From the NCBI RefSeq assembly GCF_013285555.1, contig NZ_JAAXLT010000210.1, positions 1-35,144 on the forward strand: a DNA stretch of 35,144 bases, given 5' to 3'. Below, piece by piece: positions 1 through 35,144 of this stretch. A model generated the notes under the pieces. It did not search any database. It worked only from the letters and a program-made list of their open reading frames with translations, and was not told the DNA's origin. A program made the translations under genes and the position numbers. Within the stretch, counting starts at the first letter, position 1. Each line of letters begins with the position of its first letter. The DNA is from Candidatus Cyanaurora vandensis (GTDB lineage: Bacteria > Cyanobacteriota > Cyanobacteriia > Gloeobacterales > Anthocerotibacteraceae).

Positions 1-94
1 TAGATTACTTAATCGCGGAGAACTCAAGATTGATTGGGGTCGCAGGATTAAAAATAAAGGTAATTCTATAAATGCAAGTTAGATGCGTGTCAGC
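1..94. other. AT-rich left edge with no gene seen
   Basis: Downstream flank of the YiiX-like gene. I translated it on the minus strand as an extension of that gene and found only a short open stretch without a family motif. No terminator hairpin or RNA gene is evident. Confidence 0.4.
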
Positions 95-583
95 TTAGTT
101 GAGGGTGTTAAAACCGAGATTCACTAAGGGGTACAAAAGCATCAAGCTAAAAAAACCGTATCCCATACGCAATTTCGTCAGGCCCCGTATCACGATCCGC
201 CAACGATCGCTGTCGTTCAATAGGGGGTCCCGGCGTACTCGGAGCAACCACTTACCATCAATGTAATTTTCGATACTCCGGTGCTGTACGCCTGTTGGCA
301 TCGCCTCGCAAATCTCGCCATCACCCAGATAAATCGCTGCATGGCCCCAGCGAGCATGCTCTTTCGGATACCCCCCGGTCATTTGGTATTTAAAAATCTG
401 CTCGTGTGTCCAATTCCGTTCTATTTGCCCAACCAATAGTAAATCCCCCGGCAACCAGTCATCAGTATTGGGGTACAAACCCAGTTGGCGAGTCAAAGGC
501 AAAATGAGGTCAATGGAACTGGAAGTGTACTGATTACTGGTTTGCCTATCTTGGGGATCAAGAACTATTTGGGGGCTGGGCAT
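95..583 (-). CDS. YiiX-like (permuted NlpC/P60 papain-fold) protein, short
   Basis: Predicted 162-residue protein resembling the YiiX/YebB branch of the NlpC/P60 superfamily, which hydrolyses amide or ester bonds in peptidoglycan or lipids. The family signature is a phrase of the type GDLLLVG, then a His just before an AIYLGDG strand and an Glu-containing ICEA strand (about residues 45-95). In this permuted family the nucleophilic Cys lies C-terminal to that His, but here the protein ends with a hydrophobic stretch (FFSLMLLYPLV) and no Cys-Ser-Glu-like motif follows. The C-terminus may therefore be truncated or the protein inactive. An ATG at 583 with AAGG about 8 bases upstream supports the start. 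Downstream DNA to the window edge shows no continuation. No signal peptide is visible. The family call is moderate and the activity unknown. Confidence 0.5.
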   Translation of the reverse strand: MPSPQIVLDPQDRQTSNQYTSSSIDLILPLTRQLGLYPNTDDWLPGDLLLVGQIERNWTHEQIFKYQMTGGYPKEHARWGHAAIYLGDGEICEAMPTGVQHRSIENYIDGKWLLRVRRDPLLNDSDRWRIVIRGLTKLRMGYGFFSLMLLYPLVNLGFNTLN

Positions 584-623
584 CGGCGGCCTTTTTCACG
601 GGTCCTTAAAGATTTTCAACCTA

Positions 624-896
624 CTACCTGATTGCCCTACCTAAGTTGGGCAGAATCCATGGGCGGGGATTAGCATCCTCAAGGATCTTTAACCGCGCTA
701 CTCGATCGCCCTCTACCGTAAATTTAACGTGAGTTCCAGCACGTAAATTCAGTTCACGTAGACTCTCACCACGGTAGTCGGGGATGGCTTTCAAAGAAAA
801 TACATACTGACGATTGGTTCCCTCTTCCGTCAAGAAACCAAAACCATCGGGCATGATCCGGGTCACTTTTCCTTGCAGTGTGGATGGGTGTAGCAT
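624..896 (-). CDS. Cold-shock-domain-like nucleic-acid-binding protein
   Basis: A 90-residue protein whose first ~70 residues form a cold-shock-type OB fold. It opens with GKVTRIMPDGFGFLTEEG, which contains the RNP1-like GFGFLT. An RNP2-like YVFSL follows, and then the basic strand HVKFTVEGDRVARLKI. Such proteins bind single-stranded RNA or DNA and act as RNA chaperones in the cytoplasm. It is longer than a classical 66-70-residue CspA protein and has a loop (AIPDYRGESLRELNLRAG) between strands, so it belongs to a divergent CSD group. AGGA eight bases before the ATG at 896 supports the start. It lies downstream of the aminotransferase on the same strand, separated by about 85 bases that include a hairpin. 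Confidence 0.75.
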   Translation of the reverse strand: MLHPSTLQGKVTRIMPDGFGFLTEEGTNRQYVFSLKAIPDYRGESLRELNLRAGTHVKFTVEGDRVARLKILEDANPRPWILPNLGRAIR

Positions 897-965
897 CGTT
901 TGTTCCTATATTTCACATCTCTCTGTGAATATCATAGCCCGGTCTTGTAGAAGTCGTCTCGTCCC

Positions 966-992
966 TGAAGGTAGGCGTACCCTATACCTTCA
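966..992 (-). terminator. Hairpin over the aminotransferase stop codon
   Basis: TGAAGGTA and TACCTTCA form an 8-bp inverted repeat separated by 11 bases. On the minus strand the left arm contains the last codons of the aminotransferase and the loop begins with its TAG. No T-run follows, so it may be an mRNA-stabilising or partially terminating hairpin between this gene and the cold-shock gene. Confidence 0.35.
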
Positions 993-2157
993 CCCTCATG
1001 AACTCCCCCAAGTGCGTCACGGCTTGGGCTAAAACTCGGGGCGGGTGCACTAGGGCAAAGCGCACGGACCCCTCACCGAGACTGCCAAAACCCGAGCCTG
1101 GAGCCAAAGCTACACCGGTTTCGCGGACTAGTTGGGTGCAAAAGCCGATGGAGTCTTCTCGCCAAGGAGTAGGGAGGGCGGCCCAGAGGTAAAGGGTAGC
1201 CTCGGGGCGGGGGACCGACCAGCCGAGATTATCTAAGTAGTAGAGCATTTTGTCGCGCCGTTCCTGGAAGGTATCCACCCCAGCTTGGACACAATCCTGC
1301 GGACCGGTGAGGGCGGCGGCGGCCCCATCGAGGATGCCCCGGTACTGGTTGAAATCCACCACCGCTTTAACTTGACGGAGGGCACGGATGACCTCTTGAT
1401 TGCCCACGGCAAACCCAATCCGAAACCCCCCCATGTGGTAGGACTTGGACATCGTAAAAAATTCAATCGTGACCCTGCGTTTGGGGTCTGCCTGGAGCAT
1501 GGAGGGGGGACGATAGCCGTCAAAAGCCAAGTCACAGTAGGGAAAGTCATGGACCAATACGAGGTCATGACGTTGACAAAAAGCCACAGCTTCTTCAAAG
1601 AAACTCAGGGTCGCCGTTGCTGTCGTGGGGTTGTGGGGATAGCTCAACAACAGAAAACGACTCCGCCGCAGGACCTCCCCTGGAATAGCAGTCAAGTCCG
1701 GCAGGAACCCAGCTTCTGGATAGAGGGGCAACGGGTAAACCTCACCGCCAGCGAGATACACCCCGCCACTGTGGGAGGGATAGCCCGGATTGGGAATGAG
1801 GGCGATATCGCCGGGGTCCATTAAGGCCAAGGGTAGGTGGGCAGTCCCCTCTTGGGAACCAATCAAGGGCAAAACCTCCGTCTGGGGGTCCACCTGGAGC
1901 CCGAAACGTTGCTCGATCCACTGGGCCACCGCCAGCCGGAAGTTTTGGGTGGCGGCGAACAATAGATAACCGTGGCTCGTGGTGTCCCGAAAGGATTGCT
2001 CAATGGCGGCTAGGGCATGGGCGGGAGCCGACAAGTCCGAGGAACCCAAGGAAAGGTCAATCACGGTACGTCCCAACGCTCGCGCCTCAGCCTTGGCCTG
2101 GTCCATTTGGGCACAGACATTGTGGGCCAAGGGTGTGAGCCGACGGGAGAAACGCAT
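982..2157 (-). CDS. PLP-dependent class I/II aminotransferase
   Basis: About 391 residues, fold-type I aminotransferase, cytoplasmic. Visible features in order are a substrate-side segment DLSLGSSDLSAP near the N-terminus, GSQEGTAHLPLALMDPGD, NPGYPSHSGG, the SYPHNPTTA strand, an HDFPYCDLAFDG strand (Asp and Tyr contacting PLP), and MSKSYHMGGFRIGF, whose Lys is the predicted Schiff-base residue. A C-terminal FALVHPP replaces the usual RxSF-like arginine strand. Overall wording resembles LL-diaminopimelate and aspartate aminotransferases of the DapL/YfdZ group, but substrate cannot be fixed by eye. The open frame extends to 2256, but the ATG at 2157 is preferred because AAGGA sits about 8 bases upstream and the protein then begins at the usual family position. 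The nearest upstream gene is the repeat protein, whose stop lies about 100 bases away. Confidence 0.85.
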   Translation of the reverse strand: MRFSRRLTPLAHNVCAQMDQAKAEARALGRTVIDLSLGSSDLSAPAHALAAIEQSFRDTTSHGYLLFAATQNFRLAVAQWIEQRFGLQVDPQTEVLPLIGSQEGTAHLPLALMDPGDIALIPNPGYPSHSGGVYLAGGEVYPLPLYPEAGFLPDLTAIPGEVLRRSRFLLLSYPHNPTTATATLSFFEEAVAFCQRHDLVLVHDFPYCDLAFDGYRPPSMLQADPKRRVTIEFFTMSKSYHMGGFRIGFAVGNQEVIRALRQVKAVVDFNQYRGILDGAAAALTGPQDCVQAGVDTFQERRDKMLYYLDNLGWSVPRPEATLYLWAALPTPWREDSIGFCTQLVRETGVALAPGSGFGSLGEGSVRFALVHPPRVLAQAVTHLGEFMRVKV

Positions 2158-2262
2158 ACCGATTCCTTCTGTAAACAGACTACGCAAGTATACTGCCTTG
2201 CGCTTGGTATTAACTACTACACAATGCCCCAAATGAGGGAACCCTAGTCCCCCCATTTGGGT

Positions 2263-5200
2263 CTATTGCGCCGACCGCGTGGGTAAGAGAACCGCCCCAT
2301 TAAAGAAGTAGCTGTTCATGAACCAGATGGCGTTCTCACCCGTCGCAACGTTGCGCCAGAGCAGGTCGTCCTGTCCGTCGCGAGTGAAGTCGCCCGCCCC
2401 AACCAATTGCCAGTTGAGGTCTGTCACTGCGTCAATGAAGAACGCTTGGACAAAGGCGGAACCGGCTAACTGCCAAGTGGCATTCACACCCGTCTGGTAG
2501 TTGCGCCAGAGCAGGTCCGGCTGTCCGTCACCCGTCAGGTCCCCGGTCCCCGCCAGTTGCCAGTTGGGGTCGCTCACTGCATCAATGAAGAGGGCCTGGA
2601 CAAACGTAAACCCGTTGAGCTGCCAGACGGCATTCACGCCCGTCTGGTAGTTGCGCCAGAGTAGGTCCGGTTGTCCATCCTGGGTGAAGTCCGTGGTCCC
2701 CACCAACTGCCAGGTCAGGTCCGTCACTGCATCAAGGAAGAACGCTTGAACAAATGCAAACCCACTCATCTGCCAAACGGCGTTCTCGCCCGTCTGGTAG
2801 TTGCGCCAGAGCAGGTCCGGTTGTCCATCCTGAGTGAAGTCCGTAGCCCCCACCAATTGCCAAGTGGGGTCCGTCACGGGCGGGAGGGGCGCGGTACTAA
2901 GGTAGATGGGCCCATCCATCAGCCAGACTTCGTTCTCGCCGGTGGTGTAATTGCGCCAAATAATATCTGGGCTGGCATCACCGTTGAAGTCCGCCGCTCC
3001 TACCATCTGCCAAGTGACCGCTTTGATGGCATAGGGGATGACCGTGAGGTTCCCCCCGTTCACCGTGCCCGTGGCAGTGGTGAGCAGGACGGGACCCGTA
3101 GTTGCACCGGCGGGGATTTGGACGGTGATCTGGGTACTAGAGTTAACGATGAAACCGGGAGCCAGAGCGGTATTGAAGCGGATCTCAATAATCCCGGCAT
3201 CCAGGTTGGTCCCGCTCAAGGTCACGGTGGTCCCGACGCGGACCGGGTTGGGGCGGATGGCGGTCACGGTGGGAATCGTCCCAATTAGGACCGTGACTGT
3301 ATTACTGTCGGCTGTCCCACCGGTATTGATTACACGCACCCAGTAATTTGTGGCAGTGGTCAGAGGCAAGGTGGTGTAACTGCTGGCGGTGGCTCCGGCA
3401 ATCGGACGGTTGGTGTTCCCGCTAGGACCCTGGTACCACTGGTAGGTCAGGCTTCCGCCCGAGGCCGTTACGCTCAAAGTTGCCGTCTGACCACTGGTGA
3501 TAGTGACGCTTGCGGGTTGGACTGTGATCACTGGGGGACTGCCCACGGTGACTGTAGTGGTAGTGCTATCGGCGGACCCGAAGCTATTGCGGACTCGCAC
3601 CCAGTAGTTCGTGGCAGTGGTCAGGGGCAAGGTGGTGTAGCTGCTGGCGGTGGCTCCGCTGATGGGACGGTTGGTGTTCCCGCTAGGACCCTGGTACCAC
3701 TGGTAGGTCAGGCTCCCGCCCGAGGCCGTTACGCTTAAGGTTGCGGTCTGACCCACCTCAATGACCGTACTCACGGGTTGGGCGGTGATGACCGGGGGGC
3801 CGAGGACAGCGAAGTTGGTCAAACTCGTCCCGATGCCGTCGGGGCTGGTCACTTGGATCGGACCATCGGTGGCCCCTGCCGGGACGTTGACCGTGATCTG
3901 GGTATCGCTGTTGACTATGAACCCAGGAGCCGGGGTGGTATTGAACTGTACCGCCCTCGCCCCGGTGAAGTTGAGGCCAGTCAGCACAACGGACGTCCCC
4001 ACGGTGCCACTGGTCGGTGTGAAATCCGTCACGAGGGGGACCACCAGTTGCAAAACCGTAAATGCCGTGGGACTCGTGGTCGTGCCATTCCCGGTGGTGA
4101 GCGTAAGCGGTCCGGTACTCGCCCCAAGCGGAACTAGGGCGGTGACTTCGGTACTTGAGTTGAGGGTAAAACTCGCGGCGGTCCCGTTAAATGTCACCTG
4201 GGTCGTCCCGTTTAAGAAATTCCCGGTCAGGGTCACGGTGGTCCCCGGTGCGCCAGATACGGGGGTGAAGCTGAGTAAGAACGGAGCTGGGTCTAGCTGA
4301 TAAATCGTCCCGGTATTATTCGCCCCGCCCTCACTCGTCACGCCATAAAAAGGCCCCGCCGGGTCCTGTACCAAACCGGCTAGAGGCAAAGCACCATCGG
4401 TTTCCCCATTGAAACTGTAGAGTGCGCTGAAAACGCCCGTGGGACTCACTTGGTAAACAATCCCGGATTCCGTAGCCCCGCCCGCCGTAGTCGTGCCATA
4501 GAAATTCCCGTCACTGCCCTGGACCAACCGCCCGAAGGGTGTCGCCCCCCCGCTACTCCCGGTGAAACTGTGCAGGGTGGCCAGGCTACCCGTCGGAGTG
4601 ATCTGGAAGACCGTGCCCTGGTTGGTCGTCCCACCAAAAGCGGTGGTGCCATAGAAATTCCCGTCACTGTCCAGGGTCAACTCCGCTTCCGGCTGGTCGC
4701 CATCTACCCCAGCGAAACTATAGAGACTGGTTAGCACGCCAGTCGCCGTGATCCGAAAAACCGTCCCAGAGCCGTTAGTCCCACCATCCGCCGTCGTGCC
4801 ATAGAAATTGCCATCACTGCCCAGGGTTAGCCCCGCCCGGGGCGTCGCCCCCGCACTGCCGCCGCTTGCGAAACTATAGAGCGTCGTGATACTCCCCGCC
4901 AGATTTACCCGGAAAATCGTGCCGAGTCCCGCCGGACCCCCGCCCGCCGTGGTGCCATAGAGGTTGCCGTTAGGGCCGACGGTTAGTCCAGCCTGGGGTC
5001 TAGTCCCGTTCACTCCTCCTGTGAAAGAGGCCACGGTGGTGACCGTGCCGCCTGGAACCAAGCGGAAGACGGCCCCCCGGTTGTTGGCTCCCCCCGCCAC
5101 AGTGGTCCCATAGAAGTTACCGTCCCCCGCCCGCGTCAAGCCAGCCTGGGGCGTTGCGCCGTCGGGAGGACCACTAAATCCATAGAGGGGCACCAGAGTC

Positions 5201-6495
5201 CCGTTGCTGAAACTAAAAACCGTACCCAAGCCCCGCGCTCCCCCCGCCGAACCGGTGCCGTAAAGAGTTCCGTCGCTAGTCCTCAATAATTCACCTAAGG
5301 GCTGGGTACCACTACGTCCCCCCGGAAAGGTATGGAGGGTAGTCAAGGTACTCAAGTCGCCTTGGGGGATGAGGCGGTAGACTGTCCCCTGGCTGGCTGC
5401 ACCGCCCAAAAAAGTCGTCCCATAAAGCGTTCCCTCCGCGCTCGTCACCAGTCCGGCATAGGGATTGCGCCCATCTGTGCCTGTGAAGAGGTGGAGTGTG
5501 GTGAACGTGCCCGTGTTGGTTACTTGATAAACCGTCCCGTTACCCGAGGTACCGCCATTAATCGCGGTGCCATAGAAACTCCCATCTGTCGCAAGCAATA
5601 ACTCGCCGTAGGGACTCGCCCCGTCCGCCGCCCCCACAAACGAGTAGATCGTCGTCAGAGTACCTTGAGCGGTCAATCGATAGACCGTACCCAGTCCGAA
5701 GGTGCCGCCCCCCGCCTGGGTCGTGCCGTAGAAGTTACCATCAATGCCCACAACCAAGCTACTGCGGGGACTCCGCCCCTCGCTCCCGACGCCGGTGAAA
5801 GTATGGAGCGTGGTCAGTAAACCCGTGGGACTAATCCTGAACGCAGTACCAAAGTTAGTCGCGCCGCCCTGGTAAGTAGTGCCATAAAAATTCCCATCCG
5901 TGCCTCGCAACAAAGCAGCGTAGGGACTGCGCCCATCCAGGCCCCCGAAACTATAGAGCGTGGTCAAGCTCCCCGCCGGGGTAATTTTGAAGACCGTCCC
6001 CAGCCCCGAGGCCCCGCCGCCAAAAGTCGTGCCTAAGAAAGTCCCGTCGAGGTCCAAGGCCAGCCCCGCGCGGGGGTTCGCGCCATCGGGACCCGTGAAG
6101 CGGTAGAGGGTGGTCAGGCTCCCGGTCGGCGTAATGCGGAAGACCGTGCCGAGATTGGCCTCCCCGCCCTGGTCGGTGGTGCCGTAGAAATTACCATCCG
6201 CGCCTTGCCGTAAGCGTGCATGGGGATTAGCCCCCTCACTACCGCCACTGAAAGCGTAGAGGGTCGTGAATTCGCCCGTGGGGGTCAGTTTGAAAACGGT
6301 CCCCAGCCCGTAGGTCCCGCCATTGACAGTCGTCCCATAGAAGTTGCCATCTGTCCCGTTGACAACGCCAGCCTGGGGCTGGGTGCCCGGTGCAGCCTCG
6401 AAGTTATAGAGGGTGGTCAGGGTCTGGGCCATCCCAGCCGTCCCCCACGTCAGAACCAAGACCCACCCCAAAACCAGTTTCAATAATTGACCCAT
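2263..6495 (-). CDS. Secreted GloVer-repeat protein with TIG, Ig-like and FG-GAP-type repeats
   Basis: About 1410 residues. A signal peptide (KLVLGWVLVLTWGTAGMAQT) is followed by 14 tandem copies of a ~50-residue unit typified by TTLYSF..DG..P.A.L..G.DGNFYGTT..GG....GTVF.ITPTG. This is the GloVer repeat known from Gloeobacter and Verrucomicrobia, spanning about residues 25-740. Two IPT/TIG domains (~744-905), two nearly identical Ig-like domains (~908-1080), a third TIG (~1081-1164) and five FG-GAP/VCBS-like units (DFTQDGQPDLLWRNYQTG) to the C-terminus follow. No sortase motif, PEP-CTERM or terminal membrane helix is seen, so it is probably secreted or held non-covalently at the surface. Binding or adhesion is inferred from the domains. 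GGGAGG just upstream of the ATG at 6495 favours it over the ATG at 6513. Confidence 0.85.
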   Translation of the reverse strand: MGQLLKLVLGWVLVLTWGTAGMAQTLTTLYNFEAAPGTQPQAGVVNGTDGNFYGTTVNGGTYGLGTVFKLTPTGEFTTLYAFSGGSEGANPHARLRQGADGNFYGTTDQGGEANLGTVFRITPTGSLTTLYRFTGPDGANPRAGLALDLDGTFLGTTFGGGASGLGTVFKITPAGSLTTLYSFGGLDGRSPYAALLRGTDGNFYGTTYQGGATNFGTAFRISPTGLLTTLHTFTGVGSEGRSPRSSLVVGIDGNFYGTTQAGGGTFGLGTVYRLTAQGTLTTIYSFVGAADGASPYGELLLATDGSFYGTAINGGTSGNGTVYQVTNTGTFTTLHLFTGTDGRNPYAGLVTSAEGTLYGTTFLGGAASQGTVYRLIPQGDLSTLTTLHTFPGGRSGTQPLGELLRTSDGTLYGTGSAGGARGLGTVFSFSNGTLVPLYGFSGPPDGATPQAGLTRAGDGNFYGTTVAGGANNRGAVFRLVPGGTVTTVASFTGGVNGTRPQAGLTVGPNGNLYGTTAGGGPAGLGTIFRVNLAGSITTLYSFASGGSAGATPRAGLTLGSDGNFYGTTADGGTNGSGTVFRITATGVLTSLYSFAGVDGDQPEAELTLDSDGNFYGTTAFGGTTNQGTVFQITPTGSLATLHSFTGSSGGATPFGRLVQGSDGNFYGTTTAGGATESGIVYQVSPTGVFSALYSFNGETDGALPLAGLVQDPAGPFYGVTSEGGANNTGTIYQLDPAPFLLSFTPVSGAPGTTVTLTGNFLNGTTQVTFNGTAASFTLNSSTEVTALVPLGASTGPLTLTTGNGTTTSPTAFTVLQLVVPLVTDFTPTSGTVGTSVVLTGLNFTGARAVQFNTTPAPGFIVNSDTQITVNVPAGATDGPIQVTSPDGIGTSLTNFAVLGPPVITAQPVSTVIEVGQTATLSVTASGGSLTYQWYQGPSGNTNRPISGATASSYTTLPLTTATNYWVRVRNSFGSADSTTTTVTVGSPPVITVQPASVTITSGQTATLSVTASGGSLTYQWYQGPSGNTNRPIAGATASSYTTLPLTTATNYWVRVINTGGTADSNTVTVLIGTIPTVTAIRPNPVRVGTTVTLSGTNLDAGIIEIRFNTALAPGFIVNSSTQITVQIPAGATTGPVLLTTATGTVNGGNLTVIPYAIKAVTWQMVGAADFNGDASPDIIWRNYTTGENEVWLMDGPIYLSTAPLPPVTDPTWQLVGATDFTQDGQPDLLWRNYQTGENAVWQMSGFAFVQAFFLDAVTDLTWQLVGTTDFTQDGQPDLLWRNYQTGVNAVWQLNGFTFVQALFIDAVSDPNWQLAGTGDLTGDGQPDLLWRNYQTGVNATWQLAGSAFVQAFFIDAVTDLNWQLVGAGDFTRDGQDDLLWRNVATGENAIWFMNSYFFNGAVLLPTRSAQ
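3295..3775 (-). repeat. Tandem duplication of an Ig-like domain at DNA level
   Basis: Two stretches about 240 bases apart (roughly 3340-3510 and 3580-3755) are almost identical in nucleotides, including runs encoding LTYQWYQGPSGNTNRPI and SSYTTLPLTTATNYWVRV. Only scattered substitutions separate them, unlike the more diverged GloVer units. This indicates recent duplication or gene conversion within the repeat protein. Confidence 0.8.
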
Positions 6496-6674
6496 GACCG
6501 CCCTCCCAGGCATGACGCACGCACCGTTAATGATTCTACGTGTGTAGTCGGGTTTTCGATCTTCATTTAATGGCGGTTACCGAGTCAGCCTCGCCAATCG
6601 GGATGCTTTAGCATGAGCCGCACACGAGCCCTAGGCCCATCAGCACACCAAATAGCGGTCCAAATAGTCTAGCT

Positions 6675-6697
6675 GTGGTCGTCAGTTTACCGACCAC
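6675..6697 (-). terminator. Possible terminator of the two-component operon
   Basis: GTGGTCG and CGACCAC form a 7-bp stem with a 9-base loop about 20 bases after the response-regulator stop codon. The following minus-strand sequence has no long T-run, so intrinsic termination is only possible, not certain. Confidence 0.35.
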
Positions 6698-6715
6698 CCA
6701 GCAGAAATACAGCAT

Positions 6716-7399
6716 TTAGACGACAAAACGATAACCAGAACGGTGGACGGTCAAGATATATTTCGGTTCACGAGGGTTGTCTTCGAGTTTCTGGCGGAGG
6801 CGGGCAATGTGGAAATCAATCGTCCGGTTGGTTACAGCAGTGTCATAGCCCCACACTTCTTGGTAGATTTTTTCGCGCTCCACGGTTTGACCGGCATATT
6901 TAACCAGACACTCCAACACCTGAAACTCCCGCGAGGAAAGTTCGAGGTTGCGCTCTTGTTTCACCACGGACATCCGCTGGAAATCAATCTCGATATCCCC
7001 TACTTTTAACTGACGGGGGGCATGTTCGGGTTGTCCTGACCGGCGGCGGATAGCTTCAATCCGGGCCAGCAATTCATCAATGTTGAAAGGTTTAGTCAAA
7101 TAGTCATCCGCCCCTAACCGCAACCCGAAGACCTTATCGGAATCTAGACCCCGCGCCGTCAACATGATGATGGGCGTGGTGATGTTCTCTGCCCGTAGGC
7201 GTTGGCAGACCTCTAACCCACCCATGCGCGGTAGCATCAAGTCCAAAATGATCATCTGAAGATCTGGTTGACGACCGAGTTCTAGGGCGGCGCGACCATC
7301 GCGGGCCAGAGTCACGGTGTACCCCTCGGATTCCAAGGTCTTGCGGAGGACCTGAGCTAAGGTTGCATCGTCTTCAACAACTAGAATTGGACCGTTCAT
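6716..7399 (-). CDS. OmpR/PhoB-family DNA-binding response regulator
   Basis: 227 residues. The receiver domain (about 1-120) has the acidic pair in VVEDDATL, the phospho-acceptor Asp53 in ILDLMLPRMGG, the switch Thr81 in MLTARG and Lys103 in YLTKPF. A C-terminal winged helix (about 130-227) shows the typical LSSREFQVLECLVKYAGQ and RTIDFHIARLRQKLED segments ending in GYRFVV. It is expected to bind promoter DNA after phosphorylation by the upstream histidine kinase. The ATG at 7399 has GAGGT 8 bases before it and lies inside the 3' end of the kinase gene, so the two are probably translationally coupled. Target genes are not visible. Confidence 0.92.
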   Translation of the reverse strand: MNGPILVVEDDATLAQVLRKTLESEGYTVTLARDGRAALELGRQPDLQMIILDLMLPRMGGLEVCQRLRAENITTPIIMLTARGLDSDKVFGLRLGADDYLTKPFNIDELLARIEAIRRRSGQPEHAPRQLKVGDIEIDFQRMSVVKQERNLELSSREFQVLECLVKYAGQTVEREKIYQEVWGYDTAVTNRTIDFHIARLRQKLEDNPREPKYILTVHRSGYRFVV

Positions 7400-9131
7400 A
7401 GGGCAACCTCACGATAAATTTACTACCAACTCCCACTTCGCTCTCCACTTGAATCTGACCCCGGTGGGCTTGGACGATCTGAGCAGCAATTGCCAACCCT
7501 AACCCTGTCCCATCGGTGTCTGTCACTAGTCCATTGCGGACCCGGTAAAACTTCTGGAAAATAAACGGTTGCTCATCGCGAGGAATGCCCACCCCCCGGT
7601 CCTCCACCTGCAAATGTAAAGTACATTTCTCGCCGTGCTGACTCAAGAAAGCCTGGACCTTGACCCAAGGCTCCTCCTTGTCAGAATAGCGAATGGCATT
7701 GTCCATCAAGTTGACTAAGACTGTCGTGAGAGCTTGGAAGTCGCCCTGGACTTCACCTTGGGGGATGCCGCCCTTAAGGATAATCGCGTGAGGGAAGGCG
7801 CAACTGATCGATTTAATCGCTTGGTCCACCAGTTCGGGAACGGTGATCGCTGTTGGTTTCATCTTCAATTGGTGGGATTCCAGTTTTGCCACGGTTAAGA
7901 CTTTCTCGACTACTTCCGTGAGTCGCTTAGCCTCCGTAACGATGTAGCCCGAGAACTGTCGAGTCTCCTCTGCCCCACTCGCCCGTCCGGAAGCCAGCAA
8001 TTGCGCTGAAGCAATGATCCCGGCGAGGGGGGTCTTGAGATCGTGGGAAACCCCAGCGACGATATCTGCTTTCATATCGGAGACTTTGACCGCTGCCATC
8101 CCGGCCTTGAGGGTGATCACTAGCAATAAGCCAAGGAGAATCGCCACTGCCCCACTCGCCCAAAACATCTGCCAGAAACTATAGGCGGTAATCTGCGATA
8201 GATTACTCTTAGTCATCACCTCAAACTTCCACCCCGTCAGGAATTTTTCCTCGGGTTTGAGGATAAGTTCGGTCCTAATATAGTTAGATTTTTTAGCTAA
8301 GCTATCCCAATCCTGAGTGTCGGTGAAAATAATTTTTCCTTGCTCATCCAACACGCGGAAGTGATAATCTACCTTGGTTAGGACCGCCGTGATGGGTTTG
8401 GCCTCAAAGCGTGAAGTCTGACCCCGGCGAATCAAGGTATTGAAGTAATCTTTTTCAAGAAAAGACTTATCTAAGGCTAGACCCATCACAGCCTCAATCG
8501 CTCGGGGCGGGACCATCTCCTCGGCTTGGTAGATCTTCTGAGAAGAAACTGGGTGGAGTAAAATAAGCAGTTCACTGGTCGGGTCATAAAAAAATAAATA
8601 ACCGACATCGCGATCGGCTGGAGTTAGATTACGAAAATAGTTTCGGGCGCGAGTAATCGGCCCTGCAAGCCGCGCCGTAGGCGTTTTGGGCGCAAAAAAA
8701 ACGGACCATTCCAGCTCTGGCAAAATCACAAAACTATGCGGGAGAGGATGTCTTTTAGCCTTAGGTTTCTGAGCCCGTTGCTGTTCAAGCACTTGCTGAA
8801 TCGAGCCGGCCAGTAATGGCGCGGCGGTTGCTTTCCCTTTCAATAACTGCGTATGTTCTTGATCCTGGAGGTGGAAGAAGCTACCTAACTTTTCAAAATC
8901 ATCATAACTCTGCAAGACTAAGCGACTCAGGATGTACTTGAGTTGATTCTCGGTAGTCTGGATACTGTCGCGCTCGTAGTTCGCCATGGAGCGGTATTCC
9001 AACAGATTGAGGACCCCCATCGGGAGGACCACCGCCAAGAGGACGAGGACAGTGGCGGTGGTCTGGTGTTTCAAGCACCAACGGATGGCACTGTGAAACA
9101 GGGTCTGGCATAATTCTCGGAGTCGTTTCAT
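7374..9131 (-). CDS. Membrane sensor histidine kinase
   Basis: 585 residues. A first membrane helix (about 25-46) and a second (about 322-345) flank a ~275-residue extracytoplasmic region, large enough to be a Cache-like sensor, though I cannot name its fold. No clear HAMP segment is seen. The cytoplasmic half begins with a HisKA domain whose phospho-acceptor is His363 in VSHDLKTPLAG. It continues with the ATPase domain: N box LMDNAIRYSD (~475-484), G1 DRGVGIPRDEQ (~511-520), F box IFQKFYR and G2 GTGLGLAIA (~541-549). All catalytic boxes look intact. The gene overlaps the response regulator by 26 bases and precedes it, forming a classic pair. No strong ribosome-binding site is seen at 9131. 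Confidence 0.9.
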   Translation of the reverse strand: MKRLRELCQTLFHSAIRWCLKHQTTATVLVLLAVVLPMGVLNLLEYRSMANYERDSIQTTENQLKYILSRLVLQSYDDFEKLGSFFHLQDQEHTQLLKGKATAAPLLAGSIQQVLEQQRAQKPKAKRHPLPHSFVILPELEWSVFFAPKTPTARLAGPITRARNYFRNLTPADRDVGYLFFYDPTSELLILLHPVSSQKIYQAEEMVPPRAIEAVMGLALDKSFLEKDYFNTLIRRGQTSRFEAKPITAVLTKVDYHFRVLDEQGKIIFTDTQDWDSLAKKSNYIRTELILKPEEKFLTGWKFEVMTKSNLSQITAYSFWQMFWASGAVAILLGLLLVITLKAGMAAVKVSDMKADIVAGVSHDLKTPLAGIIASAQLLASGRASGAEETRQFSGYIVTEAKRLTEVVEKVLTVAKLESHQLKMKPTAITVPELVDQAIKSISCAFPHAIILKGGIPQGEVQGDFQALTTVLVNLMDNAIRYSDKEEPWVKVQAFLSQHGEKCTLHLQVEDRGVGIPRDEQPFIFQKFYRVRNGLVTDTDGTGLGLAIAAQIVQAHRGQIQVESEVGVGSKFIVRLPYERSNSSC

Positions 9132-9314
9132 CGGTTCAGCCCGATCGTACCTTTTAGATTACCCCATCCCTCAAGAGCCCGTGTGAGTTCCTATGAGCGT
9201 CCCGTGGGTTGCTGCCAGTCTACTTGCACAGGATCAAATCAATTGTCTACAAGCCTTGGGTGAATGGTTGCGGGTATTTCTCTAACGTGAGGATATCGTC
9301 CTTGGAGCTAACCG

Positions 9315-9527
9315 ATGTCAAATCAAACCATTTTTAGCGGTGAATTCTTCTTCCATGTACTGCTAGCGGGTCTGGGACTCGGGATGACCCTGCTCATTTA
9401 CCAGGACATCCAGAACCATCTCGAACTGACCAATATCCAGACCCTACCGGAAACCACGATCACCGCCCACAGAACTGCCATCCTCGCCCAAACGCCGGCG
9501 CGGACCCCGACTACCGCTAAAATCTAG
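9315..9527 (+). CDS. Small single-pass membrane protein
   Basis: 70 residues with one hydrophobic helix (about 10-28, FFFHVLLAGLGLGMTLLIY) and a hydrophilic Thr/Pro-rich tail. GGAG stands 7 bases before the ATG, which argues for real translation. It ends a few bases before panC-cmk on the same strand, so they may be co-transcribed. I recognise no family. The function is unknown. Confidence 0.5.
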   Translation: MSNQTIFSGEFFFHVLLAGLGLGMTLLIYQDIQNHLELTNIQTLPETTITAHRTAILAQTPARTPTTAKI

Positions 9528-9546
9528 ACATCGCTTGGGGCTAGCC

Positions 9547-11016
9547 GTGCAACTGATCAACCACCCCCAGGACCTCGGGGTTCTCGGCCCGCCCCCGATT
9601 GGACTGGTCCCCACGATGGGGGCTCTGCACCGGGGACATTTTAGTTTGTTTGCTCGGGCACGGCGGGAGTGTGCCACGGTGGTCGCCAGTATCTATGTCA
9701 ATCCACTCCAATTCGGTCCCCAGGAGGACTTCAACCGTTATCCCCGCCAGTTACTAGAGGATGTGGGCCTGTGCCAGGAGGCCGGGGTAGACCTTGTGTT
9801 CGCGCCCCAGCAGTTGGGGGAGGGGTTACAGACTCTGGTGGTCCCGCCGCCTACGCTGACCCAGGGCCTGTGTGGGCGGTCACGTCCGGGTCACTTTGCG
9901 GGGGTCGCCACGGTGGTCAGCCAGTTATTGAACTTGGTGCGCCCCCAACGCGCTTACTTTGGTCAAAAAGATGCCCAACAACTGATAGTCCTGCAAAAAA
10001 TGGTCCGCGACCTCTACCTCCCCGTGGGAGTCATCCCCTGCCCCACCCGGCGCGAGGTAGATGGCTTGGCCTTGAGTTCCCGTAACCGCTATCTCACCGC
10101 CCATGAACGTACTCAGGCCCCCCAGATTTATGAAGCTCTCCAACTGGCCTTGACTAAATTTCTCGCCGGTGAAACTGATCCTGTGATGTTGCAGGACCTA
10201 GTGCTAAACCACCTCAAGCCCTTGTCGGTGGAATATGTTGAACTCGTCCATGCCACGACCCTCCAGCCTGTAACTGCCGTCCATGACCCGACTTTATTAG
10301 CGGTGGCAGTCCGGCTGGGAACAACTCGGTTGATTGACAATATCCGGCTGACCTGTCAAAAGGCCCCCATCATTGCCATTGATGGACCCGCTGGCTCCGG
10401 GAAGTCCACAGTGGCGCGCCAAGTAGCCCAACAGTTGCACTTCACCCACCTTGATACCGGTGCGATGTACCGCGCGGTCACCTGGGCCGCGCTACAAAAG
10501 CAACTCCCTCTCACATCAACCGTTCTGACCACCTTGGCGCAACAACTGGACCTCAACCTTGTCACCAGCAGCACCACGCAAGTCTGGGTAGACGGCACTG
10601 AGGTAACAGAAGCCATTCGTACTCCCCTCGTCAGCAGTCATGTTTCCACCGTGGCAGCCGTGGCGGGCGTCCGGCAAGTCCTCGTCCACAAACAACAGCA
10701 GCTAGGCCGCGCTGGGGGGGTGGTGATGGAGGGCCGGGACATCGGCACTCAGGTTTTCCCCCAGGCTGAACTCAAAATTTTTCTGACCGCAAGTCCTGAA
10801 GAGCGGGCCCGACGGCGGCAGCAAGAACTAGCCCAGCAGGGAACGCCGGTGGAATTGGCAGACCTATACCAACAGATTCAGGCACGAGACCGGCAAGATA
10901 GTACGCGCACGGTGGCACCTTTGATCCAAGCCCCCGATGCGTTGGTGATTGATACTGGCGGGCTGACGATTGAGCAGGTGACCCAGCGGATCTGTGCATG
11001 GGCAAGCTATTTGTAG
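9547..11016 (+). CDS. panC-cmk: Bifunctional pantothenate synthetase / cytidylate kinase
   Basis: A two-domain fusion characteristic of cyanobacteria, about 489 residues. The N-terminal pantothenate synthetase (about 1-270) joins pantoate and beta-alanine using ATP for coenzyme A synthesis. It shows PTMGALHRGHFSL with the nucleotidyl-transferase HxGH, YVNPLQFGPQEDFNRYPR, FGQKDAQQ and LSSRNRYL (KMSKS-like). The C-terminal cytidylate kinase (about 275-489) phosphorylates CMP/dCMP and shows the P-loop DGPAGSGKSTVAR, LDTGAMYRAVT, VMEGRDIGTQVFP and a lid RARRRQQEL. The open frame can start at TTG 9535, but GTG 9547 is preferred because GGGG lies 6 bases upstream and the N-terminus then matches the usual family start. 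Confidence 0.95.
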   Translation: MQLINHPQDLGVLGPPPIGLVPTMGALHRGHFSLFARARRECATVVASIYVNPLQFGPQEDFNRYPRQLLEDVGLCQEAGVDLVFAPQQLGEGLQTLVVPPPTLTQGLCGRSRPGHFAGVATVVSQLLNLVRPQRAYFGQKDAQQLIVLQKMVRDLYLPVGVIPCPTRREVDGLALSSRNRYLTAHERTQAPQIYEALQLALTKFLAGETDPVMLQDLVLNHLKPLSVEYVELVHATTLQPVTAVHDPTLLAVAVRLGTTRLIDNIRLTCQKAPIIAIDGPAGSGKSTVARQVAQQLHFTHLDTGAMYRAVTWAALQKQLPLTSTVLTTLAQQLDLNLVTSSTTQVWVDGTEVTEAIRTPLVSSHVSTVAAVAGVRQVLVHKQQQLGRAGGVVMEGRDIGTQVFPQAELKIFLTASPEERARRRQQELAQQGTPVELADLYQQIQARDRQDSTRTVAPLIQAPDALVIDTGGLTIEQVTQRICAWASYL

Positions 11017-11237
11017 GCAAGTTGTATAGTTGCCCTAGTCGGACCTGACCATCTTAGTAATGCTCTGTGGGCAGTTGAGCGTGACTTGGGTTACGCGGTG
11101 CAAAAGACCGATCATTCTTAGGAAATTGCATATAAAGTTAGCCATTTTCAAAAGAAGCTCTATGATAATGACGTTTTCGCCCGGTGGGATGACCCCGACT
11201 AACAGGGTATGCTCACAGGGAAACATGAAGCTCTACC

Positions 11238-12989
11238 ATGCACCCCATCCAGCGTCCCCGCACCAAGATCGTCGCCACGGTCGGCCCTGCCACCGATAGC
11301 CCGGAGGTCATGCGCAGTCTCATCCAAGCCGGGGCCACCACCCTCAGGCTCAACTTTTCCCATGGCACCCACGCCGACCACCTGCGCCGCATTCATCAAA
11401 TTCGCACCCTTGAGCAGGAACTCGGCTATCCCGTCGCCATCCTCCAGGATCTCCAGGGCCCCAAGATCCGCCTCGGCAAGTTCGCTGGGGGACCGATCCA
11501 GCTCGCCAATGGGGAGCCTTTTACCCTGACCAGCCGTCCGGTGGTCTGTGACCGGACCATTGCCACCGTGACCTACGACAAACTGGCGGAGGAAGTGCCC
11601 CAAGGCGCAACGATCCTCTTGGATGACGGACGGGTGGAGATGGTCGTCGAGACCGTGGATACCGCCAACGAAGCTCTCCATTGCCGAGTGGTCTGCGGTG
11701 GGAAGCTCTCCGACAACAAGGGCGTGAACTTCCCAGATGTTTTCCTCTCGATTCGTGCCTTGACGCCTAAGGACCGCGAAGACTTGGTGTTCGGGTTGAA
11801 GCACGGAGCCGATTGGGTCGCCCTTTCTTTTGTCCGCAATGCCGAGGATGTCCTCGAACTCAAGGCCCTGATGAAACAGTTGGGCCGGATGGTCCCCGTC
11901 ATCTCCAAAATCGAGAAACACGAGGCGATGAAGGTCATTGAGGAAATCGTCGCAGTCTCCGATGGGATCATGGTGGCGCGGGGTGATCTGGGGGTCGAGA
12001 TGCCCGCCGAACAGGTACCCCTCCTACAAAAACGCCTAATCCGACTCGCCAACGCCGCCGGTAAACCGGTTATCACGGCGACGCAGATGCTCGACTCGAT
12101 GGTGAGTGCGCCCCGACCAACCCGGGCTGAAGTCTCCGACGTAGCAAACGCCATCTTGGATGGTACGGATGCGGTCATGCTCTCCAACGAAACAGCCGTC
12201 GGGTCTTTCCCGGTGGATGCCGTGGCGACCATGATCCGCATTGCCTGTACGACGGAGAGTGCCTACGTCCGTCCCGACCATCAGGACTTAGAGCCTTCAA
12301 TCACTAATGCGATCTCCCAAGCCGTGGCCCGGATTGGGGAGCAACTCCAGGTCCAAGCGATTGTCACCTTGACGAAATCCGGGGCGACCGGGCGCAATGT
12401 GAGCAAATTCCGCCCCTCTGTACCGATCCTGGCGGTCACACCCACTCAGGAAGTAGCCCGTCAACTCCAAGTCGTATGGGGGGTTTATCCCCTAGTCACG
12501 CTAGACCGGCCCTCGACGCGCCAGACCTTCCAGAGTGCCTTGGCGGTGGCTTTGGCGGAGAAGTTGATCGAGGAGGGCGATCTGGTCGTGATGACGGCGG
12601 GGACCCTGACCGGGATTTCGGGTTCCACAGACCTACTCAAGGTGGAAGTGGTCACCTCGGTCCTCGGGCGTGGGCAGGGAATTGGGACGCAGATGGTGAC
12701 GGGGCGGGCGCGGGTGGTGACACCGACTACCCTCGGCACCGTGGAACCCAGCGATATCCTGGTTACGCAATGCACCAATGCGGATTTTATTGAGGCAATC
12801 CGCAAGTGCGCCGGGGTAGTTACGGAGCAAGACGGCTTCAATTCCCACGCGGCGGTGATTGCAACCCGGCTCGGGATTCCGGTCCTGGTGGGTGTTGCCA
12901 ATGCAACGCAACGTATCCACGATGGCTCAATCCTGACGCTGGACCCCAAGCAGGGGATTGTCTATTCTGGTAGCCCCTTGGCGAATTAG
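11238..12989 (+). CDS. pyk: Pyruvate kinase with C-terminal phosphohistidine-type domain
   Basis: 583 residues. Catalyses PEP + ADP to pyruvate + ATP in glycolysis. The barrel starts with RTKIVATVGPATDSPEVM and LRLNFSHGTHADH. The catalytic region includes ISKIEKHEAMKVIEEI and MVARGDLGVEMPAEQVPLLQK, followed by ITATQMLDSM and DGTDAVMLSNETAVG. After the usual alpha/beta C domain there is an extra ~100-residue segment with TQCTNADFIEAIRKCAGVVTEQDGF.SHAAVIATRLGIPVLVG, the PEP-utiliser mobile domain seen in cyanobacterial and some Bacillus pyruvate kinases. The catalytic His of true PEP-utilisers is near the SHAA phrase. The intergenic region upstream (11017-11237) holds a TATGATAAT box at 11161 but no convincing -35 element. 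A hairpin terminator follows the stop. Confidence 0.95.
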   Translation: MHPIQRPRTKIVATVGPATDSPEVMRSLIQAGATTLRLNFSHGTHADHLRRIHQIRTLEQELGYPVAILQDLQGPKIRLGKFAGGPIQLANGEPFTLTSRPVVCDRTIATVTYDKLAEEVPQGATILLDDGRVEMVVETVDTANEALHCRVVCGGKLSDNKGVNFPDVFLSIRALTPKDREDLVFGLKHGADWVALSFVRNAEDVLELKALMKQLGRMVPVISKIEKHEAMKVIEEIVAVSDGIMVARGDLGVEMPAEQVPLLQKRLIRLANAAGKPVITATQMLDSMVSAPRPTRAEVSDVANAILDGTDAVMLSNETAVGSFPVDAVATMIRIACTTESAYVRPDHQDLEPSITNAISQAVARIGEQLQVQAIVTLTKSGATGRNVSKFRPSVPILAVTPTQEVARQLQVVWGVYPLVTLDRPSTRQTFQSALAVALAEKLIEEGDLVVMTAGTLTGISGSTDLLKVEVVTSVLGRGQGIGTQMVTGRARVVTPTTLGTVEPSDILVTQCTNADFIEAIRKCAGVVTEQDGFNSHAAVIATRLGIPVLVGVANATQRIHDGSILTLDPKQGIVYSGSPLAN

Positions 12990-13004
12990 GGTTTGGTTGA
13001 TTGA

Positions 13005-13034
13005 GGGGGACTTCTTAAGAGGTCCCCTACTTTA
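13005..13034 (+). terminator. Rho-independent-like terminator after pyk
   Basis: GGGGACTTC and GAGGTCCCC form a 9-bp stem (one G-U pair) around a TTAA loop, starting 17 bases after the pyk stop and followed by TACTTT. The T-run is short, but position and stem strength fit termination. Confidence 0.6.
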
Positions 13035-13089
13035 AAATTGGATAAGGAAATAAGAACAAGCATGCTCTTCTACTGCTGTATGGGAGATG

Positions 13090-13150
13090 ATTGGGCATTG
13101 GCTTATAATCGATTGTTTTTGATTGCCCAATGTAAAATCACCGGGCAATC
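13090..13150. repeat. Overlapping inverted repeats that could form alternative hairpins
   Basis: ATTGGGCA (13090-13097) pairs with TGCCCAAT (13124-13131). GATTGCCC (13121-13128) can instead pair with GGGCAATC (13143-13150). The two stems share bases and exclude one another. They lie between the converging pyk and iscA genes, just past the iscA stop on the minus strand. No T-run flanks either stem. Confidence 0.45.
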
Positions 13151-13162
13151 AGCTAAAGTAAT

Positions 13163-13519
13163 TCACGCGGAAAAAGAAGAACCACAGCTACAAGAGCGGT
13201 CAGCGTTGGGATTATTGAATTTAAACCCACCACCTAATAAGTCATCGCTGTAATCGAGTTCGAGACCGTAGAGGAAGAGCATACTCTTCTTGTCCACGAC
13301 GACCTGGAACCCGCCCTCATAACTAAAGGCTTCGTCCCGGGGGGTGACATTGGTGGGGTCTTCAAAGCTCATGGTGTAGGAGAGACCCGAGCAACCACCG
13401 CCCTTGATGCCCACTCGCAAATAGAGGTCTTCACCCTTGCGTTCGCGTAACTGGAGGACTTCATCAAGGGCCGCTTGGGTCATGCGAATGCCCTTGGCGC
13501 GGGATTTGGTGGCAACCAT
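13163..13519 (-). CDS. iscA: IscA/SufA-type Fe-S cluster carrier (HesB family)
   Basis: 118 residues, the normal length for A-type carriers, which accept and deliver Fe-S clusters. The three conserved cysteines are Cys43 in GGGCSGLSY and Cys110 and Cys112 in SCSCGSSF. A near-perfect ribosome-binding site (AGGAG) lies within the 12-base gap after the iscU stop codon, so the two genes form an operon read iscU then iscA. IscA, SufA and ErpA cannot be separated by sequence alone. The symbol follows the IscU neighbour. Confidence 0.9.
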   Translation of the reverse strand: MVATKSRAKGIRMTQAALDEVLQLRERKGEDLYLRVGIKGGGCSGLSYTMSFEDPTNVTPRDEAFSYEGGFQVVVDKKSMLFLYGLELDYSDDLLGGGFKFNNPNADRSCSCGSSFSA

Positions 13520-13531
13520 GGTAGCTCCTAA

Positions 13532-13918
13532 TTAGGCTTGGGTTTGCTTGGCTTGGTAGTCGGCGATAGCGGCGCGAATCGCATCTTCCGCCAATACGGA
13601 GCAGTGGATCTTGACTGGGGGCAGGTTCAGTTCTTTGACAATATCGGTGTTACGAATTTTCAGGGCGTTGTCGAGGGTGCAGCCCTTGAGGTACTCGGTG
13701 GCTAGGGAAGAAGAAGCAATTGCAGAGCCACAGCCAAAGGTCTTGAACTTGGCTTCTTCAATCACGCCCTGCTCGTTAACCCGGATCTGTAATTTCATCA
13801 CGTCGCCGCACTCCGGCGCACCGACCATGCCCGTCCCGACGCTAGCATCGCTCTTATCTAGGGAGCCAATGTTGCGGGGGTTGTTGTAGTGGTCAATCAC
13901 TTTTTCGCTGTAAGCCAT
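13532..13918 (-). CDS. iscU: IscU-type Fe-S cluster assembly scaffold
   Basis: About 128 residues, a free-standing IscU. It assembles [2Fe-2S] clusters from sulfur given by a cysteine desulfurase and hands them to carriers. Counting from MAYSEK, the ligands fall on the textbook positions: Cys37 and Asp39 in ECGD, Cys63 in FGCGS, His105 and Cys106 in IHCS. The LPPVK chaperone-recognition motif is at 99-103. The longer open frame begins at 13957, but the ATG at 13918 has GAGGAA 8 bases upstream and gives the family N-terminus. No iscS, hscA, hscB or ferredoxin gene lies within the window. LPPVK suggests an HscA/HscB pair may exist elsewhere. Confidence 0.93.
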   Translation of the reverse strand: MAYSEKVIDHYNNPRNIGSLDKSDASVGTGMVGAPECGDVMKLQIRVNEQGVIEEAKFKTFGCGSAIASSSLATEYLKGCTLDNALKIRNTDIVKELNLPPVKIHCSVLAEDAIRAAIADYQAKQTQA

Positions 13919-13991
13919 GGCTGGGTTCCTCGCTTGCCGATTCAAATGGTAACGCAAAACAGGACTAATCTGGTCCTGTATTAAGTTTAAC

Positions 13992-14381
13992 TCAGTCCTC
14001 AGGTTTAGTCACGCGGGCGTAGTCGTCACTGAAACGGATGATGTCGTCCTCGCCTAGATATTCACCGCACTGGACCTCAATGACGACTAGAGGCACGTTG
14101 CCGGGATTTTCGAGACGATGGCGGGTACAACAGGGGACAAAGATCGACTCGCCCTCGGAGAGCAGGACCTCGCGCTCATTCAAGGTGACCCGGGCCGTAC
14201 CGGCGGTGATGACCCAATGCTCAGAGCGGTGGTAATGCATCTGATAACTGAGCCGCTGCGCTTGGTTGACTACAATCCGCTTGATCTTGTAACGCTCAGA
14301 ATCGAATAAAACATAGTAATTGCCCCAGGGCCGGGTGCCGACTTCAAGGGTTTCTAGTGGGGTTGCGGAGGTTGGTTGCAT
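13992..14381 (-). CDS. Mannose-6-phosphate isomerase type II-like cupin
   Basis: 129 residues, a single cupin matching the C-terminal domain of type II mannose-6-phosphate isomerases (ManC/AlgA C-terminus), which interconvert fructose-6-phosphate and mannose-6-phosphate. Visible are RPWGNYYVL, the metal-binding LSYQMHYHRSEHWVITAGTARV (His-x-His...Glu-type ligands), FVPCCTRHRLENPG with the last His ligand, and VQCGEYLGEDDIIRFSDDYAR. Free-standing cupins of this size are common in cyanobacteria. No ribosome-binding site precedes the ATG. Together with the nucleotidyltransferase at 17.2 kb it can supply GDP-mannose for surface glycans. Confidence 0.85.
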   Translation of the reverse strand: MQPTSATPLETLEVGTRPWGNYYVLFDSERYKIKRIVVNQAQRLSYQMHYHRSEHWVITAGTARVTLNEREVLLSEGESIFVPCCTRHRLENPGNVPLVVIEVQCGEYLGEDDIIRFSDDYARVTKPED

Positions 14382-14469
14382 GAGGGTGGGTCGGCGAGGT
14401 TGAACTAGTATAGCGGTTGAGCCGCGCCCCTGGCTAAGGTCGGGGTACAGGGGGGGGAGCGTAATGAAC

Positions 14470-15717
14470 CTAGCTCGTCTGAGTGATCGCCTTGAATCCC
14501 TTGCGGCTCAACTTGTCCACCAACTCCTTCGCGTTTTGGGCAGAACCAAAAACCCCGACTTGCAGGACATCCTGGCCTTGATGACTGCGGGGCAGGAGCG
14601 TCGGGACTAACGTTTTGAGCAGCTTGGTATCGGGGCTTGGGTCCGTGACGAACACGTAATACTTACCATTGGTCAAGTCCGCCTTAGCCGTCAAGGTCTT
14701 CGATTTGGGCTTACCCTTCGGCGGCGTTTTAGGCTTGACCATCGGTACCACAGGCCGCACCGGGGGGTCTGAGATCGCAAGCAGCGGGACAGCGGCGGGG
14801 TTCGCTTCAGTGGCTACTTTGCCACGCATTTTCCGTTGGGTGTACTGGTTGCCATAGGCCAGGATCGTTTCTTGGGAACGCTTGGCATTGTTCACGTCCG
14901 CCGTACCATTACGGATAAAGAGGTTGTTGCCGGGGCTTGTGGGCGTGCCGAGGTCCGGTAGTGCCTCCCCCACCACCGCGACTCCCGCCCGCTGGTTGTA
15001 CTCAAAACGGTTTCCCCGGAAGATGGGCTGCGCTTTGTTTAGGACCACCACCCCGTCTACACAGTTGCGGATGGTATTGCTCTCGATTCGGGGGGTCGCC
15101 AAGCCGTCAATATTGAGTGCGAACCCCGTCTCCTCAAAAAGATTGTCAATGATTACGGGTTGCGCCTTGCCCAAAATCGTAATCCCGTCAGAACTATTCT
15201 TGTAAAAGTAATTGCTCGTAATCCGGGCTTGACTCGGCCCTGTCACCATCACCCCGTCATTTTTGGAGCCAGTGAAGGTGTTTTGAGTCACCTCGGCGTT
15301 AGTCCCCTCAATCCAGAGTCCATAACCACGTTTGTTGCTGTTGGTAATGGTAAGGCCCGTGATTTTACTGTCGCGTTCAGCCACTATCGTTACGTTTTGA
15401 CCCGCTACCGTAACGGAGAGGAACCGTCCGCCGCCGGTGACAAAAATTTCCTTACCCCGATTGGCTGGGTCGCCCTTGAGTTCTACGCCTGCCGGGACAA
15501 TGAGCGGGAAAGTTTCGCCCGTGGCCTCTGAGTAGGTACCGGGGCTGACCGTAATCACCGTGCCATGGGTGGCCTCACGCAGGGCTTGGGTCAAGGTCAG
15601 CTTCCCTGGTTCCACAGCAACCACATTCGCCGCGAGAACAGGAACCACTGGGATAGTTAGTGGTAGTAAGGTCAGGAGGGCGATCAGGCCCAAACGGGTG
15701 CCCAATTGACGGACCAT
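14470..15717 (-). CDS. Secreted parallel beta-helix protein with C-terminal SPOR-like domain
   Basis: About 415 residues. A signal peptide (LGLIALLTLLPLTIPVVPVLA) is followed by a DUF1565/NosD-type right-handed beta-helix (about 30-290), visible as periodic phrases such as ITGLTITNSNKRGYGLWIEG, ARITSNYFYKNSSDGI and RIESNTIRNCVDGVVV. A Pro/Lys-rich linker (~320-345) leads to a C-terminal ~65-residue segment (GKYYVFVTD...LQVGVFGSAQNAKELVDKLSRKGF) resembling SPOR domains, which bind denuded peptidoglycan. A cell-wall-anchored periplasmic or outer-surface role is inferred. A GTG at 15729 also opens the frame, but ATG 15717 with GAGGA upstream is preferred. It lies between the cupin and the LCP gene on the same strand. 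Confidence 0.8.
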   Translation of the reverse strand: MVRQLGTRLGLIALLTLLPLTIPVVPVLAANVVAVEPGKLTLTQALREATHGTVITVSPGTYSEATGETFPLIVPAGVELKGDPANRGKEIFVTGGGRFLSVTVAGQNVTIVAERDSKITGLTITNSNKRGYGLWIEGTNAEVTQNTFTGSKNDGVMVTGPSQARITSNYFYKNSSDGITILGKAQPVIIDNLFEETGFALNIDGLATPRIESNTIRNCVDGVVVLNKAQPIFRGNRFEYNQRAGVAVVGEALPDLGTPTSPGNNLFIRNGTADVNNAKRSQETILAYGNQYTQRKMRGKVATEANPAAVPLLAISDPPVRPVVPMVKPKTPPKGKPKSKTLTAKADLTNGKYYVFVTDPSPDTKLLKTLVPTLLPRSHQGQDVLQVGVFGSAQNAKELVDKLSRKGFKAITQTS

Positions 15718-15813
15718 CGGGTTCCTCACACAAGAAAGTGGGCTTATCTTAGCAGACCCTAGGGGTTTTAAGTTCGATTTGAACCTTTTTTGACACTACT
15801 CGTGGCGGTAATT

Positions 15814-17106
15814 CTAGCGAGACTCCACCGGTTGTGCCTCACGGTCCCAACGTACCCCCCAATCCCGGCCTAATCGGAGCGTGATATCGGAGTTAATCTG
15901 TCCCGTAGAGTCACGGCGCACCTCCCCTAGACCAAGGGTTTGTTGTACTTGTTCCGCCAACCCGGTATCGCCCTGTTGCGGGATGACTTGAGTACGCCAG
16001 ATGGGGTCTGGGTAGGAATCGAGGATATCAATATTGGTAAAGCCCTGTGCCCGGAAGTAGGCCCGCAGTTGGCGTTTGGTGACGGCGCGGCCCGAGGCAT
16101 TCTGGATCGCAAGCCGGGCTTGGTAGCCCGCTTGGGGGTCGGAGGCGGGTAGCTCTCCCCAGCCGAGATAACGGGCGGTGAGGGCCGGGAGCCGCTCGGT
16201 GGCCGCCACCCAATAACTCCCACTGCCATATTCACCGGGGTAACTGAAGCGACCGGGTAGCATCACCAGTTGCAGGTCCTGGTCGCGGTCTAAGGTCAGG
16301 GCAAAACGCGCCAGGGTCAGGAGATCCGCCACACTCAAGTTGGTGTCCACATTGCGCTTGACCACTTCCAGAAGGTCCGGTAGTCGCGCTAGGGTTTCGG
16401 GCTTGAGGGCTTTATCCGCCATCGCCCGGATTACCTCTTGTTGTCGTTGGACCCGTCCGATATCCCCAAGTTCGTCGTGCCGGAAGCGCAAGTATTGCTG
16501 GGTCTGCAAGCCACTGAGGGTCTGCCAGCCCTGGGGCAGGTTGATGTAGAGATGTTGGGAGTCGTCGCTATAACGGATCGCTTTTTTGAGGTAGACCCGC
16601 ACGCCACCGAGACTGTTAACGAGATCCACGACTCCCAGGGGATTGATGCGGACGTAGCGGTCAATCGGTACCCCGCCCAGCAATTCACTAATCGTCTGAG
16701 CCGCCAAGGGTGCGCCCCCCTCACGGTTGGCCTCATTCACCTTGCGCTTACCGTAACCGGGGATGACTACTCGCGAGTCACGGGGAATCGAGATGATATT
16801 GGCCTTGCCGACCTGGGGCTGGAAATGGGCGAGCAAAATCGTATCGGAACGCCCATTTAGAGAATTGGAAGGGGCGCAGAAGTTGTTTTCATCGCAGCGG
16901 GTCGAGGGCACCACATCAGTCCCCAGGACCAAGACCGTCATGGACTCGTTGAGGTCCTTCCCTTGACTCAACCGCGCCATGGCTGCTTCCTGGGCGGGGG
17001 TCAGGTCACTGCGAAAGGGCTTTAAGCCCGGTAGGACCGCCGCGAGGAGCACCCCGACGGACAAAAAAGACAGGACTGTGACCGTCCAGAACCAGGACCA
17101 CTTCAT
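15814..17106 (-). CDS. LytR-CpsA-Psr (LCP) family glycopolymer transferase
   Basis: About 430 residues. One N-terminal membrane helix (FWTVTVLSFLSVGVLLAAVLP) puts the catalytic domain outside the membrane. The LCP core shows TVLVLGTD, GRSDTILLAHF, IISIPRDSRVVIPGYGKRKVNEAN, DRYVRINPLGVVDLVNSLGGVRVYL and YLRFRHDELGDIGRVQRQQEV, with the conserved Arg and Asp residues that bind the polyprenyl-pyrophosphate and Mg. A LytR_C-like domain follows (about 330-420). LCP enzymes transfer lipid-linked glycans to the cell wall. The open frame runs to TTG 17187, but ATG 17106 gives the usual N-terminus. It diverges from the sugar nucleotidyltransferase across 140 bases. Confidence 0.88.
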   Translation of the reverse strand: MKWSWFWTVTVLSFLSVGVLLAAVLPGLKPFRSDLTPAQEAAMARLSQGKDLNESMTVLVLGTDVVPSTRCDENNFCAPSNSLNGRSDTILLAHFQPQVGKANIISIPRDSRVVIPGYGKRKVNEANREGGAPLAAQTISELLGGVPIDRYVRINPLGVVDLVNSLGGVRVYLKKAIRYSDDSQHLYINLPQGWQTLSGLQTQQYLRFRHDELGDIGRVQRQQEVIRAMADKALKPETLARLPDLLEVVKRNVDTNLSVADLLTLARFALTLDRDQDLQLVMLPGRFSYPGEYGSGSYWVAATERLPALTARYLGWGELPASDPQAGYQARLAIQNASGRAVTKRQLRAYFRAQGFTNIDILDSYPDPIWRTQVIPQQGDTGLAEQVQQTLGLGEVRRDSTGQINSDITLRLGRDWGVRWDREAQPVESR

Positions 17107-17246
17107 AAATTGGGTGCGGACAAGGGGAGACTCCAGACAGGGCGGATGGCAGCAAAATAGAAATGATTCTAACACCCACGGAGTCAAACCCCGGCATCAC
17201 CTATACTTCATGAGTTCATCGAAATTATATCGCGCAGGAGAACTTT

Positions 17247-18188
17247 ATGCAGGCTGTAATTGTTGCGGGGGGCAAAGGAACTCGGCTCAGACCCCTCACC
17301 CACCGTACCCCCAAGCCGATGCTGCCCCTATTTGAGCGGCCCTTCTTGGTCTATCTAATTGAACGCTGCCGCCAAGTGGGGGTGACGGATATTATTCTCA
17401 ATGTCCACTACGCGGCCCGTCAGGTCCAGGATTATTTGGGTGAAGGGAAGGATTTTGGGGTACATATTCGCTACAGCGTTGAGGAAACGCCCCTGGATAC
17501 CTGCGGAGCCGTCAAGCTCGGCGCGGACTATTTCACCGGCGAAGCACTATTAGTTTTTAATGCTGATATTTTGACGGATCTAGATTTAAATCAGCTAATC
17601 CGGTGGCATCAGGACCATGGACACCTGGGTACCCTGGCCTTGGCTCGTGTCCCCGACCCCACAGCCTACGGGTTGGTGGAGCTTGATCCCCAGGGGCGGG
17701 TGTTGAGTTTCCGGGAGAAGCCGACGGCGCAACAGGCCCAGCAGTGGGGGATTGATACGATTAACGCTGGGACTTACTTACTAGAGCCGGAAGTGTTTGC
17801 TCGGGTCCCGGCGGGGGTGCCCTGGAGTTTTGAGCGGCAACTGTTTCCCCAGTTGGTCGAGACGGCGCGGGGGTTAGGCGGGTTCGTGAGCCCTGGGTAT
17901 TGGCTCGATATCGGTACGCCCCAGAAGTACGCCCAAGCCCACACGGATATCCTGACCGGGCTGATGCCCTATCCCCTCACGGCCCAAGAAGTTGCCCCCC
18001 AGGTTTGGCTAGCTCCTGAGACCCAGGTGGACCCCATGGCTCAGCTAAAGGGTCCCTGTTACGTGGGTCCGCGTTGTCATCTTGGACCTTTGGCGCGGTT
18101 GGCGGCGGGGGTGGTCTTGGGGGCGGACTCAGCGGTGAATGCAACTTTGGCGGCGGGACTCTATCCGGCTGGCACGCTGGTGCTGTAG
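17247..18188 (+). CDS. Sugar-1-phosphate nucleotidyltransferase, GDP-mannose pyrophosphorylase type
   Basis: 313 residues. The nucleotidyl-transfer domain (about 1-230) has the signature VAGGKGTRLRPLT, KPMLPLFERPF, the sugar-binding EETPLDTCGAVK, FNADILTD (metal Asp), LVELDPQGRVLSFREKP and INAGTYLLEP. A left-handed beta-helix of hexapeptide type follows (about 250-313). It makes a nucleotide sugar, most probably GDP-mannose, from sugar-1-phosphate and NTP. Substrate choice (mannose or glucose) is inferred from resemblance. AGGAG about 7 bases before the ATG is a good ribosome-binding site. It is divergent from LCP and close to the mannose-6-phosphate isomerase cupin. Confidence 0.85.
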   Translation: MQAVIVAGGKGTRLRPLTHRTPKPMLPLFERPFLVYLIERCRQVGVTDIILNVHYAARQVQDYLGEGKDFGVHIRYSVEETPLDTCGAVKLGADYFTGEALLVFNADILTDLDLNQLIRWHQDHGHLGTLALARVPDPTAYGLVELDPQGRVLSFREKPTAQQAQQWGIDTINAGTYLLEPEVFARVPAGVPWSFERQLFPQLVETARGLGGFVSPGYWLDIGTPQKYAQAHTDILTGLMPYPLTAQEVAPQVWLAPETQVDPMAQLKGPCYVGPRCHLGPLARLAAGVVLGADSAVNATLAAGLYPAGTLVL

Positions 18189-18260
18189 ATGAGCAGGGAT
18201 TTGGGGCTTGCTGGGCTGGGTAAAAACGAATCACCTCCCACTGGACCCTGTGTTCTGATT

Positions 18261-18461
18261 GAAGTCCCCCACCGTTGTTGGCGGGCTCGGGAAACCGTGG
18301 CTCACTGGTGACAAGAGGGCCGGATTTATTTTGGCAGGCGTGGGCAAGGGGCACCCCGACTCAAACGCTATCACCAGGAAGTCCAACCGGGCTTGGTCCC
18401 CACGTCTTGGTGGCCCCACGAGGAAGCCGGACACAAACAGGACTTACGCAAAGCGACGGGT
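18261..18461 (+). pseudogene. Relic of a Mod-type (type III-like) adenine DNA methyltransferase
   Basis: The 354-base gap after the nucleotidyltransferase has no intact gene, but one plus-strand frame reads EVPHRCWRARETVAHW, a TGA stop at 18309, then QEGRIYFGRRGQGAPRLKRY (start of a longer match) continuing to PTSWWPHEEAGHKQDLRK. This follows the order found in type III/adenine-specific Mod methyltransferases: a GRCWR-like segment, a GRIWFGKDG...PRLKRFL segment, then a TxWxxEEVGHNQEAKKEL segment. The catalytic DPPY and SAM motifs are absent, and an in-frame stop breaks the piece. I infer a decayed internal fragment. The remaining gap shows nothing else recognisable. Confidence 0.6.
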
Positions 18462-18543
18462 GATGATAGCTTAGGTATCGTCAGAACCCTGGCTGAGACT
18501 TCTTGCCAAACACCGGTTATCCACAATGTGGAACCTTGCCCAT

Positions 18544-20607
18544 TTAAGCCCGGATTCGCCCAGTCAGCGTAGCGAGGGTATTCAAAAGTACTACCGGCTC
18601 AATAGGCCAACTGAGGTAGGTCTGATAGCCCGCCGCCAACGCGAAAACCGCATCCTCAAACTGGGTAGACGCCATCACCGCCAACGCCGGGATCTGACCA
18701 CCAAACTTCCAGGGACGGACCCGAATTCGCCGCATCAAGTCAAGACCATGCACCGGGCTAAGCTCAAGGTCACTCACCAACGCATCAGGCTGCCACTGGT
18801 CCAATACCTCAAGGGCATCCTGGGCGGTCCCCACAGCAATTACCCGTGCGGCCCCGCTCTCTAAGATCTGAGCTAGGTCTTCACGAGCCGTAACTGTGGC
18901 GGCAACCACCAAGATCAGTAACCCGTCTAAGGGCGGGAGTCCACTCAGTAACGATGGTTCCACCCGTTGGGGACTACGCTCGGGTTCAAGTAAAGGCAGC
19001 CGTAGCGTAAAAGTCGCGCCCTGACCAAGACCAGGACTACTCGCCGCTATCGTCCCATTGTGGAGTTCGACGAGATGGCGCACGATCGCCAGCCCCAGCC
19101 CCAACCCCCCGTACATCCGCGTCGAGGTGCTGTCAGCTTGCCGGAAACGGTCAAAGACTTGGGGTAAAAACTCTGGGGCGATGCCCTGACCCGTATCCGT
19201 CACCGCAAGAACCGCCCAATCCGCTTGCTGAGTCAAGGTCAGCGTAATCTTTCCCCCCAGGGGCGTGAACTTAATCGCGTTATTGAGCAAGTTCCAAAGG
19301 ACCTGTTGGAGCCGACTGGCATCGCCCTGAATGGTCCCCACCCCCGGCTCTAAGTGGGCAACGAGAGTTTGTTTTTTGGCTTCGGCCTGCGGGAGGAGCG
19401 TCTCTAGAGCCGAGTTGATGACTGGCAGTAGATTTAAGGTCTGGAGTTCTAGGCGGAGCTTGCCGGAGACAATCCGTGAAACATCCAGGAGGTCTTCGAC
19501 GAGTTGGTTTTGGGCACGGGCGTTACGTTCAATCGTCTCCACTGCCCGCTGACGGCCCTGTTCATTCAGTCGGCCCTGCAACAGTAATTGGCTAAAACCG
19601 AGAATCGCGGTGAGCGGGGTCCTGAGTTCATGGGAGAGTGTGGCAATAAATTCATCCTTGGTCCGGCTCACCTCCGTCAGGAAACGGGCCTGTTCTCGCA
19701 GGGCCTCCTCCATTTCCTTGCGCTCTGTGATGTCCTCGGAGACCCCCGCCACCCGAAAGATTTGACCGTAGGTATTACGAACTGGGAAACAGCGGTCTCG
19801 AATCCAGCGTACCTGTTGGTCCGGGCGGACAATCCGATACTCAACCTCGACCGCCTGGGTGATGGGCTGGGTGAAAAAAGCCATCACCCGCACCCGGTCC
19901 TCGGGATGCAACGCTTCTAAGACGACCTTGGGATGTTCCCGGTTGCGGTAGACCCGGCCCCACATCTCCTCATAGAGCGGGCTGACATAAAAAAGTTGGC
20001 GGTTGTCAGGGGTTGCCAGCCAAAAAACTTCCCGGATATTCCCGGTCAACTGCTGAAAGAGCTCCACACTCTGGCGCAGGGCTTGCTCAGTACGTTTCTG
20101 TTCCGTGATGTCATGAAAGGTTGTCACTACGGCGGTGACCTGCCCCTGTTCGAGGAGCGGTACTGCACTAATCCGGATCAACCCCCGTGTCCCGTCCCCG
20201 CGCTGGATGGTCATTTCTTCATCCAAAATCGGCTCTTGCGTGGCAAAGACGCGTGCAATAGGGTACCTGGAACGCTCTAAAGGCTGTCCATCACGCCCGA
20301 AGAATTGGCCATGACCGAGGACCCCGAGTAGAGGAGCCCGCCAGACCTGTTCCACCTGAGGATTGGTTAAGACCAGCCTGTCCTGGGCATCCACGATCAT
20401 CACCGCCACCGGTAGCTGCTCGATCACCTGCTCCAGGCGTACCCGTTGGGCCGCCTGTTCCTTGAGTAGGGCTTCAACCGTATTGAGCCTGGGACGCTGT
20501 AATAGTTTCGCAATCACCCCGGCCCGCGACAGCCCCCAAGTTGCCCCGAGCCCGTCTAGTTGCTGGACTAGGGCTGTGGGTAGGGCTAGGTATTCCTCAT
20601 CAGCCAT
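18544..20607 (-). CDS. PAS-domain hybrid histidine kinase with degenerate receiver
   Basis: 687 residues, no membrane helix, so cytoplasmic. Residues ~5-38 resemble a ribbon-helix-helix segment. Two PAS domains follow (about 60-170, ending FHDITEQKR; and 180-298, ending SEDITERKE). Next is HisKA with His326 in TLSHELRTPL, then the ATPase domain: NLLNNAIKFTP (~439-449), DTGQGIAPEF (~471-480) and GGLGLGLAI (~500-508). The C-terminal receiver (~563-680) keeps Asp613 in VSDLEL, but the usual acidic pair near its start is replaced (VVAATVTARED) and the invariant Lys of the KPI motif is Trp/Ser (YLSWPI). That receiver is probably not phosphorylated in the normal way. GGAAG precedes the ATG. The signal is unknown. 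Confidence 0.88.
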   Translation of the reverse strand: MADEEYLALPTALVQQLDGLGATWGLSRAGVIAKLLQRPRLNTVEALLKEQAAQRVRLEQVIEQLPVAVMIVDAQDRLVLTNPQVEQVWRAPLLGVLGHGQFFGRDGQPLERSRYPIARVFATQEPILDEEMTIQRGDGTRGLIRISAVPLLEQGQVTAVVTTFHDITEQKRTEQALRQSVELFQQLTGNIREVFWLATPDNRQLFYVSPLYEEMWGRVYRNREHPKVVLEALHPEDRVRVMAFFTQPITQAVEVEYRIVRPDQQVRWIRDRCFPVRNTYGQIFRVAGVSEDITERKEMEEALREQARFLTEVSRTKDEFIATLSHELRTPLTAILGFSQLLLQGRLNEQGRQRAVETIERNARAQNQLVEDLLDVSRIVSGKLRLELQTLNLLPVINSALETLLPQAEAKKQTLVAHLEPGVGTIQGDASRLQQVLWNLLNNAIKFTPLGGKITLTLTQQADWAVLAVTDTGQGIAPEFLPQVFDRFRQADSTSTRMYGGLGLGLAIVRHLVELHNGTIAASSPGLGQGATFTLRLPLLEPERSPQRVEPSLLSGLPPLDGLLILVVAATVTAREDLAQILESGAARVIAVGTAQDALEVLDQWQPDALVSDLELSPVHGLDLMRRIRVRPWKFGGQIPALAVMASTQFEDAVFALAAGYQTYLSWPIEPVVLLNTLATLTGRIRA

Positions 20608-20664
20608 AGCTCACTTCCAATAAAGTCTGTCTTAACTGTGAGCTAAAGGCCGATTGAAAAAAAA

Positions 20665-20700
20665 TACCTAGCGAAAGACTTACCTCACTGTCTCTAGGTA
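20665..20700. promoter_or_regulatory. Inverted repeat in the kinase/chlI divergent promoter region
   Basis: TACCTAG and CTAGGTA are separated by 22 bases in the ~160-base region between the divergent hybrid kinase and chlI genes. This spacing would suit a dimeric regulator binding two half-sites or a weak hairpin. No promoter consensus could be assigned with confidence. Confidence 0.3.
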
Positions 20701-20771
20701 GAACTACTGTTATCCAGAGAGAGAGCCCCCAGCCTTTAAGATGGATAGAACCTCTACCGTTGGAGTCAGGT

Positions 20772-21821
20772 TTGTCCATTGATACCCCCCGTCCGGTCTA
20801 TCCCTTCGCGGCGATCATCGGTCAAGAAGAGATGAAGATGGCCCTCTTGCTCAACGTGATTGACCCCAAAATTGGCGGGGTGATGATTATGGGCGACCGG
20901 GGTACGGGTAAGTCCACCACGATCCGTGCCCTTGTTGACCTTTTACCCCAGATAGAAGTGGTCCAAGGCGACCCCTACAACTCCGACCCCCAACGCCCAG
21001 AACTAATGAGCGATGAAGTCCGTGCCCGTAAACGCGCGGGCGAGGACCTACCAACAACGTACTGCCCCTTGCCCTTGGTGGACCTGCCTTTGGGCGCGAC
21101 GGAGGACCGGGTCTGCGGCACAATTGACATCGAACGGGCCTTGGGCGAGGGGATTAAAGCCTTTGAGCCCGGTCTACTCGCCAAAGCCAACCGGGGAATT
21201 TTGTATGTGGATGAAGTCAACCTCCTGGATGACCACTTGGTCGATGTCCTCCTTGATAGCGCGGCCTCCGGTTGGAATACCGTGGAGCGCGAAGGGATCT
21301 CGATTCGCCACCCGGCCCGCTTTGTCCTGATTGGCTCCGGCAACCCCGAGGAAGGCGAATTACGCCCCCAGTTACTCGATCGTTTCGGGATGAGTGTCGA
21401 AGTCCGCACCGTCAAAGACCCCAAACAACGCGTCCAGATTGTCCGGGAACGGACCCGCTTTGAGCAGGACCCCCTCCTCTTCACCCGCACCTACAAAGAC
21501 GCGCAAGAAGTCCTGCGCCACCAACTCACCACGGCTCAAGCCCGCCTCCCCCGAGTCACCCTGACCGAGGAACTGGAACTCAACATCGCCGAGATCTGTG
21601 CTGAACTGGATGTGGACGGCTTGCGCGGCGACCTCGTGGTCAATGGCAGTGCCCGCGCCCTCGCCGCCCTCGAAGGCCGTACCGTCACCACTGTCCAAGA
21701 CCTTGAGCGCGTCATCGTCCCCTGTCTACGCCACCGCCTCCGCAAGGACCCCCTAGAGACGATAGATTCCGGGAACAAAGTCCTCAAGGTCTTTCGTCGG
21801 GTCGTCGGTCTGCCAGATTGA
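20772..21821 (+). CDS. chlI: Magnesium chelatase ATPase subunit I
   Basis: About 349 residues, an AAA+ ATPase that with ChlD and ChlH inserts Mg2+ into protoporphyrin IX, the first committed step of chlorophyll synthesis. The protein shows [18 protein letters not shown], Walker [44 protein letters not shown] (Walker B) and [19 protein letters not shown] with sensor and arginine-finger residues. A C-terminal helical part follows with [22 protein letters not shown]. The frame opens at TTG 20760, but TTG 20772 has GGAG 6 bases before it and is my preferred start. Neither is ATG. It is separated by about 60 bases from purA on the same strand. Confidence 0.95.
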
Positions 21822-21881
21822 CAACTGAGCCTCAGACGAGTTATCTTTTGTAACTTGTGGTGTAGCAGAGAATACAACTCC

Positions 21882-23219
21882 TTGGCAAATGTGGTCATTG
21901 TGGGGGCCCAGTGGGGCGACGAGGGCAAAGGGAAAATCACGGATTTACTCAGCCACTCCGCTGACTTGGTGGTGCGCTACCAAGGCGGGGTCAACGCGGG
22001 CCATACCGTCGTTGTAGGAGAGCGCACCTTCAAATTGCATCTCATTCCCTCGGGCATCCTCTATCCCAAAACCCGCTGTGTGATTGCCACCGGGACCGTG
22101 ATTGACCCCGAAGTCCTCATTCAAGAACTCGACTGTCTAGAAAAACTGGGCGTGGCGGCCCACAATCTATTTATCTCCCAGACTGCCCATGTCACCATGC
22201 CCTACCATCGGCTGATTGACCTCGCGGAAGAAGACCGGCGCGGCAAGTACCGTCTAGGGACCACCGGACGGGGTATTGGTCCCACCTACGCCGACAAAGC
22301 CAGCCGGACCGGGATTCGGGTCTTGGACTTGATGGACCCGGTGGGATTGACAGAAAAATTGAACTGGATCATCCCTTACAAAAATGTCCTCCTTGAAAAA
22401 ATCTACGGCCTTGCCCCCCTCGATCCGTCCCCTGTCATTGATCGTTACCTAGCCTACGCCGAACGCTTGCGCTCCCATGTCTGTGATGCCGGAGTCCTCC
22501 TGGAGGAGGCCATCTGCAACCGCGAAAATATTTTGTTTGAGGGTGCTCAAGGGACTTTGTTGGACCTAGACCACGGCACCTACCCCTACGTGACAAGCTC
22601 AAACCCAGTGGCAGGAGGAGCTTGTGTCGGGGCTGGCGTCGGGCCGACAATGATTGACCGAGTCATCGGGGTGGCGAAAGCCTACACGACCCGTGTCGGC
22701 GAGGGTCCCTTTCCCACAGAGCTTACGGACGCGATTGGGCAACACCTAGGGACCAAGGGAGCCGAGTTTGGGACGACCACAGGCCGCGCCCGCCGCTGTG
22801 GTTGGTTTGACGCCGTGATTGGTCGCTATGCTGTCCGTACCAACGGGCTAGATTGTCTCGCTGTCACCAAGCTTGATGTCCTCGACGAACTCGCCGAGAT
22901 CAAAGTCTGTGTCGCCTACCGTTTGGGGGACCAAGTGCTCAAGAGCTTCCCCAGCGACAGCCGAATTCTGGCCCAGTGCGAACCAATTTACGAGACTCTC
23001 CCTGGTTGGCAGAGTTGCACCTGTGACTGTCAACAACTGAGCGACCTACCAGCAGCGGCCCTAGCCTACTTACAGTTCTTAGCTCGCCAGATGGCGACCC
23101 CGATTGCCATTGTCTCCCTTGGCGCGGAGCGCGGTCAGACCATCATTGTCGAGGACCCGATCCACGGTCCTAAACGTGCCCTCCTCACCGACGCCTTCGA
23201 CCATCCCCTCTGCCCTTGA
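21882..23219 (+). CDS. purA: Adenylosuccinate synthetase
   Basis: About 445 residues. Converts IMP and aspartate to adenylosuccinate with GTP in purine synthesis. The N-terminal [20 protein letters not shown] carries the P-loop and catalytic Asp, and GHTVV carries the catalytic His. Further family phrases are [69 protein letters not shown] and [11 protein letters not shown] near the C-terminus. The open frame begins at TTG 21855. TTG 21882, seven codons before the conserved [11 protein letters not shown], is the most likely start, though GTG 21891 is possible. No strong ribosome-binding site is seen. It may be read through from chlI. Confidence 0.95.
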
Positions 23220-23249
23220 GCGGCGATCCCCCTAGCCCCCTTTTTTGAG

Positions 23250-24170
23250 TTAGAACCCAGGGACTAAAAGGGCGGCGAGGAGGGCTTTTTGGGCGTGGAG
23301 GCGGTTGGCGGCTTGGGTCCAGACCTGTGACTGGGGGCCTTCGAGAACTTCGTGGGTGATTTCCTCACCCCGGTGGGCGGGGAGACAGTGCAGGACGATG
23401 GCCTTGGGGTCAGCGAGGGCTAGGAGTGCCTCATCCAAGGTGAAACCGTGGAAGGCTCGTTGACGGGCGGTGGCTTCCTCTTCTTGACCCATACTCGTCC
23501 AGACATCGGTATAGAGGACTCCGGCTCCGGCGACAGCTTGGCGTGGGTCGGGTTCCAGGGTGATTTTCGCTTGGGGATTGAGTTGATAGGCCAAGTCGAG
23601 GGCCGCTGGGGGCAGTTCATAGCCCTGGGGGGTACTCAGACAGACTTCCATCCCCATCAGCACCCCGCCCAATAATAAAGAGTAAGCGACATTATTACCG
23701 TCTCCCAGGTACACCAGCTTCATCCCGGTCAATACGCCCCAGTACTGCTGGATCGTCAATAGGTCAGCGAGGACCTGGCAGGGGTGTTCCTGGTCGGTGA
23801 GGGCGTTGATGACTGGAATCGTGCTGTGGTGGGCAAATTCCTCAAGTTCACTGTGGGCAAAGGTCCGCACCACCAACACATCCAGATAACTGCTGAGGAC
23901 TCGTGCGGTATCGCTGACGAGTTCACCCCGGCCCATCTGGACGGCACTAGGATTGAGGTCAATGGTCTGTCCGCCCAACTGGTACATGGCGGTCAAAAAA
24001 CTAACCCGTGTGCGCGTCGAGGCTTTACGGAAAAACAGGCCGAGGGTCTTACCCGTCAGTAACTGCGGCTGGGGATGGTCCTGGAGGTGTTGGGCCAGGG
24101 TGAGTAATTGGGTAATTTCCCCAGCCGTCAAGTCAGCCAGACTGAGGAGGTCCCGGCGGTACAGACTCAT
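23250..24170 (-). CDS. argF: Ornithine carbamoyltransferase
   Basis: 306 residues, normal for the family. Forms citrulline from ornithine and carbamoyl phosphate in arginine synthesis. The carbamoyl-phosphate motif STRTR is at 51-55, QMGRGE at about 78-83, HPCQ at 129-132, the ornithine-binding DVWTSMGQE at 222-230 and HCLPAHRGEE at 261-270. The Cys of HCLP is characteristic of ornithine rather than aspartate enzymes. The frame opens at 24194, but ATG 24170 has AGGA 8 bases before it. It follows the CADD-like gene on the same strand after a strong hairpin and is close to the AgrE/ArgZ gene. Confidence 0.95.
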   Translation of the reverse strand: MSLYRRDLLSLADLTAGEITQLLTLAQHLQDHPQPQLLTGKTLGLFFRKASTRTRVSFLTAMYQLGGQTIDLNPSAVQMGRGELVSDTARVLSSYLDVLVVRTFAHSELEEFAHHSTIPVINALTDQEHPCQVLADLLTIQQYWGVLTGMKLVYLGDGNNVAYSLLLGGVLMGMEVCLSTPQGYELPPAALDLAYQLNPQAKITLEPDPRQAVAGAGVLYTDVWTSMGQEEEATARQRAFHGFTLDEALLALADPKAIVLHCLPAHRGEEITHEVLEGPQSQVWTQAANRLHAQKALLAALLVPGF

Positions 24171-24198
24171 GGCGTGTTCCTGTAAGAAGGTCAATGTA

Positions 24199-24221
24199 CC
24201 ATGGCCCAGGGTGGGCCATGG
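24199..24221 (-). promoter_or_regulatory. Strong hairpin between the CADD-like gene and argF
   Basis: CCATGGCCCA and TGGGCCATGG form a perfect 10-bp inverted repeat around a 3-base loop. On the minus strand it begins 6 bases after the CADD-like stop and ends about 28 bases before the argF ATG. No T-run follows, so it is more likely an mRNA stabiliser, processing site or partial attenuator than a full terminator. Confidence 0.6.
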
Positions 24222-24227
24222 CTATCT

Positions 24228-24905
24228 TTAGAGACCCGACTGGACCATTACGCCATCCAGGATTTGGTTGAGGGCCTGGGTCGTCTCGGTCACGGCTTGG
24301 AGGACCTGGGCTTGACGTTGGGGAGTGGTGGCCCACTGGTCAATGATGGTCTCCTCCGCGCGGCTGTGGTGGATATCAGCTTCCCCATGGACCCGGAAGA
24401 ACTCTAGGGTGCGTCCATCGTTGATGCCGTAATGCTGCTGGAGTCCGCTGATTTTCTGCTGGGCCACGGCGGGGACCTGGGTTTCGTAGGCCCAGACGAC
24501 TGCGAGTCCTGCACCGTAGGGCAGATTGCGGCTGAGTTCTAGCTGGGTCGCGATGGCGGCTTGGGTGTGGGGATTGGCGGTGCTGGTCAGGATTTCAGCG
24601 CGAGTTACGCCTAGACCCTCGGCGAAGCGTAACCACAGTTCGGGATGGTTGTTCGGGCCGAGTTCTTCAGCAGCGAGATTCCCCAGGATCTCTTGACGGG
24701 TGGCAAGGTCGGGGCAGTTGGCATGGACCGCACTTAAGTAGCGGGGGAAGGCCAAGACCTGCTGGAAGTACTGACGCGCATAGATCTGTAAGGCATCTAG
24801 GGGCAGTTCACCACGGGTCCAAAGCTGATAGAAGGGGTGCTTCAGTAAATGTTGGTCCTCGACAACCGCGAGGGCACTGGTTAGCCAAGTGCAAGTCATG
24901 ACCAT
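24228..24905 (-). CDS. CADD-type p-aminobenzoate synthase (PqqC/TenA-like fold)
   Basis: 225 residues, related to the PqqC/TenA helical fold and to chlamydial CADD, a dimetal oxygenase that makes p-aminobenzoate for folate from one of its own tyrosines. Counting from the ATG at 24905, the candidate metal ligands are Glu80, His87, Glu141, His173, Asp177 and His180, with Tyr26 and Lys151. Each lies one position before residues I recall as reported for CADD (Glu81, His88, Glu142, His174, Asp178, His181, Tyr27, Lys152). That agreement is strong evidence for the same chemistry. Local phrases are YETQVPAVAQQK and FFRVHGEADIHHSRAE. GGAG 7 bases upstream supports the start. argF follows. Confidence 0.85.
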   Translation of the reverse strand: MVMTCTWLTSALAVVEDQHLLKHPFYQLWTRGELPLDALQIYARQYFQQVLAFPRYLSAVHANCPDLATRQEILGNLAAEELGPNNHPELWLRFAEGLGVTRAEILTSTANPHTQAAIATQLELSRNLPYGAGLAVVWAYETQVPAVAQQKISGLQQHYGINDGRTLEFFRVHGEADIHHSRAEETIIDQWATTPQRQAQVLQAVTETTQALNQILDGVMVQSGL

Positions 24906-25060
24906 GGTGGAGACTCCGTGTGTAGTTCCCCGATTTTGACACTCCCACGGCTCAAGCGTGTAGGATTCTTGGTTGATGGAGCCATCGTCCTATTAGAGTT
25001 TACCGATGTAAGATTTACAGAATGAAAATTATCCTAAGTTCTCAAAAGGTTGTTATGGAA

Positions 25061-25258
25061 TTAGACTTTGGCACGGGGACGACGGGTTTTGACATCCTTT
25101 GCAATAAGTAAGATAGCCTGACGCTGTAGATCGAAGGCAAATGCTACATGCCATACCCCAGCAGCAGCAAAGCGCAATTCCTTCATATCTGCCGTCAAGA
25201 CCATATCCAGCGTTGCCTCCGCCACAGAAGTAGCAGGGTGCCTTGCGAGAGATTTGGC
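25061..25258 (-). pseudogene. Relic of a RelE/HigB-like toxin gene
   Basis: The 355-base gap between the AgrE/ArgZ stop and the CADD-like gene has no intact gene, but one minus-strand frame reads LARHPATSVAEATLDMVLTA, then DMKELRFAAAGVWHVAFAFD and LQRQAILLIAKD, before ending at 25061. The pattern MKELRF...VWRVAFAFDPQRKAILLVAGDK is typical of Gp49/HigB-type RelE/ParE toxins, which cleave mRNA on ribosomes. The N-terminal third is missing and the C-terminal FYKxLI...AD part is replaced by unrelated residues. A minimal ATG-started frame covers 25061-25204 (48 codons including the stop). No antitoxin is seen beside it. The rest of the gap (24906-25060) shows no other feature. Confidence 0.6.
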
Positions 25259-25260
25259 TT

Positions 25261-27336
25261 TTAGCCCAAGTGCAACTGACGGGTGAGCAGGCTCAAAAAT
25301 AGACCCACATCGGTCACAATCCCCGTGGACTCCACCGAACCCCGGTCCGCAAGCTTGGTCACAACAGCGGGGTTGATATCTACACAGACCAATTTCACCC
25401 CGGCTGGGGTCATGTTACCCACGCCGATGGAGTGCAGCATCGAGGAGAGCATCAAGATCATCTGGGCTCCCTGGAGTAATTTGGCATAGTGCTCTTGGGC
25501 CTTGATGAGGTCCATCTGGGTTTCGGGTAAGGGGCCGTCATCGCGGATTGAACCCGCCAACGCAAAAGGGACCTTGCGCTGTACACATTCATAGAAGACC
25601 CCGCTCGTCAACACACCCTGCTCCACGGCTTGGGCAATCCCACCAAAGGCGCGGATACGGTTAATGGTCTTGAGATGGTGGCGGTGGCCTCCCCGGACTG
25701 GCGTTCCCCGTTGTAGGTCTACCCCCAAAGAAGTGCCGTAGAGGGATTGCTCAATGTCATGGACCGCGATCGCATTCCCACCCAGGAGAGCTTGGACGTA
25801 GCCTTCGCGGATCAGTTGACCCAAGTGGACCCCGCCCCCGGTGTGGATGACCACGGGTCCCGCCACCACCACCACCTTGCCGCCCTGGTCCCGGAGTCGG
25901 CGCAACTCCCAGGCGATCTGCTCGACCACCAACTCCACCCGGCGTTCACTGGAGATACTGGAGCCCATAAACGTAAACTCGGCAGTCTCGCGGCCCTCCC
26001 GCTTGAGGACGGTGCGGATACCATCCACGCCACTGACGACTTTTTGACCGACCTGGAGGTCGCGGAGCAACTGGCAGTCCACCTGGACCGGACGGCTATG
26101 GTCATCCACCACAATCGCCCCGTCCATGCGCTGATTCTGGACTAGGTACCACTGGCCCTGGACCCGGACCTCAGTGTTATAAATCGTCGTGGTGTAAAAA
26201 TCACCTGGAGCGACACCCTGTTGACGCACGGTCTCCAAGGTGGCATCCAGGGTTTCAATCGCCGGGAGTCTGGCCCCGACATCAATCAACAGCGTCAAAA
26301 TATCTTCCAACCGTTCCAAATCTGGGGCGGTTACGAGTAGTTGGGCGCGGGATAGGTCCTGGGGTCTGGCCCCGGCGTGAAACTCTAGGATCTCGAAACT
26401 ACCCCCGGCTTCCTGGATCGTGTCCATTACCCGGCTCATCAAGTTGGAATCTAGGAGATGGCCCTCCAAGATGATTGTGCGCTGGGCCACCACAGGGATG
26501 ACCGGGGTGAGACGTTGGCGGGGTTCATCGAGGCGCAGCGTGAGACATTTCGCGGCCCCGCCTGCTTTCATGAATTCACCCAGGGGCGACTGGACGACCT
26601 GGAATCCGCTCTGCTGGAGTTGTTCCTGTAGTTGAGGTGTGGCTTGGTTGAGAATGACCAAATCCTGAATATTGACCGCGTTACAGGCAAAATTCACCGC
26701 GTCCTGTTCTGAGACAATCAATCGCTTCTCCGGGGGCACCCGTTGGGCAATCAAGCGACGCGAGGGTTCATCAAAAGCCAAGGGATAGTACAGCAAATAG
26801 CCCCGGCTCAAGGGACAAAAACAGGTGTCTAGGTGATAAAAACGCTCGTCCACCAGCCGTAACGAGAGGACTTCTAGCTCCAACCACTTAGCCAGATACC
26901 CATGGGAGTCCAGGGCCGAACGGTGCCCATAACCCGCCCACAGCCAACGTTGGTCCCGGTCTAAAAGTGCATCCCCGGCTCCCTCAAAGGCAATCTGGGT
27001 AGGCATCGTAAACACCTTGAAGTCGTGGGCGGCAAACCATTCCGCAAAATAGCTCTCCTCACCCTGCCGCTCCGGGAACAGGAAGTGGCTTAACACCACC
27101 CGGTCTTCGAGGACGAGTCCGGCATTGGCCGTGAAGGGCATATCCGGCAAGCCCGGTCGGGGGTCTACCAGTTCGACCGTGGCTTGGGTCTGGACCAATT
27201 CATAGAGTTCTTGCCACTGCTGACGGGCTAGCTCCGGGGAGGTGCGGTTGATGTTGCCCGCCATCCACGGATTGATCACATAGGCGACATCAAAATATTC
27301 TGGGGCACACATCAAATAACGACTGCGGGCAGACAT
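25261..27336 (-). CDS. argZ/agrE: Bifunctional arginine dihydrolase / ornithine cyclodeaminase
   Basis: 691 residues. The N-terminal guanidino-group-modifying domain (about 1-275) hydrolyses arginine to ornithine, ammonia and CO2. The C-terminal part (about 280-691), with a TIGR00300/LOR-SDH-type middle domain, converts ornithine to proline. Catalytic positions match those I recall for cyanobacterial ArgZ: Asn71 in FTANAG, Glu118 in FEGAGD, His168 in YHLDTCFCPL and Cys264 in GGAAKCLTLRL. The C-terminal half has VVVVAGPVVIHTGGG, RGGHRHHLKTINR and VKLVCVDINPAVVTKL. AGGA 8 bases before ATG 27336 supports the start. With ArgF it can form an ornithine-ammonia cycle that releases stored nitrogen. 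Divergent from an Rrf2 regulator. Confidence 0.93.
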   Translation of the reverse strand: MSARSRYLMCAPEYFDVAYVINPWMAGNINRTSPELARQQWQELYELVQTQATVELVDPRPGLPDMPFTANAGLVLEDRVVLSHFLFPERQGEESYFAEWFAAHDFKVFTMPTQIAFEGAGDALLDRDQRWLWAGYGHRSALDSHGYLAKWLELEVLSLRLVDERFYHLDTCFCPLSRGYLLYYPLAFDEPSRRLIAQRVPPEKRLIVSEQDAVNFACNAVNIQDLVILNQATPQLQEQLQQSGFQVVQSPLGEFMKAGGAAKCLTLRLDEPRQRLTPVIPVVAQRTIILEGHLLDSNLMSRVMDTIQEAGGSFEILEFHAGARPQDLSRAQLLVTAPDLERLEDILTLLIDVGARLPAIETLDATLETVRQQGVAPGDFYTTTIYNTEVRVQGQWYLVQNQRMDGAIVVDDHSRPVQVDCQLLRDLQVGQKVVSGVDGIRTVLKREGRETAEFTFMGSSISSERRVELVVEQIAWELRRLRDQGGKVVVVAGPVVIHTGGGVHLGQLIREGYVQALLGGNAIAVHDIEQSLYGTSLGVDLQRGTPVRGGHRHHLKTINRIRAFGGIAQAVEQGVLTSGVFYECVQRKVPFALAGSIRDDGPLPETQMDLIKAQEHYAKLLQGAQMILMLSSMLHSIGVGNMTPAGVKLVCVDINPAVVTKLADRGSVESTGIVTDVGLFLSLLTRQLHLG
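25766..25773. repeat. Single HIP1 palindrome GCGATCGC
   Basis: The octamer GCGATCGC lies inside the AgrE/ArgZ gene. It is frequent in many cyanobacterial genomes, but this was the only copy I found by eye in the window. Confidence 0.7.
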
Positions 27337-27437
27337 CGGATTTTCCTGGTAGACAACGTCATTTTACGCCGCCCTCACCACCCTAACGGCAATATTTACC
27401 CGAATCCGTACCAGCAATAGCCCCTAAAATGAAAGAA

Positions 27438-27890
27438 ATGCAGATTAACCGCTCCACGGATTACGCTTTACGGGCGATGACCTTCCTGGCGACCCAGCCG
27501 GATCAGGTCTCAATGGTCAATGAGATCGCCCTCGACCAGGGCGTACCCCCTAAATTCCTGGCGCGGATTCTCCAGATGTTGCACAAAGCAGGGTTGGTGG
27601 AGTCCCACCGGGGTATCCGGGGTGGTTTTCGGTTGGCTCGTCCCGCCCATCAGGTCAATGTCTTGCATGTGATGGAAGCCGTGGAAGGCCCACTCACTAT
27701 TAACTTTTGTCTGACTAGCCCCAGTATTTGTGACCAATCGGAACGCTGTCCCTCCCTAGCTGTCTGGGAACGGGCTCAAGCTGCCTTCATGCGGGTCCTC
27801 GCTAGCACGACGATTGCCGACCTCGCGACAGAGCAACAACGCCGCGACCATGCCCTCAAGCTGCCTAAATTGCCCGTTTTAGCTGAGTAA
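27438..27890 (+). CDS. Rrf2/IscR-family transcriptional regulator
   Basis: About 150 residues from MQINRSTDYALRAM. The winged-helix DNA-binding part (about 1-80) has IALDQGVPPKFLARILQMLHKAGLVESHRG and RGGFRLARP, the standard Rrf2 recognition helix and wing. Three cysteines at 91, 98 and 104 (CLTSPSICDQSERC) are followed by a Trp-containing helix. E. coli IscR uses Cys92, Cys98 and Cys104 to bind a [2Fe-2S] cluster, so a cluster-sensing role is inferred. The ATG at 27429 is also open, but 27438 is the usual family start. It is divergent from the AgrE/ArgZ gene over about 100 bases, and its stop codon abuts that of fabH. Confidence 0.88.
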   Translation: MQINRSTDYALRAMTFLATQPDQVSMVNEIALDQGVPPKFLARILQMLHKAGLVESHRGIRGGFRLARPAHQVNVLHVMEAVEGPLTINFCLTSPSICDQSERCPSLAVWERAQAAFMRVLASTTIADLATEQQRRDHALKLPKLPVLAE

Positions 27891-28898
27891 TTATGGGCTA
27901 ACCCGTCCCCAACGACACACTAAAGCTCCCCAGGTCAGGCCCGCCCCAAACCCTGCCATGACTAAAACACTCCCCGACCGGATCTGACCGGACTCCCAGC
28001 CTTCACATAAGGTGATCGGAACTGAGGCGGCCGAGGTGTTGGCATAGCGGTCTAGGGTAGTTGCGAAACGGTCTGGGGGAACTTGCAGCCGTTCCGCCAC
28101 CGCGTCCAGGATGCGCTGGTTGGCTTGGTGCAGGACATAACAATCTACTTGGTCCGAACGCAGTTGGGCACGGTGGAGGGCTTTTTCGATGACCACGGGC
28201 ACTTCGCGCACGGCAAAACGATAGACATCCCGCCCGTTCATGTAGATTGGCGCGTACTGTTGGTTGCGGACCGCTAAATCTGCCATCAATGCCACGGTCT
28301 CGCCCGTAGTCGGCAAAGTCAACATATCCGCGCCACGCCCATCGGAACGCAACTCCAGGCCCAACAACTGGTCTACGGGGCAAGCCTCCAACACCATCGC
28401 CCCGGCTCCGTCCCCAAACAAAACACAGGTATTCCGGTCCTGCCAATCCAACCAACGGGTCAGCCCATCGGCAGCCACCACTAGGGCCGTCCGGTAACAA
28501 CCTGTGCGTAAGAATTGGGCCGCTGTCCCCACAGCAAAAACAAAACCCGTACAGGCCGCCGTCAAATCAAAAGCTACTGCCCGCACTGCGCCCAACCGGG
28601 CCGCGACCCGACTCGCACTGCCAAACAAATCCTCAGGGGTACTCGTCGCCAGGATCACCAAGTCCAAGTCCAAGGCTGTCAAGCCGGCTTGGCAGAGGGC
28701 TTGCTCACTGGCTGCAAGGGCGAGGTCCAGGAGATTCTCAGTAGGACCCAAGACCCGCCGTTCCCGGATACCCGTACGGCTATGAATCCACTCGTCCGAG
28801 GTCTCGACCACAGTAGCGAGTTGGTCGTTGGTGAGGACCCGTTGGGGGAGGCTCTTACCCACCCCAGTGAATTGAATGCCCGTCAGTGCCTGCGTCAT
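27891..28898 (-). CDS. fabH: Beta-ketoacyl-ACP synthase III
   Basis: 335 residues. Condenses acetyl-CoA with malonyl-ACP to start fatty-acid synthesis. The catalytic triad is visible: Cys116 in DLTAACTGFV, His257 in YVLHQANQRI and Asn287 in RYANTSAASVP. Other marks are SDEWIHSRTGIRERR, LFGDGAGAMVLE and the C-terminal VLVMAGFGAGLTWGA. The frame runs upstream to 29015 inside plsX, but ATG 28898 overlaps the plsX stop by four bases (ATGA), so it is the likely start and is translationally coupled. It is the last gene of yidC-jag-plsX-fabH and ends against the converging Rrf2 gene with no space between. Confidence 0.95.
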   Translation of the reverse strand: MTQALTGIQFTGVGKSLPQRVLTNDQLATVVETSDEWIHSRTGIRERRVLGPTENLLDLALAASEQALCQAGLTALDLDLVILATSTPEDLFGSASRVAARLGAVRAVAFDLTAACTGFVFAVGTAAQFLRTGCYRTALVVAADGLTRWLDWQDRNTCVLFGDGAGAMVLEACPVDQLLGLELRSDGRGADMLTLPTTGETVALMADLAVRNQQYAPIYMNGRDVYRFAVREVPVVIEKALHRAQLRSDQVDCYVLHQANQRILDAVAERLQVPPDRFATTLDRYANTSAASVPITLCEGWESGQIRSGSVLVMAGFGAGLTWGALVCRWGRVSP

Positions 28899-29890
28899 AG
28901 TGGCGGTAGCTTCTCCTGAATACGGTCCAGAACTCGGTTGTCTACCGCTTCTTTTGCTAAACGCAGGGCATTGGCGACTCCCACAGCCCGTGAACTGCCG
29001 TGGGTAATAATACATACCCCGTTCACTCCTAATAGTAAACCCCCGCCGTACTCCGCGTAATCCATGCGTTGACGTACTTTTTGTAGGTTATCGCGCAACA
29101 AAAAAGTCCCCAAGCTCCCGCTGAGTCCTTGGAGCAACTCTTCTTTAAGAATTTGCATAGCGACCAGCCCCACCCCCTCAGCGAATTTCAAGAGGATGTT
29201 GCCGATGAAACCATCCGTAACCACGACATCAAAACGGCCCTGAAGAACATCGCGGCCCTCACAGTTCCCAGCAAAGGGAATACTGGAGTCCGCTAGAAGT
29301 TGGTAGGTCTCCTGGGCCTGGGGGTTGCCTTTGCCTGCCTCCTCACCGATATTCAAGAGGCCCACACGCGGGTTAGCGACGCCGAGGACATGGCGCGAAT
29401 AGAGATAGCCCATCAGTGCGAATTGTTCTAAGACTTTCGGTTTGGCATCCACGTTCGCCCCGGCATCCAGGAGCAATACAGGCTTACGGGGGACCACCGT
29501 GGGTAATAGCGCGCCCATGGCAGGGCGGATAATTCCCGGTGAGGTCCTGAGTCGTAGCTGGGCTGCTGCCATTGCCGCGCCTGTATTGCCCGCTGTCACC
29601 GCCGCTTGGGCATGGCCCGCCTTGACGTGTTCCATGATGAGATTGATGGAGGACCGTTTTTTACGGCGGATGGCCTCCACGGGTTCCTCGTCCATCCCGA
29701 TAACTTGGTCCGTGTCTACCAGTTCAATCCCCCGCACAGGCGCGTTGTACTGCTTGAGCAGGGGTTCGAGGGTCTCTTGACGACCAATGAGGGCGAGTTC
29801 GACCCCGTATTGTTTTTGGGCTAAGAGGGCTCCAGCGATAATCTCCTCGGGCGCAAAATCTCCCCCCATGGCATCCACGGCAATCCGCAT
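28895..29890 (-). CDS. plsX: Phosphate acyltransferase PlsX
   Basis: 331 residues, normal length. Converts acyl-ACP to acyl-phosphate, the donor for glycerol-3-phosphate acylation in phospholipid synthesis. Opens with MRIAVDAMGGDFAPEEIIAG and shows RRKKRSSINLIMEHVKAGHAQAAVTAGNTGAAMA, LLDAGANVDAKP, NIGEEAGKGN, FAGNCEGRDVLQGRFDVVVTDGFIGN and GVNGVCIITHGSS. A GGTGAG-like ribosome-binding site precedes the ATG. It sits about 20 bases after jag and overlaps fabH by four bases, so it is part of one operon. Confidence 0.95.
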   Translation of the reverse strand: MRIAVDAMGGDFAPEEIIAGALLAQKQYGVELALIGRQETLEPLLKQYNAPVRGIELVDTDQVIGMDEEPVEAIRRKKRSSINLIMEHVKAGHAQAAVTAGNTGAAMAAAQLRLRTSPGIIRPAMGALLPTVVPRKPVLLLDAGANVDAKPKVLEQFALMGYLYSRHVLGVANPRVGLLNIGEEAGKGNPQAQETYQLLADSSIPFAGNCEGRDVLQGRFDVVVTDGFIGNILLKFAEGVGLVAMQILKEELLQGLSGSLGTFLLRDNLQKVRQRMDYAEYGGGLLLGVNGVCIITHGSSRAVGVANALRLAKEAVDNRVLDRIQEKLPPL

Positions 29891-29910
29891 GGGCTCACCC
29901 TAACCCGCAT

Positions 29911-30435
29911 TCAGGGAGCCTCATCGCTGTCTTCGCTGCCCTTGTCGGGGTCAGCTTTGGGCGAAAGGACCAAGTAGCGGTCAGGCTCCTTGCCACGGCT
30001 GAAGGTAAATAGTTCTTGTTCACCGCTGAGCATCATGTGCAACTGACGGCGTTCTGCCGACCGCAGGGGCTCAAAAACATACTCTTTACCCGTTGCCCGT
30101 ACGGCTTGAATCGCCTGTTCTGCCAGGGCCAGCAACTCTTTATGGCGTTGGGCACGGTAGCCCAGAAGCTCCACCGTGTAGGCACACTCGGGGATATTGG
30201 TATCAAGGTTGAGGTGAGTATTAACCAGGAACTGGAGTGAGTCTAGGATGATCCCGTCCTTACCGAGGAGGGCTTGGCTGGCCTCTGGACCGAGCATCTG
30301 GCTATCAATCTCCAGCCAGTTGTGGTTCTCAGCGAGAGCTTGGCTCAGGACACGGGTATTCAGGTCCATCAATTGCAGAAGTCGTTCGAGCCATTGTTGG
30401 CCCTCAAGGGCAGTCGTCGTTGCAGTATCGGTCAT
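29911..30435 (-). CDS. jag: Jag/KhpB-type KH-R3H RNA-binding protein
   Basis: 174 residues. It has a KH-like domain with LLGKDGIILDSLQFLVN (about 57-73) and an R3H domain with LRSAERRQLHMML (about 123-135). The N-terminal Jag_N domain of Firmicute KhpB proteins is absent, as often in cyanobacteria. Members bind small and messenger RNAs. The C-terminus is acidic (DPDKGSEDSDEAP). Its ATG overlaps the yidC stop by four bases, the classic yidC-jag arrangement, implying co-translation. Which RNAs it binds is unknown. Confidence 0.88.
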   Translation of the reverse strand: MTDTATTTALEGQQWLERLLQLMDLNTRVLSQALAENHNWLEIDSQMLGPEASQALLGKDGIILDSLQFLVNTHLNLDTNIPECAYTVELLGYRAQRHKELLALAEQAIQAVRATGKEYVFEPLRSAERRQLHMMLSGEQELFTFSRGKEPDRYLVLSPKADPDKGSEDSDEAP

Positions 30436-31532
30436 TTCTTTTTCCGGCGTTTTTTCTCAAAGGGTAGAACGGGCTTGGGCTGGTTAGCAAGAGCAAGTTC
30501 GGCTTGCAGTTGCTGGATCGCCTCAGGCAGGGGCTCTCGATACAGGATAATCGTTTGTAGCACTTGAAAACAATTGGACACGACCATATACAGCAACACC
30601 CCGGCAGGTAAGGGGAAGAACAGGAAGCTGCCGACGACAATTACTGGGGTGAGTTTGCCGATCTGTTTTTGTTGGTCCGTAATGCCCGGATTGTTGCGAT
30701 AGGTGATCTCCTGCGACAAGACCAGGGTGATCCCAAACAGCGCAATCATCACGGCAATATCCCAGTGAAACCCGCTGGGACTGGTCAGCCCTGTGCGTCC
30801 TAGGGCCTCGATGAAGAGGAACCCCTTGTCCGCTGCGTACCCCGGCACTTCGGCACTGATCGCCACGGTCCCCTCGGAGCGTCCAGTGAAACGGTCGCCC
30901 TCCACCGTGACGTGTTCGCCGCCGCTGGTGAGTTTCCATTGCACTTCCCGTCCGCCCGGTTTGGCGGTGAAGGGCTGACCGTTCTCCTGAAGGACCTGGA
31001 AGGTGAAGTTTTGGCCCACGGGGAGTTGGACTTCGTTGGGGCGGACCCTGACGAGTTGGTGGGTTTTGGCATCTAGATAAACGGTGTAAACCGAGGTCTC
31101 ACCTTTGGCCTGGATCTGTTGGGCGGCTGGGACGACTTGGATCGTGAGGGGATATTTCTGGTCGGCAAAGGGCGAACCCTGGAAGGTGGCAAAGAGCGCA
31201 AATAGAATTGGCAGTTGGGCAATCAAGGGGAGACAGCCGCCCAGGGGATTGACGCCGAGTTCTTTGTAGAGAGCCATCTGCTCTTGCTGTAACTTTTGGG
31301 GATCTTCCTTGTGTTGTTCCTGGAGATCCTTGGTGCGCTGGGTCAAGAGGGGCTGGACGGCTTGCATTTTACGCATCGAACGGATACTGCCCGCTCCCAG
31401 AGGCCAGAGGGCAAATTTTACCACCAGGGTGAGTAAAATAATGGCGAGGCCATAGCTATTGAAGAACTGAAAGCAGAAATCCAGGAACGGTAACATTAAG
31501 TTCCTGGTAATAAACCCGGTGCCAAAGTCCAT
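30432..31532 (-). CDS. yidC: YidC/Alb3/Oxa1 membrane protein insertase
   Basis: 366 residues. Inserts proteins into the cytoplasmic (or thylakoid) membrane. The conserved core comprises a first helix (SYGLAIILLTLVVKFALWPL), a cytoplasmic coiled hairpin (about 55-90), NPLGGCLPLIAQLPILFALF, then later helices FHWDIAVMIALFGITLVLSQ and VIVVGSFLFFPLPAGVLLYM. Between helices 2 and 3 there is a ~130-residue loop (about 120-250) with beta-rich phrases such as DRFTGRSEGTVAISAEVPGY, resembling an Ig-like fold and typical of cyanobacterial YidC. The tail KKRRKKK is a ribosome-contact signal. The first gene of a four-gene operon. No rnpA lies upstream. Confidence 0.93.
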   Translation of the reverse strand: MDFGTGFITRNLMLPFLDFCFQFFNSYGLAIILLTLVVKFALWPLGAGSIRSMRKMQAVQPLLTQRTKDLQEQHKEDPQKLQQEQMALYKELGVNPLGGCLPLIAQLPILFALFATFQGSPFADQKYPLTIQVVPAAQQIQAKGETSVYTVYLDAKTHQLVRVRPNEVQLPVGQNFTFQVLQENGQPFTAKPGGREVQWKLTSGGEHVTVEGDRFTGRSEGTVAISAEVPGYAADKGFLFIEALGRTGLTSPSGFHWDIAVMIALFGITLVLSQEITYRNNPGITDQQKQIGKLTPVIVVGSFLFFPLPAGVLLYMVVSNCFQVLQTIILYREPLPEAIQQLQAELALANQPKPVLPFEKKRRKKK

Positions 31533-31666
31533 CGCCCAACCACGGCTAAGGTGCTTAGGTTATTTTAGCTCTCATTTGGTGAGCTTCCGCTGTTGTCTGC
31601 TCCAGTGGTTATCCAGGGTGCACTGCGGGGTAGAGGTAAGCTGAAGCTAATTCATCGGTCAAGCCC

Positions 31667-31861
31667 ATGTCTAGCTCCATCCCCCCCACAGGCCGAGATG
31701 CTTTGCTCGCGGGTATGACGAGCCGCATCCGGCAATCCCTCGACCTGTCCCAAATCCTAGCGACGACAGTTTTAGAATTACGGGCTTTTTTACAGGTAGA
31801 CCGGACGAAGGTTTATCGTTTTGAAGCGGAGGGGAATGGTCACACAGCGGATTCTTTTTAA
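31667..31861 (+). pseudogene. GAF-domain fragment
   Basis: This and the next relic lie in a ~610-base gap. 64 residues, beginning MSSSIPP and containing LLAGMTSRIRQSLDLSQIL then LRAFLQVDRTKVYRFEAEGNG. The pattern R-I-R-x-S-L-(D/E)-L-x-x-I-L...FL..DR..(V/I)YRF..(D/E)G.G is the N-terminal half of GAF domains in cyanobacterial phytochrome-like and sensory kinases. The frame stops at 31861, where a GAF domain would need another ~100 residues and an effector domain. I infer a truncated gene. An expressed short protein is possible but less likely. The 135 bases before it show no feature. Confidence 0.5.
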
Positions 31862-32088
31862 TACTCAGGTCAGCAAAACGATTGAGGACTTGAGTATGGA
31901 CCAAGTGTTGCACCAACCCTTGACGGAAACGCTGAGTCGCCCGGTGGACCCTTGTCACTGCCTACTTAAATCATCGTGAATTTACTGCTCAGGGTAAGCG
32001 GAGCTGTCCAGACGCTGATAACTATTACGCTAAGGATGCGGGTTTAGAGGTATTGGCGCAACAGCTCAGGGAGCTGGCTAGTGCTTAG
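31836..32088 (+). pseudogene. Frameshifted relic of an unrecognised gene
   Basis: One frame from ATG 31836 reads MVTQRILFNTQVSKTIEDLS up to ...ETLSRPVDP and ends at 31979. A second frame from about 31936 reads LVTAYLNHREFTAQGKRSCP, then DADNYYAKDAGLEVLAQQLR, and ends at TAG 32088. Joined by one shift near 31945 they make a coherent ~80-residue polar, helical protein, which suggests a single broken gene. GGAGGGG lies just before the ATG, but this sequence also belongs to the GAF fragment. I do not recognise the family. The 50 bases after it to 32142 show nothing. Confidence 0.35.
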
Positions 32089-32142
32089 CCTAAGCTCTGA
32101 GCCTCATCCACGGAGGAGAATTCCCACCCGGACCTGACTAAC

Positions 32143-33300
32143 TTAACCCGCGATGCGCCCGATGGGATAGATATTCAGCCGGTCATCATAGTAGGGCGTG
32201 CGCTGGTAGAAGAAGCCCAACCGGGCGCGGGGACTACTGGCGAACTCCTTGTCACTCAACACCTTCTGCTCAAATTCCTGCTTGAGCTTGGGGTCTCGGG
32301 CCAACATCTGACGGGCCATCTGCTCCATCAAGTAGTCCTCGGCGTACTCTTTGGTCTCGAAGATGGCATCCAGGAAGCCCCACCGGAGTAAGGAATCTGG
32401 GGACTCGGGTTCGAGCAAGTGCAAGATGACCTTGGCAGTCCGTTGATTCATCATGACCACGACGGAACCGACGGGGTAGGTGATAGTTTTGCGGATCGGG
32501 ATTACGGTCAGGTCCTTAATCAGATGATGGTTCTCAAAAGGGGCGGGTTGCCAGGAGACTTTATCGAAACGATAGGTGTCTACGGTCAGGGTCTCGGCTC
32601 GTTCTAGGGTCCGAAACTGGATGTTGTGCAGCTTCAACCGTTCGATTACGTCAGTGAGATGGACCGGGATGATGTAGCCCTTGGGCGGGACCACGGCTTT
32701 ATCCACCGCGAGTTGATTGAAAAAAGGAATGGTGAAAGTCTTGGGTTTGGTCACGTCGTACTGGGTCCAGACCGCCCCAGAGACCGCACTCAATTCACGG
32801 GTGTAGGCCACGCCCAAGAAAGTAAAAGGGATGCTCTGCTCTACCAATTTGAAGGACAGGGGAATCGGTAGTCCATCCGTGCGGGTACTGATTTCTTGGT
32901 CCGCCTGGGTCACGGCTTGGCGGAGTGTACCGGGAGCCTGATTGATGTAGACCAGGATTTGTTGAAGGAGGTCATAGGTAGCCGTGACGCGGTTGCGGTA
33001 ATCCTTGAGCATATGGGTCTCCACCAAAAGGCTGGGCCGGTTCTGGACCGCACCGAACCCAGTGGAGAAGCGGGGCGTTGTGTTGTAGGCCCGGAAACCC
33101 TTCTCAATATCTGCTTCATCACGCAACACGATGTAGGGCGCAACCTTGTGTCCCTGCTGGGTCAGGGCCGGGAAGATATTACGGTCAAAGGCGGTCGCTT
33201 GCCAGTCCACCACGAGCGGGTGTTGCTGGGCACGATCTAGGCCATAGGTCAGGTCGTACTGATAATCCGCGCCGTCTGTAGTGTGGGTATCAATAATCAT
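32143..33300 (-). CDS. M14 carboxypeptidase, C-terminal part (frame-broken gene)
   Basis: Second part of a zinc carboxypeptidase gene split by a frameshift. It begins MIIDTHTTDGADYQYDLTYG, where His is the third zinc ligand. A later SLLVETHMLKDYRN has the Glu expected in the active site. The remaining ~250 residues form the C-terminal part without a recognised extra domain. The ATG at 33300 overlaps the TGA of the first part (ATGA), so this half could be translated by coupling, but alone it lacks the HxxE zinc motif. Inserting one A after GAA restores a continuous RWLPE-MIIDTHTTDG. Reading it as two halves of one gene of about 580 residues is inference. Confidence 0.7.
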   Translation of the reverse strand: MIIDTHTTDGADYQYDLTYGLDRAQQHPLVVDWQATAFDRNIFPALTQQGHKVAPYIVLRDEADIEKGFRAYNTTPRFSTGFGAVQNRPSLLVETHMLKDYRNRVTATYDLLQQILVYINQAPGTLRQAVTQADQEISTRTDGLPIPLSFKLVEQSIPFTFLGVAYTRELSAVSGAVWTQYDVTKPKTFTIPFFNQLAVDKAVVPPKGYIIPVHLTDVIERLKLHNIQFRTLERAETLTVDTYRFDKVSWQPAPFENHHLIKDLTVIPIRKTITYPVGSVVVMMNQRTAKVILHLLEPESPDSLLRWGFLDAIFETKEYAEDYLMEQMARQMLARDPKLKQEFEQKVLSDKEFASSPRARLGFFYQRTPYYDDRLNIYPIGRIAG

Positions 33301-33884
33301 TCGGGCAACCAACGGTTAAATAATCCCAACCAAGCCCGCATTTCGGGACTATCCGCCTTGATAAAGTCACGGTTGAGGTTGTAATTTTGCGCGGTGGTCC
33401 GCCAACCCATCTGGACAGGACCGTTCTGGTTGATCCGGTTGTACGGCCCAAAACGTTCGTGTCCATCTACCCCAAAAATCGGGATAAACAGGAGAATGGC
33501 CTGCTCCAAGAGAGCTTTTTGTTTGCCGTTGATGACCATATCGCGGATGAGCGCAAGTCCCGCATCCTTCCCCTCAATCTCCCCCGGATGAATTCCCGCA
33601 TTGATCAGGATAATCTCCTTACCCGTCGCCCGCGCTGCTGCTGGGGTGAAAGCCCGGTCCTTGGAGACCACGAGCACCTTGAGTTGTCGCCCCTCAGGAC
33701 TCAAGCCCATGTCCTGGAGTTCCACATACTCCGAAGCATCCGCCAACCGCTGGGCATAGGCCATGGTCTGCTCATAACGGCTGGTCTCTCGGTAATTCGT
33801 TGCCTCCGCCTGAGTCTGCCAATCCGGGGCACTCAGTACGGGCAAGGCTAACCACAGCCCCAACAATCCCCACCAAAAACGCAT
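33297..33884 (-). CDS. M14 carboxypeptidase, N-terminal part (frame-broken gene)
   Basis: About 195 residues. A signal peptide (MRFWWGLLGLWLALPVLSAP) sends it to the periplasm. The zinc motif HPGEIEGKDAG (His and Glu of HxxE), FGVDGHERFGPYNRINQNGP and YNLNRDF are features of M14 metallocarboxypeptidases, which trim C-terminal residues of peptides. It ends NRWLPE then TGA, and the following frame continues without gap in the family pattern. The start at ATG 33884 with GAGG about 8 bases upstream is chosen over a GTG at 33896. On its own it lacks the third zinc ligand and should be inactive. Confidence 0.75.
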   Translation of the reverse strand: MRFWWGLLGLWLALPVLSAPDWQTQAEATNYRETSRYEQTMAYAQRLADASEYVELQDMGLSPEGRQLKVLVVSKDRAFTPAAARATGKEIILINAGIHPGEIEGKDAGLALIRDMVINGKQKALLEQAILLFIPIFGVDGHERFGPYNRINQNGPVQMGWRTTAQNYNLNRDFIKADSPEMRAWLGLFNRWLPE

Positions 33885-34065
33885 ACACAGCCTCACTTGT
33901 AGCGGCTACTATAGCAAGCTACTCATGAACAAGCTAAGTTGTAAGGCTAAGGGATACAGACCACTAGAACTCAGGTCAACCGTGTTATGGGTAAAAAAAC
34001 CTACTTGGATATTGACTGATGCTTCAACCCACAAGTGTTGAAAGTTAAGAAATAGGTATAAAAAA

Positions 34066-34197
34066 GCCAGTCTGAACCGCAACTTCCCCGGACGCATGGA
34101 CGACAAACAGGCCCAAGTCTACCTAGCTTCTCCTTACACTGTGGCGGCTTCAGCAATCCGGGGTCACATCACGGACCCACGGGAATTTTTGGCGTAG
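34066..34197 (+). pseudogene. 3' end of a leuC-like gene (isopropylmalate dehydratase large subunit)
   Basis: The ~370-base gap between the carboxypeptidase and the right-edge gene has only one recognisable piece. A plus-strand frame reads [20 protein letters not shown], then [20 protein letters not shown] and LA before TAG. This follows closely the C-terminus of LeuC (pattern [10 protein letters not shown]...VYLASP.T.AASA..G.ITDPR), an aconitase-family enzyme of leucine synthesis. Upstream the frame closes after eight codons without any LeuC sequence. The fragment is the last ~43 residues of a deleted or rearranged copy. An inverted repeat overlaps its stop. Confidence 0.65.
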
Positions 34198-34237
34198 TTC
34201 TTATACAGATGGTTTTTCAAATACGATGAACTACGCC
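34191..34237. repeat. Inverted repeat over the leuC-relic stop codon
   Basis: GGCGTAGTTC (34191-34200) and GAACTACGCC (34228-34237) are perfect 10-bp inverted copies separated by 27 bases. The left arm includes the TAG of the leuC relic. It might be a former terminator, a recombination scar or a repeat arm near the boundary of the AT-rich segment. Confidence 0.5.
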
Positions 34238-34251
34238 CCAAAACTACTTAC

Positions 34252-35001
34252 CTAAACATAAAAATTTCGATTTGACAATGTAGTGTAGTTTCCTCTAAAC
34301 GGGTCCGGTAAGCCGGGTGGTAGGGTGAGATTTTGTAAGGCCGCCACGAAGTCAGCAAATGTCATAAAAAGAGTACTTGAAACGTGAGTGATAGGAATAG
34401 CTCCAGAAGAAGTAGACAAAACTTCTGACATACCAATCAACGCAACCTCCCATCCTGGAAAATATGGGCCTCCCGCAGGAATAGAGCGTCTGATATAAGC
34501 ATGTAAAACATCTCCAGTCACTAATGCGAAAGCACCGGAAAACTGTAGAGAGAGGAGTGCTTTCTTTAAGATTTGCTCAAGCTGTCTTTTCCAGACATTG
34601 TTAGGAATTATTCCAGGTACATTGACTTTTTGTATACCTAAGTGTCTACGTAAGTACTGAGTACTAAGCTGCTGAGAAAGGAAACTATTATTTGGCGTAG
34701 ATTGGTGTGTCCAATCATTCACATATCTCGTAATTGTACCTGTATTACTTGTCTCACCTCCCCCTTGAATTTCTAAAATAACCCGACTTGGGACACAAGG
34801 GTTACTAACTCTAGGGGCGACTTGAAGCACGTAATCCAAAATTAATCTCCCTGGATTAAGATTCACGCCGATTTGACGTTGGAAACCGACATCTCCAGCA
34901 TTGACACCTGGAAATAAATTTTGGGTTACAGAGTCTAGCGCAGTAATATGAGCTGGCGTAAGTGTCGCGGCTTGTGCTGGAATTAAGCGGTTTGAGCACA
35001 C
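34252..35001 (-). CDS. Restriction-endonuclease-like protein, possibly 5' frameshifted
   Basis: 249 residues from a GTG at 35001, encoded by distinctly AT-rich DNA. The only suggestive motif is SRVILEIQGGGETSNTGTIT (about residues 73-92): a beta strand with Glu-x-Gln followed by Gly-rich and Thr-rich turns, reminiscent of PD-(D/E)XK nucleases of the NotI type where Gln replaces Lys. An Asp in LILDYVLQV precedes it. Another frame from ATG 35068 reads MQLIEVPFCS, and dropping one T near 35035 joins it to RVHGKNSTAPPFIVCSNRLI of this frame, giving a Cys pair before the core. I infer a possible single-base frameshift. No methyltransferase partner is visible. The family call is tentative. Confidence 0.35.
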   Translation of the reverse strand: MCSNRLIPAQAATLTPAHITALDSVTQNLFPGVNAGDVGFQRQIGVNLNPGRLILDYVLQVAPRVSNPCVPSRVILEIQGGGETSNTGTITRYVNDWTHQSTPNNSFLSQQLSTQYLRRHLGIQKVNVPGIIPNNVWKRQLEQILKKALLSLQFSGAFALVTGDVLHAYIRRSIPAGGPYFPGWEVALIGMSEVLSTSSGAIPITHVSSTLFMTFADFVAALQNLTLPPGLPDPFRGNYTTLSNRNFYV

Positions 35002-35068
35002 AATGAAAGGCGGTGCTGTAGAATTCTTTCCATGGACGCGAACAGAAGGGCACCTCGATTAATTGCAT

Positions 35069-35144
35069 CCTAATTGCTGAAGATTAGTGAAAGTGAGAAA
35101 ATAAAAAAGACCTCACCAAAAAATTACGATGGGCCAACAAGGGA
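35069..35144. other. AT-rich right edge, presumed upstream region of the last gene
   Basis: Short stretch with homopolymer A/T runs, read on the minus strand as the leader of the restriction-endonuclease-like gene (TTAGG just before ATG 35068). No promoter, RNA or repeat could be assigned. Confidence 0.3.

What the first reader, a model, noticed from the sequence alone, without database searches (positions are those of the whole stretch)
34252..35068. AT-rich orphan gene with a nuclease-like ILEIQGGG core
Base composition differs from the rest of the window. The E-x-Q strand and upstream Cys residues hint at a PD-(D/E)XK nuclease, and a possible one-base frameshift lies near the start. It is the best candidate here for an unfamiliar defence gene.
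Basis: inference. Interest (0 to 1): 0.5.

Follow-up and report, generated by a model that had tools for sequence, protein, structure and literature searches.

The report
NotI-like restriction gene split by IS
The AT-rich gene at the window's right edge is most of a known kind of DNA-cutting defence enzyme (a NotI-type restriction enzyme), cut in two by a jumping gene, so its partner DNA methylase, which sits on another contig, is probably left alone.

Summary
The ORF is real, AT-rich (42.7% G+C against 56.8%) and a nuclease, but neither an orphan nor frameshifted. It is the C-terminal four fifths of a type II restriction endonuclease, minus strand 34252-35047 (PADLOC REase_II PDLC03464, E 2.6e-15). 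The rest of the gene lies at the end of contig C44. C44 and the window's contig end in the left and right ends of an IS element with five left and five right ends in the assembly; their flanks share a 4-bp repeat (TTCT), and the empty site reads in frame. The supposed frameshift is this IS border.

Of 66 loci of its relatives, 32 carry a relative of the nuclease. A full-length relative folds like NotI (3c25, Foldseek E 5.5e-8; Z 18.5), and the window piece also aligns best to NotI (Z 10.6), though the Pfam NotI profile misses it. Some E. coli records name the nuclease 'NotI family restriction endonuclease'. Verdict: an inactivated member of a known kind; interest low.

The parts
34252..35047 (-). 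C-terminal part of a NotI-type type II restriction endonuclease gene; protein piece P0001 (263 aa) starts at 35043
   Evidence: ORF; PADLOC PDLC03464 positions 114-311 of 318, E 2.6e-15; 28-row alignment; VIA-align 3bvq_B Z 10.6
34756..34779 (-). ILEIQGGG strand with the E-x-Q of the active site (E91, Q93 of P0001); the conserved Asp (D70) is at 34834-34836
   Evidence: D70, E91 and Q93 are invariant in 28 of 28 aligned sequences; their catalytic role is inferred by recalled analogy with NotI
34996..34998 (-). Cys codon (C16 of P0001), the fourth Cys of the conserved N-terminal Cys set; the other three are in the C44 piece
   Evidence: alignment; C44 piece
35044..35047 (.). 4-bp target-site repeat (TTCT read on the minus strand), shared with the flank on contig C44
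35048..35144 (.). right end of an IS element; the contig ends inside it. It contains the TAA at 35059-35061 and the ATG at 35068 that looked like a frameshift
   Evidence: same sequence at or near the ends of contigs C150 (97 bases), C125 (99), C68 (98) and C216 (49); on C125 it runs into a transposase-like start; a diverged copy on C226 encodes a DUF772 transposase domain, E 3.1e-17
34075..34197 (+). decayed copy of the 3' end of a leuC-like gene, tail to tail with the restriction gene
   Evidence: 223-bp block (window 34075-34297), 90.6% identical to C168:11051-11273, which holds the end of a full 469-aa leuC-like gene followed by the last 15 codons of the restriction gene

Best explanation
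The finding is the C-terminal part (about 264 codons) of a type II restriction endonuclease of the NotI type, inactivated by insertion of an IS element (DUF772-type transposase). The intact gene followed, and overlapped by 20 bp, a C5-cytosine methyltransferase gene of the M.EcoHK31I type, whose motif IX is read from another frame inside the main ORF and so is probably carried on a second polypeptide. When whole, the nuclease would bind a GGCC-centred site (YGGCCR is the best guess) and cut unmethylated DNA with a D...E-x-Q metal site, while the two-chain methyltransferase protects the host. In this genome the IS separates codons 1-54 (three of the four Cys) from the catalytic part, so restriction is most likely off and the methyltransferase is solitary. 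Shown: split gene, IS ends, matching 4-bp repeats, in-frame empty site, neighbouring methyltransferase, fold match to NotI. Inferred: the contig join itself, recognition site, loss of activity, present methylation.
For: PADLOC REase_II PDLC03464 matches the window piece (E 2.6e-15, profile 114-311 of 318) and the C44 piece (E 3.5e-7, profile 1-51); a search of the own genome at E up to 10 finds just these two places. The IS ends appear as five left ends and five right ends at contig ends; C44 and C201 share the flank TTCT, and four of the five left and right ends pair by an identical 4-bp flank. The empty site reads ...PICSVRVHGKNS in frame, matching the family consensus PVCSVR. The C44 methyltransferase hits PF00145 E 2.1e-54 and is 60% identical over 291 aa to an E. 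coli methyltransferase whose neighbour is annotated NotI family restriction endonuclease. 32 of 66 methyltransferase loci hold a relative of the nuclease. Fold: L034 relative model pLDDT 91.3, NotI 3c25_A E 5.5e-8, Z 18.5 over 271 residues; window piece pLDDT 78.2, NotI 3bvq_B Z 10.6 over 223 residues, next non-NotI row Z 7.2.
Against: No Pfam, NCBIfam or PDB sequence match for the window piece. Pfam NotI (PF12183) is reached only weakly, by 3 of 27 relatives (best E 0.078), and not at E 0.1 by the two E. coli proteins tested, one of which RefSeq names NotI family. The PDB sequence search with the 27-row profile did not list NotI up to E 10. Foldseek with the window piece's own model gave no hit at E 0.001, and NotI was not among the 50 of 64 rows shown. 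The piece is only 24-31% identical to its relatives, whereas those share 44-85% with their first row, and it lacks an otherwise invariant Cys (C67 of L034) and the Trp of the same region (W59). The C44-C201 join is inferred from IS ends, repeat and gene halves; no read spans it, and one of the five IS pairs (C170/C125) does not match.
Confidence: 0.93

Rival explanations
1. The catalytic fragment is still made from an internal start (GTG at 35001) and acts as a shortened nuclease or nickase.
For: The frame is open over 249 codons without a stop and keeps D70, E91 and Q93.
Against: It lacks the N-terminal 54 codons with three of the four conserved Cys; all 27 aligned relatives keep that part. 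No ribosome binding site or expression evidence was sought.
Confidence: 0.04
2. The IS lies in only part of the population or can leave, so the system is on in some cells (a phase switch).
For: The 4-bp repeats match, the IS ends are nearly identical to those on other contigs, and the empty site is in frame, as expected of a recent insertion.
Against: No uninterrupted copy was found in this assembly. Precise excision of such elements is not usual (recalled).
Confidence: 0.05
3. A different, unfamiliar nuclease family, not NotI-like.
For: Sequence profiles for NotI do not recognise it, and plain Foldseek of its own model does not reach NotI.
Against: NotI is the best fold match of the full-length relative and of the window piece in the VIA-align second look, well above the next rows; E. 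coli relatives carry the NotI family name in some records.
Confidence: 0.02
4. A real one-base frameshift at the start, with an ATG at 35068.
For: An ATG-led ORF of 70 aa in another frame overlaps the start.
Against: 35048-35144 is IS sequence found at or near the ends of four other contigs, so the ATG and the in-frame stop are not part of the gene.
Confidence: 0.005

Closest known systems
NotI restriction endonuclease (PDB 3c25, 3bvq)
   Same: Best fold match of a full-length relative (Z 18.5, 271 residues) and, in the VIA-align look, of the window piece (Z 10.6, 223 residues); an E-x-Q strand and an N-terminal Cys cluster (NotI's own residues recalled)
   Different: 13-16% identity; about 310 residues against 342-354 in the NotI chains; no Pfam NotI match of the piece; recognition site probably shorter (inferred)
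EcoHK31I / EaeI restriction-modification (YGGCCR)
   Same: M.EcoHK31I is a two-chain C5 methyltransferase with only motif IX on the smaller chain (PMC3404938, passage read); here motif IX also sits apart, in another frame. The E. coli relative has a 309-aa main ORF and a 176-codon second-frame ORF, the sizes that I recall for M.EcoHK31I alpha and beta
   Different: Sequences of EcoHK31I and EaeI themselves were not compared. Own gene order is methyltransferase then nuclease on one strand; 30 of 32 relatives are convergent. Own nuclease is split by an IS
'NotI family restriction endonuclease' next to 'DNA cytosine methyltransferase' in E. coli (for example NZ_CP115376.1)
   Same: Methyltransferase 60% identical over 291 aa; nuclease 28% identical over 222 aa, E 4e-22, and 46% over the first 54
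   Different: Convergent and in one piece in NZ_CP115376.1; tandem and interrupted here

Membership tests
NotI-type restriction endonuclease | PD-(D/E)XK fold closest to NotI | tested here: met
   NotI is rank 1 for the full-length relative and for the window piece in the VIA-align second look; plain Foldseek of the window piece gave no significant hit
NotI-type restriction endonuclease | catalytic D ... E-x-Q | tested here: met
   D70, E91 and Q93 invariant in 28 of 28; residue-by-residue match to NotI's catalytic residues is recalled, not tested
NotI-type restriction endonuclease | N-terminal four-Cys metal site | tested here: met
   C31, C38, C49 and C62 invariant in 27 of 27 relatives; own copies: three in P0003 on C44, one in P0001. 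Metal binding not testable; a fifth invariant Cys (C67) is missing here
NotI-type restriction endonuclease | curated NotI profile (PF12183) above its cut-off | tested here: not met
   no hit for P0001 or P0003; 3 of 27 relatives, best E 0.078; none of two E. coli relatives at E 0.1. So I say NotI-like fold and type, not Pfam NotI member
NotI-type restriction endonuclease | cleavage at a GGCC-centred site | not testable with these tools
   needs enzyme assay
PADLOC REase_II PDLC03464 | match of the gene to the profile | tested here: met
   P0001 114-311, E 2.6e-15; P0003 1-51, E 3.5e-7; 27 of 27 relatives
Type II restriction-modification system | cognate methyltransferase next to the nuclease | tested here: met
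   MTase ORF L014:241-1197(-) overlaps the nuclease start at 260 by 20 bp; 32 of 66 relatives' loci hold both. That the two act on the same site is inferred
M.EcoHK31I-type two-chain C5 methyltransferase | motif IX in a different polypeptide from motifs I-VIII and X | tested here: inconclusive
   motif IX is in the +1 frame in 36 of 36 sequences read and the second frame is open 169 codons upstream in own, as expected; two polypeptides were not observed
functional restriction system | uninterrupted nuclease gene | tested here: not met
   gene in two pieces on C201 and C44, each ending in the IS

The most novel reading that the evidence does not exclude
The IS has turned the system into a solitary two-chain methyltransferase (alpha plus a beta nested in the other frame) that is now kept for its own sake, for example as a protective or regulatory methylase. 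The nested beta would then be an overlapping gene held by selection across bacteria and archaea, independent of the nuclease.
Probability: 0.12. Interest if true: 0.4.

Novelty: new member of a known kind. Interest (0 to 1): 0.2.

Why it matters
It closes an apparent 'unknown defence gene' as a broken member of the NotI-type family and shows that contig-edge orphans can be IS-split genes whose partners lie on other contigs. For specialists, the wider family (32 loci with both genes, from enterobacteria to a methanogen) gives intact relatives and shows how consistently the nested second methyltransferase frame is kept.

Tried and rejected
Sequence searches of the window piece gave nothing in Pfam, NCBIfam, PDB sequences or plasmids. 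The pattern scans of genome contigs and viral contigs, which reach close relatives only, had 36 and 3 pattern matches and no confirmed relative. Of 59 genomes (own included), 2 matched: own and one weak hit, E 0.0075. The route through the neighbouring methyltransferase worked. PADLOC REase_II in 291 genomes of the class, own included: only the own genome at E 1e-5, 0 of 14 controls; at E up to 10, 3 of 14 control genomes rang, so hits that weak were ignored. The nuclease of L037 found no plasmid.

Rejected: that the methyltransferase itself is frameshifted. I first read its motif IX in another frame as decay, but all 36 sequences read show it (own, L021-L054, L065; L037 and L038 are identical there), so it is the normal design. 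For the phase count 26 of 36 matched my anchor pattern and 25 of equal length were used (one with an extra codon was dropped): the most variable codon position is the first in 14 of 20 informative codons of the motif IX stretch (3 second, 3 third), against the third in 18 of 20 codons before it and 22 of 23 informative codons after it. My later pattern missed L050, and in L054 the main frame is open only 90 codons upstream.

A second nuclease copy in L033 and the nuclease of L054 are themselves in pieces; no conclusion drawn. Alignment A3 left out 5 of the 32: L038 (same hit as L037), L047, L048 and L054 (partial or in pieces) and L050 (missed by my ORF rule). The Pfam family hit by most relatives was TolB_N, 6 of 27, all weak and taken as chance.

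Literature: EcoHK31I gave 4 papers, of which I read passages in PMC3404938, PMC3439449 and PMC6456624 (the last showed nothing on EcoHK31I itself). The original EcoHK31I paper is not held. 'NotI family restriction endonuclease' gave 0 papers. Searches were seen as listings; passages of PMC3925955 (an m4C methyltransferase for YGGCCR) and PMC3812077 were read and add nothing decisive.

Full report
What is in the sequence. The minus strand of 34252-35001 carries a GTG-started ORF of 249 aa; the same frame is open up to 35058. G+C of 34252-35047 is 42.7% against 56.8% for window 1-34000, and 0 of 665 sliding windows of the same length in 1-34000 are as low. The ILEIQGGG core is there. The search of the own genome shows that the window is a whole contig (G000:C201, 35144 bases) and that its last bases recur at or near the ends of four other contigs: 97 bases on C150, 99 on C125, 98 on C68 and 49 on C216. 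On C125 the repeat runs on into MGQQGMWDWEQRHQKLEEQKSFLI; a diverged copy on C226 (73%) has a 157-aa ORF with a DUF772 transposase domain, E 3.1e-17. So the gene's own sequence stops at 35047 and the suspected frameshift is the gene/IS border.

The other half. The PADLOC profile REase_II (PDLC03464, 318 positions) matches the window piece P0001 at positions 114-311 (E 2.6e-15). In the own genome the same profile finds one other place, C44:99-260, at positions 1-52. That piece (P0003, MPISIAEYLGQRTD...CPFSGGTCIKLGHNPPLQPIC) stops at a different repeat, the left end of the IS, which occurs at five contig ends, as the right end does. Outside the IS the flanks are TTCT for both C44 and C201; likewise TCAA for C184 and C150, TAAC for C108 and C68, and TTAA for C168 and C216. 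The pair left over, C170 (ATAG) and C125 (TTTT), does not match. Joining 30-base flanks shows the empty site PICSVRVHGKNS in frame, as in relatives (consensus PVCSVR).

The neighbour. Directly upstream of the N-terminal piece on C44, overlapping by 20 bp and on the same strand, is a 318-aa C5 methyltransferase ORF (PF00145 E 2.1e-54). C44 continues with hemJ and hisD. The methyltransferase is also AT-rich (46.8% against 57.0% for C44:1301-20000). A scan for its relatives gave 66 loci. A profile of 27 full-length nucleases, without any own sequence, finds a relative of the nuclease in 32 of the 66: 30 convergent with the methyltransferase and 2 (L048, L050) on the same strand as here. The same profile scores the window piece at E 7.5e-28 and the C44 piece at 9.1e-9.

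What the nuclease is. Among the 27 relatives, C31, C38, C49, C62, D131, E149, Q151 and the GGGET that follows are invariant (L034 numbering). In the window piece D70, E91 and Q93 are kept, and the four Cys are kept across the two pieces, but a fifth invariant Cys (C67) and the Trp before it (W59) are not, and identity to relatives is only 24-31%. AlphaFold2 gives pLDDT 91.3 for L034 and 78.2 for the window piece. L034 matches NotI 3c25_A with Foldseek E 5.5e-8 and VIA-align Z 18.5 over 271 residues; the next row that is not NotI has Z 7.1. The window piece has no Foldseek hit at E 0.001 and NotI was not among the 50 rows shown, but among 856 chains aligned by VIA-align NotI is first with Z 10.6 and 10.1 (223 and 216 residues), the next row being 7.2. 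By sequence the link to NotI is weak: Pfam NotI is reached by only 3 of 27 relatives, best E 0.078, by neither of two E. coli relatives at E 0.1, and the 27-row profile did not list NotI among PDB sequences up to E 10. So the sequence-profile membership test is not met.

Known relatives. 86 of 5,426 complete E. coli genomes hold DNA similar (60-80% identity) to the pair of Providencia rustigianii (L037), 81 over at least 80% of it. Of the 10 records listed, 3 call the nuclease 'NotI family restriction endonuclease' and 7 'hypothetical protein' (one of each read). PMC3404938 (passage read) states that M.EcoHK31I (YGGCCR) consists of two polypeptides and that only motif IX is on the smaller. PMC3439449 (passage read) calls it naturally split and places the methyl group on the internal cytosine of YGGCCR. 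That the small chain is read from another frame inside the large one, and the sizes 309 and 176 aa, I recall; in the E. coli relative the main ORF is 309 aa and the second-frame ORF 176 codons from its first possible start.

The two-frame methyltransferase. In own and 35 related loci, 36 of 36 read, motif IX (consensus VRRMLPSEYExLQGFPxxWT) is in the +1 frame relative to the TLDSRG-type stretch before it and the GNAV motif after it. In 25 aligned sequences the most variable codon position switches for about 22 codons to the one expected if the second frame is the coding one, then switches back (counts under Tried and rejected). 14 more distant loci that matched the same pattern have motif IX in a frame that is open 240 codons or more upstream, that is, in the main frame. 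This supports a two-chain enzyme as the normal state of this clade; it is a known design, and the two chains were not observed here.

Mobility. Besides the split gene, the last 25 codons of a similar nuclease (68%) remain on C8 and the last 15 codons (87%) on C168 (the C168 match is weak as protein, E 0.47, but 96% as DNA). A 223-bp block (90.6%) joins the end of a leuC-like gene to the nuclease tail both on C168, with the full 469-aa gene, and in the window, where only the decayed leuC end remains (34075-34197). So this system, or its relatives, has probably moved or been duplicated and deleted in this genome. No relative was found in 290 other genomes of the class at E 1e-5. Horizontal gain is likely (inference).

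Verdict. A NotI-type restriction endonuclease gene of an EcoHK31I-like system, disrupted by an IS. Activity loss, recognition site and present methylation are inferred. The nuclease guess was right; orphan, frameshift and unfamiliarity were not.

Noticed in passing
L014 (G000:C44) 363-902 (-) inside 241-1197 (-), and 35 related loci: C5 methyltransferase motif IX lies in a second frame nested in the main ORF in 36 of 36 sequences; frame A stays open over the stretch in each of them, and the codon that overlaps the Tyr/Cys-Glu step of motif IX reads Arg in frame A in 25 of 25, as if stops were avoided in both frames.
   Followed up: partly
L015 (G000:C168) 11049-11093 and L009 (G000:C8:26254-26328): Two further remnants of the nuclease's 3' end (15 and 25 codons) at other loci, one behind a full leuC-like gene.
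   Followed up: partly
window 34075-34197: Decayed 3' end of a leuC-like gene, part of a 223-bp block shared with C168 at 90.6%.
   Followed up: partly
contigs C44, C170, C108, C184, C168 and C201, C150, C68, C125, C216 of G000: Five left and five right ends of one IS break the assembly; four of five pairs can be matched by 4-bp target repeats, C170/C125 cannot. The C170 flank repeats the IS end, as if nested.
   Followed up: partly
L033 7481-8150: A second, broken copy of the nuclease beside an intact one in a Paenibacillus genome.
   Followed up: no
NZ_CP101197.1 4524932-4528110 and NZ_CP101222.1 352910-356088 (hits H8, H9): In two E. coli genomes the match to the same pair is stretched to 3,179 bases in two pieces with an IS3 family transposase annotated under it, so an IS may sit in this pair there too.
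   Followed up: no
window 20760-21821: ChlI magnesium chelatase subunit (TIGR02030 E 3.6e-164), so the host probably makes chlorophyll; perhaps a cyanobacterium (inference).
   Followed up: no
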